Below are positions 1 through 64,000 of a stretch of 64,000 nt of DNA, one piece after another. Location: the NCBI RefSeq assembly GCF_000316625.1, contig NC_019676.1:1847001-1911000 (forward strand), given 5' to 3'. A program made the translations under genes and the position numbers. This stretch comes from Nostoc sp. PCC 7107 (GTDB taxonomy: Bacteria > Cyanobacteriota > Cyanobacteriia > Cyanobacteriales > Nostocaceae). The notes below the pieces were generated by a model. It worked only from the letters and a program-made list of their open reading frames with translations, was not told the DNA's origin and did not search any database. How positions within the stretch are numbered: the stretch's first letter is position 1; each line of letters begins with the position of its first letter.

Positions 1-50
1 TTTAAGTAGCCCAATCACCTGAAATTAGAGTAATAGAAAATTTCACCTTT

Positions 51-785
51 ATGTATTCGCTCACTCAAAAAATAGAGTATCGTCTCAATAGGTTAGCTGG
101 TCGGATTATGCTGAAAGCCCGAAAAGTTACTAAACCAAAGTCTGTCAATATTTTGGGTATTCAACTGCCGATTCCCCCCAATATCAGTCGAGGCCCATTA
201 GAAGCTCTCTATGCTGGTTATTATGAGGCTTCAGAGCTAAAAATTATGAAAACTACATTAGATATACATGATCGTGTGATGGAATTAGGAACAGGCTTAG
301 GGTTACTTGCAAGCTACTGCGCTCGCAAATTAGGCTCGGAGAAAGTATTTACCTATGAAGCTAATCCAGCATTAGAATCGTTAATTCGGCAGACTTTTGC
401 TTTAAATAATGTCAATCCTCATTTAAATATTTGTTTATTAGGTGAAACTTCAGGAGAGCAAAATTTTTATGTTGGTAAAAGTTTTTGGTCTTCTTCCATT
501 ATTCAACGTAAGTCTGATGATCAAGTGATTAAGGTTCCTGTAATTCCCTTTAATCAGGAGATTCAAAGAATTGATCCTACTTTTTTAATTATTGATATTG
601 AGGGAGGTGAATATGAATTATTTCAATATGCAAACTTACACAACGTAAAGAAAATTTGTATCGAAATTCATTCAGCTATTATGGGAGTCGAAAAGACAGA
701 ATTTGTACAGCAAAAATTAGCTGCACAAGGGTTTCGTCTTGATCGTACAAAACAGTATGTTAATGAATTATTCTTTTATCGCTAA
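51..785 (+). CDS. FkbM family SAM-dependent methyltransferase
   Basis: This 244-residue protein is probably an S-adenosylmethionine-dependent methyltransferase of the FkbM type, a family that O-methylates sugars or secondary metabolites. The SAM-binding motif I is visible at about residues 75-85 (VMELGTGLGLL), followed by an acidic residue (YEAN) at the end of the next strand. The FkbM hallmark IDIEGGE lies at about residue 183. There is no signal peptide, so it should be cytosolic. It ends four bases inside the convergent hmpE gene. The substrate cannot be read from the sequence. A link to surface polysaccharide beside a motility locus is only a guess. Confidence 0.8.
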   Translation: MYSLTQKIEYRLNRLAGRIMLKARKVTKPKSVNILGIQLPIPPNISRGPLEALYAGYYEASELKIMKTTLDIHDRVMELGTGLGLLASYCARKLGSEKVFTYEANPALESLIRQTFALNNVNPHLNICLLGETSGEQNFYVGKSFWSSSIIQRKSDDQVIKVPVIPFNQEIQRIDPTFLIIDIEGGEYELFQYANLHNVKKICIEIHSAIMGVEKTEFVQQKLAAQGFRLDRTKQYVNELFFYR

Positions 786-3700
786 CCACTACTGCTGACT
801 AGCTTCTCACCCTTCAACATCCTTACAGCAGCTTCAAGTAAGGCTTCTTCCAGATAGGGCTTAGTGAAGTAACCACTAGCACCAAGCTGAATCGCCATTT
901 GTCTGTGTTTGTCTGCACCGCGCGAGGTAAGCATAGCGATAGGTAAGTGATTCAAACTCGAATCTTTTTGAATGCGTGATAGTAACTCCAGTCCATCGCA
1001 ACGGGGCATTTCAATATCGCAGAATACAATATCGCAAGGTAGCCCGGAGCGCAGTTTGTCCCAAGCTTCTTGACCATCACGCGCTTGTTCAACGCGATAG
1101 CCTGCTTTATTAAAGGTCAAAGATAACAATTCTCTAACTGTAATTGAGTCATCAACAATCAGCACAGTGGGATCAATTTTCTCAGCCTGAACTTCAATAA
1201 CATTAGGTGGATTTTTTTGTTGCCAAAGAGTACCACCGCTATGTTTAGACATCCGTCCTTGGAAGATATCGATAATTTCCAACACGTCAGCAATTGGCAT
1301 AATCCGACCATCCCCCAGCACTGTAGCACCAGCTACACCGATGGGTTTAGGCGCTGGCCCTTCAAATTGCTTAATTACAATTTCTTGTTCGCTGAGTACT
1401 AAGTCAATTTGTAAAGCAATTAAAGTATTGCCCGATCGCACCACCACCACAGAAACTGTATCATCATCCCTCGTACCACCGTAAACGTTACCGCGACTCA
1501 ACAGGCGATTGAAGGATAATAAATCTTTGAGGGGTCGGAATGGCAGAACTGTATCACGCCAAGAAATAAATGATTGTCCATCAGCATTATGTTGAATATT
1601 TTTAGCGGGGATATCTAAAGTATCTTCCACTCCATCCATTGGGAAGGCAATTCGGGCTTTATCGGAGACGCAGCAGAGGGCTTTACAAATACTTAAGGTG
1701 AGTGGTAGACGAATAGTAAATGTTGTGCCTTTACCAATTGCCGAATCTGTATTGACAGCCCCGCGAATTTCACTAATCTCGGAACGCACTACATCCATCC
1801 CGACACCACGACCAGAAATTTCATCGGCTTTATCTTTGATACTAAACCCAGGTTGGAACAGCAAATCATAAACTTCCATTCGGGAGATTGTCCTGGCTTG
1901 TTCTTTGGTAATCATCCCGACTTTAACGGCCTTAACTTTGACTTTTTCTGGGTCGATACCTGCACCGTCATCACCCACAGAAATGACTGTTTGGTTTCCT
2001 TGGTGGAAGGCGCGGATGGTAATTTCGCCCACAGGTGGTTTACCCCCAGCTTGACGTTCTTCTGGGGTTTCGATTCCATGTGCGATCGCATTATTCAACA
2101 TGTGCGTCAAAGGATCGGTGAGATGATCTAAAATCATCTTGTCAATTAAGGTATCGCTACCTTCAATCACCAACTCTACTTGTTTACCGCATTTAATCGC
2201 GTTATCCCGCACACCGCGCCGCAAGCGGTCAATCGCCTGGGAAAATGGCACCATGCGAGCGCGGGTTAAACCTTCTTGCAATTGAGTTGTGACTTGACGG
2301 AATTGTCTCGCTACACGTTCCGTTTCTTCGGTCACAAAGTCGATGTCACTCGCTGACTCCCGCACTCGCACAATCAATTCAATCATTTCTTGAGATAATG
2401 TGTGGAACGGAGTAAACCGATCCATTTCTAGTTCGCTAAAACCCCTGTCTGTATCGGGTTCTGCCGAGAAAATTGGCGTTTCTTTTTTGGTACGACTGGC
2501 TAGTAGAGAAGCTTCTAAAAGCGATCGCTCATATAATTCTTGCATTCTCGCGCCCACATCTGACAGCTGTTGCACTTGAATTAGCAAGTTATCTAATGAT
2601 TGTCTTAGTCGTTCATGATCCTGCTCTAAGGTGTTGCGGTTGACGACCAATTCTCCGACTAAATTGCTCATATCGTCCAGTTGTTTGACTGGCACTTTCA
2701 TTGTTTCTTCAAATCTGGCGTTCCGCCGATTTGTTGGACGAGGAGCTTTATTATTGTTGGATTTGATTGGTGATGTGTGAGCAATTGTGTTATCTGCTTC
2801 CGCCAGTAGTTTTTCTAAATCACTAAATTCATCTTCGATTTGTGGTAATGCAGGCGTTTCACTAACAGAGTGATTACTGGCTGTGGTGGGAGATTCTGAG
2901 ATGTAATTATGGTGAATTGTGGACTGGGGAGAGATTTCATCATGGTTATCTCCACCTAACAAAGCCTCCAATGCTGCAAAATCTTCCGAAGCGATCGCAC
3001 CAGCATCACTTGATAGTTCTTCACCTAATAATGCTTCTAAATCAGCAAAGTCATTTTCGTCTTCAGATATTATGTTTGTTTCTTCTGTGGATGATTCTGT
3101 AAATTTAAAACTAATATTTTCTGCTTCAGTAATTGGTGTATCTGATGATGTATCACTTATTTCTAATAATAATTCTGGAGATTCTGCTGTTTCTCTTAAG
3201 ATATCAACAGCAAAAGTCTGATTAATATTTTCATAAACTTCTAGTTTTAATCCTGATTCTTCAGTACCAGATGAGATATCATCTGTATCTGCTGTTGAAA
3301 ATAAATCAAAATCATCGCTAATTATTGGTTCGGAATCATCAGATTTTTCATAATTATTTACAACTAATAAATCATCGAGTAAATTTTCAAAATTTGGGAG
3401 TTGGGAAAACTCAATAATTTCTGTATCTGCAAGTAACTGATCTAAATCTGTATTTGGTTGGCTGATGTCTGTGGCTAATAACTCATCTAGTAAACTCAAG
3501 TCTACATCTTCATTGACTACGGGTTCATTCACATCTCCATGAGTTTCAGATGTTTCTGGAAGACTAATATCTCCAAACAAATCAAAAACTGGATTATCGG
3601 AACTTTCTAGCTGAATATACGTGCCATGAATTTTTGGCTCTAAATCAGCTAAAACTATTGGCTCATCTTGGGCAAATTCTAAATCTAGATCATCAAAAAG

Positions 3701-5974
3701 ATTTAGTTCTAGTTCCCCAAAAGCTTGAGCATCTACCGCAGAAGCTTCGGGCGACTGGTAAGTAAATTCAGGAGTAAAATCTAATGCCTCTGGTTCTTGG
3801 GAAAAATTGCGAATTTCTGGTGAAGAAAAATTGCGGTCAAGGAAAACAGGAGCTTTTAAGTCCCCAAATAAATCATCTTCACTATCTGAAGCAAAATCTA
3901 CGTCAGGCTGGAGGAAAGTTAGCTCAAAATTATCTCGATAATCTTCTATATTCGAGGAACCAGCATCCTGCATATCCCCAAAAATTTCCCCAGAAGCAGC
4001 CGCTGCAAATAAACTTTCTTCTAAAGCTTTAGTAACATCTTCTTCTAAGATATTATCAAATTCTGACTGCAATTCTGCGTCTGCGGGAGAATCCCAGAAG
4101 TTACTCAAATCATCTTCTGTCTGCGCCAATTTTTTTGTTGCAGGTAGACTATCAAATAAATCCCCAATTCCTGAATTTTCTGTGGGTATCAGGATATTTT
4201 CTTCACCTTCAGCAAATAAACTGTCTAAAGACAAAGAGTTGGGTTCAGAAATTGACACCTGAAGTTCTGTATTGCCAAAATCATTGACTTCTGAAAGAGT
4301 TTTTTCCGAATTGTCGAGAAATAATTCATCTAAAATGCTTTGTTGGGAAGCAGATAATCCAGTACTCGGAATCGCCTCAGTTGTCGGTTGAGCTACTTCG
4401 CTCACCGTTGGTAATTGATGATCATCTAGGTTCAGCGCTAACAGGTCATCTACATCTTGGTTATTGCCGTTAGCCGAAGATAATTGAGGTACATTCGTAA
4501 TTTCTGGTTCTGAATGCTCTTTTTCTAAGAAATTATCCCCAAATAACAGTCCCAAATCTTCTGTAGTGCTGAGATTGACATTTGGCTCATCAGTACGTAG
4601 ATCTTCATCCAGAGACAGAAAATCTGCCAAATCACTATCATTATCTTCTTTATTATCTTCGGTAATATCTATTCCCAAGTGACTGACAGCAGTAATATCT
4701 AGAATTTCTTCTTGTTGCCAAGTTTCATCTAATTCTGGCGTTTCCCCTTCAAATAAATCGGCTAAAGTATTTAATTCTGCTAATCCTACCTCTGGCCCGT
4801 GATGGTCAATTTGACCAATCATAAGTGAACCATCTTCTTCATCACTAAACAGAGAATTAGCTACATTTTCACTCGGATGATTAATGGCGATCGCACTATC
4901 TTGATTCAATTGATCATTAATATCCGTTAAGCTAATCACACTATCTGCTGGTTGTACACTAGCAATGAGAGAAACTTCCTCATTAGTTTTGGTGAATTTG
5001 ACAGCTTGGTTTTCTATCTCCGTAACTGGTTCATTGTCAAATAAATCAAATTCCAGTTCGGGAAAACTTAGGAGTGCTTCTAATTGCTGACTAATTGTAA
5101 TCTCAGCATCTCTATCTTGAAGCACTAATTCCTGAGCTTGTTTAATTTCAGTAATAACAATTTTAGCTAGGGTAAGATAAGTATTTTCACTATTACAGAT
5201 CGCATTTGCGGCGGCTTGACATAAACTAGACCAGTTCGGCAAATTCCATCTTTGTCCCAGTTTTTCCAACTGGTGACAACATTGCTGAAGATTTTGTCGT
5301 GATTCTGCTGTCGCTTGTTGTTTAAACAGTTGCAACATTTGTCGTAGAGCTTGCAGCACCTGATGTTGAAACTCGCTCCAAGTATTTTCTTGGGCGGCAA
5401 CTGATGTAGATACTACTGGAGATGAAACTTGAGTGTCTTCTGCTGGTATAGAAGTATCCGTCCGCCAAAAAATGTCTGTGAGTGAACTCACGCTTTCTGT
5501 TTGCGGCGGTTGTATGACCGTATAACTATCATCTGCTATGCCGTTGTGACTGTTTTTTACTAATGAGTCTAGATGATCAATGAGCCATTTAAATACAGGT
5601 TCAGCTTCCGACATCAAAGTGTTAGCGGCTTCTTCTGAAAGTCCGTAGGGGCCGCTTAAATGTTCTAATAATGCTTTGAGAGTATCCGCCACACCCAGAA
5701 ACAATGACTCTAACTTTTCATCAATCCGAACTGGATGCTCTTTGAGGACTTTAAAGCAATCTTCTAGACGATGAGCCGTGTGCTGAATACTAGTTAGACC
5801 TAGCATAGCCGCGCCACCTTTGATGGAGTGGGCTGCCCGAAAAACTTCATTGATCATTTCCGGGTCTTTCAAAGTACCTTGAAGATCCAACAACCCCTGC
5901 TCAATGGTGTTCAGGTGGTCTCGTGCTTCTTCGATAAAATAACCCAAAATCCGCTGTTGTTGTTCCGGCAGCAT
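782..5974 (-). CDS. hmpE: Giant hybrid CheA-type histidine kinase HmpE
   Basis: This is a chemotaxis-class histidine kinase of about 1730 residues, far longer than a usual CheA (650-750). An N-terminal Hpt domain has the phosphorylatable His at about residue 49 (AAHSIKGGA). A very long acidic, low-complexity linker runs from about 150 to 1090. Then come the dimerisation helices (from about 1092), a HATPase_c domain (N-box with HMLNNAIAHG at about 1293, then GDDGAGID and GRGVGMD), a CheW-like domain (about 1430-1570) and a C-terminal receiver with Asp in FCDIEMP at about 1653. I chose the ATG; a GTG lies two codons upstream. It is the last gene of the minus-strand hmp cluster. By homology with the Nostoc punctiforme hmp locus it would control hormogonium pilus motility. 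Confidence 0.88.
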   Translation of the reverse strand: MLPEQQQRILGYFIEEARDHLNTIEQGLLDLQGTLKDPEMINEVFRAAHSIKGGAAMLGLTSIQHTAHRLEDCFKVLKEHPVRIDEKLESLFLGVADTLKALLEHLSGPYGLSEEAANTLMSEAEPVFKWLIDHLDSLVKNSHNGIADDSYTVIQPPQTESVSSLTDIFWRTDTSIPAEDTQVSSPVVSTSVAAQENTWSEFQHQVLQALRQMLQLFKQQATAESRQNLQQCCHQLEKLGQRWNLPNWSSLCQAAANAICNSENTYLTLAKIVITEIKQAQELVLQDRDAEITISQQLEALLSFPELEFDLFDNEPVTEIENQAVKFTKTNEEVSLIASVQPADSVISLTDINDQLNQDSAIAINHPSENVANSLFSDEEDGSLMIGQIDHHGPEVGLAELNTLADLFEGETPELDETWQQEEILDITAVSHLGIDITEDNKEDNDSDLADFLSLDEDLRTDEPNVNLSTTEDLGLLFGDNFLEKEHSEPEITNVPQLSSANGNNQDVDDLLALNLDDHQLPTVSEVAQPTTEAIPSTGLSASQQSILDELFLDNSEKTLSEVNDFGNTELQVSISEPNSLSLDSLFAEGEENILIPTENSGIGDLFDSLPATKKLAQTEDDLSNFWDSPADAELQSEFDNILEEDVTKALEESLFAAAASGEIFGDMQDAGSSNIEDYRDNFELTFLQPDVDFASDSEDDLFGDLKAPVFLDRNFSSPEIRNFSQEPEALDFTPEFTYQSPEASAVDAQAFGELELNLFDDLDLEFAQDEPIVLADLEPKIHGTYIQLESSDNPVFDLFGDISLPETSETHGDVNEPVVNEDVDLSLLDELLATDISQPNTDLDQLLADTEIIEFSQLPNFENLLDDLLVVNNYEKSDDSEPIISDDFDLFSTADTDDISSGTEESGLKLEVYENINQTFAVDILRETAESPELLLEISDTSSDTPITEAENISFKFTESSTEETNIISEDENDFADLEALLGEELSSDAGAIASEDFAALEALLGGDNHDEISPQSTIHHNYISESPTTASNHSVSETPALPQIEDEFSDLEKLLAEADNTIAHTSPIKSNNNKAPRPTNRRNARFEETMKVPVKQLDDMSNLVGELVVNRNTLEQDHERLRQSLDNLLIQVQQLSDVGARMQELYERSLLEASLLASRTKKETPIFSAEPDTDRGFSELEMDRFTPFHTLSQEMIELIVRVRESASDIDFVTEETERVARQFRQVTTQLQEGLTRARMVPFSQAIDRLRRGVRDNAIKCGKQVELVIEGSDTLIDKMILDHLTDPLTHMLNNAIAHGIETPEERQAGGKPPVGEITIRAFHQGNQTVISVGDDGAGIDPEKVKVKAVKVGMITKEQARTISRMEVYDLLFQPGFSIKDKADEISGRGVGMDVVRSEISEIRGAVNTDSAIGKGTTFTIRLPLTLSICKALCCVSDKARIAFPMDGVEDTLDIPAKNIQHNADGQSFISWRDTVLPFRPLKDLLSFNRLLSRGNVYGGTRDDDTVSVVVVRSGNTLIALQIDLVLSEQEIVIKQFEGPAPKPIGVAGATVLGDGRIMPIADVLEIIDIFQGRMSKHSGGTLWQQKNPPNVIEVQAEKIDPTVLIVDDSITVRELLSLTFNKAGYRVEQARDGQEAWDKLRSGLPCDIVFCDIEMPRCDGLELLSRIQKDSSLNHLPIAMLTSRGADKHRQMAIQLGASGYFTKPYLEEALLEAAVRMLKGEKLVSSSG

Positions 5975-5980
5975 AGTCAC

Positions 5981-6151
5981 AAGTTAAAAGGTAAATGTTA
6001 AAAGGTAAAAGAAAAGGCAAGGGTAAATTGAAAGGTAAAAGACAAAGCACAAAAGTAGACATTTCTTTTTACTTTTGCCCTTCGGGTTCGCCATTTGCTT
6101 TATGCCGGGAAACCCGTCCACCGCAATGGCTCACTTTTTACTTTTGCCTTT
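5981..6151. repeat. Degenerate short repeats and inverted repeat between hmpD and hmpE
   Basis: This spacer of about 170 bases holds several copies of an AAAGGTAAAAG-like unit near 5988-6050 and the reverse-complement form (CTTTTGCCTTTTTACTTT) near 6125-6160. Transcribed RNA could therefore fold back on itself. A GGGTTCGCC/GGGAAACCC patch in the middle resembles dispersed cyanobacterial intergenic repeats. Because it lies inside the operon it could tune hmpE expression relative to hmpD; that is inference. Confidence 0.5.
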
Positions 6152-9031
6152 TTACTTTGATTCGAGGGTATCCACGCGGAAACGCTCAACGGAGGCGATT
6201 AAGTCACGGGACACACCCACTAAGTTTTGGAGTGCGCCAGAGACTCGCTGTGCTTCTTGGGAGGTTTCTTGGGCTGTGAGTTCTACTGATTGCATAACTT
6301 GAGCAACAGCACGTGAGGTTTCTGTCTGTTCTACTGTGTCGCTGGTAATTGAGCGCACCAGAATATCAATGCGATTGGCTACTTGAATAATATTTTCGAG
6401 CGATCGCTTGGCTTCTTCAGCAAGTTTTGTCCCTTTAATTACCTGTTGTGTGCCTTCTTCCATTGCGGTCATAACTGAGCCGGTTTCACTTTGGATTTGC
6501 ATCACAATCTGTTCAATTTCCTTTAAGGATTTGGCAGATTTGTCGGCTAACTGGCGCACTTCATCCGCAACAATCGCAAACCCCCTTCCCGCCTCTCCCG
6601 CCCGCGCCGCCTCAATACTGGCGTTGAGTGCAAGTAAGTTGGTACGAGAAGCAATTTGGGAAATTAACGCCACAATCTTAGAGATTTCTTGGGAAGATTC
6701 TGCCAAGCGTTTGACTTTGCGGGTAGTTTCCGCCACAGTTTCCCGAATTTCTAAAATCCCAGCTACGGTATTTTCTACAGCTTCCCCACCTTTGAGCGCA
6801 ATGCTACTAGCATCACGGGCAACGGTTTCAGCTTCCCGCGCAGCTTCTGCCACCCGCTGAATCGAGTCAGTCATCACTTGCACAGAATTTAAAGTGACAG
6901 CTAACTCTTCAGCTTGGCGCAAAGCATCACTTGATAAGGCTCTGGCAAAGGTTTCAGAATTTGTCGCCCCTTTGGTTACTTCCCGTGCAGCTACTTTTAC
7001 CTGTTGGACGATATCCCGCAAGTTTTGAATTGTCAGGTTAAAGGCATCAGCAACGGCTCCGAGTACGTCTGCTGTCACCTCAGCTTGCACTGTCAAATCA
7101 CCTCTAGCTGCCCCTTCTACGTCGTCTAACAAGCGAATTACTTGCCTTTGCAGGTTTTCTTTGGCTTCTTCTTGTTCATCGGCTTTGCGTTGGGCTTCAT
7201 TGGTAGTGGTAAAAATTACCCGCGCCATTTCGTTAAAGCCAGTAGCTAATAGCCCTAATTCATCCTCAGAATATACGGTGGCTTGGACATTAAGATTGCC
7301 TTGGCGGACAGCATCAAACTGATTTTGCAAATCCTTTGTTGTGCGGCGAATTTGCTTGAGGGTGAGATTGCCCATAAAAGCAGCTGTCGCAAATCCCGAA
7401 ATACCGGCAGCGAGAGACATAGCCCAGCCAGTGTTGCGGATGGATTCGCGCTGCTGCGGTTGAGAAAAGGAAGTCGCCCCAAAGCTCACAACGGCGACAA
7501 CCATTGCCGAGAAAATCCCCACAGTCCCAGCTACCAAAAAAGGCTTCATATCTAAAGAAGCGTTTTCCAGTGGTGCTAACCAGCCTTGCTCAACACTGGC
7601 AACCGGTTCTAGCTTTGAGACATCGGTTTGGGTAAATATGGGGACGGATTCTTGAGAACCAGTAATGGTAAAGAGTTCTTCATCGCGATCGCTACTGCCA
7701 TTATTCGCGGTAGCTTCAGTAAATTTACTACGAGGACTACTATGAGCTTCGAGTGGCCCAGACAGTGCCACATCACCAAAGCTCACATCTGAGTCTGCTA
7801 AATCAAATCCAGGAATATTACCGAGGTCGTCAAATTCATCAAAATCATCTAAAAATTCGATATTACTTTTAGAATTTTCACCACTGAGCATACTGTTAGT
7901 ATCTTCATCAGTTTTGAATTCATCTGAGCCAAAGGCAGACTCAAAGGCTTCAAAATCAAAATTATCATCACCATCAAAAGAGTTGGTGTCTAAAGTTGTG
8001 CCAGCTTTTAAAGGAGAGTTTTGCAAAGAAAAATCATCATTGACAGATGAGTTAGTAGTTTCAGAATTATCAGGAAATTCTATTTTTTCTAACCAATTAC
8101 TTGGTTTAGCCGCGAATACATTATCTTGATTTGTTTTTGCATCCACATTCGAGATATTTTCTGGCGATTTTGGTGAATTTTTCTCCAGAATATCCATTTT
8201 AAAGTCCAAATTTGCTATGTTTGGCTCTGGATACTGTTCTGTTAATAAGGCTTTAGATGAAGTATCTAAAATATTACTCGCTAATAAATCAACTGGTGCA
8301 AAAGGAGAATCAACACTATTGCTATCAAAAGTTGAACTTTCTTGACCCGAATTTGTCCCACTATTAAAGGGGTTATTTGTGATTCCTGAGTCATCTAAAT
8401 TGACTACTGAGATGTCTTCTTGCCAAAAAGCTGGTAAATCTAAGGCGATTTCTTCCTCTGGATTGCTATGCAGATCAGAACTATTTTCATCTTGATGAAC
8501 GGCAAAAGGATCAGCCATTAAAGATGGAGATTCTTCAACCGATTTGTTCATAACAATGCTGTCTGTAGGAACATCAAATGGGTTTAAAGATGACTGAGAT
8601 TCTTCAAAACTGCTTAAATCAAAGCTTTGGCTATCTAAGTTAGCAAATGCTCCTAAATCTTGTAAGTCTGCTGTATCCAGTTCTGAGGAATCAGCGATAC
8701 TTGCAAAATTTATTGACTGATCAATTTCCAGCGGGATGGCTTCTTCTAGAGGCTGTAAATATTGATGGATATTCTCCAGACCATTTTTGGCAAAACTGAT
8801 AATTTCTGGTTCATCAGTCAATTGCAATACTTGTTGATATTCTGCTTTTGCAACATCATACTGTTGCAAAACGTAATAGACATGACCCCTCAACAAATGG
8901 CAGTTGGGGTCATCTGGTACCTTTTCTACTACCTGATCGACTAAGGTAGCAGCGAATTCATAGTCTTGTTCTGCGTAGGCTGTACAAGCCTGCTGATATG
9001 TTTCTAGATAATCATCTATTGTTGCTGCCAT
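6152..9031 (-). CDS. hmpD: Methyl-accepting chemotaxis protein HmpD
   Basis: This is an MCP-type signal transducer of about 959 residues. The start is the ATG preceded by GGGAGGGAGC; a longer frame opens at 9091 but would overlap hmpC. Residues about 5-90 form TPR-like helices. An acidic Ser/Asp/Phe-rich linker runs to about 490. Two membrane segments follow (about 497-517 and 535-555), close together with almost no periplasmic domain, then one or two HAMP domains. The MCP signalling hairpin has its conserved tip ([20 protein letters not shown]) at about 798-817. The absence of a periplasmic sensor suggests it senses something inside the cell. Downstream of hmpC by 16 bases, it would signal through HmpC to HmpE. 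Confidence 0.88.
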
Positions 9032-9047
9032 TTGCTCCCTCCCAATA

Positions 9048-9578
9048 TCATCCTGCCCACCTTGCACTCCGCACAATCGCCGTTTGATCAAGCAATCTTA
9101 GACACTGGTTGTTTTTAGCACCTAATAACCACTCACCACGCAAAAAGGGAGCCATCGTATCTGGTAGATTTGTTGGTGGCATCAGATGTTGTACATCTAG
9201 CCAATCCATACCGCCGACTTCTTCCACTGCTAAACCGACTATTGTTTCCTGCTCCTCGATCGCAATTACGGGAATTTCTGCTCTATCCGTATTTAGCGCC
9301 GTTCCTTCGCCAAGAAATTGACCTAAATCAGCTACCCAAATTACTCGACCTCGTAAATTTAGAGTACCCAAAAGTAAAGGAGAAGCATTCGGAATCGGGG
9401 TGATTCTATCAGGACTTAATTCCAAGACTTCTCGGATACCAGTAGCTGGTAGGGCAAACTCCTGATGCGAGGGAATATAAAAACGTAAATGTAACTCACC
9501 TTCAGGACTTTCTACTTGTAATTCAGGCCGAAAGTGGTCTTGGCCACTACCACTCAAAAAGTCAGGTTTGCTGACCAT
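9048..9578 (-). CDS. hmpC: CheW-like coupling protein HmpC
   Basis: This 176-residue single-domain CheW protein would bridge the MCP (HmpD) and the kinase (HmpE). The typical CheW core is visible: [24 protein letters not shown] near the N-terminus, then [22 protein letters not shown], then [15 protein letters not shown]. An AAGGATG ribosome-binding site precedes the ATG. It lies 13 bases after hmpB and 16 bases before hmpD, so the genes are surely co-transcribed. It is cytosolic and acts at the inner face of the membrane array. Confidence 0.88.
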
Positions 9579-9591
9579 GTTATTTTCATCC

Positions 9592-9957
9592 TTATCCTCG
9601 CAGGAGTTGTTTGACTGTTCCTACCAACTCCGTCGGCTGAAACGGTTTGGCTATATAAGCATCCGCACCCTGTTTCATCCCCCAGTAGCGGTCGAATTCT
9701 TCACCTTTAGAAGAACACATGACTACTGGGACATTTTGGGTTTTTGGGTCAGATTTTAACCGACGGCAAACTTCGTAGCCGTTCATCCGTGGCATGACAA
9801 TATCCAATACCACCAAGTCTGGAGGAGCGCTCTGAATGGCCTCCAACGCTTCTACTCCGTCACTGGCGTATGTGACTGTTAAACCAGTGGCTTTCAGGAG
9901 GTCAATAATCATCTCCCTTTGTGCGAGACTGTCTTCCACAATCAGAACTGTACTCAT
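9592..9957 (-). CDS. hmpB: CheY-like response regulator HmpB
   Basis: This 121-residue protein is a lone receiver domain. The acidic pair is in LIVEDS (about residue 8), the phospho-accepting Asp is D52 in VVLDIVMP, and the conserved Lys is in YIAKPF near the C-terminus. It has no output domain, so it should act through protein contacts, as CheY or PilH proteins do. It sits 13 bases before hmpC and 183 bases after hmpA. In the Nostoc hmp locus this position is held by HmpB, a target of the HmpE kinase. Confidence 0.88.
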   Translation of the reverse strand: MSTVLIVEDSLAQREMIIDLLKATGLTVTYASDGVEALEAIQSAPPDLVVLDIVMPRMNGYEVCRRLKSDPKTQNVPVVMCSSKGEEFDRYWGMKQGADAYIAKPFQPTELVGTVKQLLRG

Positions 9958-10140
9958 AAATGCCTATCTACCTCCTGATGTAGACGTTCCTCTTTGGAAC
10001 ATTCCCTGACTCCCCGTTAAAATTACTTGTATAAATTTATGCTATTATTTCACTAATTGACTAGATAATAATTGGGCATGGGGTTGGTTGATTCTGTGAT
10101 AACATTTTTTACCCGATCTTTTATGGAATCAACAAGTCTT

Positions 10141-11352
10141 CTATTTCTTTGGTGTTCCCATAAAAGACTTGTAATTAACATATTTCTCGACAAGCATAAG
10201 TAATTCGGAATCATCAAATGGTTTGGTTAAATAATCTGTTGCCCCAACCATCCTGGCTCTGACTCGATCAATAAAGCCATCTTTACCAGTCAGCATAATA
10301 ATCGGTACTAAGCGAAATGCGGTAGAATGCCGCAACATATTGCAAATCTCATAACCATCGAGTTCAGGCATGGCAATGTCGCACAAAATTAAATCTGGTC
10401 GTAGTTGAAATAGCAAACCGAGTGCTTCTAAGGGTTGATTCAGCGCGATCGCTTCATAACCATGTAACTTTAAAATCGACTCAACAGCCTCACAAATCGT
10501 GGTTGTATCATCAATACAAACTATCCGTGGGCGATGGTTTTCTCCTCCTCCCAACATTGGTACTACTGTCTGGGAATTAGTTGTGGCTGAATCTACTAGT
10601 TGCAACCAACCTTGTAGCACATAAGGATATATGGCCTTAGCAACTGTCAATAAATCTCGGTTAAGATAACGCGACAGTTGACGGAGAGATGTTTTGCCAT
10701 CAGCCCAATGCTGTAGCTTATTTACTGTTGCTTCTGGTAGCGAGGAACGTAATTCTGCTGTATCAGCTAACACTGGTAATTGTTCGGGAGATTGAATTTG
10801 CGGATATAGGCGCTTCCATTCTTGGACTTGTTGAGTAATTCTGGTAACTAGAGGCGCAATTTCTAAACTAGTTAATTGTGGTGCGAGGGCTGCTCCTTGA
10901 CGAAAAATGAAACTCCCTTGGTGTAAACTCAACAAATCAAACAATGTTTCTTGCACTAAGCGGTGAATAATACTATGAGCTATTTTGGGACTGATGATAT
11001 TTTTTTCTAAAAGTGTCCACAAATAGCCATACTCTGGGACATTTTGAGTAGCTATTGAAGTATGTTGCCTTTGCTCAAGCTCTGTTTCGACTCGATAATG
11101 ACGCAAATAATCTTCAATCCGCGACAAATTACTATCACCAGCTTGGCAATAGATGACTTGACCATTGAGAAAAAAGACAAACCAAGATTGTTTTCTGCTA
11201 TTTTTGCTATGGCGATGCCTGAGAGTCTCATCTTGGCTGAGATTATCTTGCTTGTGAAAGCCAGCTTCTACTAAAAGTTGTCCAGTTCTCTGGCCTAAAG
11301 CAATCAATTGCAAAATACTCCGAATATCAATTTCATTTAAATTTCCCTGCAT
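10141..11352 (-). CDS. hmpA: PatA-like response regulator HmpA (PATAN/DUF4388 + receiver)
   Basis: This 403-residue protein starts with a PATAN/DUF4388-type region (MQGNLNEIDIRSILQLIAL) that extends with helical segments to about residue 250. A C-terminal receiver follows, with the phospho-Asp in LILCDIAMPE and Lys in YLTKPF. The layout is that of PatA/PilG-like regulators, which link chemotaxis-type signalling to type IV pili in cyanobacteria. It is the first gene of the minus-strand hmp cluster and is divergent from hmpF, with 408 bases between. Similar PATAN regulators occur in other taxis clusters, so the symbol rests on the gene order. Confidence 0.85.
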   Translation of the reverse strand: MQGNLNEIDIRSILQLIALGQRTGQLLVEAGFHKQDNLSQDETLRHRHSKNSRKQSWFVFFLNGQVIYCQAGDSNLSRIEDYLRHYRVETELEQRQHTSIATQNVPEYGYLWTLLEKNIISPKIAHSIIHRLVQETLFDLLSLHQGSFIFRQGAALAPQLTSLEIAPLVTRITQQVQEWKRLYPQIQSPEQLPVLADTAELRSSLPEATVNKLQHWADGKTSLRQLSRYLNRDLLTVAKAIYPYVLQGWLQLVDSATTNSQTVVPMLGGGENHRPRIVCIDDTTTICEAVESILKLHGYEAIALNQPLEALGLLFQLRPDLILCDIAMPELDGYEICNMLRHSTAFRLVPIIMLTGKDGFIDRVRARMVGATDYLTKPFDDSELLMLVEKYVNYKSFMGTPKK

Positions 11353-11760
11353 TTAGCTCAACGCGACTCCTTGTTACATTCTTGACTTAAGTTTGCTCAG
11401 TAATTTTTTTCCATATTTCTCATAAAGTAAAGTAAATTATTACCTCCACACTTTCGCCATCTTATTTCTCCAACAACTAATGTCTATCAGGGGATACATT
11501 TAGCTATAAACCGTAAATTTTCGTAATACAGCTTGATAAAGTTAGTGATAACACGGAAGTCATGATCACTATCACCAGTACAGAATATAAAGGCGCGACT
11601 CAATCGCTTATACAAATATTTAGGCGTAAAATTTTATGCCCACAGGTAGTTCTGTCTGTATTTTTTTCCTACACCACGGTGAAATTAAGACGAACTCACA
11701 GAATTATCTCAGATATATATCTCAAAACACGGACATTAAGTACGCAAAAGGACGAATGGT
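11353..11760. promoter_or_regulatory. Divergent promoter region between hmpA and hmpF
   Basis: This 408-base AT-rich region separates the two divergent start codons and must hold both promoters. A GGGGATACA at 11490-11498 on the plus strand is similar to the J-box motif (GGGAATACT, from memory) of the hormogonium sigma factor SigJ, but at two mismatches this is weak. The AAAGGA just before the GTG of hmpF is a good ribosome-binding site. An 81-codon frame at 11562 overlaps hmpF and does not look like a gene. Confidence 0.45.
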
Positions 11761-13518
11761 GTGCTGTATTTAGCAGAAGTACAAAAGCAGAAGGGCGGCT
11801 TACTTAGTGGTGGTTCTAAAACCGAACTGAAACTGCTCGCTTGTCAGCGAACCGACCAGAACTGGAGTACTGTGTCGGAAGAGGTGATCACTGCTGAAGA
11901 AGCCAGCAAATTAAATGACGGTGCATTAGTGCTAGTGGAACTGAATCCGAATCGCCAAGTGCAGCGGATTCAAGAAGCCGGACGGCCATTAGTCAACATC
12001 TTGCAAAATTTTTCTCGTCAGCTAGAAAAATTTAAACTGAAGGAAGATGAAATTGATCAATGGAAGCAGTCGCTAACATTTCAGGCGCAAGAAATGAATC
12101 GCCGGGAAATGGAGATGGAAGCACGCTTAGAACAGCTGCAACAAATGGAAGATGATTGTCAACGCCTAGACGAGCAAAAACAGGAAGTTGACTCATCCCG
12201 CGAAGAAATTGAACAGTTGCAAGCGGAAATTGAGCGTAACCGCCAAGAACTAGAAGGTGCTTGGGAGCATTTGCGCGGTGAACAACGGCGTTTAGAAGAG
12301 CGACAAGCAGAGGTAAAACAAGGTAATGTTTTAGATGAAGAGCAAAGTCGGGTGATGAGCGAGTTATTGAATCGCTTATCTAGTCGTGTTGCGCCAACGG
12401 AAACAGTCAGGGAACATTTGCATTTAGCTTTTGAATTAATCGAACAGCAGCAAGCAACTTTAAATCCCTACTGGGAAAAGTTAGAGCAGCAAAAAACTTT
12501 AGCAGCACAGCAACAAGAAGAAGTTGAGCGTCTTACACAAAATTTAAGCGATCGCCAAAATGAATGGCAACAAGCACATAATTTTATAGAACAGCAAACT
12601 ACTCAATTAAAAATTAATCAGGCAACTATTACTAGTAAGCAAGAATCTGCTCGACTTGTCAAGGAACAATTACAATATCAAGACGATTTATATCAAAAAA
12701 TAAATTACTTATCTGCCAGTTCTGGTGATATTTCTAGAAATAAAGTTGATGTAGAAGCATTGGAAAAAATGCCTTTAGATGAACTACAAAAAATAGTTCA
12801 AGACCTCATTAAAAAATTAGAAATAGACTCTAGCTTTGTCCAAGAACAAGAGCAGGAACTGCAATATAAGCAAGTAGACATAGAAGAATTACAAAAAAAA
12901 CTTAGTCAAGCCTCTGACCAAGACCATATCAATTTGGAAATGGAACTGGCGGATGAAAAAGACCATTACCAAATGCTCAACAAAACTTTAGAAGGTCAAC
13001 GCCGTAGTTTGTTGCAGCGTGATAAGGCTCTGAGGCAGCATCAAAATATATTACTCCGAAGACAAGGACAACCTGTTTCTAATATAGAAGAAGAAAGTAC
13101 AGTTGATTTTGCTCCGATTTTGTTACAAATCGATGGTCAGCGGCAACAACAATCACAGGAATTACAAAAAGTTGAACAAGAAATTGAGCAGATGCGATCT
13201 GCAATTGAATTAGATCAAGGTATGATTGACAACCAAGCTCATGATTTGGAAAGTAAGCAACAAGAAATTAAAACTCTAGAAGCAAGTTTACAGTCTTTGC
13301 AAACAGCAACTGCTGAATGCTGGGTGCGAGTCAATTTATATCAAGAAGCCTTACAACCAATTCAAGATTCTTTGGATGGTTTGCGACAAAAGCTACAAGG
13401 AATTAATGATTCTCTAGCGCAAGTGCAAGAAGTTGGTGATTATCAACTGCAAACTATTAGCGAGATGCGTCAGACTCTGCAAAATTTGATATCACAGCCA
13501 GAGTTAATAGCATCTTAG
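11761..13518 (+). CDS. hmpF: Coiled-coil pilus-motility protein HmpF
   Basis: This 585-residue protein is almost entirely coiled coil (Gln/Glu/Leu/Arg-rich heptads from about residue 75 to the C-terminus) after a short globular N-terminus (MLYLAEVQKQKGG). HmpF of filamentous cyanobacteria has this architecture and gene position, next to and divergent from hmpA. There it is needed for surface pili and for the polar positioning of motility proteins. The start is GTG at 11761: AAAGGA lies eight bases upstream and an ATG five bases earlier is out of frame. It has no signal peptide or membrane segment, so it is cytosolic or associated with the pilus base through partners. Confidence 0.85.
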   Translation: MLYLAEVQKQKGGLLSGGSKTELKLLACQRTDQNWSTVSEEVITAEEASKLNDGALVLVELNPNRQVQRIQEAGRPLVNILQNFSRQLEKFKLKEDEIDQWKQSLTFQAQEMNRREMEMEARLEQLQQMEDDCQRLDEQKQEVDSSREEIEQLQAEIERNRQELEGAWEHLRGEQRRLEERQAEVKQGNVLDEEQSRVMSELLNRLSSRVAPTETVREHLHLAFELIEQQQATLNPYWEKLEQQKTLAAQQQEEVERLTQNLSDRQNEWQQAHNFIEQQTTQLKINQATITSKQESARLVKEQLQYQDDLYQKINYLSASSGDISRNKVDVEALEKMPLDELQKIVQDLIKKLEIDSSFVQEQEQELQYKQVDIEELQKKLSQASDQDHINLEMELADEKDHYQMLNKTLEGQRRSLLQRDKALRQHQNILLRRQGQPVSNIEEESTVDFAPILLQIDGQRQQQSQELQKVEQEIEQMRSAIELDQGMIDNQAHDLESKQQEIKTLEASLQSLQTATAECWVRVNLYQEALQPIQDSLDGLRQKLQGINDSLAQVQEVGDYQLQTISEMRQTLQNLISQPELIAS

Positions 13519-13548
13519 AAGTATGAAGTGTGAAAAATATTTTAGACT

Positions 13549-14532
13549 TTATAATGACTTTTCCTTAATGATAATCCAGTTACCTTGAACTTGAGCGATC
13601 GCACCACCAGGAAAGGGATCTGTTTGTGAACGGTTCGGGGCGGTAATTAAGGCGGTTAATTTTTCAATATGTTCAAAATTAGGTGCGTCAGGCAAAATTT
13701 CTAGCAATACCTGTCGCATCACACGGCGTTGTAAAGCTAATGGCGCTGGTTGTAATACCTGACGATTTAATTTTAGATGATCCCCACTCCCTATCGTCGC
13801 TTTTTCCCGCAACTGCTGAGATGCTTGTTCCAAATACTCAACATCTGCTTGCAAGAGTTCTGCTGTTTGGGCTAAAGCTGATTCTACTTTGGGGTTAAAG
13901 TTTGTTTGTAAATAGGGAATTAATTCTTGGCGGATGCGGTTGCGTGCGTACTTCACATTTTGATTGGTAGAATCTTCCCAAATAGGTAATTGAAAATCTT
14001 GGCAAAATTGCCCTGTTTTTTGACGAGTGATTGCTAAAAGTGGGCGCACTAAGGTAATTTTTTCAGATAAAGGACGTTCCCAAGTTAAAGCTTGTAAACC
14101 ATCAGCACCAGTACCACGCATTAAATTGTAAAGCAGAGTTTCGGCGCGATCGCTGGCTGTATGTCCAGTAACGATATATTGATAATTATATTTTTGGGCG
14201 ATCGCATTTAAAGCTTGATATCGCCAATTCCGCGCCGTACCTTCACTATTTATGGGTTCTTTAGCAGTTTCTAAATAAAAATTTACACCCCAATTTTTAG
14301 CCAAATTTGCTACATGATGAGCGTTAGCTTGGGAATCATCACGCCAGCAATGATCGCAATGAGCAATACCTAAATACCATGACCACTTTGATTGTAAATC
14401 TAAGAGTAATTTAATTAAGCATAGAGAATCTTGCCCGCCAGAAACAGCCACTAACAGGCGTTCATGATGTAGAAATAAATGACGTGATTTAATGGTGCGA
14501 TGAATTTTGGCGTGTAAGGGAGTCCATACCAT
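13549..14532 (-). CDS. tilS: tRNA(Ile)-lysidine synthase TilS
   Basis: TilS converts the wobble cytidine of the CAU-anticodon tRNA-Ile to lysidine with ATP and lysine, so that the tRNA reads AUA. The N-type ATP pyrophosphatase P-loop SGGQDS is at residues 31-36, followed by AHCDHCWR and the VTGHTASDRAETLLYNLMRG block. The arginine-rich KYARNRIRQELIPYL motif is also present. At 327 residues it is a short, cyanobacterial-type TilS without the full C-terminal domains. It is convergent with hmpF, 30 bases apart. Confidence 0.93.
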   Translation of the reverse strand: MVWTPLHAKIHRTIKSRHLFLHHERLLVAVSGGQDSLCLIKLLLDLQSKWSWYLGIAHCDHCWRDDSQANAHHVANLAKNWGVNFYLETAKEPINSEGTARNWRYQALNAIAQKYNYQYIVTGHTASDRAETLLYNLMRGTGADGLQALTWERPLSEKITLVRPLLAITRQKTGQFCQDFQLPIWEDSTNQNVKYARNRIRQELIPYLQTNFNPKVESALAQTAELLQADVEYLEQASQQLREKATIGSGDHLKLNRQVLQPAPLALQRRVMRQVLLEILPDAPNFEHIEKLTALITAPNRSQTDPFPGGAIAQVQGNWIIIKEKSL

Positions 14533-14543
14533 TTTGAATTATT

Positions 14544-14616
14544 AACCGCAGATGAATGCAGACGGACGCAGATAATTGATTATTTGATCCGCGTGCATCC
14601 GCGTAAATCTGCGGTT
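14544..14616. repeat. Imperfect inverted repeat (dispersed intergenic hairpin)
   Basis: The arms begin AACCGCAGAT and end ATCTGCGGTT, with further partial matches inward (GCAGACGGACGCAG against CGCGTGCATCCGCG). The CCGCAGAT...ATCTGCGG hairpin type is familiar from Nostocales intergenic regions. It lies upstream of the tilS start codon. Confidence 0.6.
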
Positions 14617-14654
14617 TTAAAACATAGTAAATATTCACAAAATATCAAATATAA

Positions 14655-14688
14655 TTTAACCCCTCTTTATAAGTAAAGAGGGGTTAAA
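14655..14688 (-). terminator. Strong hairpin after ccsA
   Basis: A perfect 15-base stem (14655-14669 with 14674-14688) closes a four-base loop only five bases beyond the ccsA stop codon. It is followed on the minus strand by an AT-rich stretch. It is the likely terminator of ccsA, although a classic U-run is missing. Confidence 0.7.
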
Positions 14689-14692
14689 GCTA

Positions 14693-15748
14693 TTAAAAAA
14701 ACCAACCGTAAGAATGTAAACCTTTTCCTAAAAGATTCACTCCGAGATAACAAATCCAGACGACAACAAACCCACTTGCAGCTAAAATTGCGGGGCGACG
14801 ACCTTGCCAACCGCGAGTAATTCTAGCGTGGAGGTAAGCTGCAAAAACTAACCAAGTAATTAATGCCCATGTTTCTTTAGGATCCCAACTCCAGTAAGAA
14901 CCCCAAGCTTCGTTTGCCCAAACACCACCAGCAATAATCCCGATGGTCAGCAGGGGAAATCCTAACCCAATGATGCGATAACTGATATTGTCTAAGGTAT
15001 CAGCCAGACTGAGCAGTTGGGGCGAAAGAACTGCGGTGGTTGCTGCGGTTCCTGATTGGGTTGCTGTTACCAAATTCATCACAGCGGTGTTGCCGTTATT
15101 AGTATTGCTTTCAAAACGACGAGCAGAACCGTTATCTTCACCGACAGGTGTTGCTGATTGAGTTACTAGTTCACCTGCTTTGTGTAAGCGATAACCATTA
15201 GTGCGGTAGCCACCAGTGCCTACCGAACTACCTTGTAGTTCGATATTTTGGCCGCGTGTCACCACCAGAAAAGCGATCGCTAATATTGAACCTACCATTA
15301 AAGCAGAGTAGCTCAACATCATGACGCTGACGTGCATCATCAACCAGTTAGATTTCAATGCAGGGACTAATGGCTCTGCTGATTGCATGGTTGATGGTAA
15401 GGTGAGAGCCGCAAAGGCAGTGATTCCCATTGCTACGGGTGTAGTAAAAACTCCCACCAAGCGGCTACGGGTACCATTTTCCGCAATTAAATGGACTGCT
15501 GTAATCCCCCAAGTCAAAAAAAACAGCGACTCGTACAAGTTACTTAGCGGGAAATAACCTGCCTCTATCCATCTTGCGCCTAAAAGGGTAGCAATGCACA
15601 AATTGGCGATCGCCATTCCTGCTGTCCCTAAAGCACCAAGTGCTGGGAGATTTGGAAAAGCTGCTCCTACCCAATAAACTAGCATGGTAAGAAATAACAC
15701 GGCAAATGCGGCGTTGTCTAGCCAGTTCTGGAGTACAACCAGATTCAT
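14693..15748 (-). CDS. ccsA: Cytochrome c biogenesis protein CcsA (also annotated CcsB)
   Basis: This 351-residue membrane protein is part of the system II machinery that delivers heme and attaches it to apocytochromes c on the lumenal side. It has about eight hydrophobic segments and the tryptophan-rich heme-handling motif [13 protein letters not shown] at about residue 283. Conserved histidines are visible at MMHVS and in the last loop. A Ser/Thr/Asn-rich loop between about residues 170 and 235 is longer and less conserved than the rest. The cyanobacterial/plastid name is ccsA; some pipelines call the same family CcsB. Confidence 0.9.
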
Positions 15749-15893
15749 ACAGTATTCTCCACCGTTATTGTTTAAAGTTGCGATTCTAACTATCCTGATC
15801 CTAACTTGAGTTTAATTAGAGACTCAGGGTAGATAGAATAAATTAATGTGTGTGGTACTGCTAAACTGACGTAACTAATATCATGGACAGGAT

Positions 15894-17642
15894 TTACTTT
15901 GAACTACTAATGTTGGGACTAGATGCTGGATTAGGTAAAGTTGCTGAATTATGAGATTTTTTCAAAGAGAGAAATACATCGTAGCGAGTACTACGACTAT
16001 CACTCACAGAGGTTGTTGCACCAATGGAACGGGTTGCTTCTAAAAAAGTTTTTTGTTTGGGAAATAAGGTATTGAGAGTAAAGTTATTTACCATTCGTTC
16101 TACATCCAGAAAAAATGCCCCATTTGTCGGATTCAGTTCTGTCGGCACAGTATGTTGATAAGCAAGATTACTGGCTAGTGTGCTGTTGGGTTTAGGTACA
16201 ATTTTATCGGTGATGGGAGCGCCCAATACTAAAAAAGCGATATCCTTATCTAACCACCCGTGGCTGGCTGTTAAAGTACCAAAAGGCCCAATCCAGTTCA
16301 CAACAGGTTGATTTGCCACTTTCCCTGGTTGAATTTGGAATTGATATTGATTTTTAATTACGTCATCCAGTTTTTGGAGAGATGCTTCAGCTAATTTGCG
16401 ATCGCTGGCTTTGATCATAAATACCAATCCAGCTTTAAAATCTCCTGGGGTGCCGTTTTTTGCTGTGTTAGGAATGAGTGAAACAGCAAACTCGCCTTTC
16501 ATCCAACTGAGTAAATCTCGTTCCAAATCAAGATTAGCCAGCGATTTTACGTCACTACGCAGTTGTTCTGGAGATACAGGCGAGAGGGGGTTTCCTTGAG
16601 ATGTGAGGATGTAATCTCCCCACAACCTTTGTAAGTTACTACCAGATAACATCATCAAGGTTTCTGCTGGCATTCGTTGCTGCATACTGGCTGCTGTGTT
16701 GTCAACTGAGAGTAGGCGCTGACTTTGAGGATTCAGCCAGGAAACACCTTTCAAACGTACTCCTTCTGCCTCTAAAGTAATAGTCCCCGCCAAACCTTGG
16801 TTATTTTGCAGTTGCGCTAAAACTTGAGCAGGTAATCGCCGATTAGGAGCCGTAGTCGCAATTTTGGCTGCTGTTGGAACGTTGATATAAAACTGAGCAA
16901 AAGAATGAGATTCAGAAATTTTTGGGAAATTCTCAGCGAAACTCCCGACTGTTGCTAAAGATGTTTTATTTTTATAGGCATCAATTGCCCGTTCTGTGGC
17001 TTTAGGATTATCCGTAATTACTAGGAAGCGTTTAGCTAATAATGTAGCTGAAAGGTTTGTGCCAAATTGCCCTTCGCTTTGTTTAATCGGAATTCCCTGA
17101 TAGGTGCGGTCAATCCATTTACCTGTTTTCAGCGCTTTGGGCTGTGCCAATATTTTTTGGGCTAACTCTGGGTTTTTTACAGGCAAAACCATAACTAATG
17201 ACTGCTGAGTGTTAGGAGTAACGCCATCAGTAGCTACAGGCTTAGGGGCAGGCTGAGTAGTTTCGGGAGCTAAAATAGCGAAGGTAACTTCTTCATCTAC
17301 CCAAGGTTGGATATCTTGCTCAAAGTTAAAACCATTGTTGGTCAAAAAGCGATCGCGCAACTGAATTAAATTTTTATTCAGTTCTGCTTGGGACTCTTTT
17401 GTACCAAATTCCTGTAATTTCTGCCATTGTTGGGGATCTGTACTGAGAGAAGCAGCAAACAGAGCATCGCCAGGAATAATATTTGCACCTACTAATAAAT
17501 TTCCCGAATATAAATGCCCCTGGCTGAACAACCGATAGGCGACTCCGCCACCAATAATTAACAAACCAGTAGCCGAGAGCGTCAGTGCCAGAGACGGTTT
17601 CTGTTTTTTCTTCATGGGAACAGACACAATAGGCAGCGCCAT
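15894..17642 (-). CDS. DUF3352 domain protein, membrane-anchored
   Basis: This protein of about 582 residues has an N-terminal basic stretch (KKKQKPS) and one transmembrane segment. A DUF3352 region then fills the rest: GDALFAASLSTDPQQW at the start, then repeated mixed alpha/beta units with tail segments such as GAFFLDVERMVNN. The family is widespread in cyanobacteria and has no known function. The bulk is probably on the periplasmic or lumenal side. I used the ATG at 17642; a TTG three codons upstream and an ATG nine codons downstream are alternatives. It is upstream of ccsA by 145 bases and may be transcribed separately. Confidence 0.75.
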   Translation of the reverse strand: MALPIVSVPMKKKQKPSLALTLSATGLLIIGGGVAYRLFSQGHLYSGNLLVGANIIPGDALFAASLSTDPQQWQKLQEFGTKESQAELNKNLIQLRDRFLTNNGFNFEQDIQPWVDEEVTFAILAPETTQPAPKPVATDGVTPNTQQSLVMVLPVKNPELAQKILAQPKALKTGKWIDRTYQGIPIKQSEGQFGTNLSATLLAKRFLVITDNPKATERAIDAYKNKTSLATVGSFAENFPKISESHSFAQFYINVPTAAKIATTAPNRRLPAQVLAQLQNNQGLAGTITLEAEGVRLKGVSWLNPQSQRLLSVDNTAASMQQRMPAETLMMLSGSNLQRLWGDYILTSQGNPLSPVSPEQLRSDVKSLANLDLERDLLSWMKGEFAVSLIPNTAKNGTPGDFKAGLVFMIKASDRKLAEASLQKLDDVIKNQYQFQIQPGKVANQPVVNWIGPFGTLTASHGWLDKDIAFLVLGAPITDKIVPKPNSTLASNLAYQHTVPTELNPTNGAFFLDVERMVNNFTLNTLFPKQKTFLEATRSIGATTSVSDSRSTRYDVFLSLKKSHNSATLPNPASSPNISSSK

Positions 17643-18470
17643 TGAAACCAATACCTCATAACTTGCGAACTTTTTACTTGCTTTACCAAGTAAACTTAAG
17701 CATTTCCCATTCTTTTGGGCTATTTTTCAACAATTTTCTTTACTTTGAACTTTTACTGACACTTCGGTAATTAACCTTAGCTATTTGGCTGTAAAAGGAG
17801 TATTTTTATTGTTAGTTTATCTTTTTAACATGCTTTGTTATATTTCGCAGGCAACTTTCTCATAAAAGTTTTATTTATCGCTTAATTTTCGTGAGAGAAA
17901 ACCTTGGCGAATTTACGTCGTGATCTGAAAAATCAATGGAATAAGGGAGGGACTGAGGTAAGCAAAACCCTTTCACACATAAGCTCTCACTCTTGATGGT
18001 TAATCTTGAGAGACAACTTTTTTACATAAGTTTTTAACTTTATTCTCAGTATTATGACGATATAACTAACTGCAAACAGCTGTAAGTAACCAGTAATTTG
18101 TAATTTTTACTACTTATACAACTTAGTTATTATGTATTGAATCTTCAAAGATATAGGGTTAACACCCAACTGAAAAAATTATAGAAAATATAATTAATGA
18201 TGACTATTTTTACCAAAATTACCAAACCATAAATTTTGGCAATTTATCGATATTTTTGCACTGAAATCATGATTATATGGGCTAGATAGCAGTAAATGAA
18301 CTATCCAGCCAAAATTTAATTTTTAGATAAATTTAATTTTTTCCCTAACTCAGGTATATTCGATTACCTATTTAATGTGAGGATTTAATGACCGTCGCTG
18401 AGGTCAATACCTGGAAGTAATTGAATGGATAATCAGTACTTGGCGATATTTTGGCGATCGCTACTTTATT
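17643..18470. other. Long intergenic region without a recognisable gene
   Basis: About 820 AT-rich bases. I see no convincing coding frame. A weak terminator-like hairpin on the plus strand (CTCTCA at 17984-17989 pairing with TGAGAG at 18007-18012) is followed by six or more T at about 18018. It could end a small RNA or a leader, but nothing else supports one. Confidence 0.4.
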
Positions 18471-19100
18471 CTAAACTTTGCCGTTAGTAGAACTTAGCTG
18501 CATCGGCCCCAAATATTTGGCTAGATAAGGAGAGAAAACCTCATAAATCAAAGTTAGCGGTTGCCCATGATGCCAAAACAAGTAGTGACGACCCCAAAAC
18601 GGCCCTTCCACATCAAAGCCAGACTCTAACGCCGCTGAGTCCCCGTAGTAAATACCCCGCACATCTCGATACAACTCTGTGCGGAGACGCGCTAAACTTG
18701 CCCAAATTGGCAATGAACGATTTTGCAAATATTCATCTACATGGCTGGCTTCCCACCAAGATGTCGCATAAGCTAACCTCTGCCCCGAAGCAGTCCGTAA
18801 CCACACCTGTCGTCGCAGTCTTGGCCCTGGTACAGCTTGGATTAAATCGGGTGCATCATCTAAATCTACGCCAATCAACGACATATCAATGACATCTACT
18901 TCCGTTGGCTCACCTGTCAGCAATTCTAAATGCCGAGTCGGAGAACCATCGCCCAATAACAGTAGTTGCCAAGTCGGAGCCAATTGTGTGTGTGGCAAAC
19001 TCTTTTGTATGACTTCCTCGTCTCCTTGCCAAATCGGAGTCAGACGGTGCCAAGCTGATGGCAGTGTGGAGTTGTTTGTCAGAGTAAAAATAGCAGTCAA
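18471..19100 (-). CDS. Chorismate lyase (plastoquinone pathway, DUF98 family)
   Basis: This 209-residue protein matches the cyanobacterial chorismate-pyruvate lyase family (DUF98), which releases pyruvate from chorismate to give 4-hydroxybenzoate, the head group of plastoquinone. Recognisable parts are LTPIWQGDEEVIQ near the N-terminus, the VPGPRLRRQVWLRTASGQRLAYATSWW strand pair in the middle, and the C-terminal FWGRHYLFWHHGQPLTLIYEVFSP. The Arg in RRQVWL and the Glu in the last strand fit the expected ligands. It has no membrane segment. It is unlike UbiC of proteobacteria in overall sequence. Confidence 0.85.
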   Translation of the reverse strand: MTAIFTLTNNSTLPSAWHRLTPIWQGDEEVIQKSLPHTQLAPTWQLLLLGDGSPTRHLELLTGEPTEVDVIDMSLIGVDLDDAPDLIQAVPGPRLRRQVWLRTASGQRLAYATSWWEASHVDEYLQNRSLPIWASLARLRTELYRDVRGIYYGDSAALESGFDVEGPFWGRHYLFWHHGQPLTLIYEVFSPYLAKYLGPMQLSSTNGKV

Positions 19101-19155
19101 TGTTATTTACAAAAGTTCATCTATCTATATAAAAGCACAAAAAAAGTCAACAGTT

Positions 19156-19196
19156 CAATGGTCAATAGTTAAGTAATACTTAGCTATTGACCATTG
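19156..19196. terminator. Inverted repeat between the tRNA-Leu gene and chorismate lyase
   Basis: A perfect 13-base stem (CAATGGTCAATAG at 19156-19168 with its complement at 19184-19196) contains the TGACCAT heptamer-like unit seen in Nostoc intergenic repeats; the unit is repeated just downstream. It could terminate the minus-strand tRNA transcript before the lyase gene. Confidence 0.5.
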
Positions 19197-19212
19197 ACCA
19201 TTGACTAAAAAA

Positions 19213-19293
19213 TGCGGATGGCGAGACTCGAACTCGCAAGGCAAAGCCACACGCACCTCAAGCGTGCGCGTATACCAATTCCGCCACATCCGC
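19213..19293 (-). tRNA. tRNA-Leu (anticodon GAG)
   Basis: The reverse strand folds into a class II tRNA of 81 bases. The acceptor stem is GCGGATG/CATCCGC with discriminator A. The D-arm has GGCGGAATTGGTATACGC, and the anticodon stem CACGC/GCGTG has loop TTGAGGT, giving GAG. A long variable arm follows (GGCTTTGCC), then T-arm GCGAGTTCGAGTCTCGC. The CCA end is not encoded. Serine is excluded by the anticodon. Confidence 0.96.
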
Positions 19294-19466
19294 TAGAGTT
19301 AACTGAAGAACCAATATAGCACAACAAAGTGATTATAGTAAGGTAATATCTAAATTTTGCAAAATTTACCAAAAATTTAAGTGAACATATTCACAAATTT
19401 CCCGAAGGCGGATATCAGACTAACAGAAATGTAATAGCGCCACAAGTGATATTAAAAGGGGTATGG

Positions 19467-19587
19467 CTACTTTAAGATGCTCTGCACTAACCCACAGCCT
19501 AGTGCGGGAAACTGGCACAGACAAGCAGATGTAATCCTGTTAGTCTGGTTAAGACCTGTAGAGGCTTGACAGTCTTGATTTTTGTAG
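19467..19587 (+). ncRNA. Candidate structured RNA upstream of accC
   Basis: The segment folds into a rod with several nested helices: CTAC (19467) with GTAG (19584); TTAAGA (19472-19477) with TCTTGA (19573-19578); GCTCTGCA (19479-19486) with TGTAGAGGC (19557-19565, one bulge); TAACC (19488-19492) with GGTTA (19547-19551). Inside are two hairpins: GCCTAGT/ACTGGC (19497-19516), and CAGAC..CAG/CTG..GTCTG (19518-19547). Such ordered pairing is unlikely by chance in AT-rich spacer. It may be a free RNA (6S-like rods look similar) or the 5' leader of accC, whose start is 140 bases on. No family was recognised by sequence. Confidence 0.4.
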
Positions 19588-19727
19588 AATTTCGAAGGGC
19601 GTACATCCACTGCTGAGAATGATATTGCAAAAGCTCTGATCTTTAAATTTGCAACTAAGTAAAAGCTTTGTTGCTAATCAGATAAGAGAAAATGTCAATC
19701 TACTGGTACTAATATCGAAGCTAGAAA

Positions 19728-21071
19728 ATGAAGTTTGACAAAATATTAATTGCTAATCGAGGAGAAATCGCGCTTCGCATTCTCCGTGCCTGTGAAGAAA
19801 TGGGAATTGCAACTGTTGCGGTTCACTCAACCGTTGATCGTAACGCTCTCCATGTGCAACTTGCGGATGAAGCAGTTTGCATTGGTGAGCCAGCCAGCGG
19901 TAAAAGTTATTTAAATATTCCCAATATCATTGCTGCCGCTTTGACGCGTAATGCTACTGCCATTCATCCAGGGTATGGGTTTTTGGCGGAAAATGCCAAA
20001 TTTGCAGAAATCTGTGCAGATCATCATATTGCTTTTATTGGCCCAACTCCTGAAGCTATTCGGTTGATGGGGGATAAATCCACAGCCAAAGAAACCATGC
20101 AAAAAGCTGGAGTGCCAACAGTACCCGGTAGCGATGGTTTAGTAGAGTCTGAGCAAGAAGGATTAGCACTGGCCAAGGAAATTGGTTATCCCGTCATGAT
20201 TAAAGCCACTGCTGGCGGTGGTGGACGTGGGATGCGTTTAGTCCGTACTGAAGATGAATTTATCAAACTTTTTCTAGCTGCTCAAGGAGAAGCAGGCGCA
20301 GCCTTTGGTAATTCTGGCGTTTATATTGAGAAATTTATTGAACGTCCAAGGCACATTGAATTTCAAATTTTGGCAGATAATTACGGCAATGTGATTCACT
20401 TAGGTGAACGGGATTGTTCCATTCAACGCCGCAACCAAAAACTCCTAGAAGAAGCTCCTAGTCCGGCACTTGACTCAGATCTACGGGAGAAAATGGGACA
20501 TGCTGCTGTCAAAGCTGCCCAGTTTATCAACTTCACGGGAGCAGGCACAATTGAGTTTCTCTTAGATCGGTTTGGGAAGTTCTATTTCATGGAAATGAAC
20601 ACCCGAATTCAAGTAGAGCATCCTGTAACAGAAATGATTACTGGGGTGGATTTAGTGGCTGAACAAATTCGAGTTGCTCAAGGAGAAAGACTGAAACTGA
20701 CTCAAGAGCAAGTAGTTTTGCGTGGTCATGCTATAGAATGTCGGATCAATGCTGAAGACCCAGACCATGATTTCCGTCCCGCCCCAGGACGTATCAGCGG
20801 TTATCTTCCCCCTGGTGGCCCTGGTGTGCGGATTGATTCTCATGTTTACACCGATTACCAAATTCCGCCCTACTATGATTCTTTAATTGGTAAGCTCATC
20901 GTTTGGGGGCCAGATCGGGCAACTGCGATTAATCGGATGAAACGCGCATTGCGGGAGTGTGCCATTACCGGACTACCTACAACCATTGGTTTTCATCAAA
21001 GAATTATGGAAAACCAACAGTTTTTACAAGGTAATGTTTACACCAATTTTGTCCAGGAAATGAACCTCTAG
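19728..21071 (+). CDS. accC: Biotin carboxylase subunit of acetyl-CoA carboxylase
   Basis: AccC carboxylates the biotin of AccB with ATP and bicarbonate, the first step of fatty acid synthesis. This 447-residue protein has the usual length and order. The N-terminal domain is [17 protein letters not shown]; the ATP-grasp domain carries the glycine-rich loop [12 protein letters not shown] (about residues 160-171) and [13 protein letters not shown]. The catalytic block [16 protein letters not shown] is at about 288-303, and RINAEDP begins the C-terminal domain. It is cytosolic. The partner accB gene is not nearby. It is preceded by the candidate structured RNA at 19467-19587. Confidence 0.96.
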
Positions 21072-21304
21072 GGAATTAGGAAGTAGAAGGTAAAGGGAAG
21101 GCGTAGAAGGCTGAGAAATATCTTATTTTCAGTTGACTACCTGTCCCTTTCCTGTTCAAGTACTCAGTTTGGTTGAGATTAATCGTAAATCCCGTTAAAT
21201 ACAAAATCCTGGTTAATCAAGGGGAAAATTTAATAATCTTTAACAAGTAAACTCAAACTTTCTCTTAACCTTAAACCAGTACCGTAAATTAACTTAATTA
21301 AAAT

Positions 21305-21313
21305 TTGATGTAC
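21305..21313. repeat. Target site duplication, left copy
   Basis: TTGATGTAC here is repeated at 22586-22594 on the other side of the insertion sequence. In the interrupted recombinase frame it encodes Val-His-Gln on the minus strand. Confidence 0.93.
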
Positions 21314-22585
21314 CTGAAGGGGTGACAAAGCGGCTGAAGCCAAGAAAATAGAGGAGCGTGACCGTTTTGGGGTAAAAAAAGATAGGTCAGGTATTCTCAA
21401 CAAGACCTATCAAATGATAATGTTACCTAAATTCTACCAAAACTGCTTTCAAAATGTACTGACACCCGCACAGTACAAGATGCTAGAAATCTTACTAATG
21501 CTATTGCAATTTCATAAAACTGTGACAATTGAGAAACTAGCAACAGTATTTCCACAACCGATAAAATTTGAAAGTCGGAGGCGGAGTATACAAAGATTTT
21601 TACTACTACCTCAGTTGTCGATTCCATATCTGTGGTTTCCCCTGCTCAAACGATGGGTGAAAAATAGTCTGAAAAGAGGAGAGAAACGGCTAATATTTGC
21701 GATTGATAGAACACAATGGCGTTCACAAAATGTATTTGTAATTAGTTTAATAGAACAAAAAAGAGCAATACCTGTGTACTGGCTATTGTTACCTAAAAAA
21801 GGATGTAGCAATTTGGGAGAGCAGAAAAAATTAATTCGTCCACTATTGCAGTTATTTAAGGGATATCAAATGCTGGTACTGGGAGATAGAGAATTCCACA
21901 GTATAAAACTAGCAAATTGGTTACATAGCAAGGGCATTGACTTTGTATTGCGTCAGAAACAAGGTACTTATATTCGGCAAGAAAACCAATCACACCAACG
22001 CTTACAATCTTTGGGATTAACTCCTGGCATCTCGTTTTTTTTGACAGGGATTCAAGCAACTAAACAGAAAGGGTTTGCCAATTTTAATCTCGCCGGATAT
22101 TACAAGCGCAAATATCGTGGAGTTGTTGAGCCTGCTGGCTGGTTTTTATTAACTAACCTTGATAGTCTCAAAGATGCCATTAAAGCATTTAAGTTGCGGA
22201 GTGGTATCGAAGCCATGTTTAAAGATTGTAAAACTGGAGGGTATAATCTCGAATCTACTTATGCTGATGGTCAACGTTTGATAGCACTGATTTTATTAAT
22301 TGCTATTGCCTATACTTGTGCTATTTTAGTTGGTCGTAATTCTCGCTCCTCTGGACTACAAAAATATGTTGGTCGTCTGAAGGAGTTACAACGATTGCAC
22401 CGCCGACATAGTGCTTTTTGGATTGGTTTGTATGGTCAGTTATGGGTAGGGGCAATGGAATTTTGGGCTGATTTAGCTCATGAATTGATGCGCCTCAAGC
22501 CCAGTAAACTGCCATATTTTCAACAAGGTCTACGGGCTATGACTCTTATCCAGTCTGCTTTATAACTTTTTTGTCACCCCTTCAG
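21314..22585 (+). mobile_element. Complete IS4-type insertion sequence
   Basis: The element is 1272 bases long with perfect 16-base terminal inverted repeats (CTGAAGGGGTGACAAA at 21314-21329 and its complement at 22570-22585). It carries one transposase gene. It is flanked by a 9-base direct repeat, TTGATGTAC, at 21305-21313 and 22586-22594, the size expected for IS4-type target duplication. Intact ends, duplication and transposase suggest recent, possibly active insertion. Confidence 0.93.
21414..22565 (+). CDS. IS4-family DDE transposase
   Basis: This 383-residue transposase has the catalytic triad in the expected order: D98 in IFAIDRTQW, D158 in LVLGDREF and E266 in the GIEAMFKDCK block, followed by GYNLE as in IS4-type C-terminal motifs. 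An N-terminal helical region (about 1-85) should bind the ends. Its frame is intact, with no stop or frameshift, and lies wholly between the inverted repeats. Two in-frame ATGs (21414 and 21420) are possible starts. Confidence 0.93.
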   Translation: MIMLPKFYQNCFQNVLTPAQYKMLEILLMLLQFHKTVTIEKLATVFPQPIKFESRRRSIQRFLLLPQLSIPYLWFPLLKRWVKNSLKRGEKRLIFAIDRTQWRSQNVFVISLIEQKRAIPVYWLLLPKKGCSNLGEQKKLIRPLLQLFKGYQMLVLGDREFHSIKLANWLHSKGIDFVLRQKQGTYIRQENQSHQRLQSLGLTPGISFFLTGIQATKQKGFANFNLAGYYKRKYRGVVEPAGWFLLTNLDSLKDAIKAFKLRSGIEAMFKDCKTGGYNLESTYADGQRLIALILLIAIAYTCAILVGRNSRSSGLQKYVGRLKELQRLHRRHSAFWIGLYGQLWVGAMEFWADLAHELMRLKPSKLPYFQQGLRAMTLIQSAL

Positions 22586-22594
22586 TTGATGTAC
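22586..22594. repeat. Target site duplication, right copy
   Basis: This is the second copy of TTGATGTAC, identical to 21305-21313, immediately outside the right inverted repeat of the IS. Confidence 0.93.
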
Positions 22595-22795
22595 TTCAGC
22601 TAATTCTTGAAGAATTCCAAGAAATTCATCTTTTGTGAATACCGTTGGTAAATATTTAGATTTCTTTATATTTACCGCACATACTTTTAAACCTAATCTC
22701 TTAATAATTCTTTGTAGAAAAATATCTAATCCTTTAAATAAGGATGTTTTAGGGAAAATTATTGATAATACTAAGGAATATACAAAAAATTCTAT

Positions 22796-23042
22796 TTAAT
22801 CTTCCCGTGAAGGGTGATTATATGGAAGAATTCGGTATAATATCCAAATAAACTATTTAAGAAAAAAGTTTCCTGTAGATTTAAGACAATATATAAGCTG
22901 TAATGCTTGATATATTAGGTTTGAAAAACATTATACAGAAATTTTCCGTCTAACAAATAGTTATGCGGCTAGTTTCTGAGTTGAGGGGTTAAACAGAAGG
23001 TCGGGGTAGAATAGCCAAGAAGATAAATATTTTTCTAGAGTT
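22796..23042. other. Spacer between recombinase relic and small accessory genes
   Basis: About 250 AT-rich bases without a gene. It contains GTCTAAC (22948-22954) and GTTAAAC (22988-22994). These match the RYYYAAC and GTTRRRY core-site consensus of integron attC sites in the right order, 47 bases end to end, but the internal complementarity needed for an attC hairpin is poor. The promoter of the 23043 gene must also lie here. Confidence 0.35.
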
Positions 23043-23492
23043 ATGATTAAATATTTTGCTTATGGCTCAAATTTAAACTTGGAAAGGTTGAAAAGTAGAG
23101 GGGTCACAGTATATGACTCTGAACAAGGAACCCTTGAAGACTGGAGACTGGTTTTCAATGTAATAGATGAAACTTTGATAGGTGCAGGGTTTGCAAACAT
23201 TGAACCTTGCAAAGGTTGTAAAGTCGAGGGTCTAATATATTCAATCAGTGACTCATCCATAGCTAATCTAGATAAGTTTGAAGATCATCCAAGAGATTAT
23301 ATGAAAGATTATGTGGATGTCATAGATTGTAATGGTGAGAAGATCAAATGTTTAACTTATATTGCACAAAAAAATAGAACACAGCCCAGTCTTATGCCAA
23401 CTGAAGAATATCTTAACCACATACTAAAAGGTCGAGAATGGTTCAGTGAAGTGTATTATCAGAATCTTCTAAAGGTTAAGAAGTCTCCATGA
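23043..23492 (+). CDS. Gamma-glutamylcyclotransferase-like (AIG2/GGCT) protein
   Basis: This 149-residue protein has the GGCT fold signature YFAYGSNLN at residues 4-12, which forms the substrate-binding loop. An acidic residue is present in LDKFEDHPRDY, at the usual catalytic glutamate region. Family members cyclise gamma-glutamyl amines or amino acids to pyroglutamate; the substrate here is unknown. It overlaps the next gene by four bases (ATGA), so the two are translationally coupled. It is divergent from the recombinase relic, and AT-rich composition suggests an accessory origin. Confidence 0.75.
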   Translation: MIKYFAYGSNLNLERLKSRGVTVYDSEQGTLEDWRLVFNVIDETLIGAGFANIEPCKGCKVEGLIYSISDSSIANLDKFEDHPRDYMKDYVDVIDCNGEKIKCLTYIAQKNRTQPSLMPTEEYLNHILKGREWFSEVYYQNLLKVKKSP

Positions 23493-24031
23493 ATGACCTC
23501 ATAGCTTTCCTGCTAGGATTTATATCAAATTTTATAACATCTGCACTTTTTCTAGCTTTCTTGAGAAAGATAAAACCTCAAATTTTTATCTCTGACTCAA
23601 TCGCAAAAGGTAGAAGTTCAGATAACAAAGTTGAATATATGTTTAAAATTATAAACCTTACTAAGCGTGATGTAATTGATGTAAAAGCAGAACTATTTTT
23701 AATTAAGCCTTTTCAAGTAGACGGCGGATTTATACGTGAATTTTGTCATGTTTCTTTAATTACTAGTAGCTTAATGGAAATCAAAGGTATTAATAATCAA
23801 AAGAGTTTTACAGACTATGACTTTTGCTTCAAAACAAGGGATAACTTAGAAAGCAATTGGAAAAAAGGGCAATTTCTACTATTCAGAGTACAAGTCACAG
23901 ACTCAGTTTCAGGATTTAAGAGAGTATTTTCCAGAGAATTTTCTAGTTTGGGGGATATAAAAGAAGGTGAGTTTGAAATAGGCAAATCTAAAGTTGTCAA
24001 GAAGCTAGTTCATAATTCTCGGAGGCAATGA
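23489..24031 (+). CDS. Membrane-anchored protein of unknown function
   Basis: I do not recognise this 180-residue protein. One hydrophobic segment lies at about residues 4-25, followed by a predicted beta-rich soluble domain: repeated alternating strands such as VEYMFKIINLT, VIDVKAELFLI and FLLFRVQVTDS. The latter resembles an immunoglobulin-like or C2-like sandwich, but no motif fixes it. Its start overlaps the stop of the GGCT-like gene, so they form a two-gene unit and may work together. Confidence 0.65.
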   Translation: MNDLIAFLLGFISNFITSALFLAFLRKIKPQIFISDSIAKGRSSDNKVEYMFKIINLTKRDVIDVKAELFLIKPFQVDGGFIREFCHVSLITSSLMEIKGINNQKSFTDYDFCFKTRDNLESNWKKGQFLLFRVQVTDSVSGFKRVFSREFSSLGDIKEGEFEIGKSKVVKKLVHNSRRQ

Positions 24032-24231
24032 GTTTTATGGTTTAATTTGAGACTTGTGTCTGATCGATGTAAAAACTTGGTTGACTCGGAGTAGCAGAAG
24101 GGGTCAGTATTCCAGAAAAAATAAAATAGGTTTGCAACACCGGAATGCTGCTGAATATTAAATACAGAGAGCGATCGCCCCAAACATGATCAAGTTGGTG
24201 TCGGAAGTGCGATCGCATCCTCCCCTATCCC

Positions 24232-24525
24232 CTAACTAACACGAGACATCATAGTAAGCAGTCCTTGTTGTCCTAGCAGGATTTCTCGCACCAAACTGAA
24301 AATCCCTACCCAAATAATCGGGGTAATATCGACCCCACCGATGGGTGGTACTAGCTTACGTAAAGGCAGCAAAAATGGCTCCGTAGGCCAAGCTATCAGA
24401 TTGAAGGGTAATTGATTTAAATTCACTTGCGGAAACCAAGTGAGAATAATGCGGAAAATAAACAGGAATGTCATCAGTCCCAACAGCGGGCCGAGAATCC
24501 AAACGGTCAAGTTAACGCCAGTCAT
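24232..24525 (-). CDS. YggT family membrane protein (YlmG/Ycf19-like)
   Basis: This 97-residue protein has two hydrophobic segments (about 5-27 and 66-88). Between them is the family core FRIILTWFPQVNLNQLPFNLIAWPTEPFLLPLRKLVPPIGGVDITPII, here given in part: the WPTEPFL..R..VPP..G.D..P pattern. YggT/Ycf19 proteins sit in the plasma or thylakoid membrane; relatives affect cell division and nucleoid or thylakoid organisation. It lies alone on the minus strand, divergent from psbX. Confidence 0.9.
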   Translation of the reverse strand: MTGVNLTVWILGPLLGLMTFLFIFRIILTWFPQVNLNQLPFNLIAWPTEPFLLPLRKLVPPIGGVDITPIIWVGIFSLVREILLGQQGLLTMMSRVS

Positions 24526-24798
24526 CGGTTTGAGCTACTAGTTTTGAACAAAGAAAATGCTGAGAAGTCAGTCAGGAAGTTTTAAGCTTTGTCAAGCAAT
24601 ATATATATTTTATTGCAAATGCTAGTCAAGCAATTTTAGATTTTAAATTTTGGATTAATAGCACGTAAGTCTCGAAAAATACTAGTTTTGCGTCTCTAGC
24701 TGCTCAGATCTAGTTTTACGACTCATACCAAAAGGCTTCTCAAGGAAGTACTACACTATTAGAATTATGATGAAGTGTGTAAAAAAAGGTTGAGAACA

Positions 24799-24918
24799 AT
24801 GACACCATCTTTAGCAAATTTTCTTTGGAGTCTGGCTTGGGGTACTGCGATCGTTGTTATCCCTGCTACCGTTGGGCTAATTTTCATTAGCCAAAAAGAT
24901 AAAATCCAACGTTCATAA
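24799..24918 (+). CDS. psbX: Photosystem II protein PsbX
   Basis: A 39-residue one-helix membrane protein: it starts MTPSLANFLWSLAWGTAIVV, continues through the hydrophobic stretch, and ends with a basic tail KDKIQRS. Length, the single transmembrane helix and the residue pattern match PsbX, a small peripheral subunit of photosystem II near cytochrome b559 that affects quinone turnover. AAAAAAGGTTGAG lies just upstream of the ATG. It stands directly before ycf66, an order common in cyanobacteria. Confidence 0.93.
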   Translation: MTPSLANFLWSLAWGTAIVVIPATVGLIFISQKDKIQRS

Positions 24919-25177
24919 TTCTTTGGTGAGTCAGTTTGACTCTAATACCAAATTGTCTGTCAGTTATTTACCCAATTGCATTAACAGTAGCAATCTTCCT
25001 AGTGAGGACAGGGTATACTTAGCTGACAGACATCAATTTTTATTTGGCTGGCAATCGATAAATAGCTGCCAATCTTCTGAGCCAGAAGCTTTGGAGCTTA
25101 ACTATATTGTGATTAATTAAAGTAGTGATTTTAATTGTGACTCGCTAACATAGATTGTGATATTGGGATAAAGAACA

Positions 25178-26092
25178 ATGCTAAATTTTGGGCTGAACTC
25201 AGCCAGTGTTCTGGCTCAGGTCAATGTAGGGACGAACTCAGCCAGTATTATAGGAATATTCCTGGCTGTGGCTGGGGCAGCGCTGTATTTTTTGCGGACT
25301 GTACGCCCAGAACTTTCACGAGATCAAGATATATTTTTTGCAGCTGTCGGCTTACTCTGCGGCTTTATTCTGATTTTCCAAGGATGGCGGTTAGACCCGA
25401 TTCTGCAATTTGGTCAGTTGCTTTTAGTTGGGACAACAGTGTTTTTTGCAGTTGAAAGTATTCGTTTACGCAGCATTGCTACGCAGCAAGCCAAGCGCAA
25501 CACTCCAATTGTCGATAGAGAACGAGAAGTCAGCGATAACTATTCCTATAAGCGACGTAGAGACTATGAGGCTGAGGTAGAAGACGAATACGAACCACTA
25601 CCTTATGAGGAAGAAGAACCGCCTGTTCGCCCCAGAATTCGGGCTGGCAAAGATGAACGCTCATCTCGTGATGATTATTATGAGGAGCAACCACCTCGTC
25701 GCGCTAACCGCCGCACTAGCACTGGTAATGAACGGACTGAAACAACGGATAAAAATCGACGACGGACTTCTACACGTTCAACAAGTCGTCCATCTGAGAG
25801 ATCTGACGATGAAAGTTGGGGTTCATCTTCTGCTAGACAGGTAGATGATTGGGAAAATCCCAGTGATGAAGTGAGAAAATCTTCTCGTCGTGGTAATAAC
25901 AGCACTCAGCGTCCAGATAGTCGGGAAGATGATGTTCCAGCTAGACAAAGAAAACGTCGTCCACCTGCTGAGACAAATTCTCGCCGTGAGAGTGCAGATG
26001 ATGATGCGATCCCAACTGATTATGTCCCATATAAGCCGATTGACAGGTCTGATGATGAATCAGATAATTCAACTAATTTTGATGATGTATAA
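25178..26092 (+). CDS. ycf66: Ycf66 family protein with long charged tail
   Basis: This 304-residue protein has an N-terminal Ycf66 domain with three hydrophobic segments (about 22-42, 52-72 and 75-95) containing LAVAGAALYFLRTVRPELSR and GFILIFQGWRLDPILQFGQ. The C-terminal 200 residues are a low-complexity tail rich in Arg, Asp, Glu and Ser, predicted disordered. Ycf66 is conserved in cyanobacteria and some plastids, and its role is not established. It follows psbX by 260 bases. The tail is far longer than the domain and is the most variable part. Confidence 0.88.
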   Translation: MLNFGLNSASVLAQVNVGTNSASIIGIFLAVAGAALYFLRTVRPELSRDQDIFFAAVGLLCGFILIFQGWRLDPILQFGQLLLVGTTVFFAVESIRLRSIATQQAKRNTPIVDREREVSDNYSYKRRRDYEAEVEDEYEPLPYEEEEPPVRPRIRAGKDERSSRDDYYEEQPPRRANRRTSTGNERTETTDKNRRRTSTRSTSRPSERSDDESWGSSSARQVDDWENPSDEVRKSSRRGNNSTQRPDSREDDVPARQRKRRPPAETNSRRESADDDAIPTDYVPYKPIDRSDDESDNSTNFDDV

Positions 26093-26143
26093 AAATGTTG
26101 GGATAGATGTAAGCTAGAGGCGATGTAAAAAATAACAGTTGAG

Positions 26144-26704
26144 GTGAATAAATTTACGCCTACTTTGTGGCTCCAAAGACCGATTCATTGGAGCCTGATT
26201 TTTGGCTTAATCAGCTTACTGGTATCTTGTGGTACTGGTGAGATTCCGCTTGGGCCTACTTCTTTGAATAGTCGTTATACGGAAGAACAACCGACGTTAA
26301 GTGGCAACGGTCGGTTTTTAGCATTTGTCTCAAATCGTAATGGGAGTCATCAATTATTGGTGTATGACTTGCAACAACAAATATTTGTCAGAACGCCGGG
26401 TTTAAACCGTTCGGAGACAATCAGTGAAAGTCCTAGCTTGAGCTACACAGGGCGTTATATTGTTTATTTAACTAGCGACCAAGGTAGACCAGTGATAGCT
26501 CTTTACGATCGCGCTACCCAACAATCACAAGTCATGACTCCTGTCTATCGTGGCTGGGTACGAAATCCGGGTATTAGCCCTGATGGACGTTATGTTGTTT
26601 TTGAAACGGCCAGCCGTGGTCAATGGGATATTGAAGTTTTAGACCGTGGCCCTAATGTTGAATTAGATATTCCCAATGGTGCTACTGTGAATGCGCCGAA
26701 TTAA
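26144..26704 (+). CDS. TolB-like beta-propeller lipoprotein 1
   Basis: This 186-residue protein has a lipoprotein signal peptide ending in LVSC (Cys at about residue 29), so it should be anchored in a membrane on the periplasmic side. The rest holds three PD40/WD40-like blades with the pattern SxxGRYIVFxSxRxGxxxIxVYD. That is too few for a closed propeller, so it may pair with its neighbour. The start is GTG. It is 75 bases upstream of a paralogue with the same layout, a tandem duplication. Confidence 0.8.
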   Translation: MNKFTPTLWLQRPIHWSLIFGLISLLVSCGTGEIPLGPTSLNSRYTEEQPTLSGNGRFLAFVSNRNGSHQLLVYDLQQQIFVRTPGLNRSETISESPSLSYTGRYIVYLTSDQGRPVIALYDRATQQSQVMTPVYRGWVRNPGISPDGRYVVFETASRGQWDIEVLDRGPNVELDIPNGATVNAPN

Positions 26705-26779
26705 AGTGTGAAGTATGAAGTATGAAGTGTAAAATTTTGTCCTTTGGTAGCTCACTTTTTGACAAATGACTATTGACCA

Positions 26780-27307
26780 ATGACCAATCGCCCTATTTTT
26801 ATACCGATATTTGCTTGCTGTAGTTTACTAACTGGCTGTTTTGGTTATCCCCGGTTGGTGAGTTATCCGTTTGATCCGGGAGGACAGAGTATTAATAGTT
26901 TGGCTTCGGAATTAAATCCGCAAACTTCGGGGAGATATATTGTGTTTAGTAGCGATCGCCGGGGTAGCCAAGATGTTTATATGTTTGATACCCTGACGCG
27001 TAATTTAATTGATTTACCAGGTTTAAATGCTTTAGATACGATCGCCTCTCATCCTAGCGTTTCGGAAGATGGTCGTTATGTTGTGTTTGCGGCTAGTCGT
27101 CAGGGGCGATCGGCTATTTTTGTTTATGACCGCGAAACTCGCCAATCGCGCAATTTAACTAATAATTTGCAAGCAGAAGTTCGTAATCCCACTATTAGCG
27201 CTGATGGTAGTCGGATTGCTTTTGAATCAACTAATAACGGGCAGTGGGATATTTTAGTTTATGACCGTTTTGGGCGACCATTAGATATACCCCAAGACCC
27301 TAGATAA
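26780..27307 (+). CDS. TolB-like beta-propeller lipoprotein 2
   Basis: This 175-residue paralogue of the preceding protein has a signal peptide ending LTGC (Cys at residue 20) and again three PD40 blades, for example GRYIVFSSDRRGSQDVYMFD and GSRIAFESTNNGQWDILVYD. The ATG start lies within a TGACCAA heptamer repeat, and an in-frame TGA two codons upstream excludes a longer start. There is no clear ribosome-binding site. Its function is unknown; it is probably periplasmic and lipid-anchored. Confidence 0.8.
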   Translation: MTNRPIFIPIFACCSLLTGCFGYPRLVSYPFDPGGQSINSLASELNPQTSGRYIVFSSDRRGSQDVYMFDTLTRNLIDLPGLNALDTIASHPSVSEDGRYVVFAASRQGRSAIFVYDRETRQSRNLTNNLQAEVRNPTISADGSRIAFESTNNGQWDILVYDRFGRPLDIPQDPR

Positions 27308-27348
27308 AGTCTGAAGTCTGAAGTTTCAGCCTTTAGACTTCAGACTTT
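27306..27348. terminator. Bidirectional terminator hairpin
   Basis: A perfect 14-base inverted repeat (27306-27319 with 27335-27348) has A-rich and T-rich outer ends, so it can end transcription from both sides. It serves the convergent TolB-like gene 2 and sdhB and overlaps the last codons of both. Confidence 0.75.
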
Positions 27349-28337
27349 GTTTGTTGTACTGCTTCGATAAGCGATCGCACTTGTTCAGTGCCTTCAGATG
27401 GTTCAAAAGATAAGGGGAATTTACCTTTGGCGATCATTCTTAATCCCAGAGGAGCAAGACTAAGTAATCCTCTTAAATCACGGAAATAATTACCAACTAC
27501 TTGTAAACCAAATTGGCGTTCGTCAATCCAACCCCCTTCTTTTACCAACTCGACTAAAACTTTACGGTGACGAATGGAACGGGTATCAGCTTTTTGTTTG
27601 TGTGAAAGAATTTCTTGTTTAATTTTGGTGATTTGTTCTAGGGGTGCTACTTCCATTGGACAAACTGAATCGCAATATAAACAACGAGTACAACCCCACA
27701 CTCCTTTAGTACCTTCGTTGTAATTTTCTAAGCGATTTTCTGTGGTGCTATCACGAGAATCTGCAACCATACGATACGCTTTAGCTAAAGCATGAGGGCC
27801 GACAAAATCAGGATTAACTTCACGGGCATTGCATTCAGAATAACAAGCACCGCACATGATACAGTTACCAGTTTGATCGAGGAGCGATCGCTCTTGGGGT
27901 GTTTGTAAAAATTCTCGTTCTGGGATTTGTCGTGCTGCTGTACTTATATAGGGAGTAACTCCCTCCAAATTATCCCAAAAACTGCTCATATCTACTACTA
28001 AATCTTTAATCACAGGCATATTACCCAAAGGTGCAACCGTGATTTCTAAATGAGGATTTGCGGTATTTGTCAACGATTGTATTTGTTGTAATCTCGCAAT
28101 TTCGCTGCCAACGTTTTCTTTGCAAGCTAAGGCTGAACGCCCATTGATTCGCATCGCACAGCTGCCACAAATGGTATTGCGACAATTTTTGCGAAATGCT
28201 AATGTGCCATCCTGCTCCCATTTAATTCGATTTAAACAGTCAAGGATTGTATTACCAGGTTCTACCTCTAGAGGGTAAGTTTGCACAACAGGCGCAGAAT
28301 TTTGTTGCTGCCGAATAATCTTAAAAATAACTTCCAT
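27333..28337 (-). CDS. sdhB: Succinate dehydrogenase/fumarate reductase iron-sulfur subunit
   Basis: This 334-residue protein carries electrons from the flavoprotein subunit toward quinone in the respiratory chain of the thylakoid or plasma membrane. The plant-type 2Fe-2S cysteines are in RKNCRNTICGSC plus ALAC (about residues 51-78). The 4Fe-4S and 3Fe-4S clusters are bound by CIMCGACYSEC and CTRCLYCDSVCP. A C-terminal extension follows. I prefer the ATG at 28337 over TTG at 28346. The flavoprotein gene is not adjacent, as is usual in cyanobacteria. Confidence 0.93.
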   Translation of the reverse strand: MEVIFKIIRQQQNSAPVVQTYPLEVEPGNTILDCLNRIKWEQDGTLAFRKNCRNTICGSCAMRINGRSALACKENVGSEIARLQQIQSLTNTANPHLEITVAPLGNMPVIKDLVVDMSSFWDNLEGVTPYISTAARQIPEREFLQTPQERSLLDQTGNCIMCGACYSECNAREVNPDFVGPHALAKAYRMVADSRDSTTENRLENYNEGTKGVWGCTRCLYCDSVCPMEVAPLEQITKIKQEILSHKQKADTRSIRHRKVLVELVKEGGWIDERQFGLQVVGNYFRDLRGLLSLAPLGLRMIAKGKFPLSFEPSEGTEQVRSLIEAVQQTKSEV

Positions 28338-29568
28338 TGCCACCAACCAAAGTCTTAAAATTGCTTTACCAGCCTCAAAAATTATAAGTAAAGGCTAGTA
28401 GGTGCGAAAATTGAGCTATACTCTTGTTGCTCTTAATTCAATGCCTAGTGTTAAAAGGCTGATGAGTCAAGAGCCACTGATTCTAGTTTAAGGATAACCA
28501 TTAAAATTTTAGTTGTATTAGCACCATGTCCGAGATTTATGTTAAGCTCTAAGCCCTACTCCTAAATAGGCGATCGCAGCTTGTTGTTCACCTTACCTGT
28601 TTGGAAGTTAAAAACAAAAAATTTTTGGGGAGATTAACTCCAGTTAATTATCTACATAACGAAAATATTCCCATTTAATACACTTCATCTGCTTAATACA
28701 TCTTTATATCAATAAAGCCCATAGCTCAAATCTACTTATTGCAGAAATCAGGGAAATAATCACCAAAGGTTGATTTTTTTGGTGATAGGGAAGTGTTAAA
28801 GCTAATAATAAACCGATGAATTTTTCTAAAAGTGAGGCAGCAATACGTATGATAGCTAATAAACTCGCATAAAAATCCTGACTGCTTGTTACCTCGTTAA
28901 GCTAAATGATTTAGATAAAAGTTTGTCTGGAAATTAAATTCAAACTTAAACAATTATTTTGCTATTATTAGTCCATGCTAGTATTTAATATAAAATTACG
29001 AAGCAACAAAACTAGTCTTAATCGTCGTACAAGCGCGATGACCACTACTTTGTTTTTTCGTAACATAGAGACATAAAATTTTCTGTCTCTATATCTCGGA
29101 CAAAAGGTGTATGTCCAAGAGAGCATATTCAAATACTATGCTGTCTTAAGCTTAAGAGGAAGAACGGTTGAAACCTACAAATCAAGAGCAATAAAGGCAA
29201 GCACTGAAAGTGGAAAACCTGCAATTTATTGGGTCTACTTCTGATTGAGAGTAGAAACAACCTCATTTGTAAAGGTGGCTTAAAGTTACACCGCTACAGT
29301 AGCGCCAAAAGAAAAAATCATTTCGTTTTCAATGGCGAATCATGGTTAAAAGTGCCGTAAAATCACCAAAATAAATGCCTGTGACAACCTTAACCTTAAA
29401 TCTGTTGCAGGTAAATATCATAAATAGGCGCTTGTGGCTCTTATATCAGTAGCAATTTAACCCTTCCTTAAAATTTTGAGCATCTTTTTGCGGATACTCA
29501 AAAGTTAAATACTGGCATTAGACTACATAGTTTATCAGTTTGGAGAGAGTAAGGATAATTTGAGCGTA
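28338..29568. promoter_or_regulatory. Very long upstream region of the cyAbrB gene
   Basis: About 1.2 kb between the divergent sdhB and cyAbrB starts holds no convincing coding frame; the longest ATG frames have about 18 codons. It is AT-rich with scattered HIP1 sites. Such length before a global regulator suggests several promoters or a long leader RNA, but I cannot place them from sequence alone. Confidence 0.45.
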
Positions 29569-30003
29569 ATGACAGAAACTGCAACTGCACCATTAACTGG
29601 AAAAGCACTGCTTGCTAAGGTAAAAGAACTTTCTAATTTACCCAGAAGAGAGAGAGCAAAACAGTGTGGCTATTACACTGTTACTAAGAATAATCAGGTG
29701 CGCGTCAATCTAACTGATTTTTATGACGCTTTACTATCGGCTAGAGGAATTCCCTTAAGTCCAGAAGCACCTAAAGATGGCCGTGGCCGCGAACCGACAT
29801 ATCGGGTTAGCGTTCATCAAAACGGTCAAATTGTGATTGGTGCAACTTACACCAAAGCAATGGGTTTAAAGCCCGGAGATGAATTTGAAATTAGACTGGG
29901 ATATAAGCATATTCACCTGATTCAACTAGGTGAAAGCGATAAAAAAGGCATCTCCCCAGAGGATATTGATGAGGTAGATGAAGACTTAGACGAAGAAGAG
30001 TAA
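29569..30003 (+). CDS. calA: cyAbrB-type transcriptional regulator (CalA-like)
   Basis: This 144-residue DNA-binding protein belongs to the cyanobacterial AbrB family, whose C-terminal AbrB-like fold binds DNA as a dimer; members tune carbon/nitrogen, hydrogenase and superoxide dismutase genes. The conserved block CGYYTVTKNNQVRVNLTDF is at about residues 37-55, DGRGREPTYRVSVHQNGQIVIG follows, and GLKPGDEFEIRLGYKHIHL is near the end, with an acidic tail. I chose the ATG at 29569 because homologues begin MTETATAPLTGK; a TTG lies three codons upstream. The symbol assumes equivalence to calA of Nostoc PCC 7120. Confidence 0.88.
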   Translation: MTETATAPLTGKALLAKVKELSNLPRRERAKQCGYYTVTKNNQVRVNLTDFYDALLSARGIPLSPEAPKDGRGREPTYRVSVHQNGQIVIGATYTKAMGLKPGDEFEIRLGYKHIHLIQLGESDKKGISPEDIDEVDEDLDEEE

Positions 30004-30173
30004 ATTGGTCGATGGTAGGGAGAAGTTACAGCTAAATCCTGAAACTATATATCCCTACTACAGAAGCCAATAACTCTGTTTAAGAATTCTGTACTAATAA
30101 AACGATACGATTAGACATGTTGCTCAAGCCACAAATCTTAGTAGAGTCTTGAAGATAAACCGAGAAGTCTATC

Positions 30174-31034
30174 GTGTTTTTTTTATTTGTTTTAGCAAAT
30201 TTTTTTCAGCCATCAGTCAACTCCTTACTGTCATTTCTCGAAAATGCCTCAGTACCAGTTGTTTTGATGGCATTTTTTATAAGTTGGGTAGTATGTTGGT
30301 TGCCGTTAGCAGTCATATCTGCTATTTACGTGGGTTGGAGACCAACAAAACCTTTGCAGCCGGAGCAAAAGTTACCTCTCATAGTGACACTTTATTTATT
30401 AGCTCCCTTGGTGCTTTGGGGCGTAGTTTTGCTATGTAAAAAGTCTTTCGCTGATTATGGGTTAATCCTAAATACTTCCCTGCTGGGTGGCTTAGGATTG
30501 GGTTTTGGTTTGGGATTACTCAGCCTAGGTGTGATGTTCGCTGTACAGTTTTGGCTGGGTTGGTGTGATTTAGAAAAGTCTAATATTAAGTTATTACCAG
30601 GTATATTGCTACCAATTTTCTTAGTAGCGTTATTGGTAGGTGGTATTGAAGAATTAGTTTTTCGCGGTTTTTTGTTAACTGAATTAGAGCGAGATTACCC
30701 AATATGGATAGCAGCTGCAATTTCTAGCGCCATTTTTGCAGGGCTGCATTTAGTTTGGGAGCAGCAAGAGACCCTACCACAAATACCTGGACTGTGGCTG
30801 ATGGGAATGATGTTAGTGATGGCGAGAATAGCAGATAAAGACAGTTTGGGTATAGCCTGGGGATTACATACTGCTTTAGTGCTGGCGATCGCTACTATAG
30901 ATACAGCGCAATTAATAACTTATACAGGCAAAGTGTCAGAGTTGTTTACAGGTAAGCACAAAAAACCCCTGGCTGGGTTAGCAGGGATTTTTTGTGTTCT
31001 AGGAACTGGGTTAATTCTTTTTATTTATAAGTAA
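30174..31034 (+). CDS. CPBP family intramembrane glutamic endopeptidase
   Basis: This 286-residue protein has about eight hydrophobic segments and the CPBP (Abi/CAAX-processing) motifs. These are EELVFRGFLL at about residues 159-168 with the catalytic glutamate pair, the first His in AGLHLVW, and the second in WGLHTALVLA. Family members cleave prenylated proteins or bacteriocin-like peptides within the membrane; the substrate here is unknown. The start is a GTG with poor ribosome-binding context, and another start further downstream is possible. Confidence 0.85.
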   Translation: MFFLFVLANFFQPSVNSLLSFLENASVPVVLMAFFISWVVCWLPLAVISAIYVGWRPTKPLQPEQKLPLIVTLYLLAPLVLWGVVLLCKKSFADYGLILNTSLLGGLGLGFGLGLLSLGVMFAVQFWLGWCDLEKSNIKLLPGILLPIFLVALLVGGIEELVFRGFLLTELERDYPIWIAAAISSAIFAGLHLVWEQQETLPQIPGLWLMGMMLVMARIADKDSLGIAWGLHTALVLAIATIDTAQLITYTGKVSELFTGKHKKPLAGLAGIFCVLGTGLILFIYK

Positions 31035-31115
31035 ACTTTGTAAACGCAAAAGGGCGCTGAGATCAACGCAGAGTATTTTGGAAATATAGTTATTTAATAT
31101 TTTTTAAGAGTGAAA

Positions 31116-31155
31116 AATGCGATCGCACCCCTCATTCTACCAGTGCGATCGCATT
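31116..31155. terminator. Hairpin built from two HIP1 sites
   Basis: A perfect 12-base inverted repeat (AATGCGATCGCA at 31116-31127 and its complement at 31144-31155) lies between the convergent CPBP gene and ctaB. Each arm contains a whole HIP1 octamer, which is itself palindromic. It may act as a bidirectional terminator. Confidence 0.55.
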
Positions 31156-31169
31156 CATTTTGTTCTACC

Positions 31170-32123
31170 CTAACTAAACAAGTGCAACTGAGCAATAACA
31201 GTACTCACCAAATGATGGGTAATTGGCAGACTATCAATGACCATTGCTAAACATAACAGCATCATGTAGGAGATGGAATAGAGAAATACATCTTTGGCTA
31301 CAGTGCGGTCTTCTGGCTGTTGCAATAAACACCAAGATTTGCGGATAAATAATCCGCCTAAACCAGATGCGATCGCCGCATAAATAATCCCACTGGCGTG
31401 TAAGGGATAAAACAATAACAGGGTGGCGATGACTGTAATGAGGGTATAATACCAAATTTGCTTGACTGTGGCTGTCGCGCCCGCAATTACTGGGAGCATG
31501 GGGATGCCGACTTTGGCATAGTCATCACGAATCATCAACGCCAGCGCCCAGAAATGGGGAGGAGTCCATAAAAAGACAATGGCAAAAATTAACCACGCAG
31601 GCCAGCTTAAGGTATTTGTCACAGCTGCCCAACCTACCAACGCCGGAATTGCCCCAGCTGCACCACCAATGACAATATTTTGGGTGGTGTGACGCTTGAG
31701 CCAGTGGGTATAAATCAGTATGTAAAAAACGATGCCAGAAAATGCCAGACAGGCTGCCAATAAATTAGCAAACACTGTTAGTAGGGTAAAAGAAAGTACA
31801 GCCAAGGCGATCGCAAAAATTAGCGCATCCCTTGGCTGCACTCTGCCAGAAGGCATAGGACGATGGCGCGTCCGTTCCATGTCGTAATCAATATCTCTGT
31901 CATAGATACAGTTGATTGTCTGAGCGCTGGCCGCAGCCAGAGTACCACCAGTCAGAGTGACTAACAACAGTAATGGGTCTACTTGTCCCTTTGCTGCAAC
32001 CCACATACTCCCAGCCGTGGTAATCAAAAGCAAGGGAATAATTCGCGGTTTAGTTAGCTGGTAATAGCTTTGAATTACCTGGAGGAAGGTTTCGTGGTGG
32101 CGAGAGACATTAGTCTCAATCAT
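31170..32123 (-). CDS. ctaB: Heme O synthase (protoheme IX farnesyltransferase)
   Basis: CtaB adds a farnesyl group to heme b to give heme O, the precursor of heme A of the terminal oxidase. This 317-residue UbiA-type prenyltransferase has eight to nine hydrophobic segments. The first Asp-rich motif is [18 protein letters not shown] (about residues 73-90), and the second is the cytosolic loop around [22 protein letters not shown]. It is membrane-embedded. It is downstream of ctaA on the same strand by 307 bases and close to the divergent oxidase genes it serves. Confidence 0.94.
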
Positions 32124-32430
32124 CTTGGTTCTATTTCCTTAATTGTCAACAATGTGTGTTTAGTCTTAGCTCTGTCTGGTTGTGGAGAATGATCCGCCCA
32201 GAATATCTTTGCTGGGGTGATAATCTTGAACCTTGCCGTTTCTGGATTTGAAGCGTCAGTGAGTGGCTAGTGTTTGAGAAACTGAGGCAGAGGTGAAGAT
32301 AAAAATACTTTCACCAGTTCTAGTTACTGGAGATGCGATTAATTACTAATGACTAATGGCTAATGTCTTATCACCATTAGTCATCAGTCATCGTAGCGAT
32401 CGCATCAGTTTTCCCACAAACCAGTATTAG
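32124..32430. other. Spacer between ctaA and ctaB with hairpin
   Basis: No gene is seen in this 307-base gap. An 11-base perfect inverted repeat (ATGACTAATGG at 32349-32359 with 32374-32384) lies 47 bases past the ctaA stop and may end or attenuate the transcript before ctaB. ctaB then probably has its own promoter. Confidence 0.5.
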
Positions 32431-33414
32431 TTAAGGATTCGAGCCTTTGGCTGGGGTATGCAAAGAATTTGTCGCCAAACCGACAGACAAACTGTTGATT
32501 TCACGATTAGCCGCCCAATCACGCAATGCGAGAACAGTAAACCCGACCAAAGTTCCAAGTAAAGCCGCACCGATAGCTTGGTGCGAGACAGTTAGCGGCT
32601 CGACTTGCAGATGCAAACGAAAAGTAGCAACGCCCAACAAAATTTGTAAGACCAATAAACCACCAGCCATATTTGCTAGTCGCCGCAAAGCTGGATGGAG
32701 TGCTGGTGTGCGCCAAGAAATTAAAACTACGGCTAGGGTTGCTACTGTTGGCGGTACTAACCCAAAAATATGGCTGTACATCACGCTGCAAAGTTCAGAT
32801 GTGCCAAAGCATTGGTGTAGCGCCCAGCGAGAGCCGACTATAGCACCTAGTAAACTCTGCACATAAACCAACACAGCCGCAGTTAAACCAATCCAGGGTA
32901 GTTTCCCGGCATTACCAGTTCCCTGATAGGGAGCCAGAGCCGTACCAACAACTAGTAGGGTGGTGAAGAATAACAGTGCTGTTCCCAAATGGGCGGTAAC
33001 GATGTCAAACCGCAGCAGTTCAGTGACGGTGAGTCCTCCCAAAATGCCTTGAAACACGATTAAAAACAAGGCAAAGCTTGCAGCCCAAGGCAACCAGACA
33101 GGCAAAGAACGACGGTGCCACCAAGATAAACCAGCAAGTGCGATCGCGCTCACACCAATCAAGCTTGCATCCAAGCGGTGAAACCACTCCAAAAACACTT
33201 GGAGATTCATTTGTTTGGCTGGTACTAGTTCCCCGTAGCACAGCGGCCAGTCTGGGCAAGCAAGTCCGGCATTCATTACACGGGTGGCAGAACCAATAGC
33301 CATTAAAATCAAGGTGGCTATAGACATTCTCCACACCAAGCGACGAATCATTTCCTTCGGCTTTTGTTGCTCAACTGCCGCATCATTTTGTTGTTTTAGG
33401 ACAAATTCGTTCAT
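32431..33414 (-). CDS. ctaA: Heme A synthase (COX15/CtaA)
   Basis: CtaA oxidises the C8 methyl of heme O to a formyl group, giving heme A. This 327-residue protein has eight membrane segments in two four-helix halves. Heme-ligand histidines are visible in FLEWFHRLDAS and VTAHLGTALL of the first half, and in WALHQC...YSHIFGLV and VSHQAIGAAL of the second. Cysteines in GLACPDWPLCYGE form the extracellular pair typical of the family. It is divergent from ctaC, so heme A synthesis and the oxidase may be co-regulated from the shared region. Confidence 0.94.
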   Translation of the reverse strand: MNEFVLKQQNDAAVEQQKPKEMIRRLVWRMSIATLILMAIGSATRVMNAGLACPDWPLCYGELVPAKQMNLQVFLEWFHRLDASLIGVSAIALAGLSWWHRRSLPVWLPWAASFALFLIVFQGILGGLTVTELLRFDIVTAHLGTALLFFTTLLVVGTALAPYQGTGNAGKLPWIGLTAAVLVYVQSLLGAIVGSRWALHQCFGTSELCSVMYSHIFGLVPPTVATLAVVLISWRTPALHPALRRLANMAGGLLVLQILLGVATFRLHLQVEPLTVSHQAIGAALLGTLVGFTVLALRDWAANREINSLSVGLATNSLHTPAKGSNP

Positions 33415-33820
33415 GAACGATTCCTTATGCCGATCTTGGTAGTAGCTCTCTTAAAATTTCTAATTTTTTCGTACCAACCCATTTCCACCCTAGCGTATAC
33501 AGCCAAGTTTAGAGATGGGGTTTCACTTATTACTTTGAATCACTTCTGATGGTTTTAGTCGGAAGCTTTAGGTATTTTTCAAGTTGTGGGCAATAAGCAG
33601 TTGACAAACAATTTTCTTAACCTAAATTTTTTCTTAAATTTTTCCAATTATCACTATTTATCCTTGTCAGTATCTAATAAATCTCTTTTACTCAGAAATA
33701 GTAAAGTGGCTGAAAAAATTAATAAAAATTTCAGACCATTTGGCTTTATGTTTAATAGCCTAGACTACCTTAGTAAGTGGGCAGGTTTGAAAAAACGTAA
33801 TCAATTAATTTAAGTAAGCC
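33415..33820. promoter_or_regulatory. Divergent promoter region between ctaA and ctaC
   Basis: These 406 AT-rich bases must hold promoters for both ctaA and the ctaC-D-E operon. A 75-codon plus-strand frame at 33586 is low-complexity Asn/Leu/Phe and ends just before ctaC; I do not regard it as a gene. No regulator site could be recognised. Confidence 0.45.
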
Positions 33821-34924
33821 GTGAAAATTCCAAGTTCAATCTGGACATTACTGATTGGCATCGTACTAACGTTGACCAGTCTTTGGTACGGTCAAAATCA
33901 CGGTCTGTTGCCGACAGCAGCCTCCGATGAAGCCATCTTAGTTGATGGTTTATTTAACTCGATGATGACCGTTTCCGTAGGTATATTTTTGATTGTTGAA
34001 GGTGTTTTAATCTACTCTGTATTTAAATACCGTCGGCGTGCTGGTGACAATGAAGACGGGCCACCAGTGGAAGGCAATGTACCTCTAGAAATACTCTGGA
34101 CGGCGATCCCCGCAATTATTGTGATTGGTATTTCTGTTTATAGCTTTGATGTGTATAACGAAATCGGTGGCTTCGATCCCCACGCTGTTCACGAAGCGCC
34201 AATAAATCAAAGTTCGATGAGAATGCCCGGAGCCGCTCTTGCCGCTACCTTGAGTGATACTCCTCCCAGCACCGCACCCAATCTCAATCAAGAAAAATCT
34301 GATGCGGCGATGCAAGATCCAGCCACCGCCGCTGTGCGGAATGCTGATCAGATTCCCCAACTTCGGAATGCTCCTGGTGTGGGTAGTGTAGCTCCGACTC
34401 TTGGCTCCAGTCCTGACAAAACAGGTAAGTTGCCAAGTTTAGCGGTTAATATCACTGGCCTGCAATATGCCTGGATTTTTACTTATCCAGAAACCGGCAT
34501 AACCACAGGTGAACTGCATGTTCCTATTGGCCGGGAAGTGCAAATCAATATGACAGCTAATGATGTCATCCACGCTTTTTGGGTGCCAGAATTCCGCTTG
34601 AAACAAGATGCGATTCCTGGTAGACAGAGCGAAATTCGTTTCACTCCCAATAAAGTTGGTGATTATGCGCTAATTTGCGCTGAACTTTGCGGCCCTTACC
34701 ACGGCGCGATGAGAAGCCAAGTGGTGGTGGAAAGTCAAGAAAATTTTGACAAATGGATGCAGGAGCAGCTTGTTGCAAGTCATGAAACCTTGAATAAAGC
34801 CGTTGCTGTGAATCCAGCCAACCTCACCCCAGATGAATTTCTCGCTCCTTACACTAAGGAAATGGGAATTCAGCCAGAAATTTTACATCAAGTTCACCAT
34901 TTGTCAGTCAACAGTAAACAGTAA
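33821..34924 (+). CDS. ctaC: Cytochrome c oxidase subunit II with long inserted loop
   Basis: Subunit II takes electrons from cytochrome c6 or plastocyanin through its dinuclear CuA centre. Of 367 residues, three hydrophobic segments occupy about 7-25, 48-68 and 90-108. The CuA ligands are complete: H251 (VIHAFW), then C286, E288, C290, H294 and M297 in CAELCGPYHGAM. Between the last helix and the cupredoxin domain lies an Ala/Pro/Ser-rich, probably disordered stretch (about 118-204) that is much longer than in most subunits II. It starts with GTG and is the first gene of ctaC-D-E. Confidence 0.94.
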   Translation: MKIPSSIWTLLIGIVLTLTSLWYGQNHGLLPTAASDEAILVDGLFNSMMTVSVGIFLIVEGVLIYSVFKYRRRAGDNEDGPPVEGNVPLEILWTAIPAIIVIGISVYSFDVYNEIGGFDPHAVHEAPINQSSMRMPGAALAATLSDTPPSTAPNLNQEKSDAAMQDPATAAVRNADQIPQLRNAPGVGSVAPTLGSSPDKTGKLPSLAVNITGLQYAWIFTYPETGITTGELHVPIGREVQINMTANDVIHAFWVPEFRLKQDAIPGRQSEIRFTPNKVGDYALICAELCGPYHGAMRSQVVVESQENFDKWMQEQLVASHETLNKAVAVNPANLTPDEFLAPYTKEMGIQPEILHQVHHLSVNSKQ

Positions 34925-34981
34925 TCAGTAAACAGGTTGATAACTGTTCAATGACAACTGATAACTGAATAACTAACTCCT

Positions 34982-36742
34982 ATGACACAAGCCCAAATAC
35001 AAGAAACAGCCAATTTCCCGGTGCGGGTTGATGAGCCGGGAGCCAGAAAATGGCGAGACTACTTTACCTTCAACACTGACCATAAAGTGATCGGGATTCA
35101 ATATCTCGTCACTTCCTTCATTTTTTATTGCATTGGCGGTGTTCTCGCTGACTTGGTGCGAACAGAACTACGCACTCCCGAAGTAGATTTTGTCAGCCCA
35201 GAAGTATATAACAGCCTGTTTACGCTACACGCCACAATCATGATTTTCTTGTGGATTGTACCAGCAGGTGCCGGGTTTGCCAACTATTTGATTCCCCTGA
35301 TGATTGGGGCTAAAGATATGGCATTCCCCCGATTGAATGCTGTGGCTTTTTGGATGATTCCTGTTGGTGGTTTATTACTGGTTGCTAGTTTAGCTATAGG
35401 CGATGCGCCAGATGCCGGTTGGACTTCTTATCCTCCCCTCAGCTTGGTGACAGGCCAAGTAGGTGAAGGGATTTGGATTATGAGTGTGCTGTTGCTGGGT
35501 ACGTCGTCGATTTTGGGGGCGATAAATTTTCTCGTCACCTTAATCAAGATGCGGACTCCAGGAATGGGAGTACATCAAATGCCCCTGTTCTGTTGGGCGA
35601 TGTTTGCTACTTCTGCACTGGTTTTGATGTCAACACCAGTCTTAGCCGCAGGTTTGATTTTGTTGGCTTTTGACTTATTAGCAGGGACAACATTTTTTAA
35701 CCCGACTGGTGGCGGTGATCCCGTGGTTTACCAGCACATGTTCTGGTTTTACTCCCATCCGGCGGTTTACATCATGATTTTGCCTTTCTTCGGGGCAATT
35801 TCCGAGATTATTCCCATACATTCTCGTAAACCAATTTTCGGCTATAAAGCGATCGCCTACTCATCTCTAGCAATTAGCTTTTTGGGTCTGATAGTTTGGG
35901 CGCACCACATGTTTACCAGTGGTATTCCTGGTTGGTTGCGGATGTTTTTTATGATCACTACGATGATCATTGCTGTACCCACAGGGATCAAAATTTTCAG
36001 CTGGTTAGCCACGATGTGGGGTGGCAAAATCCAACTCAACTCAGCCATGCTATTTGCCATTGGTTTTGTTGGCACCTTTGTAATTGGTGGTATTAGTGGT
36101 GTAATGTTGGCGGCTGTACCTTTTGATATTCACGTTCACGATACTTATTTTGTCGTGGCTCACCTCCACTATGTGTTGTTTGGTGGAAGCGTGTTGGGTA
36201 TTTTTGCCGCTATTTATCACTGGTTCCCGAAAATCACGGGACGGATGATCAACGAATTTTGGGGTAAGGTTCACTTCGCACTGACAATTGTTGGTCTGAA
36301 TATGACCTTCTTACCTATGCACAAGCTAGGAATGATGGGTATGAACCGCCGCATCGCCCAGTATGATCCCAAATTTACCCTGCTGAATGAAATCTGTACC
36401 TACGGCGCGTACATACTTGCTGTTTCCACCTTTCCCTTCATCATCAATGCGATTTGGAGTTGGATGTATGGTGAGAAAGCAGGTAATAATCCTTGGCGAG
36501 CGCTGACCTTAGAGTGGATGACAACCTCTCCACCAGCAATTGAAAATTTTCATGGTTTCCCCGTATTAGCTACAGGGCCTTACGATTACGGCTTAGAAAG
36601 AGCTAATGAAGGTGTGCCATTATCCGATCCCAATCCTTTGTTATCGGCTGGCCCCAACTCAGTACTCCGTGCTGAGCCTGATGAGTCATATCCCACCATT
36701 GAATCTGACCTGGAACAACGTGTTTCCGGTAATAAAGATTAA
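34982..36742 (+). CDS. ctaD: Cytochrome c oxidase subunit I
   Basis: This is the 586-residue catalytic subunit of an aa3-type oxidase, which reduces oxygen to water and pumps protons. Twelve membrane helices are expected. The low-spin heme His is in LHATIMIF; the CuB/active-site helix has WFYSHPAVYIMILP, followed by HH in WAHHMFTSG; the heme ligands HDTYFVVAHLHYV lie in helix X. It is 57 bases after ctaC, in a spacer with short CAGTAA-type repeats. The set likely equals the vegetative-cell coxBAC1 operon of Nostoc. Confidence 0.95.
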   Translation: MTQAQIQETANFPVRVDEPGARKWRDYFTFNTDHKVIGIQYLVTSFIFYCIGGVLADLVRTELRTPEVDFVSPEVYNSLFTLHATIMIFLWIVPAGAGFANYLIPLMIGAKDMAFPRLNAVAFWMIPVGGLLLVASLAIGDAPDAGWTSYPPLSLVTGQVGEGIWIMSVLLLGTSSILGAINFLVTLIKMRTPGMGVHQMPLFCWAMFATSALVLMSTPVLAAGLILLAFDLLAGTTFFNPTGGGDPVVYQHMFWFYSHPAVYIMILPFFGAISEIIPIHSRKPIFGYKAIAYSSLAISFLGLIVWAHHMFTSGIPGWLRMFFMITTMIIAVPTGIKIFSWLATMWGGKIQLNSAMLFAIGFVGTFVIGGISGVMLAAVPFDIHVHDTYFVVAHLHYVLFGGSVLGIFAAIYHWFPKITGRMINEFWGKVHFALTIVGLNMTFLPMHKLGMMGMNRRIAQYDPKFTLLNEICTYGAYILAVSTFPFIINAIWSWMYGEKAGNNPWRALTLEWMTTSPPAIENFHGFPVLATGPYDYGLERANEGVPLSDPNPLLSAGPNSVLRAEPDESYPTIESDLEQRVSGNKD

Positions 36743-36853
36743 GGATGGAATAGGAGCTAGGGATGAGAGGCTAGGGATCTAGCATTCTCGCTCTCAAAAT
36801 TCTCTAGCTCTTAGCCATACTGCATTTTTCATACTTTACACTTAATAAGATTC

Positions 36854-37477
36854 ATGCAAAGTCAAACCATTGACCCAGCTAAAACCGAATTAAATCATCA
36901 TCATAATACAGCCACAGTTGCTCATCACGAAGAACATCCAGATCATCGCTTGTTTGGTTTGTTTGTTTTCTTGGTGGCTGAAGGGATGATTTTTATGGGC
37001 TTGTTTGGAGCCTATCTCGCTTTTCGTTCGACCTTACCTGTGTGGCCTCCCGCAGGCACACCAGAATTAGAATTATTACTTCCTGGAGTCAATACTGTCA
37101 ATCTAATTGCCAGCAGTTTTGTTATGCACAATGCTGATACGGCAATTAAAAAGAATGATGCACGAAGTGCGCGGATTTGGTTAGCCGTTACCGCCGTGAT
37201 GGGGGCAACTTTTTTGGTGGGTCAGGTATATGAATATACCCATCTAGAATTTGGTTTAACTACCAATTTATTTGCTAGTGCGTTTTATGTTTTGACTGGT
37301 TTCCACGGATTGCACGTTACCATCGGCGTTTTAGCAATTGTAGCGGTGTTGTGGCGATCGCGCGTTCCCGGTCACTATAGTAACGAAAAACACTTCGGTA
37401 TTGAAGCAGCAGAAATCTACTGGCACTTTGTAGACGTAATTTGGATAATTTTGTTCGGATTACTGTATTTACTGTAG
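36854..37477 (+). CDS. ctaE: Cytochrome c oxidase subunit III
   Basis: This 207-residue subunit of the aa3 oxidase has five hydrophobic segments, the short bacterial form. The N-terminus is His-rich and cytosolic (NHHHNTATVAHHEEHPDH). The core has FLVAEGMIFMGLFGAYLAFRS, the GFHGLHVTIGV motif and the closing HFVDVIWIILFGLLYLL. It follows ctaD by 111 bases and ends the operon, as two terminator hairpins follow directly. Confidence 0.94.
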   Translation: MQSQTIDPAKTELNHHHNTATVAHHEEHPDHRLFGLFVFLVAEGMIFMGLFGAYLAFRSTLPVWPPAGTPELELLLPGVNTVNLIASSFVMHNADTAIKKNDARSARIWLAVTAVMGATFLVGQVYEYTHLEFGLTTNLFASAFYVLTGFHGLHVTIGVLAIVAVLWRSRVPGHYSNEKHFGIEAAEIYWHFVDVIWIILFGLLYLL

Positions 37478-37527
37478 GTATTAATTAATTACCAAGTTGT
37501 TCACTCCACGCGAATAACTTAAAATTG

Positions 37528-37549
37528 AACCCCCTTTGGGGGTTTTTTT
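37528..37549 (+). terminator. Intrinsic terminator after ctaE
   Basis: A GC-rich stem (ACCCCC/GGGGGT, with outer A-T pair) closes a three-base loop and is followed by seven T at 37543-37549. It lies 50 bases after the ctaE stop: a textbook rho-independent terminator. Confidence 0.92.
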
Positions 37550-37555
37550 ATACTG

Positions 37556-37585
37556 AAAAAGGTGCAATATTCACTGCACCTTTTT
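37556..37585. terminator. Second, bidirectional terminator
   Basis: The stem AAAAAGGTGCA/TGCACCTTTTT has T-runs on either strand, so it can back up the ctaE terminator and also end the minus-strand gene at 37669-38025. Confidence 0.88.
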
Positions 37586-37668
37586 AATCTTAACTACCTA
37601 TTGCTATTTTTTCGGCGCTATGGTCTCCTCGATGGAGAAAGAGATACTCAATCAGAAATTGTCTTGTA

Positions 37669-38025
37669 TTACCTACTTGCATTATCATCTGCGCTACGTT
37701 TAACGGTATCTGGATAGATGGAACCCCATTGTTTGACAGCTTCTGCTGATTCCTTAGCAATTCTTTGAGCGCGTTTACCAGGTTCATCTTCAGTTTGACG
37801 AGCTTCTCTGTTCCATTCACCAGTAGTTTTAGGCCTATCAGCTTTATCTTGATGTACTACTCTATCGAGTTCTCTGGTGACAGCTTTGCTGTTACCACGC
37901 TCAATATTAGCGTTTGTTGTCAAGACTAAAAATCCCACTAGCACTACAGCTACAAACCGCTTGACTTGAAGTTCATTCAGTAGAGAACTAATGCGAGAAA
38001 ATGCCTGAGAAATCAAACTTATCAT
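37669..38025 (-). CDS. Small membrane-anchored or secreted hypothetical protein
   Basis: I do not recognise a named family in this 118-residue protein. Residues about 22-40 form a hydrophobic segment (FVAVVLVGFLVLTT) that can be an anchor or signal peptide. The remainder is a charged, Lys/Asp/Arg/Glu-rich domain with no Cys. It sits alone between the oxidase operon and the helicase gene, with its terminator at 37556-37585. Confidence 0.65.
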   Translation of the reverse strand: MISLISQAFSRISSLLNELQVKRFVAVVLVGFLVLTTNANIERGNSKAVTRELDRVVHQDKADRPKTTGEWNREARQTEDEPGKRAQRIAKESAEAVKQWGSIYPDTVKRSADDNASR

Positions 38026-38242
38026 GGACTGTACTCCATTATCTTGAGGTTTTTGGAACTAATCAGCTTTATTTAAATACATATCAAAACTATCTTTAAC
38101 AAAGGTAAATATTCCTCTAGCAGAAGTCATAGCTTGCTGATGGACAAGAGTACATATTTAATCTTGTACAGTCTGAACTTTGAATTACTTTATCTAGAAA
38201 ACATCTATCTTAAGTGCGATCGCTCTCAAGTAGAGTAAACTT

Positions 38243-40417
38243 CTATTCAGTGCAATTCCACAGTGCAACTTGCTGTCTGAGTTCTTCTATATCTAAATAA
38301 TCATGAGCAAAAGCTTTGCGTAATAACGAATGAGGAATAAATTCATCATACTTTTGCATTTCTGGCGCTTCGGCTGTGCTGACTAAATCTTCTGCGGAAA
38401 TTCTTTGCTCACATAATGAAGCAATTTCTGCTTGCAGATATTTAAACTTACCTTTGCCTAATTTCAAAATCAAATAATAAGGGTTAGTTCCCCCAATACT
38501 ACTGATTTCTAAAGATTCTCGACAAAAAGAATTGAGCAATCTTTCTAAGGTGCGATAAGTTACTGTTCCCACCCAAGGAAAAATACAGTATTTATTTTTG
38601 TCTAATTGCAATATATTTGATTTTGCTAATCCAGCAGATTGGACTAATTCTCTGACTATTTTTAGACGTTGTTGAGCATTTTTTTGTAAATAACTATATT
38701 CCACGTCTTCTAGTAAAACCTGCCGCATTCGTCGTAAAACTTTTGTATGAATACTACCGCCAGCACCACGCCAATAAACGGTAGCTTTACCATCTACTTG
38801 TTTAGCTAAAACCACCTTTTTTTTCAAATCAACTTCTAAAACTTCCCAAGTGCGACCTGCTAAACCAAATTGATTACCTACAGGTGGTGGTGTGACGATA
38901 CTACCAATTTCTGTCGTACCTTGCTTGACTACATATTCTTGATGATCAGCAAATACAGCATAGAACTGAAATCTTCCAACTATCTTTTCACCAGCCAAGC
39001 CGATAATTAATTTACCTTGCTCAGTTTTCTGAATATGATTAATATCAATTAAATAACGTAATAATAATTTAAAATCTTCTTGAGTAATTGCTGCAAACGG
39101 GGGAAATTTTAAAACTTGTTTTGCTAAATTAGCCGGAGATATTTCCCCTGTTGCTAATAAAATACTCATTGTCTGATGATAAAGCAAACTAAAAGGATAT
39201 TTAGGTGGTGTTATCGGTTCAATCCAACGTTCTTCTAAATACAGTTGAATAATAGCAATACACTGTAGCAGCTGCCAAGGAATTTGCTCTGGGAGATATG
39301 CTTCTTGTGATGGTTCATCTTCAACACAGACAAAGCGCATATCCGCCACTGTACCTCTTCTTCCAGCACGTCCCAAACGTTGTAAAAAGCTGGCTACAGA
39401 TAAAGGTGATTCTAACTGAATGACGCGCTCTAAATTCCCGATATCTATCCCTAATTCTAAGGTGAGTGTCGCCGCAGTTACAGCAGGACGATGAGGTTCT
39501 TGCATAGCTTTTTCCGCAGCTTGGCGCAAGCTTGCCGATATACTACCGTGATGTACGTGATAAATATCTGGTCGTGCTTGTGCTTGAGCAATTTGACGTA
39601 AGGAAGCAATTACAGATTCAGTTTGAGTGCGGTTATTTGCAAATATCAGGCATTTTTTATTTTGGCTGAGATTAAAAAGATAATTATCATATATATCTGA
39701 TGAATTAATATCATCACAAAGATAAAAATGTTCGACAGCAAGTTTAATTTGACGTTTGCTAACTTCAATTTTAGGAGTAATTACTTGTTTGTCAGTTCCT
39801 GAACTCAACCATGCTTCTGCTAGTGAATAATCGCCAAGGGTAGCTGATAACCCAATGCGCCGGGGCTGTGATTGAATTGCATTGGCTAAACGCTGCAATT
39901 GACAAATAATCTGACAACCGCGTTCCGAACCCATAAAGGCATGAATTTCATCAATGATGACAAATTTTAAACCGCCAAATAATCGCACTAACTCATGATG
40001 TTTATTGATTAATAAACTCTCTAGAGATTCTGGCGTAATTTGGAGAATACCTTGGGGATTTTTTAAAAGTTGATTTTTGCGACTTTGAGCCACATCACCA
40101 TGCCAGTGATAAACAGGAATATCGGCTGTTTTGAGTAAGCCATTGAGGCGTTCAAATTGGTCATTAATTAAGGCTTTAATGGGGCCGATATATAATGCGC
40201 CGATGGTATTAGTAGGATGATTATGTAATACAGTTAAAACTGGTAAAAATGCTGCTTCTGTTTTTCCTGCCGCCGTGGCTGCTGCTATTAATAAGTGAGA
40301 ATTGGTGTCAAAAATAACTTCACAAGCGGCAATTTGCACTGGACGTAATTCAGTCCAGTTGTGATGATAGATATATTCTTGAATGAAGGGTGCAAGTCGA
40401 TTAAAGGCATTATTCAT
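38243..40417 (-). CDS. Lhr-like DEAD/DEAH-box helicase
   Basis: This 724-residue ATP-dependent superfamily 2 helicase has the usual motifs in order. The Walker A-like AATAAGKTEA is at about residues 44-53 (motif I); VIIDEIHAFMGSERG is motif II (DEIH); GLSATLGDY is motif III; TLELGIDIGNLERVIQ and FLQRLGRAGRRG are motifs V and VI. A C-terminal half of about 350 residues resembles the winged-helix and domain-4 part of Lhr-type proteins. Members act in DNA repair or RNA processing; the exact role is unknown. Cytosolic. Confidence 0.85.
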   Translation of the reverse strand: MNNAFNRLAPFIQEYIYHHNWTELRPVQIAACEVIFDTNSHLLIAAATAAGKTEAAFLPVLTVLHNHPTNTIGALYIGPIKALINDQFERLNGLLKTADIPVYHWHGDVAQSRKNQLLKNPQGILQITPESLESLLINKHHELVRLFGGLKFVIIDEIHAFMGSERGCQIICQLQRLANAIQSQPRRIGLSATLGDYSLAEAWLSSGTDKQVITPKIEVSKRQIKLAVEHFYLCDDINSSDIYDNYLFNLSQNKKCLIFANNRTQTESVIASLRQIAQAQARPDIYHVHHGSISASLRQAAEKAMQEPHRPAVTAATLTLELGIDIGNLERVIQLESPLSVASFLQRLGRAGRRGTVADMRFVCVEDEPSQEAYLPEQIPWQLLQCIAIIQLYLEERWIEPITPPKYPFSLLYHQTMSILLATGEISPANLAKQVLKFPPFAAITQEDFKLLLRYLIDINHIQKTEQGKLIIGLAGEKIVGRFQFYAVFADHQEYVVKQGTTEIGSIVTPPPVGNQFGLAGRTWEVLEVDLKKKVVLAKQVDGKATVYWRGAGGSIHTKVLRRMRQVLLEDVEYSYLQKNAQQRLKIVRELVQSAGLAKSNILQLDKNKYCIFPWVGTVTYRTLERLLNSFCRESLEISSIGGTNPYYLILKLGKGKFKYLQAEIASLCEQRISAEDLVSTAEAPEMQKYDEFIPHSLLRKAFAHDYLDIEELRQQVALWNCTE

Positions 40418-40747
40418 CTCATGTTTAATCTCATGTTTCTTAGGATATAACTTCTGTAGTTAATAACATCCACTCGATAGGGGTTTCGCTTTCGAGACGA
40501 TGTTGCATAATAGAAAGATGAAGTTCTTGATACCAAGTACAATATGATACTTGAAATATAGTAGATGCACTCCTGTAACTTTTTCAATTTAGGATTGTTA
40601 TAAATATTTAACTTGTAGCGTTTGAGGCGATCGCATCATTTTTGTCTCAACTCGCTTGAGTGATTTCCGTATTTTGTTGTAGAGAATTGGTATAACAGCA
40701 TCTTAAATTGGTAAAATTCAGGTTCAAAGAGAAGAGAATATTCAGAC
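40418..40747. other. Spacer upstream of cysH
   Basis: These 330 bases between the divergent helicase and cysH starts show no gene. One HIP1-like site lies near 40630. Promoters of both genes must be here; I could not place them. Confidence 0.4.
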
Positions 40748-41482
40748 ATGGTAGCCGCCCATACAGATTTAAATATTGCTGCTATAGAAGCAGAATATAC
40801 TCAAAAGTCACCAAGAGAAATTCTGAAATTGGCTTTGGACACTTTTGACAACATGTCAATTTCCTTCAGTGGTGCTGAAGATGTTGTTTTAATCGATATT
40901 GCTTCCAAAATCACCAAAAACTTCCGGGTTTTTACCCTCGATACCGGGCGCTTGCACCCTGAAACATACCAGTTCTTGGATAAAGTTAGAGAACATTATG
41001 GCATTAAGTTAGAAGTAATGTTCCCTGATGCCGCAGAAGTACAAGCCTTGGTAGAAGAAAAAGGATTGTTCAGCTTTTATCAAGATGGTCATAAAGAATG
41101 CTGTGCTGTTCGCAAAGTTAGACCCCTACGCCGCAAGCTAAATACCCTTGATGCTTGGGTGACAGGACAGCGTAAAGACCAAAGTCCCAGCACCCGCAAC
41201 CATATTCCTGTAATTGAACTTGATACCGCATTTTCCACCGAAGACCATCAGTTAATTAAGTTCAATCCCTTAGCTAACTGGTCTTCCAGCCAAGTGTGGG
41301 AATATATTCGCGCCTTGGATGTACCTTACAACAAATTACACGAGCGAGGTTTTATCAGTATTGGTTGCGAACCCTGCACTAGACCTGTTTTACCAAACCA
41401 GCATGAACGTGAAGGTCGCTGGTGGTGGGAAGAATCTACAGCTAAAGAGTGTGGTCTGCACCTAGGGAACTTACAAAAATAG
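40748..41482 (+). CDS. cysH: Assimilatory (P)APS reductase, iron-sulfur type
   Basis: CysH reduces activated sulfate (APS or PAPS) to sulfite with thioredoxin. This 244-residue protein has the PP-loop ([12 protein letters not shown], about 39-50). The catalytic Cys is C235 in KECGLH. It also has both cysteine pairs that bind a 4Fe-4S cluster, C118-C119 (KECCAVRK) and C207/C210 (IGCEPCTRP). These pairs are absent from enterobacterial PAPS reductase and mark APS-using enzymes in many bacteria, so APS is the likely substrate. It is monocistronic here. Confidence 0.93.
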
Positions 41483-41496
41483 TCAGTGAAACTACA

Positions 41497-41528
41497 CAGT
41501 AAAGGCGTAATGACTTGCGCCTTTACTG
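41497..41528 (+). terminator. Hairpin after cysH
   Basis: An 11-base perfect stem (CAGTAAAGGCG with its complement, loop of ten bases) lies 15 bases after the cysH stop. It lacks a strong T-run, so it may act as an mRNA end stabiliser or a weak terminator. Confidence 0.65.
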
Positions 41529-41939
41529 AAAGCAGGGGGTTGAAAGCGAAATTTCCTGCTCAAGAGTGCGGGTCACGCTATCATCTTCAGTAAAGAGATT
41601 TTTCCCTGATTTGGTAATTATTTTTCTGTTACGAAAATGCTTGACCAAGACTATTCGGCATCTCTTTGCTAATTTTTAAAGTAGGTACATAATTAATTAC
41701 TCCTCAGTTCTGCCATAGTTCCAATTGATGAATTTTGAGAAAAATCATACTTTATCTCATAGTTCTAAATGACTTGTGAATAACTATGTTCCCAACTTCT
41801 TGGAAAACTTGGGGATATAATTATATCAATTTTTATCAATGCTATCACCTGTTGATGTTAGGTACATAACCCAGCGTAGGAAACTTTTTGTAATTAGTCC
41901 TGTCTGTAAGACTAATACATTAGTTTATCAGGAATTTAT
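41529..41939. other. Spacer upstream of the DUF6438 gene
   Basis: About 410 AT-rich bases between cysH and the next gene. No coding frame or recognisable site was seen apart from the promoter that the downstream gene must have. Confidence 0.4.
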
Positions 41940-42878
41940 ATGCGATCGCCTATCGTAATCGGTACAGGATTACTTGTATCTTTAATTTTTAATGCCCAAG
42001 TATTAGCGCAATCTACGGTACAGTTACCACAACTAACTGCACAGAACTCTTCGCAACAAATCTTCAATAAAAATAATAAAAAGCTGCGTTCAGGTATTAT
42101 TACTTTGCAAAGAACTGCGTGTTTTGGTGCTTGCCCAATTTATAAAATTACCATATTTCCTGATGGTAGAGTTGTCTACGAAGGGGAGCGTTTTGTGAAA
42201 GTTGTAGGTAAGCGAACTACTAAAATTAGTCCGCAAGCTGTGAGAAGATTAGTTGCAGAATTTGATAAGGTCAATTATTTCTCTTTACCCAGTAAATATC
42301 AAGGTGGGCCGACAGATTTACCTTCAGCAATTACTTCTCTCACTCTTGGTAGACAGCAAAAAACTGTGAATCATTATCTCGGTTCACCTAATGCGCCACA
42401 AGCACTAACAGCCTTAGAAAATAAAATAGATGCTGTTGTGAATTCTCAGCGCTGGATTGGGTCAAAAAATGAACAAACACCAAATCCAAATGAGTCAAAT
42501 TCCACTCAACTAAAAGTTAACCGCCAATTGTGGAATCAGCAAAAGTTGACTAATTATCGCTTTACATTTAGTAGAAGTTGTTTTTGCGTACCTAAAGCAA
42601 CTCAACCAGTAGTCATTACAGTCCGCAATGGTCAAGTTGCTTCTATTACTGCTGTCAATAACAATGAACCAGTTGATGCAGAATTATTCCAACAATATAA
42701 TTCAATTCCGAAACTGTTTGGGATAATTGACGACGCTATTTCCAAAAAAGCATCTAGTCTCACCATCAAATATGATCCTAAATTTGGCTACCCAACACAA
42801 ATCAATATTGATTATAACCAACAAGTTGCTGATGAAGAACTATATCTCACTATTAGCAATCTAGAAACATTGAAGTAA
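41940..42878 (+). CDS. Secreted DUF6438 + DUF6174 protein
   Basis: This 312-residue protein begins with a signal peptide (hydrophobic 5-22, cut near VLAQ), so it is exported. Residues about 50-150 match DUF6438 (TLQRTACFGACPIYKITIFPDG, with a Cys pair), and residues about 195-305 match DUF6174 (NYRFTFSRSCFCVP). Both have unknown function. The Cys-x-x-x-Cys pairs in each domain could form disulfides in the periplasm. The start ATG is embedded in a HIP1 palindrome (ATGCGATCGC). Confidence 0.8.
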   Translation: MRSPIVIGTGLLVSLIFNAQVLAQSTVQLPQLTAQNSSQQIFNKNNKKLRSGIITLQRTACFGACPIYKITIFPDGRVVYEGERFVKVVGKRTTKISPQAVRRLVAEFDKVNYFSLPSKYQGGPTDLPSAITSLTLGRQQKTVNHYLGSPNAPQALTALENKIDAVVNSQRWIGSKNEQTPNPNESNSTQLKVNRQLWNQQKLTNYRFTFSRSCFCVPKATQPVVITVRNGQVASITAVNNNEPVDAELFQQYNSIPKLFGIIDDAISKKASSLTIKYDPKFGYPTQINIDYNQQVADEELYLTISNLETLK

Positions 42879-42914
42879 GGTTTTGCATATCTACATTTTG
42901 CTCTTATGAGCATT

Positions 42915-42945
42915 AGGGACGTAAATTTATACGTCCCTTTTATTT
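42915..42945 (+). terminator. Intrinsic terminator after the DUF6438 gene
   Basis: Stem AGGGACGTA/TACGTCCCT, 6-base loop, followed by TTTATTTT. It is 37 bases after the stop codon. Confidence 0.85.
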
Positions 42946-43170
42946 TGCCATCAAGTCTAGATAAACGGAAATATCTCTGAGTGATCAGTCATAATTCCAG
43001 GTAAGTGTGCATAAATAGCAAAACTCTCTTCCCTGCTGTCTAAATGATAAGTCTTTAACCGGACACGATATCAGACTCAGGGATGATGAGTGTTGAGTGG
43101 CTAGATTGACAAAATCACACTATAAATGGTCATATCTAAGCGATATGTAGTAATTACAAGGAATAAGGTC

Positions 43171-43644
43171 ATGATTAAATCATGGATGATAATTGGGGGC
43201 GTAGCAATATTGGTTGCTTTGGGTGCTAATTTAATTCAGCCACGCGATCGCCAATGGTTCAAGCGCTTACAAAGACCGAGATGGCTAACTTTTGAAGCAG
43301 CAATTCCGGTTATTTGGAGTGTGATTTTTATTTGTGGCGCTTGGTCGGCTTATATTGTTTGGGAAACTAACCCCGGAACTAAATCCACTTGGTTGTTGAT
43401 GAGCTTATATTTAATTTTAGAAATTGCTATTATTGCCTATACCCCTGTGATGTTTTGGCTGCGGAGTCTTCAAGCCGGTACAATTATCGGTGGTACAGGT
43501 TTTATTATCGGGATTATATTAACTCTTGCTGTTTTACCTGTTTCTGGTTGGGCAGCATTGTTATTAGTACCCTTGTTACTATGGAGTCCCATTGGCACTT
43601 ATACTACTTGGGAGATGATCAATCTTAATCCTCAAGATGCTTAA
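43171..43644 (+). CDS. TspO/MBR-like membrane protein
   Basis: This 157-residue protein has five hydrophobic segments and TspO-like features: LQRPRWLTFEAAIPVIWSVIF near the second helix (the P-x-W...W pattern) and a closing WSPIGTYTTWEM. TspO proteins bind tetrapyrroles and influence stress responses. It is a diverged member, and some pipelines would leave it hypothetical. I chose the ATG at 43171, with AAGG eight bases upstream; an earlier ATG at 43126 would add a poorly hydrophobic 15-residue leader. Confidence 0.65.
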   Translation: MIKSWMIIGGVAILVALGANLIQPRDRQWFKRLQRPRWLTFEAAIPVIWSVIFICGAWSAYIVWETNPGTKSTWLLMSLYLILEIAIIAYTPVMFWLRSLQAGTIIGGTGFIIGIILTLAVLPVSGWAALLLVPLLLWSPIGTYTTWEMINLNPQDA

Positions 43645-43670
43645 GTATCAATGCTAAATTATTTTTAATA

Positions 43671-44591
43671 ATGCCTTATCTGACTACTGCCAGTAAAATT
43701 GATCAAATAGTTGCTGAATATACCAAGGCTAAAACCCTTTGGATAGATACAGAAGTAGCTGATTATAACAGCCGGAATCCCAGATTGTCGCTGATTCAAG
43801 TATTAGATGATCCTGAAGATATGAGTGGCGATCGCGTTTTTCTTTTGGATGTCCTAGATCAGCCGGATTTGGTAGCTAATTTTATTCAGCAAATTATGGT
43901 CAATCCAGATATAGAAAAAGTATTTCATCATGCAAGTTATGATGTAAAATTTCTCGGCGATAAAAAAGCTAGAAATATTACTTGTACTTTAGAAATAGCG
44001 AAAAAAATTCCTTACTATCTTTTGCCAGTACCTAACTATCAACTCAAAACTCTAGCCACTGTTCTGTGTAACTTTCACTATATTGATAAACAAGCACAAA
44101 CTAGCGACTGGGGACAACGACCCTTAACAGAAGAACAAATAGATTACGCTTATCTCGACTGCATTTATCTTGCTCAAGTGCATAAATGTTTGTTAGAATT
44201 ACAATCAGAAGGTGATCCGGCTCCAGAAGCAGAAGATTTAATAGCTCTCAATTTAAGATATACACAAATAGAAGAGCAATGGAAGCTATTAAATTCTGAA
44301 GTTGAGCATTTGCAAGAGCGCATTAAAAAAGCTATGCAGGCTCAAAATGTATCAGAAACATCTTTCTTTAAGTTAACTGCTTATGAACGGAAAACCGTGA
44401 AAGCACAGTTTTTAGAACTGGCAAGACTAGTACAAAGTCAAGGATTAAATTTTGATTTTTCGATTACCTTGACTCAGAAGTTACAGAAAGATTTAGGTGG
44501 AAATTTAGAACAATTATCTGTAGAAATAGATACATCTAATTCTTGGAGACTAACTCCTAAAAATCAGGAAAGTAATAGTGAGAATGAGTGA
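43671..44591 (+). CDS. Ribonuclease D-like 3'-5' exonuclease
   Basis: This 306-residue protein has a DEDDy exonuclease domain in its first 170 residues: D26 and E28 in WIDTEVADY, an Asp in HHASYDVKFL, and the Tyr-Asp pair in IDYAYLDCIYL. The rest is helical and lacks an obvious HRDC domain. Such enzymes trim 3' ends of tRNA or other structured RNA. It begins 26 bases after the TspO-like gene, so the two may share a transcript. Confidence 0.85.
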   Translation: MPYLTTASKIDQIVAEYTKAKTLWIDTEVADYNSRNPRLSLIQVLDDPEDMSGDRVFLLDVLDQPDLVANFIQQIMVNPDIEKVFHHASYDVKFLGDKKARNITCTLEIAKKIPYYLLPVPNYQLKTLATVLCNFHYIDKQAQTSDWGQRPLTEEQIDYAYLDCIYLAQVHKCLLELQSEGDPAPEAEDLIALNLRYTQIEEQWKLLNSEVEHLQERIKKAMQAQNVSETSFFKLTAYERKTVKAQFLELARLVQSQGLNFDFSITLTQKLQKDLGGNLEQLSVEIDTSNSWRLTPKNQESNSENE

Positions 44592-44836
44592 AATAGAGTG
44601 CTAGTTTTCACCTACTTGCTACTAATAATATAAATTTTAAGTATAATTAATAACTCTTAAATCACCCCATAAAAGACAAAAAGTTAATAAATTTCCCGGT
44701 TAAGTCCAGAGATAACCGTTATTAAACCTAGGGAATATCAGTAAAGTGTGTTAATTGACATTGCACATCTAAATTCCCAAATTAATTAAATTGGGTGCTA
44801 ATTAAATCTAGGTGGAATGCTGGTGGAAAGCAACTT

Positions 44837-45679
44837 ATGAAGCTGCGGTTATGGGAGCAAAAGCGGGTGAAGGTGAGAAAAACATTGACTATAGTTGTGC
44901 TGACTGTGTTGAGTGCAATGACTCTTGTCTCTTGTAATCGAGACAAGAGTGTGCTTGTGACAGAAATAGGCTTCACTCCACCTAGCCGCCGTACTATTAA
45001 AACCTCACAAGCTGGGACACTGTATCTTCAAGGACAAAATCAGCACCTGAAAGGCGACTTACAAGCCGCGATCGCATCTTACACTAAAGCATTAAACCTC
45101 AACCCTGACTACAGTGCTGCCTACAAAGGACGAGGACTCGCCTATTTTGATACAGGAGACAAGGAAAAAGCGATCGCCGATTATAACGATGCGCTCCGCC
45201 TTTCTCCCAACGATGCAGAAGCCTTCAACAGTCGTGGAAACGCCCGCGCCTCCCTTGGAGATAATCGAAATGCGATCGCAGATTATACCCAAGCGATTAA
45301 GCTCTCACCCAACTATGCCGAAGCTTATAATAACCGCGCCAACGCCCGTGCAGCCATCGGTGAAAAAGACGGTTCACTTGATGATTACGACCAAGCTATT
45401 ATCTTAAATCCCAGATATGCGATCGCCTATAATAACCGTGGCAACGCTCGCGCCACCAAGGGAGATAAACAGGGAGCCATATCAGATTACAATGAATCTA
45501 TACGCCTGAATCCTAATTTTGCACCTGCCTACAATAATCGAGGTAACGCCCGTGCAGCCCAAGGAGATAAACAAGGTGCAATTAAAGATTTAGAACAAGC
45601 CGCCGCCATATTGCAACGTCAAGGCAATAACGACTTGTATCAACAAGTAATGAATAATATGCAGGAACTTGGGCAATAG
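44837..45679 (+). CDS. TPR-repeat lipoprotein
   Basis: A lipoprotein signal ends in LVSC, followed by six consecutive 34-residue TPR units with a shared pattern (YAEAYNNRxNARAxxGxKxxAIxDYxxAIxLNP). It should be membrane-anchored, with a protein-binding superhelix in the periplasm. The ATG at 44837 follows GGAAAG, but a GTG at 44873 (MRKTLTIVV) would give a more usual signal peptide. The repeats are very alike, a sign of recent duplication. Function unknown. Confidence 0.85.
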   Translation: MKLRLWEQKRVKVRKTLTIVVLTVLSAMTLVSCNRDKSVLVTEIGFTPPSRRTIKTSQAGTLYLQGQNQHLKGDLQAAIASYTKALNLNPDYSAAYKGRGLAYFDTGDKEKAIADYNDALRLSPNDAEAFNSRGNARASLGDNRNAIADYTQAIKLSPNYAEAYNNRANARAAIGEKDGSLDDYDQAIILNPRYAIAYNNRGNARATKGDKQGAISDYNESIRLNPNFAPAYNNRGNARAAQGDKQGAIKDLEQAAAILQRQGNNDLYQQVMNNMQELGQ

Positions 45680-45910
45680 TATACATAAACAAGACAACCA
45701 CCACCTGTACCTGTTGCGTATATTCAAATTCTGCAAAATTATGGAGTATATAGTTCATCATCTAGGGTAAACTTCAAGGCTCTAGAAATAATCAGGCAAT
45801 CGTTTAGCTTACCCCAGAACGATGTCTAGTCATACCCTCTAACTATCAGTTCGACTATCAAGTTACCCAAGTTCGGTTATTAGTTTCCTTTTAGAAGGCT
45901 GAAAGCCTTA

Positions 45911-45982
<72 letters not shown>

Positions 45983-46198
45983 GCATTTACCATTATCTAT
46001 CATAGCAATGTTTTATCTAAATTGAAAGGCTTTTATGCTGTCATCATCTAAAATACCGAATATTTGTACATTTTAGTGGTTGACAGCTTTACAGCCCACT
46101 AATTCATCAGTTAGATTTATTGAGATAAAAAATAAAAACAATTGCTCTTATTAGTAGGGATGATTACAGTAAAATCAAGCCTTTAAATATAAGGTTGC

Positions 46199-46413
46199 AT
46201 GATTAGTTTTACTCAGGATGAACTGAGAAAAGCAAAGTCAACAACTTGAAAAACAGACACAAAGACTTGATGTACTATATCTAACTGGATGGTGTAAGGG
46301 TGTGGTTTACATGCAGCTATATCTACACCCTTTCCAAATCTGTGACTTTTTGTCTCGCTGTGTCCGTCCTCATACTTCTTTAGCCTAAATATTTGGTTAT
46401 TTAGGCTTTTTTT
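46199..46413 (+). ncRNA. Candidate small RNA ending in a strong terminator
   Basis: No plus-strand gene precedes it, yet a clean intrinsic terminator for the plus strand stands at 46382-46413: AGCCTAAAT/ATTTAGGCT, then seven T. It overlaps the 3' end of the convergent minus-strand gene. Upstream, AAGGGTGT and ACACCCTT (about 46296-46340) form another stem. A short RNA could therefore start near 46200 and end here. The alternative is that the hairpin serves the minus-strand gene only, whose strand has only a short A/T tail. Confidence 0.35.
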
Positions 46414-46834
46414 GTTGCGAAATAGAAAGAGTATAGTTATACTGCCCCTGAGACCATTCACCGACATATAGTGAGTACTTGCCAGCTTGCCAGTAACCAG
46501 ATAATTCTGGTTTGCTTTGAGAGTAGCTATCGGCTAACACGCAAAAGCGCCCACTAGGCCCATCGATTAATAGCGTTGGCTGTCCAGGACTGTCAACAGT
46601 TAACCGCATATAAGGCATTGACTCGGTAACTTGGATAATTTGATTGGGCGTAGTGGAAATATTGCCGCAGTTACTATGAACAGTCCCACCGGATTTACCA
46701 CTTAAAACTAGCGGGTCTGATTGTAATTTGGACGAAATGGGAATTGATGGTGTTTCTGCAAAGTTAGGCTGGATAATTCCCATACTCAGTACAACAGCAA
46801 CGGGAACAAATTTCAATAGTCTCAAAGTGTTCAT
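46397..46834 (-). CDS. Secreted hypothetical protein
   Basis: This 145-residue protein has a signal peptide (MNTLRLLKFVPVAVVLSMGI, cut near FAE). The mature part has two Cys (NCGN and RFCV) that may form a disulfide, and a beta-rich pattern: VDSPGQPTLLIDGPSG, then AGKYSLYVGEW. This resembles bacterial pre-peptidase C-terminal-like jelly rolls, but the match is weak. It probably acts in the periplasm or outside the cell. Confidence 0.7.
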   Translation of the reverse strand: MNTLRLLKFVPVAVVLSMGIIQPNFAETPSIPISSKLQSDPLVLSGKSGGTVHSNCGNISTTPNQIIQVTESMPYMRLTVDSPGQPTLLIDGPSGRFCVLADSYSQSKPELSGYWQAGKYSLYVGEWSQGQYNYTLSISQQKKPK

Positions 46835-47213
46835 ATTAGTTAATGCTCCCGACTATTTGTAGAGCGATATTGATATAAATAGTCTGAACTAATAGACGAT
46901 AGCAATCCCTCAGTGTTCCTAAAGCGAAGTATAAAATTTTATTAATGATGCTGCATAACTATATGGCTAAATATAAAAAATAGATGAAGTCGCTGGTTGG
47001 GAATAGACAAAAAATTAGCCTTGATGGTAAAAAAATTTAGACTGATATTCTCATCATGCTGATATATAGTTTTCCACAAACACTTCTATTTTCTGCCATT
47101 ATTCAGCCTTGTAAAAACCATACATTAGTTAAAATCACAAACACAACCGCAAAAAGTTCGGATGTGATTGCTCACCTGTTGAACAAGTGTTTTAGCAGAG
47201 GTAGATAAGATTT
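46835..47213. other. Divergent spacer without a gene
   Basis: These 379 AT-rich bases separate the secreted protein gene and the 47214 gene. I see no coding frame, repeat or terminator of note; both promoters must lie here. Confidence 0.4.
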
Positions 47214-47558
47214 ATGAATCCTCAACCTGAAGAAGATTGGCAGCAACGCCTGCAAAAGCTAGAGGCAGAAATTAATGCTGGGAGTGTAGAACCGGAAAAA
47301 CCCAAAGAAGCCAGACAGCAATCTCAGTTTAATTTTCTCAACTTTAAACCGTACTTCACTCGTTCGCAACTTTGGTTTCAAAGTTTATCGGGGACGAGGA
47401 AATTGGTAGTTGTGGGTGTGACTGTACTATTGGGTTTGGCAGTATTGCAAGCAGTGCTAAAACTTATTACCTCTGCAATTAGTCTGGCAGTGTTGGCTGG
47501 GTTAGTGTATCTTGGATACAAATTTTTTGTCGCTGATAGCTTTTCCAATAAGCAATAG
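47214..47558 (+). CDS. Small hypothetical membrane protein
   Basis: This 114-residue protein has a charged, helical N-terminus (EEDWQQRLQKLEAEIN), then one long or two closely spaced hydrophobic segments in the last 50 residues (VVVGVTVLLGLAVLQAV and AISLAVLAGLVYLGYKFFV). It is likely anchored by its C-terminus, with the N-terminus in the cytosol. It is 59 bases upstream of the RDD-pentapeptide gene and is probably co-transcribed with it. No family recognised. Confidence 0.75.
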   Translation: MNPQPEEDWQQRLQKLEAEINAGSVEPEKPKEARQQSQFNFLNFKPYFTRSQLWFQSLSGTRKLVVVGVTVLLGLAVLQAVLKLITSAISLAVLAGLVYLGYKFFVADSFSNKQ

Positions 47559-47617
47559 CACTCTATATTAATCACGCCATTCATGGCAAAACTATTAAAT
47601 TTAAAGGGAATTATTCA

Positions 47618-49753
47618 ATGGCGACCCCAATTGTGCGGAGAAATGATAGTCAACCTAGTCAGTCAAAAACACCAACAAAAGTTAATTCACTGCCGTTAGT
47701 AACTAGACGCTTGGCGGCTTGGACAGTTGAAATGACACTGGTGGTCGCCAGTGGTTTCATTCCCTTGGGATTGGGAGCTTATGTCAATTCCAGAAGCGAT
47801 ATCAACCGTGTACCACTGAATCCGGTATTAGTTGTCACAGAAAGAGCGATCGCTCGGCCTTTGGCTTTACCTGTCAGCTACGGTATCCGCAATGTCGCTT
47901 GGCCGACTAATTATTTATGGATGTTGGCTTTAATTGCACCTGTAACTTTGTCTTGGTGGCAATTATATTTACTGGCAAAAACTGGTAGTACCTTGCCGAA
48001 ACGGTGGTTTGGTGTGCGGGTTGTGAATGAGCAAGGTAAAGCCCCTGGTTTAGGTGGAGCAACTGCTAGAGAAGGCATTGGTCGTTTATCTATACCAGTT
48101 TCTATTGCTTACATACTCTGGCGGTATAGTTTTGCTTTTCCTAATTTGGGACTGTTTACATTTTTGGCAGTGTTGATGGTGTTGGGCGAAAGTATCGCTT
48201 TACCATCCCGCCAAGGTCGTCGTGCTTTGCATGATTGGTTAGCTGGTACAGAAGCTATTGACGCAAAACGCCCCAATGGCAGAGGTGCATTAGTCAAAAA
48301 CAATGAACCAGAAGCCCCAGCAGCCGCAACCGAAGCTACCCTAGCACCAATAACGGCTGGGGAAACCAAATTCCCGACATTGTGGCGGCAAGTACGACAA
48401 AATTCCAACTTAACTTTATTTGTAGTCACACTGGCCAGCATGACTGCGGTGTTGGCGGCTTTAATTGGTACTCAAATCTATATCCAAAAACAGCAAAATC
48501 AGCGGGAAACCACACAAGTTAACAGTCAAAAGTTTTTGGAACTCGTTAAACAATTAAGTCCTAACTCTGGGGCGAGTTTGGAAGAACGCCAAAGTACAAT
48601 TTTGGCAATGGGTGGTTTGAATGATGACCAATCTATTCAATTTTTGGCTGATTTGTTGGTGAATGAAACTAACCCCGTACTGTTGAATTCAATTCAACAG
48701 GCTTTAACAACCGTTGGTATTCCCGCAATCCCCGAATTAAAAAATAAGAATCAGTTTCTGGGTAACGAACTGCAATCTGCGGCACCGCAAGAGAGAGAAT
48801 CATGGCAAAAGCGGTTACAACTGAACCAGCAGACAATTAACAAGATTTTGAATGTTTATAGCGGCAAAATCAATGGTATTGACTTGACTCGTACGACTTT
48901 GAGTCAAACCAGTACAACAGGAAGTTCTTCGTTCAACTTGGTGTTAGAGAACATTGATTTGTCAGGACTCAAATTAAAATCGGCTGATCTCAACCAAGCG
49001 AGTTTCAAGGGTAGCCGTTTTCGTAGTGTAGGTGAAGATGGGCGCTGGGATACTTACGATGATGCGATCGCTGATTTAACTCAAGTGCAAATGAAACAAG
49101 CCAATCTCACCGATGCTAATCTGAGTCGGGTGTTATTAACTGGGAGTGATTTAAGTCGTGCTTCCCTCAACCGCGCTAATTTAGAAAGTGCGCGTTTAAT
49201 TGGCGCTAACCTCAGCAGCGCCCAACTTGTAGGAGCCGATTTGCAAGGTGCAGTGTTAGAAAATGCCAGTTTAACGGGAGCCGATTTAGGCGATGCTAAA
49301 TTAAACGAAGCTAATCTATATGCGGCACGTTTAGGTAGAGTAATTGCGATCGGTACACAATTATCATTTGCCAACTTAACTAAAACTGATTGGCAAGGTG
49401 CAGATTTATCTGGAGCCTATTTAGATCATGCCAATCTCAGCAATGCTAATTTGAGTACTAGCCGGATGACTGGTGCAGTTTTACGTTCTGCTCAATTAGA
49501 AAATGCTGACTTACGTAACGCTGATTTGAGTTTTGCAGATTTACGTGGTGCAAACGTCGCGGGCGCAGATTTTAAAGACACAATTCTTGCACCCACCAAA
49601 CAAGATCCCGCAGATCAATTTGTGCAAACTCCAGACACTGGTACAGTTTCGGCTGTAGTTAAAGGCGTTGATTTTTCTCAAGCGAAAAATTTAGATACGA
49701 AGCAACTAGCATACATTTGTACCCAAGGTGGCATTCATCCCCGTTGCCCGTAA
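47618..49753 (+). CDS. RDD membrane domain fused to pentapeptide repeats
   Basis: This 711-residue protein joins three parts. An RDD domain (about residues 25-215; LPLVTRRLAAWTVEM, then PKRWFGVRVVNEQG and RRALHDWLAGT) has several membrane segments. One further membrane helix follows at about 265-290. A HEAT-like patch lies at about 315-375 (LADLLVNETNPVLLNSIQQALTTVG). About 230 residues of pentapeptide repeats of the A(D/N)Lxx type (about 430-660) would form a right-handed beta helix. A short Cys-containing tail ends the protein. Function unknown; the RDD part may act in transport. The repeat part is probably a protein-binding surface. Confidence 0.85.
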   Translation: MATPIVRRNDSQPSQSKTPTKVNSLPLVTRRLAAWTVEMTLVVASGFIPLGLGAYVNSRSDINRVPLNPVLVVTERAIARPLALPVSYGIRNVAWPTNYLWMLALIAPVTLSWWQLYLLAKTGSTLPKRWFGVRVVNEQGKAPGLGGATAREGIGRLSIPVSIAYILWRYSFAFPNLGLFTFLAVLMVLGESIALPSRQGRRALHDWLAGTEAIDAKRPNGRGALVKNNEPEAPAAATEATLAPITAGETKFPTLWRQVRQNSNLTLFVVTLASMTAVLAALIGTQIYIQKQQNQRETTQVNSQKFLELVKQLSPNSGASLEERQSTILAMGGLNDDQSIQFLADLLVNETNPVLLNSIQQALTTVGIPAIPELKNKNQFLGNELQSAAPQERESWQKRLQLNQQTINKILNVYSGKINGIDLTRTTLSQTSTTGSSSFNLVLENIDLSGLKLKSADLNQASFKGSRFRSVGEDGRWDTYDDAIADLTQVQMKQANLTDANLSRVLLTGSDLSRASLNRANLESARLIGANLSSAQLVGADLQGAVLENASLTGADLGDAKLNEANLYAARLGRVIAIGTQLSFANLTKTDWQGADLSGAYLDHANLSNANLSTSRMTGAVLRSAQLENADLRNADLSFADLRGANVAGADFKDTILAPTKQDPADQFVQTPDTGTVSAVVKGVDFSQAKNLDTKQLAYICTQGGIHPRCP

Positions 49754-49850
49754 AATTTAGATGGGGAGTCAGGAGAATACTTAATCCTACCTCCTCACGA
49801 ATAACAAATGGCACATGAAAACATCCAATTATGATGTGAGGAGTCGGGTG

Positions 49851-50345
49851 ATGAAGTATCTACTTAAGTTAGGTTCATTTATAGCAGCTAGTACAGTTTT
49901 CGGTTTGCTGATGGGTTATCAACCAGCACAAGCTCAAGTTGCTTATGGTAGCTATGTTGGTGTTGGCCCCACTGTGGGGTTGACTGATGGTATCCAAGTC
50001 GGGGGCGTTTTAGCTTTTCGCTACAAGCTGTTAGAAGCACCTATTTCTTTTCGCGCTCAAGCATTAATTGGTCAGAATACAGCTGTCGTCCCGACTGTAT
50101 CTTATGATTTGCCACTCAACTGGCAAACAGATGCCTATTTGGGCGCAGGCTTAGTATTAACTGGTGGTGATAGTCCTTCTCCTGTAGGAAATAAAATTAG
50201 TTTTGCTTTACAGCCAGGAATTGATTACGTTGTTCCCAATAGCAATACAGTAATTTTTGGCAATGCGATTATTGCTTTTGATGCTTATCGTGATGGAGGT
50301 GGTGCAGCGGTGGCGGTTCAAGGTGGTGTAGGTTTGAGATTTTAA
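49851..50345 (+). CDS. Secreted or outer-membrane beta-barrel-like protein
   Basis: This 164-residue protein has a signal peptide ending AQAQ (MKYLLKLGSFIAASTVFGLL...). I chose the ATG at 49851 because GAGGAG lies seven bases upstream; a longer frame starts at 49815. The mature part is made of alternating hydrophobic strands with Gly/Tyr/Val and ends in VGLRF, a C-terminal Phe as in outer-membrane barrel proteins. Its size suggests a small eight-stranded barrel. Function unknown. Confidence 0.72.
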   Translation: MKYLLKLGSFIAASTVFGLLMGYQPAQAQVAYGSYVGVGPTVGLTDGIQVGGVLAFRYKLLEAPISFRAQALIGQNTAVVPTVSYDLPLNWQTDAYLGAGLVLTGGDSPSPVGNKISFALQPGIDYVVPNSNTVIFGNAIIAFDAYRDGGGAAVAVQGGVGLRF

Positions 50346-50392
50346 GAGCTAGTTGAATACAGTAAGCTGATTTTATTTTTGAACTATATGTT

Positions 50393-50453
50393 AGGTGGGC
50401 ATTTTCAGAAAAACTCTCAATTAATCTCGAATATATTAATGAATGCCCACCCT
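50393..50453. repeat. REP-like inverted repeat (GTGGGCATT type)
   Basis: AGGTGGGCATT at 50393-50403 pairs with AATGCCCACCCT at 50442-50453 with one bulged base. The GTGGGCA/TGCCCAC unit is a common dispersed hairpin in Nostocales. It lies between two convergent genes and may serve as a terminator. Confidence 0.6.
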
Positions 50454-50487
50454 ACAAATACTTGAATTAGGAATCGCTAAAGCTCAA

Positions 50488-51426
50488 TTAGTGTTTATTT
50501 CTGGTATCCAAAAATTTTAGCTGATTGTATAAGCAGCTAATTTGTGGTAAAAATACACCGGCTGCTTGGGCTTTGCGTAATGGATTCCCAATAATTGCTT
50601 CTACTTCCAAAGAGCGATGTTCGTCATAATCAATCTTCATGCTGGTGCGATAAGGCTTCATTTTGATTGTGTAATCCAGCATTGTTTGAATGAAGCTATC
50701 AGCTATTATACGTCCGGTACTTTTTGCACCTGCGGCTACTTCATACATCAATTGTTCTACTAATTGACGCATATATGAATCTGCCATTAATTCATCGGTT
50801 CTAGCGTTAAGAATTACAGACAGTCCATTATAAGGAATATTCCAGACTAATTTTTTCCACCGGGCTAATAGTAAGTCTTCGGTTAGTTCAATCGCTATAT
50901 CTGCATTTTGAAAGTCGTTAGCAATTTGCTGTATTCTATTGGTAATTCCCGCAGCTTCGTAGTTCAGGGTATATTCACCCAAAACTATTTGTCCATAATC
51001 TAAGTGACGAATATGCCCTTGTCCGACTTTATTAGAACACAAAAAACATAAGCCGCCAATAATGTTGACATTACTAACAATCTGAGCAATCCCCGGCTCG
51101 ATATCTAATCCATTTTGCAATACTAAGACTACACCATTATTTTTAATGACTGGTGGCAATAATTTTGATAATGAATCATTTTGGGTTGTTTTAAGGGCAA
51201 TTATTACCACATCACATTGTGGCATTTTTGTCACGTCCCTATAGGCGTTAACTTGTGGTAAGGTAAAGTCGCCATCTTTAGATTCGACGATTAAACCATT
51301 TTGGCTTACGTGTTCGTAATCACTATTGAGTAAAAAATGAACATCCAAACCGGATTGTTGCAGTTTAGCACCATAAAATCCACCTAATGCACCTGTTCCT
51401 ATGATGGCGTATTTGCGATCGCCCAT
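50488..51426 (-). CDS. 2-Dehydropantoate 2-reductase family protein (PanE/ApbA-like)
   Basis: This 312-residue NAD(P)-dependent dehydrogenase has the Rossmann motif IIGTGALGGFYG at its N-terminus and the ALKTTQND and LQNGLDIEP blocks of ketopantoate reductases. The catalytic Lys region is LARWKKLVWNIPYNGLS. PanE makes pantoate for coenzyme A, but cyanobacteria carry several relatives of unclear substrate, so I do not give the symbol. The ATG at 51426 has GGAG eight bases upstream; a TTG four codons earlier also opens the frame. Confidence 0.83.
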   Translation of the reverse strand: MGDRKYAIIGTGALGGFYGAKLQQSGLDVHFLLNSDYEHVSQNGLIVESKDGDFTLPQVNAYRDVTKMPQCDVVIIALKTTQNDSLSKLLPPVIKNNGVVLVLQNGLDIEPGIAQIVSNVNIIGGLCFLCSNKVGQGHIRHLDYGQIVLGEYTLNYEAAGITNRIQQIANDFQNADIAIELTEDLLLARWKKLVWNIPYNGLSVILNARTDELMADSYMRQLVEQLMYEVAAGAKSTGRIIADSFIQTMLDYTIKMKPYRTSMKIDYDEHRSLEVEAIIGNPLRKAQAAGVFLPQISCLYNQLKFLDTRNKH

Positions 51427-51585
51427 TGCTGCTCCCAAATAATTTTTTAATGACTATTGAGTAGTATCTATTAATTAGATTGATTTTTCTTGATGGTATT
51501 CTACTTTTCTGGCTTAAGTTTTTGTCAAAAAACTTAAACAGCTTTAATATAAATTAAAATTTTTAAAAGTGAATAGGTAAAAAAT

Positions 51586-51987
51586 ATGGCTGATATTGTT
51601 GATATTGCGGTAAGCAACGATGCTTTCAAAACCTTGGTAACTGCTGTACAAGCGGCTGGTTTAGTCGAGACATTAAAAAGTCCAGGGCCGTTTACAGTCT
51701 TCGCACCTACTGATGATGCTTTTGCTAAGTTACCACCAGGAACAATCCAAACTCTGGTGCAAAATATTCCACAACTAACAAGAATTTTAAAGTATCACGT
51801 CGTCTCAGGGAAGTTGACCAAAGATGATTTAGCAAAACTCGGTACAGTTACTTCTGTAGAAGGTTCAAGCATTAAAATAGATTGTTCTGAAGGATTTGAA
51901 ATCAAAAATGCTACTGTCTTAGCCGCAGATATCAATGCTGATAATGGAATAATTCATGTTATTGATACCGTGATTTTGCCAGGTTAA
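51586..51987 (+). CDS. Fasciclin (FAS1) domain protein
   Basis: This 133-residue protein is a single FAS1 domain: [50 protein letters not shown] and a closing [16 protein letters not shown]1 domains mediate adhesion or carotenoid and protein binding. There is no signal peptide, so it may stay in the cytosol, which is common for cyanobacterial single-domain forms. A strong hairpin follows directly. Confidence 0.93.
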
Positions 51988-51992
51988 TTTAC

Positions 51993-52028
51993 TTTAGGTG
52001 GGGTGTACCCACCTAAATTATTTAATTT
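51993..52028 (+). terminator. Intrinsic terminator after the fasciclin gene
   Basis: Perfect 10-base stem TTTAGGTGGG/CCCACCTAAA, five-base loop, followed within ten bases by a run of T. It starts six bases after the stop codon. Confidence 0.85.
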
Positions 52029-52283
52029 TTTTTAAAATTTATTATTAATAATCTTTAGTTAGTTTAAATATAGCAATCCTAAATAAATTGTTAACAAATC
52101 TATGCTATCCCCTCTATTCTCTGGCTTTAGGAATAATTTATAAATCAAATAGGATAGATATTGTTTAAATTATGTTACATTGGCGGAGTATTCACTTTTA
52201 ATTAGTGCTAATATTAGTTGAGATAAATAAAAATATATTTAATTTGCTTATTTGAAATGTTAATTCTAAAACTAACTAACTAA

Positions 52284-52619
52284 ATGCTCGATTTTCATAC
52301 ATTAGCAGAATTTTCCCGCAGCAATTGTATTGGTATTTGTGCCTTTCTTGTACCAGCTAATTTAATTGCTACACTATTAACCATCATCTTAACTGCATTA
52401 CGTAGACCATTATCTCAATTGCAGCCAGTCGTCGGAATTGCCACTATTTTTGCCTTAGTGATGATACTGCACGTATATAGTTGGTTTGTTGTTGGTGTCG
52501 TTATGGCTCCTACTTATATTTTGATGTCTCTGGCAATTACTTGTTTATTGACTAATATTGCTGCGATTATCCTCCATAAACGCCTTATAAATAACCCTGA
52601 TTTTTCTAAGACTTGCTAA
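52284..52619 (+). CDS. Small integral membrane protein, unknown
   Basis: This 111-residue protein has three hydrophobic segments (about 17-38, 49-68 and 74-96) and a short basic C-terminus. There are no recognised motifs. It is 56 bases upstream of the aminotransferase gene on the same strand and could be co-transcribed with it, though no functional link is evident. Confidence 0.65.
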   Translation: MLDFHTLAEFSRSNCIGICAFLVPANLIATLLTIILTALRRPLSQLQPVVGIATIFALVMILHVYSWFVVGVVMAPTYILMSLAITCLLTNIAAIILHKRLINNPDFSKTC

Positions 52620-52674
52620 TGTTAACAACCTACACCTGTCAAGATGAGAGAAATAGGGTGATAGGAAGTAACAC

Positions 52675-53853
52675 ATGACTTATGACAAATTAATTTCTCG
52701 AATGCAGGCGGTTCAGTTGCCGATAATTCCTGTGGTTGGGGAACTAATTCAAAGTTCTCCGGGAACCATTTCTCTAGGACAGGGTGTGGTTTCCTACAGT
52801 CCACCACCAGAAGCAATTGAACTTTTACCGAAGTTTTTAGGGGAACCGACAAACAACCTCTACAAAGAAGTTGAGGGAATTCCTGCTTTATTAACTGTAT
52901 TAACAGCAAAATTGTCAGCTTTTAACGGTATTGAAATTAATGCTGACAACTGCATTGTTGTGACAGCGGGAAGTAATATGGCGTTTATGAACGCTATTTT
53001 GGCAATTACTTCTCCAGGTGATGAAATTATTTTGAATACGCCCTACTATTTCAACCATGAAATGGCAATTACAATGGCGGGTTGTAGTGCTGTATTGGTA
53101 GAAACAGATGAAAATTACCAATTGCGTCCAGAAGCATTAGCCGCAGCAATTACGCCTAAAACAAAAGCTATTGTGACAATTTCCCCAAATAATCCCACAG
53201 GGGTTGTCTATTCTGAAGCTGCTTTACGCCAAGTAAATCATATTTGTAGCGATCGCCATATTTACCACATCAGCGATGAAGCTTATGAATATTTTACCTA
53301 CAACGGTGTCAAACACGTTTCACCAGGTGCATTTACTGGCAGTAGTAAATATACAATTTCGCTTTATAGCCTCTCTAAAGCTTATGGTTTTGCGAGTTGG
53401 CGCATTGGCTACATGGTAATTCCCAAACATTTACTTGTGGCTGTCAAAAAAGTTCAAGATACAATTTTGATTTGTCCGCCTGTGGTGTCGCAGTATGCAG
53501 CATTAGGCGCATTGCAGGCAAAAGATGAGTATTTACAGGAAAATATTGGCGCGATCGCTAAAGTACGTCAGGTAGTGATAGACTCGCTGAACAATATCCA
53601 AGGTTTATGTACTATTGCTCAAGCTGATGGTGCCTTTTATTTCTTTCTCAAAGTGCATACTCAAATCAATGCTTTTGAATTAGTGAAAAGATTGATTCAA
53701 GAACACAAAGTTGCAGTGATTCCTGGTACAACCTTTGGGATGGAAAATGGTTGCTATTTACGGGTTGCGTATGGGGCCTTGCAAGAAAATACAGCCAAAG
53801 CAGGGATAGAAAGATTAGTCCAAGGTTTGCAAAATATAATCACTTGTGAATGA
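52675..53853 (+). CDS. PLP-dependent class I/II aminotransferase
   Basis: This 392-residue protein has the aspartate-aminotransferase fold I pattern: SLGQGVVSYSPPPEA at the N-terminus, NTPYYFNHEMA, the Asn-Pro loop ISPNNPTGVVY and DEAYEYF. The PLP-binding lysine is in SLYSLSKAYGFASWRIGY (about residue 238). The C-terminal Arg for substrate carboxylate is in CYLRVAYG. The amino acid used cannot be told. It has no membrane segment. It may instead be named an aspartate or aromatic aminotransferase. Confidence 0.9.
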   Translation: MTYDKLISRMQAVQLPIIPVVGELIQSSPGTISLGQGVVSYSPPPEAIELLPKFLGEPTNNLYKEVEGIPALLTVLTAKLSAFNGIEINADNCIVVTAGSNMAFMNAILAITSPGDEIILNTPYYFNHEMAITMAGCSAVLVETDENYQLRPEALAAAITPKTKAIVTISPNNPTGVVYSEAALRQVNHICSDRHIYHISDEAYEYFTYNGVKHVSPGAFTGSSKYTISLYSLSKAYGFASWRIGYMVIPKHLLVAVKKVQDTILICPPVVSQYAALGALQAKDEYLQENIGAIAKVRQVVIDSLNNIQGLCTIAQADGAFYFFLKVHTQINAFELVKRLIQEHKVAVIPGTTFGMENGCYLRVAYGALQENTAKAGIERLVQGLQNIITCE

Positions 53854-53996
53854 GTCTTGTAACTTCATTTTCTGTACTCCAAAATTGAGATTTAGGCATT
53901 ATCGAACAGCGGCGAAAACAAAATGTTAAGTTGATTGTCGCTCCTTTTCCCGCTCTTCAAATAGGGTCTGACCAGTTTTTTTCAATGATTTTCTAA

Positions 53997-54025
53997 AAGC
54001 CTGTTGACAAAAAAGTTACAGGCTT
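53997..54025. terminator. Hairpin between aminotransferase and DUF3153 genes
   Basis: An 8-base stem AAGCCTGT/ACAGGCTT with a 13-base loop containing six A lies between two convergent genes, 144 bases after the aminotransferase stop. It may be a weak bidirectional terminator. Confidence 0.45.
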
Positions 54026-54075
54026 AACTTGTCACCAATGATTTAGTACGGCTATATACATTTAATCCCAATCAA

Positions 54076-54927
54076 TTAAGATTTTGTAGCAGTTGGCTGT
54101 GGCGCAAACTGAATTCGGGGATCTGGCATGAAGGTGTATCTGAGGTACAGTCCACCCCAAACGAATAAGACAATTAACAAAGCACCAATACCAAGAGGGC
54201 TAGGTAGCCAAAAGACGACTTCTATATGGTTGAGTTCACCGGGTTGGAGTCGCCATAGCAGTTGATTTCCTTGTTTTTCTGGTTCGACAGCATTTTCGGT
54301 GAGTTGAATATTTTTCGCACCCCACGGGGTGTTTAAGCTAAATTCCAAATCAAGGATTGCACCTGTATCTGCGAGAACGTTACCTTTGCTGGCAATTAAG
54401 GACAGCGATCGCAAGTCTAAATCATAAATTAATCGATTCCGAACTAACAATAAAAAATTATTCTGAAATAACAGCAAATTTGATTCAATCTTGGGTAATT
54501 CAGACTCAGTTTCGCTGGTTGTCGCTGCTACTTTTTGATTGTTATGAGAATTAAAAAACTCATTAAATTTAGTTTGTAATTCTTGACCATTACTAAAGGG
54601 AATTGTCACTATAACTTCTTCTTGAGAAATTCTGCGGACTTTACCTTCTAGTTTCCGGGTACGGCTTTCTATACTATCTAACCAGGCATATATATAATCA
54701 CCACTAAAACTAGTGAGTCGTTCACCTAACTTAATATGCTGCACTAGTTCGCCGCTATTGGAGTGGTTAAAGTTCACGCCGACATCATACTTAACGCAAC
54801 CAGATAGCAATAGGGATGTTAACACGACTAGCCACAACAAAGGCTTGCGTCTTATGTTTATGTTTAACAAGCCCAATGGTCGAATTAACCACATCAACAT
54901 CTTTGCCAACTTAGAAAAGTTAATCAC
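54076..54927 (-). CDS. DUF3153 lipoprotein
   Basis: This 283-residue protein starts with GTG, has a long basic leader, then a hydrophobic stretch ending in LSGC (Cys at about residue 44), a lipobox. The DUF3153 region follows (VKYDVGVNFNHSNSGELVQHIKLGERL). A second membrane helix lies near the C-terminus (about 247-268), then a short tail. The family is restricted to cyanobacteria and plastids and has no known function. The main domain is probably periplasmic or lumenal. Confidence 0.8.
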   Translation of the reverse strand: MINFSKLAKMLMWLIRPLGLLNINIRRKPLLWLVVLTSLLLSGCVKYDVGVNFNHSNSGELVQHIKLGERLTSFSGDYIYAWLDSIESRTRKLEGKVRRISQEEVIVTIPFSNGQELQTKFNEFFNSHNNQKVAATTSETESELPKIESNLLLFQNNFLLLVRNRLIYDLDLRSLSLIASKGNVLADTGAILDLEFSLNTPWGAKNIQLTENAVEPEKQGNQLLWRLQPGELNHIEVVFWLPSPLGIGALLIVLFVWGGLYLRYTFMPDPRIQFAPQPTATKS

Positions 54928-55085
54928 TGTATTTCTCCTAAAAAAGTCGATTAAGAATAAAGTGCAAAGGAGGAAATCACAATTTCCTATTTTATTTTTT
55001 CCCTTTTTTCATCCTTTATCCTTATTAATGGGATTTAGTCAAATAACTTAACTAATCTTGACTTTTTATTTTTACTAGAAGTACT

Positions 55086-55616
55086 TTAAAAAGCCAACCA
55101 AGTTAAGTACGAGATCATTAATCCAATAGCAGTTATCGCTACCCAAATAAAGCGATTATCTTTGGTATTCACTTGACTAAGATCAACAAATTCGGTTTCA
55201 GCAGGTTTTTTCTTGGCAGAAGATTTGGGAGGATTAGGAGCAATACGCATTTTGGATTCATTATCTGACAATGCACCTAAATCTGGAATTTCAGTCATCC
55301 ATTCGCTTGGTCGTTTCAGCTTTGGTGCTTGTAAGATGTAGAGCAATCGCCGAGCTTGTTTGTTAGTTTCTGAGTAGGGATGTCGTTGGAGTTGTTTGCA
55401 AAGCGCGATCGCTTCTTCATTCCTGCCGGCAGCTTCATAAGCAGTTACTAGCCAAATTTCCACTTCGCCCCCTAGACGGGAATTGCGAACTAACAAAGCA
55501 CTGGCCTTTTCCAGATTTTCGACAGCTTCTCGATATTGCCCATTTTCAAAAGCAAGTCTCCCGGCGTGGTAACGCTTTCTGGCAATTTCTAAACTTTGTT
55601 CACTCACGTCTTGCAT
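55086..55616 (-). CDS. TPR protein with C-terminal membrane anchor
   Basis: This 176-residue protein has two to three TPR units (about residues 5-90; RYHAGRLAFENGQYREAVENLEKASAL, then VTAYEAAGRNEEAIALCKQL), a basic and Pro-rich linker, and one C-terminal hydrophobic helix (about 155-175). It is tail-anchored, with the TPR in the cytosol. No partner can be named. It lies 158 bases upstream of the DUF3153 gene on the same strand. Confidence 0.8.
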   Translation of the reverse strand: MQDVSEQSLEIARKRYHAGRLAFENGQYREAVENLEKASALLVRNSRLGGEVEIWLVTAYEAAGRNEEAIALCKQLQRHPYSETNKQARRLLYILQAPKLKRPSEWMTEIPDLGALSDNESKMRIAPNPPKSSAKKKPAETEFVDLSQVNTKDNRFIWVAITAIGLMISYLTWLAF

Positions 55617-55767
55617 ACTAAATCAGTACTACTTTAATTTTGCCAATGCCAGTAATCTTTTTGTAATCTTTTTAAAAGTTGGCTCTCTTCAAGTAAATAA
55701 ACTTTTAAAATTTTAACTAGTAGTCATCTGTAAAAACCCTTAATTATTCAATGCAGGTGAGCAAAAT

Positions 55768-56181
55768 ATGATAAATATCAAGCTTTCTCAACCCAATTGG
55801 CTAAGTGCAGGAATTAGTTTGGTATTGATGAGTACCGTAATTACCCCAGCGTCAGCCCAACAAGTTATTCTGATTGATCGCAGCAATCCTTTTGGTGTGA
55901 CTCAACAACCAGCTGTTGGTTCTTTTATTTATGGTAGTCCGATCGCCACTCCTATGCCCGTAGATCCCACAACAGGGCTTTTACCTAGCCGTACTGTCTA
56001 CCCCAATTATTATCCTCAAGTCAGGCACAACAGGTTCCATAATTCCACACTGGTGAACCCAACTTTGATCAATCCCATCATTAAAGATTCGACAATAGTC
56101 AATCCAGTAATTATTAATAATTCCTGGCGGCGGACACCATTTAGAGGGCGATCGCGGGTAATTATCACTCATCCTTGGTAA
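55768..56181 (+). CDS. Secreted protein with Asn-Pro repeats, unknown
   Basis: This 137-residue protein has a signal peptide (about residues 12-30, cut near ASAQ). The mature part has a Pro-rich segment and then a short repeat series, TLVNPTLINPIIKDSTIVNPVIINN, seen as (T/S)(L/I)(V/I)NP(T/V) units about eight residues apart. It ends with a basic RGRSRVIITHPW tail. Such regular spacing suggests a small beta-helix or stacking strand. No family recognised. Confidence 0.65.
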   Translation: MINIKLSQPNWLSAGISLVLMSTVITPASAQQVILIDRSNPFGVTQQPAVGSFIYGSPIATPMPVDPTTGLLPSRTVYPNYYPQVRHNRFHNSTLVNPTLINPIIKDSTIVNPVIINNSWRRTPFRGRSRVIITHPW

Positions 56182-56258
56182 TGGCAGGAGGCAGAAGGTA
56201 AAACTTTGGCTGATATTCCAGCCTTCAAAATTTTCTCATCTCTGCTGCGGCTACTATG

Positions 56259-56293
56259 TTTGTCCTTTGTCTTCACAAATGACAAAGGACAAA
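56259..56293. terminator. Bidirectional terminator upstream of the argB 3' end
   Basis: A perfect 13-base inverted repeat (TTTGTCCTTTGTC at 56259-56271 with 56281-56293) lies between the convergent 55768 gene and argB. The right arm unit (GACAAAG) is repeated once more, as in the heptamer repeats of this genome. Confidence 0.65.
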
Positions 56294-56311
56294 GGACAAA
56301 TGATCAGCAAG

Positions 56312-57202
56312 TTAAGTAAACTGCGAACCCAAAATCATCGTCCCAATCCCAACGTCAGTAAAGATTTCGAGTAATAGGGCGTGAGGAATCCGACCATCGA
56401 TAATGTGTGAAGCCTTGACTCCTTGAGCAAGCGATCGCACGCAACAATTAACTTTGGGAATCATCCCCCCACTGACTACACCACTAGTAATCAGTTCTCG
56501 TGCTTCCCGAATATCTACTTTTGGAATCAACGTAGACGGGTCTTGATAATCTTTTAAAATCCCTCTTGTATCGGTCAGCAAAATCAACTTTTCTGCCCCC
56601 AGCGCCGCAGCAATTTCTCCAGCAACGGTATCTGCGTTAATGTTATAAGCCTGTCCCGACTCGTCGGCGGCAACACTCGACACAACGGGAATATAGCCAT
56701 TAGTTGAAAGGGTTTCTAAAATTTTGATATTAACACCGCTGACTTCGCCTACAAAGCCGATGCCTTCTTGACCTTGGGGACGGGCAGTAATTAAATTACC
56801 ATCTTTGCCACATAGTCCCACAGCCAAACCACCAGCTTGGTTAATCAAAGAAACAATTTCTTTATTAACTCGACCGACTAAAACCATTTCCACAACATCC
56901 ATTGTGGGCGCGTCGGTAACTCGCAAACCATTTTTAAATTGCGGTTCGATGCCTAATTTATCTAACCAACTGTTGATTTCTGGGCCGCCACCATGCACCA
57001 GAATCGGCCGCAAGCCAACACAAGATAAAAAAACAATATCGCGGATCACCTTGTCTTTGAGGGTGCTGTCTTTCATCGCCGCACCACCATATTTGACAAC
57101 TACAGTGCGTCCTGCAAATTGTTGAATGTAAGGTAGCGCTTCGCTGAGTACCCGCACACGAGTAGCTTCAGCTTGCCTGATATACTCAATATCGTTGACC
57201 AT
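56312..57202 (-). CDS. argB: Acetylglutamate kinase
   Basis: ArgB phosphorylates N-acetylglutamate in arginine synthesis; in cyanobacteria it is the enzyme bound and activated by the PII protein. This 296-residue protein has VVKYGGAAM at the N-terminus, [10 protein letters not shown] (about 69-78), the [29 protein letters not shown]/substrate block, and SGGMIPKV near the C-terminus. The N-terminal helix before VVKYGGA, needed for the hexamer, is present. Cytosolic. No other arginine gene is adjacent. Confidence 0.96.
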
Positions 57203-57316
57203 CGTGGTTGAGATTTAAAACTTATGCAGTCAGTGTAGAAGACTTTTTCACCACTCACAATCTCTCTGTTAGGGCTGACGGGTGAAAACGAAAATTCACG
57301 GCTTTAAGTCAAGCAG

Positions 57317-57442
57317 GACTTACACAAAAATAACGTAACTCCGTCATTACGAGGGATAGGGAAGTAATCCCTCCTAACGATGGGATTGCTTCCCTACACT
57401 CCGTTCCAGTCGCAATGACATTATCGGTGTTGCGTAAGTTCT
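57317..57442. repeat. MITE-like palindromic repeat element
   Basis: A 126-base element has imperfect terminal inverted repeats (GGACTTACACAA at the left; TTGCGTAAGTTC at the right). Nested inside are GTCATTACGAG/CGCAATGAC and GGGAAGTAATCCC/GGGATTGCTTCCC arms, so the whole folds into one long hairpin. The CGTCATTGCGAGG-like core is a well-known dispersed cyanobacterial repeat. It lies in the 382-base gap between argB and the caspase-lipase gene. The rest of that gap shows no gene. Confidence 0.65.
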
Positions 57443-57584
57443 ATCAAGGTTACAGGAGGGATATATGTGTTGAAACCTCTTAAATTTTCCTGAAAACAAA
57501 ACTTTACACCCAGTTTCAAAAAATAACAGGTAACTGACCGTGATCTAATTTACGGTTATAAATACATATATGAGATAAGTATCT

Positions 57585-60500
57585 ATGCCTAGAATTTATG
57601 CTTTACTAGTTGGTATTAATAATTACCATCCTGATTCTCAAGGAGTTAGTGCCTTAAATGGTTGCGTTAATGATATCGAAGCAATAGAAACATATTTACG
57701 TAACCGAATTGCTAGTGAAGATCATTGGGAATTAGTAGAAGACGCTAAATCTCCTTGGAAGCTAACAAATGAATTGGCAACACGTCAAGCAATTATTGAT
57801 GGATTTCAGCAGCATCTATGCAATGCTGGTAGTGAAGATGTTGTATTGTTTTATTATGCAGGTCATGGTTCTTTTGAAGCAGCCCCAGAAGTTTTTTGGA
57901 ATATAGAACCAGACCGTAAACTTGAAACATTGGTTTGCTATGATAGCCGAACTAAAGAAGGTCGAGATTTAGCAGATAAAGAATTAAACTATTTAATTGA
58001 ACAGGTAGCAAAGAAAAATCCACATATTTTAATTATTTTGGATTGTTGTTATTCTGGCACAGCAACAAGAGTGCCAGAAGTTAGAGAATGTCAAACGCCT
58101 GGAGATAGACGAGTCAGAAATTTAACCGAATTTATTTTTCCAGCAGAATGGCTGAATCACCGCTTAAGTAATAATTATCAGCTACCAAGACATATTGCGA
58201 TCGCGGCTTGTCGTTCCCATCAAACAGCAAAAGAGTATACAGGTGAAGATGGTAAACGGTATGGATTTTTTTCGTATTTTCTCATACAGGCATTGCAACG
58301 GACTAACAGTAATTTATCATATACAAATTTAATCCGAGATATTAACGCCTTAATCACTGGTAAAGTTAACGAGCAGTCACCGCAAATAGAAGCACCATCA
58401 GAGGATTTAAGACAAATTTTCTTAGGCGGTGCGATCGGTGAATCTCCAAATTACTTCACTCTAACTTATGACGACCAAAATCAGCATAGTTGGGTAATTA
58501 ACGGTGGTATCTTACATGGTATTCGCCCAACTTCTGAAGGACAAACTTTATTAGCAATTTTTCCCCAAGGAAGTAAACCTGAACAGTTGCGCCAAATCTC
58601 TGAAGCAATTTGTCAAGCTACAATCACTCATGTAGAAACAGAAATTAGCAAAGTTGAATTAAACGACGATAACGTCAACTTATCTCAAGATGAACCTTAT
58701 TGGGCAGTTATTACCGATGTACCTCTACCGCAGTTAAAAGTATATCTTAAAGGTGATGATGTCGGTGTAGAACTAGTTCGTCAAGCTCTTGCAACATCTG
58801 ATAGAAATAAACCTTCCTTGTTTGTTCGAGAAGCAGAATCATCTCAAAATACAAATTATTATGTAGAAGCTACTAACGGTCAATACTGGATTTTAGAAGC
58901 TGCTGATAAACATCCTTTAGTTGCACCTGTTCCCGAAATACCAGATACGCAAGCATATACCAGACAACGTGCAGAACAAATCATCAGACGTTTAGAGAAT
59001 ATAGCACGTTGGACAAATATTTTAGAAATGAAAACTCCACCTACTAGTCAAATTAAAGCTGGAGATGTGGAGATGGAAGTGATTATTACCTCTGGAAATC
59101 AACAATATTCCTCACAACAGGAAATTGCCGAGATGCGGGGAGAATACACCTTGAGAAATAACAGGCTAGAACCTCCACAAATTGAAATAAAAGTTACGAA
59201 TCACAGCGAACAAGACCTATATTTTCAAATATTAGAATTAGCGGAAAGTTATGCAATAGATATACCTAAATTCTTTATAGATGAAAGTAGTATACGTTTG
59301 CCTAAAAGCGATAGTGAAGGAAGCACTGTTAATAGTAAAAGAGTAAAATTTAAAATTAATGATACCTACTTAAAGAATGGAATTACAGAATATAACGAAA
59401 TTTTTAAATTAATTGTTAGTACTAGAGATTTTAATGCGAGCTTGCTTAAACAAGCAGGTCTTGATTCTCCACCTCCTATACATCGTTCCGTAGGTTTATC
59501 AGGCGCTCTCAACCGTTTAATGAACAAAGTTTATACTCGTGAGGCTGATTATAGTGATGAATATATTGATAACTGGATGACTCAGGAAATTAAAGTTATT
59601 CTAGTCAGACCACCAGGGGGGGTAGAAATAAAACAATCAGAACCTACTCTAATATTTCATGGTGTCCAACTACATGGACATCCAAGTTTTAAGGGAAAAT
59701 TTAGCCTCAGTTCTTTGCCTCCCAGTAGTCGATATATAAATAGCAAATTATTGCCACCTATTCTCCTCCAAGACCAAAACTTGGCTCAACCATTTGAATT
59801 CAATACTACTCGTAGTCCTGAAAGATTAAACGTTTTAGAAGTAACTGATGTCGAAAATTACGCAGATGTCACACCAGAAAATCCCATCACAATAGTAGTT
59901 AGCACATCAATAACACCAAACGAACATATATTACCAATTGGATATGATGGAGAGTTTTTCCTACCATTGGGTAAAGCCAAATTAGTCAATGGCAAAACAG
60001 AAATCGTCTTAGAACGCTTACCTCAGCCAACAATAGATAGTCGGAGTTTACAAGGTTCAATTAAGATACTATTTCAAAAACTGCTTTATCAAACTTTAGG
60101 CAAAGATTTTCCCTATCCACTTGTGAGAGTAGTAGAAGTTTCATCAAATGGATATGTGTCTTATCAAGACAAGAAAGAAATTATTAAAACCAAGGTCGAA
60201 GCATCTGAGAAAATTTTACTCTATATTCATGGCATCATCGGTGATACAAAAAGTTTAGTCACCAGTGTTAAAGAAGCAAGATTGATAGAAAATGGACAAC
60301 AAATAACCCTAAGAGACAAATATGATTTAGTTCTCGCTTGCGACTATGAAAATCTGCATACCACAATTGAAGAAAACGCTGAATTACTCAGAGGAAGATT
60401 AGCAGAAATTGGGTTAGGAGCCAACCACAAAAAACAATTACATATTGTTGCTCATTCAATGGGTGGTTTAATTTCCCGCACTTTTATTGAAAAAGAAGGG

Positions 60501-61079
60501 GGAAATCGAATAGTACAACACTTAGTTATGTTAGGTACACCTAATGCAGGTTCTCCTTGGCCTAACATTCAAGATTTGGCTTTCGCATTTCTGGGGATTG
60601 GATTGAATCAACTGTCTTCAGTCATTTGGCCGACAAAAATTATTGCTGCATTAGTCGCATTTTTAGAATTAAACGATCGCGCTTTGGATCAGATGAATCC
60701 CGAAAGTTCTTTTATCCAAAGCCTCTCTACAAATCCTGACCCTGGCGTTAAATATACCATCATTGCAGGCGATCGCTCGATTCGTCCAGAAGCATTACAA
60801 ACTGAACCTGGAAGAAAATCCAGCCAGATACAGCGACTTATACAAAAGCTGTTTGGCTCAACTGTAGATGGTGTAGTAGATTTGGTATTTCTTCAACAAG
60901 CAAACGACATAGCGGTGACACTAGAAAGTATTAAAAGTGTCAGTTTAAACCGTACACCCCAACCCAGAATTATTTTGCCAGACACAGCTTGCGATCATCT
61001 TACCTACTTTACTAGCCAACATGGCTTAGAGGCATTAGTAACAGCCCTGTGTGACAATTCTGAAATCTCAAATGAATAA
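57585..61079 (+). CDS. Caspase-like protease fused to a lipase-like alpha/beta hydrolase
   Basis: This 1164-residue protein begins with a caspase (peptidase C14) domain, about residues 3-280: ALLVGINNY, catalytic His94 in YYAGHGS, and catalytic Cys155 in ILDCCYSGT. A mixed beta-rich region (about 290-880) has no recognised family. The C-terminus is an alpha/beta hydrolase: oxyanion LLYIHGIIGD, nucleophile Ser958 in VAHSMGGL, Asp1095 in VDGVV and His1138 in CDHLTYF. There is no signal peptide or membrane helix, so it is cytosolic. Both active sites look intact. Bacterial caspases act in cell-death and defence pathways; fusion to a lipase suggests the protease regulates a membrane-attacking or ester-cleaving effector. 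It lies 220 bases before the CHAT-ATPase gene. Confidence 0.85.
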   Translation: MPRIYALLVGINNYHPDSQGVSALNGCVNDIEAIETYLRNRIASEDHWELVEDAKSPWKLTNELATRQAIIDGFQQHLCNAGSEDVVLFYYAGHGSFEAAPEVFWNIEPDRKLETLVCYDSRTKEGRDLADKELNYLIEQVAKKNPHILIILDCCYSGTATRVPEVRECQTPGDRRVRNLTEFIFPAEWLNHRLSNNYQLPRHIAIAACRSHQTAKEYTGEDGKRYGFFSYFLIQALQRTNSNLSYTNLIRDINALITGKVNEQSPQIEAPSEDLRQIFLGGAIGESPNYFTLTYDDQNQHSWVINGGILHGIRPTSEGQTLLAIFPQGSKPEQLRQISEAICQATITHVETEISKVELNDDNVNLSQDEPYWAVITDVPLPQLKVYLKGDDVGVELVRQALATSDRNKPSLFVREAESSQNTNYYVEATNGQYWILEAADKHPLVAPVPEIPDTQAYTRQRAEQIIRRLENIARWTNILEMKTPPTSQIKAGDVEMEVIITSGNQQYSSQQEIAEMRGEYTLRNNRLEPPQIEIKVTNHSEQDLYFQILELAESYAIDIPKFFIDESSIRLPKSDSEGSTVNSKRVKFKINDTYLKNGITEYNEIFKLIVSTRDFNASLLKQAGLDSPPPIHRSVGLSGALNRLMNKVYTREADYSDEYIDNWMTQEIKVILVRPPGGVEIKQSEPTLIFHGVQLHGHPSFKGKFSLSSLPPSSRYINSKLLPPILLQDQNLAQPFEFNTTRSPERLNVLEVTDVENYADVTPENPITIVVSTSITPNEHILPIGYDGEFFLPLGKAKLVNGKTEIVLERLPQPTIDSRSLQGSIKILFQKLLYQTLGKDFPYPLVRVVEVSSNGYVSYQDKKEIIKTKVEASEKILLYIHGIIGDTKSLVTSVKEARLIENGQQITLRDKYDLVLACDYENLHTTIEENAELLRGRLAEIGLGANHKKQLHIVAHSMGGLISRTFIEKEGGNRIVQHLVMLGTPNAGSPWPNIQDLAFAFLGIGLNQLSSVIWPTKIIAALVAFLELNDRALDQMNPESSFIQSLSTNPDPGVKYTIIAGDRSIRPEALQTEPGRKSSQIQRLIQKLFGSTVDGVVDLVFLQQANDIAVTLESIKSVSLNRTPQPRIILPDTACDHLTYFTSQHGLEALVTALCDNSEISNE

Positions 61080-61145
61080 ACTGCCTTATAAGAAACCTCC
61101 TGTATGAATCATATTTTGTTTACTGAACAGATAAATTTTCTATAG

Positions 61146-61173
61146 TTCTTTGCGTCTTTGCGCCTTTGCGTGA
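61146..61173. repeat. Tandem TTTGCGY heptamer repeat
   Basis: Three units of CTTTGCGT/C in a row, of the short tandem repeat type known from heterocystous cyanobacteria, sit in the 220-base gap between the caspase-lipase and CHAT-ATPase genes. Confidence 0.65.
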
Positions 61174-61299
61174 GACTTAAAATTCTTGTTATTTAGCATT
61201 CGTGCAGGAATTTTAATATCCCAAATCAAGGTTTTTGGGACAAAATGTATAAAATAGTCACAATTTAATCTGGCCGCTGACTCAGCAAAAAATATCAAA

Positions 61300-63876
61300 A
61301 TGGTTAAAAAAAGAGTAATCTTATTTTTAGCAGCAAGTCCTAAAGATACACCACCACTAGGTTTAACGAAAGAAGTAAATGCCATTCAGGAAGAATTGCA
61401 AAAATCTAAACATCGCAACAAATTTGACCTCCAGCAGAATTTAGCAGTGCAAGTTAGCGATATTCGACCGCAAATGTTTAGGATCAAGCCACAGATTGTT
61501 CATTTTTCTGGACACGGGGCGGGAGATGAAGGTCTGGTATTTTTCGATGATCAAACTAATCAGTCAAAGACTGTCGATGCACAAGCATTAGCAGAATTAT
61601 TCCAGCTATTTCCGAGTGTGGAGTGTGTTGTACTTAACGGCTGTTACTCGAAAATACAGGCCGAGGCGATCGCCCAACACGTCAACTATGTGATAGGTAT
61701 GGAAAATGTGATTTCAGATGAAGCTGCCATTAAATTTGCTAGAGGTTTTTACTCTGCTCTAGGATCTGGGGAATCATTTGAGGCGGGATCTGGGAAATTA
61801 TTTGAGGTGGCATTTGAACATGGTTGCAGTGAAATTCAGATGGCAGGTCTTGGAGAACACCTAACTCCACGGTTAATCAACAAGCGTGATATTGATGAAA
61901 CAACAGAGACTTCCCAGCCATCTCCAACTCAATTAAAACCTTCACCATCGCTTACAGCTAAAGCAGCTAGGGAGCCTCTACCTGAAAGTCTCAAGAATTA
62001 TGGATTGATTGAAATCACAGCAAAGTTTCTTGACGAAGAAGCTAAGAAAATTACTGCCGATTTAAGAGCCAGATTTTTTGATGTGTACGAACCAGGCTGG
62101 CCAGAAGCAATGGATGAAAAGATTCCACGTCGCGATATGGTAAATAAATTGGTAGGTTTCTTAAACAGATCAAAGTCTGGATTACGTGTGACGTTGTTAC
62201 TTGGCCCTGGATGCGAAGGTAAATCAACTGTATTACGTCAGACTGTTTGTTGCTTAGTTAAGCCTGAGACTAGCTCTAATTTTCGCATTATTTGGTGGGA
62301 AGCAGATGACCCAAAAAACCTTGAACACTTTAAGATTCTTTTAGGGCAATTACCTCTATCAAATATTCAAGAGAAATGGTTGATAGTTTTTGATGATCCT
62401 TCTACACAACTGATTAAAATAATTTATAATCTATGCTGTGAATCTTTAGGTCGTCGAGATATTGAGTTTTTACTTTGCTGTCGAGATACTGTGTGGAAAA
62501 CTTATGGCGAAAAACTAGGGGGCGGAGAGCGGAACTGTTGGGAAAAGCATCTGGAAGCTCCACAAGAAATGGGTGAATTGACAGACGAAGAAGCAAAAAA
62601 AATTATCAGAGCTTGGAAAGCAGCAGGCAAATTAGAATATCAAGATGAGGATGAAGCTAATCTTATCCATAAATTACTGGAAGAACAGAAATCAGACACT
62701 GAAAGATTTTATTTAGCAGCTATGCTGCGGATTTGTGAAAATAAAACTGTAGAAGAAGGAGTACAATGGCGACTAAAAAAAATACTGACAGATATTAAGA
62801 AAAAACCAAAATATCAATTAATTCTAGATGCCTATGCTTGCATAGTAGCAATGCACAAAGAAGGACTCCGTTATTTAAAACCACATGTTTTAGCTAAGGC
62901 AATTGACTATAATAAACCAACTCAGTTACGTTCAGATATTCTAGAAGAGCTTGGCAATGAAATTATTTTGCCTGAAAAGGAGAAACAGCCGATTTTAACA
63001 CGTCAGCGAAGTATAGCAGAGGTTGTCTATGAGCTTATGTCGCACTCTCCTTACTCAATAGATTTTGAGGATAAAATATATCCTAAATTAGCTACATCTG
63101 CTCAGAAATTGCTAGGTACTGTCATTGACAGAAAAGGGCAAGAGATACATAACTGGCAATATCACTTTCCAGGTCACTTTGCTAATAACGAACCTAAAAG
63201 AATTGATTTAGCAATTAGAATTGCCGAAAAGTTGTACTCAGAAAACATAGACGAACACCTTCTTACTAATTTGGCTCAACTTTGTCGTGACAATGGTAGA
63301 AGTGATAAAGCTGTAGATATCTTCCGAAAATGCACTTTAGAAAAGAAGGATAGAAAAGTTTACCATACATGGGCTTTGGCAGAATACGAAACCAATAACT
63401 ATGTAAATTCTGTATGTCTATGTGAGTTTGCCTTAGCTAAGAGTACAAGACCTGTACTTGATGGTGAAAGCATCATGATTTACCTCTCAACTGTGGGACT
63501 TGCTTTTGATGGCTTATGTAAAAATTCTGGTGATGTTTATGCACAAGCATTAGGTGCGTCAGCACAACTTGGATTAAAAATTGCTCCAGGAGTTAAGTTT
63601 AACAAAGACCCTGAAGATAAACAGAAGATGAAAGCAATAGAGTACCTAAATAAAAATATTGACCGCGCTAGAGACAATGGTATTACTGTTGCTAAACTTG
63701 AGCCAAAAGCATTGAAAACACTATTTAAAAATCTTCAAACTGGATTTAATAAAGTTAATCAAAGTTTTTTTGAGAAGATGCACCAGGATAGTGACGCAGG
63801 CGTAGAGGAATTGCTCGAACAATTAAATGAATTAACATTTGAGAATTTGAAGCAAGCGTTAGGTATACCCGAATAA
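61300..63876 (+). CDS. CHAT-like protease fused to a STAND-type P-loop ATPase and helical repeats
   Basis: In this 858-residue protein, the first 195 residues form a CHAT-type caspase-fold protease with His72 in VHFSGHG and Cys115 in VVLNGCYS, then a hinge. From about residue 280 lies a P-loop ATPase: Walker A GPGCEGKST (302-310), Walker B WLIVFDDPS (about 360-368) and a sensor-like FLLCCRD. A helical region and TPR-like repeats near 680-760 (NLAQLCRDNGRSDKAVDIFRKC) complete a STAND-like layout: sensor repeats, switch ATPase and effector protease. There is no membrane segment. It follows the caspase-lipase gene on the same strand. An eight-residue duplication sits in the protease domain. Confidence 0.82.
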   Translation: MVKKRVILFLAASPKDTPPLGLTKEVNAIQEELQKSKHRNKFDLQQNLAVQVSDIRPQMFRIKPQIVHFSGHGAGDEGLVFFDDQTNQSKTVDAQALAELFQLFPSVECVVLNGCYSKIQAEAIAQHVNYVIGMENVISDEAAIKFARGFYSALGSGESFEAGSGKLFEVAFEHGCSEIQMAGLGEHLTPRLINKRDIDETTETSQPSPTQLKPSPSLTAKAAREPLPESLKNYGLIEITAKFLDEEAKKITADLRARFFDVYEPGWPEAMDEKIPRRDMVNKLVGFLNRSKSGLRVTLLLGPGCEGKSTVLRQTVCCLVKPETSSNFRIIWWEADDPKNLEHFKILLGQLPLSNIQEKWLIVFDDPSTQLIKIIYNLCCESLGRRDIEFLLCCRDTVWKTYGEKLGGGERNCWEKHLEAPQEMGELTDEEAKKIIRAWKAAGKLEYQDEDEANLIHKLLEEQKSDTERFYLAAMLRICENKTVEEGVQWRLKKILTDIKKKPKYQLILDAYACIVAMHKEGLRYLKPHVLAKAIDYNKPTQLRSDILEELGNEIILPEKEKQPILTRQRSIAEVVYELMSHSPYSIDFEDKIYPKLATSAQKLLGTVIDRKGQEIHNWQYHFPGHFANNEPKRIDLAIRIAEKLYSENIDEHLLTNLAQLCRDNGRSDKAVDIFRKCTLEKKDRKVYHTWALAEYETNNYVNSVCLCEFALAKSTRPVLDGESIMIYLSTVGLAFDGLCKNSGDVYAQALGASAQLGLKIAPGVKFNKDPEDKQKMKAIEYLNKNIDRARDNGITVAKLEPKALKTLFKNLQTGFNKVNQSFFEKMHQDSDAGVEELLEQLNELTFENLKQALGIPE
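61762..61809 (+). repeat. 24-base tandem duplication inside the CHAT domain
   Basis: Two adjacent 24-base units (61762-61785 and 61786-61809) differ at three positions. They encode GSGESFEA and GSGKLFEV. Related proteins usually have only one such segment (GAGKSxEF-like) before the closing helix, so one unit is an in-frame insertion. Confidence 0.85.
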
Positions 63877-63947
63877 TCAAGTACTTAAAAAACAAAATTT
63901 AGAACCAGCAGAGATACATATAGAGTAGCGATCGCTCAATTTTCTCC

Positions 63948-63977
63948 GTGCTGATCAGATGTATTTTTTTTCAGCAC
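63948..63977 (+). terminator. Possible hairpin after the CHAT-ATPase gene
   Basis: GTGCTGA (63948-63954) pairs with TCAGCAC (63971-63977), 71 bases past the stop codon. The T-run falls in the loop, not after the stem, so terminator function is doubtful. Confidence 0.3.
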
Positions 63978-64000
63978 ACTAGGAATTGCTTCTATAACTT

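Follow-up and report, generated by a model that had tools for sequence, protein, structure and literature searches.

Architecture of the two genes

The window, i.e., the whole stretch of 64,000 nucleotides of Nostoc sp. PCC 7107 that was analyzed (NC_019676.1, positions 1,847,001 to 1,911,000), belongs to a genome of 6.33 Mb in a single contig and contains, as its last two complete large genes, two open reading frames on the + strand that are here named A (57585..61079, 1164 aa) and B (61300..63876, 858 aa). Gene A codes for a caspase followed by two middle regions and an alpha/beta-hydrolase, as assigned by ORF, Pfam, and alignment, and gene B for a CHAT peptidase joined to an nSTAND5 ATPase and a TPR-like C-terminus, as assigned by ORF and Pfam. 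Both frames lie where a preceding sequence-only reading had placed them, and the intact caspase-fold dyads that it had described in two large same-strand genes, H94/C155 and H72/C115, are confirmed.

The caspase domain of A spans residues 5-270 (57597..58394, + strand) and matches Peptidase_C14 of Pfam at 1.2e-20, with 74.6 bits against a cut-off of 21.4; the dyad of His94 (57864-57866) and Cys155 (58047-58049) is kept in 91/91 distinct A proteins of the family alignment, which comprises the window's protein and 90 Nostocaceae relatives, one truncated relative having been left out. D153, two residues before Cys155, is also present in 91/91, and an Asp in this position marks Arg/Lys-specific metacaspases. 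The p20-p10 loop carries R178 in 89/91 and R169 in 90/91 proteins, and a maturation cut might reasonably be placed at R178. The window's own A carries Tyr156 beside the catalytic Cys, a place held by His in 89/91 proteins, and Cys169, where all 90 relatives have Arg.

Downstream of the caspase, a first middle region (residues 286-680, 58440..59624, + strand) is common to hydrolase-less caspases of about 700 aa, as identified by hhalign, and a second one (681-865, 59625..60179, + strand) has no Pfam match and is missing from relatives of about 680-700 aa. Specifically, residues 1-675 of A align end to end with seven hydrolase-less caspases of about 700 aa (hhalign probability 100, E 2.4e-54), so that A reads as a caspase-plus-middle core to which a further region and a hydrolase have been added. 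The PADLOC "caspase" model covers residues 3-426 of the window's A and nearly the whole of a 701-aa relative.

The C-terminal alpha/beta-hydrolase domain of A (866-1164, 60180..61076, + strand) matches DUF7379 over residues 878-994 (1.6e-14, 54.8 bits against a cut-off of 33). On the + strand, Ser958 (60456-60458), Asp1108 (60906-60908), and His1138 (60996-60998) are kept in 90/91, 91/91, and 90/91 proteins, respectively, and are read here as the putative catalytic triad. The lipase-like triad of the sequence-only reading is upheld as far as the fold and these three residues are concerned, whereas the term "lipase" is a fold assignment, similarity to LCAT/PGAP1 in the Pfam search being sub-threshold only, and a lipid substrate is putative. 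A simple hydropathy scan of A and B returned no strong candidate for a membrane helix, the strongest 19-residue mean being 1.54; a hydrophobic stretch of A at about 995-1029 lies within the hydrolase. A search for a cut site in front of the hydrolase showed that none of the Arg/Lys residues in 836-885 of the window's A is kept in more than 95% of the alignment rows; the conserved Arg/Lys residues of A are located outside this stretch.

Gene B starts with a CHAT domain (residues 5-195, 61312..61884, + strand) that matches the Pfam family over residues 23-158 (4e-8, 33.5 bits against a cut-off of 24) and aligns with chain 8tl0 at 1.9e-12 across both catalytic motifs, H72 (61513-61515) and C115 (61642-61644); the 8tl0 chain is described as a SAVED-CHAT protein in the available part of PMC11417357. 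The P-loop ATPase that had been noticed in the second gene is borne out by a match to nSTAND_NTPase5 (PF25199) over residues 258-406 (62071..62517, + strand; 1.3e-32, 113 bits against a cut-off of 34), which includes the motif GPGCEGKS at residue 302 (62203-62226). The C-terminal helical region (641-858, 63220..63873, + strand) is a candidate sensor; the helical repeats ascribed to it stand as weak ones, since every TPR match falls below the Pfam cut-off. The nSTAND5-TPR part of B is joined to a caspase in place of CHAT in three other genomes (G008, G206, G029), which indicates that the sensor of B is common to several systems. The neighbor of this caspase-nSTAND5-TPR gene is a Pepco domain gene in G206 and a small gene without Pfam hit in G008, the latter appearing to resemble EACC1.

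Insertion of the pair and its divergence

The two genes are separated by 220 bp (61080..61299, + strand) that contain a weak promoter-like match at 61119-61146, and no terminator-like site was found on the + strand of this gap. The pair occupies an insert of approximate extent 57266..63927, bounded by a gene at 56312-57202 that reads as argB, to the left of A, and by a gene for a 186-aa protein that starts near 63936. Homology to empty sites stops near 57265 on the left arm and restarts near 63928 on the right one. The flanking genes are adjacent in nine other genomes of the genus, with a spacing of 66-302 bp that rises to 1012 bp in one of them (G160), while the same flanks enclose about 6.6-6.7 kb in the window's genome and in G165, where A and B are the only ORFs of at least 90 aa inside the insert. 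A two-gene insert between genes that adjoin each other in nine other genomes shows that gain or loss affected A and B together. No inverted repeat of at least 12 bases was found in the leader of A, and the reading of a MITE there was rejected.

Compared with the G165 relatives, dN/dS is 0.31 for A and 0.69 for B, the latter obtained from the one close relative of B and to be taken cautiously because synonymous differences are unevenly spread over the pair, a pattern that suggests recombination.

Distribution of A and B

Matches to A at E 1e-10 occur in 132/217 Nostocaceae genomes when partial matches are counted (best 3 candidates per genome). At E 1e-60, A is matched in 49/388 genomes sampled from the order and in 10/386 sampled from the phylum, all ten within the window's order. 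Full-length B was detected in only 2/217 family genomes, the window's and G165 (best 4 candidates per genome), in both cases beside A; matches to B at E 1e-10 extend to 169/217 family genomes and, among the matches listed, nearly all comprise the CHAT part only.

Plasmids carry matches over 98-99% of A in Rhizobium ruizarguesonis and Deinococcus aetherius, both outside Cyanobacteria, in Anabaena sp. 90, and in a lichen Nostoc. On the plasmid of Anabaena sp. 90, a member of the window's family, a TPR-CHAT gene lies directly 3' of A; on that of Deinococcus, A follows a same-strand caspase gene at a distance of two genes; on that of Rhizobium, a unit of two genes with CHAT at its end is oriented divergently from A. 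On viral contigs, no relatives of A were detected in one scan that used an alignment of 13 A rows.

Recurrent pairing of A with a second peptidase

The neighborhoods of A were surveyed in 100 loci from the family, consisting of the full-length A matches listed and some partial or B-related loci, and around the 32 full-length A matches listed in the order sample outside the family, partial ones being excluded. HMMs made for this purpose from our own seeds served to identify the peptidase domains of these loci. Out of 124 A genes, including the window's, two frame-broken ones were dropped and 10 of the remaining 122 lie at a contig edge, leaving 112 testable genes. Among them, 66 (59%) have a second caspase or CHAT peptidase downstream or fused, namely, 61 same-strand peptidases at most two genes downstream and five fusions. 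The partner is the immediate neighbor of A in 55 cases, with a median gap of 117 bp, and the second gene in six more. The other 46/112 have no downstream partner, and in two of these a TPR-CHAT gene lies upstream. Upstream-caspase calls at two loci (L121, L203) stem from frame breaks in A itself; they were rejected and are outside the counts.

After clustering at 85% and taking the first gene of each cluster, 46/74 A genes are paired. This frequency exceeds that of other genes in the same loci, 16/236 of which have a downstream peptidase (Fisher p 4e-22), and that of the genes in eight arbitrary family loci (2/87; Fisher p 3e-18). A harder control is given by the non-A peptidase genes (seven more of which were dropped at contig edges): 8/30 are paired (p 0.001 against the A clusters), and the pairing of A as mere clustering of peptidases was rejected on this control. 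At least six of the eight paired controls are caspases of about 700 aa with the core of A; in the remaining two (L234, L238), a TPR-CHAT gene precedes a caspase of about 690 aa that matches the first 320-360 residues of A and is outside the seven-caspase profile. In the 10 control loci with caspases of about 700 aa, six have a downstream peptidase and two more an upstream TPR-CHAT gene. Since most paired controls share the core of A, pairing characterizes a broader group of caspases, and A represents the branch of that group that bears the hydrolase.

No conserved third gene was found upstream of A: the 35 same-strand genes of 250-420 aa that lie there at a distance of up to 600 bp form unrelated groups of at most seven members, so that none of them belongs to the core of the module.

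The recurring pairing of A with a second peptidase is real, and most partners have a recognized sensor or NTPase part. The functional two-gene module proposed from the sequence is supported by the joint insert, by the 66/112 A genes with a second peptidase, and by the five fusions. The sequence-only reading had also made its proposal depend on the adjacency of the two genes' homologs, and on this point the outcome is mixed: most A genes do adjoin a sensor peptidase, but full-length B accompanies A in two genomes and 46/112 A genes are without a downstream partner.

Partner types, fusions, and phylogeny

A domain search of the 70 partners (61 downstream, 5 fused, and 4 upstream) assigned 56 to a caspase-nSTAND1 type, with or without a WD40 or periplasmic-binding domain, four to TPR-CHAT (two of them upstream of A), three to CHAT-VMAP, two to CHAT-nSTAND5, and two to CHAT-AAA_35; no type was given to the remaining three, a 217-aa caspase fragment (L086) and two dropped frame breaks. 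At one locus (L111), CHAT partners flank A on both sides, and at the CHAT-VMAP loci (L113, L122, L123) an AAA_5 (MoxR-like) gene also adjoins A.

The five single-chain proteins that join A to a second caspase (L101, L102, L165, L167, L207), detected with our own HMM, all have the A part at the N-terminus and the second caspase after it. The remainder of L102 consists of caspase, nSTAND1, and periplasmic-binding domains (Pfam), and that of L101 has nSTAND1 and WD40 among the best 25 of 40 Pfam families. The fusions carry their STAND and sensor parts at the far end, which fits a predicted order of events in which oligomerization would activate the second peptidase and the latter would act on A.

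On a FastTree phylogeny of 81 A proteins, built without the long plasmid rows L218 and L219 and with the paired member chosen as representative where a cluster had one, the minimum is 8 changes of partner type, 17 between the paired and unpaired states, and 3 between the fused and split ones. The tree label of L086 was taken from its 85%-cluster mate L137, its own neighbor being the 217-aa fragment. L098 and L100 form long branches, and their placement is unsure. The window's A belongs to a clade of 13 rows with support 100, in which the six paired rows all have CHAT partners with differing sensors; seven rows, including the frame-broken L121, are unpaired despite the choice of representatives in favor of paired members. 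Across 39 pairs, the distances of A and of its caspase-nSTAND1 partner are correlated (Mantel r 0.73, 0/5000 permutations), a correlation that shared descent alone could give.

Relation to described systems

The closest precedent is found in Kaur et al. 2020 (PMC7159879), the available text of which reports that caspase-bearing VMAP proteins always have a neighboring alpha/beta-hydrolase gene and suggests that the hydrolase and the VMAP-caspase work jointly. The claim that no described system holds such a pair was too strong in light of this work, and the kind of system at the window's locus was partly foreseen there. As in the VMAP ternary systems, so far as that text describes them, a peptidase-bearing sensor adjoins an alpha/beta-hydrolase gene, and L113, L122, and L123 are of this VMAP kind; unlike them, B has no VMAP domain and most partners of A are STAND proteins. 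At E 0.1, neither A nor B gave a VMAP match (Pfam), and at E 1e-8 the window's genome was negative for VMAP-C (PF20028). The assignment of A and B to a VMAP ternary system was rejected because the sensor protein is without VMAP-C.

The EACC1-caspase systems, as presented in the available part of Kaur et al. 2020, recall the occurrence of B's nSTAND5-TPR part on caspases elsewhere, beside an EACC1-like or Pepco gene, and EACC2-caspase pairs and nSTAND1 are described in what is available of Kaur et al. 2021. No EACC1-like gene lies beside A and B, the neighbors having been judged by eye and the A-side one reading as argB. A scores 47.5 bits with NF047832 against a cut-off of 140 and was rejected as an EACC1-associated caspase.

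In type III CRISPR systems, SAVED-CHAT has a caspase-like substrate. The window's pair resembles it in that a CHAT protease initiator is encoded with a caspase-like protein and in that the CHAT domains of 8tl0 and B align, but the sensing part of B is a STAND NTPase and the caspase of A bears a hydrolase. The PADLOC SAVED_CHAT model matches B at model positions 300-444 of 498 only, which we read as the CHAT part. No SAVED domain was found, Pfam giving nSTAND5 instead, and the pair was rejected as SAVED-CHAT. SAVED-CHAT is said to work through a proteolytic cascade in the accessible part of PMC11229360.

A further comparison is offered by a 2025 paper (PMC12799240) which, in the portion available, reports that trypsin-like and caspase partners proteolytically activate pro-nucleases, the caspase of canu being one that activates a pro-nuclease. 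Judged from that portion, canu is similar in that a partner enzyme, encoded alongside, is activated by a caspase, but the canu partner is an MBL-fold nuclease, while here it is a caspase-hydrolase fusion; A and B showed no MBL-fold nuclease domain at E 0.1, and this assignment was rejected as well.

Related papers, as far as their available texts go, name kindred parts and not the pair of A and B. In the main text of a 2021 survey of 473 cyanobacterial orthocaspases, the words "hydrolase", "lipase", and "esterase" are absent. A caspase-hydrolase fusion paired with swappable sensor-proteases is undescribed in the titles and abstracts searched, which is weak evidence of absence, as most subscription papers lie outside this coverage.

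A proposed two-protease switch and its alternatives

The anatomy of the two proteins suggests B as the sensor and initiator and A as the executioner, and the pair may act as a two-protease switch that leads to abortive cell death, B sensing a trigger and activating A, a reading to which a probability of about 0.5 is given. STAND proteins oligomerize upon sensing, and caspase-fold proteases are activated by proximity or cleavage. As to the direction of cleavage, oligomerization, the lipid substrate, the phage trigger, and cell death, we infer the following course. A trigger, probably phage-derived, would be read by the C-terminal region of B, and the nSTAND5 ATPase would oligomerize and bring the CHAT proteases together into an active state. 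Active B would then either cut A or gather copies of it, switching on its caspase, and the alpha/beta-hydrolase of A would be exposed or freed. Finally, the caspase of A would destroy cell proteins and its hydrolase would attack most likely membrane lipids, resulting in the death of the cell. This mechanism is plausible, and the pairing on which it draws is wider than the sequence-only reading had seen. More tentatively, A might be one conserved executioner, both caspase and lipid-cutting, that is switched on by at least five interchangeable sensor-proteases, as a bacterial counterpart of an initiator-to-executioner caspase cascade.

Several observations count against a cascade. Besides the 46/112 A genes without a downstream partner and the restriction of full-length B beside A to two genomes, there is no conserved cut site before the hydrolase, and the window's own A has Cys in place of R169 and Tyr in place of His beside the catalytic Cys. 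Moreover, pairing is not unique to the hydrolase-bearing form, the dN/dS of B is high, and the CHAT unit of Rhizobium is divergent from A.

In a first alternative, A and its neighbor would be independent effectors that travel together in defense-rich regions, neither cutting the other. It draws on the commonness of peptidase genes in these loci, where 16/236 distant genes also have a downstream peptidase, on the many solitary A genes, and on the 169/217 family genomes that match B at E 1e-10, nearly all of the matches listed being CHAT only. Still, the tight spacing (median 117 bp) and mostly constant order of the genes, the five fusions, the swapping of sensors next to a conserved A, and the joint gain or loss of A and B argue against it and make it unlikely.

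Still less likely, the two genes could form a module for the development or the stress-induced death of multicellular cyanobacteria and not for phage defense. The window's order is rich in filamentous species, the strong A matches fall within this one cyanobacterial order (10/386 in the phylum sample), and orthocaspases are discussed in cyanobacterial cell death in the parts of the literature available. Against this, the patchy presence of A and B, their insertion at a variable site, the plasmid copies, and the turnover of sensors look like the behavior of accessory conflict genes.

A reverse cascade, in which the caspase of A would be a regulator that cleaves B and thereby activates or limits it, the hydrolase being a separate output, is the least probable of the alternatives: A precedes its partner, 5' in most pairs and N-terminally in the five fusions, and D153 in 91/91 proteins is the residue associated with Arg/Lys-specific metacaspases, but the NTPase and the variable sensor parts are on B and its analogs and not on A, which makes B the better-placed trigger.

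Implications for cyanobacterial biology

If the two-protease switch is true, the cyanobacteria of this order would possess protease cascades of two steps, comparable to those in the death of animal cells, in which many plug-in sensors serve a single executioner. The part that orthocaspases play in cyanobacterial death is under debate; they would in this case gain specific partners, triggers, and outputs, and the conserved executioner would provide a handle for finding more defense systems.

Synonymous Divergence and Local Features of the A-B Insert

The synonymous difference between the window and the locus of Nostoc sp. CHAB 5844 that carries both genes (L009) was computed along positions 57585-63876, which span the caspase-hydrolase gene A and the CHAT-nSTAND5 gene B, and in the flanking genes, where it is 0.27-0.29. 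Within A, it is approximately 0.32 in the first half, 0.11 in the second middle region, and 0.18 in the hydrolase, while in B it is 0.03-0.11 over the CHAT and STAND parts and 0.21 at the C-terminus. This uneven profile likely reflects a recombination tract.

The leader of A contains approximately 130 bp (57314-57443) that are absent at the equivalent position in L009. By eye, the ends of this segment resemble an imperfect inverted pair, but an inverted-repeat search found no inverted repeat of at least 12 bases. In the gap between A and B, a short run of TTTGCG-type units, noted by eye (61145-61175), looks like a dispersed cyanobacterial repeat on the same visual basis. Two residues are particular to the A protein of the window, namely Tyr156 (58050-58052), which adjoins the catalytic Cys and is His in nearly all relatives, and Cys169 (58089-58091) in the p20-p10 loop, which is Arg in nearly all relatives.

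Related Arrangements and the Insertion Site

In L089 (8072-11127) and L090 (8060-11354), a caspase carries the nSTAND5-TPR sensor of B as a fusion; the adjoining gene is one that we read as EACC1-like in L089 and a Pepco gene in L090. On a Rhizobium plasmid (L218, 5196-12474), a two-gene unit with the CHAT gene last is divergent from A, and conjugation genes lie close by. An additional DUF1400/PAF-acetylhydrolase-like gene separates A from a 217-aa caspase fragment in L086 (4074-5819) and from a caspase ORF extending past the locus end in L160 (4387-6102). In L233 (6076-12469), a CHAT-GUN4 gene comes after a caspase of about 700 aa, and a separate LCAT-type hydrolase gene lies further along, an arrangement that is possibly an unfused version with a tetrapyrrole sensor.

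Lastly, the site between the gene read as argB and the 186-aa gene, which flank the A-B insert, is occupied in genome G160 (L228) by approximately 1 kb of different DNA, possibly encoding a small secreted protein as judged by eye. Since other DNA is found there, this may be a variable cargo site.
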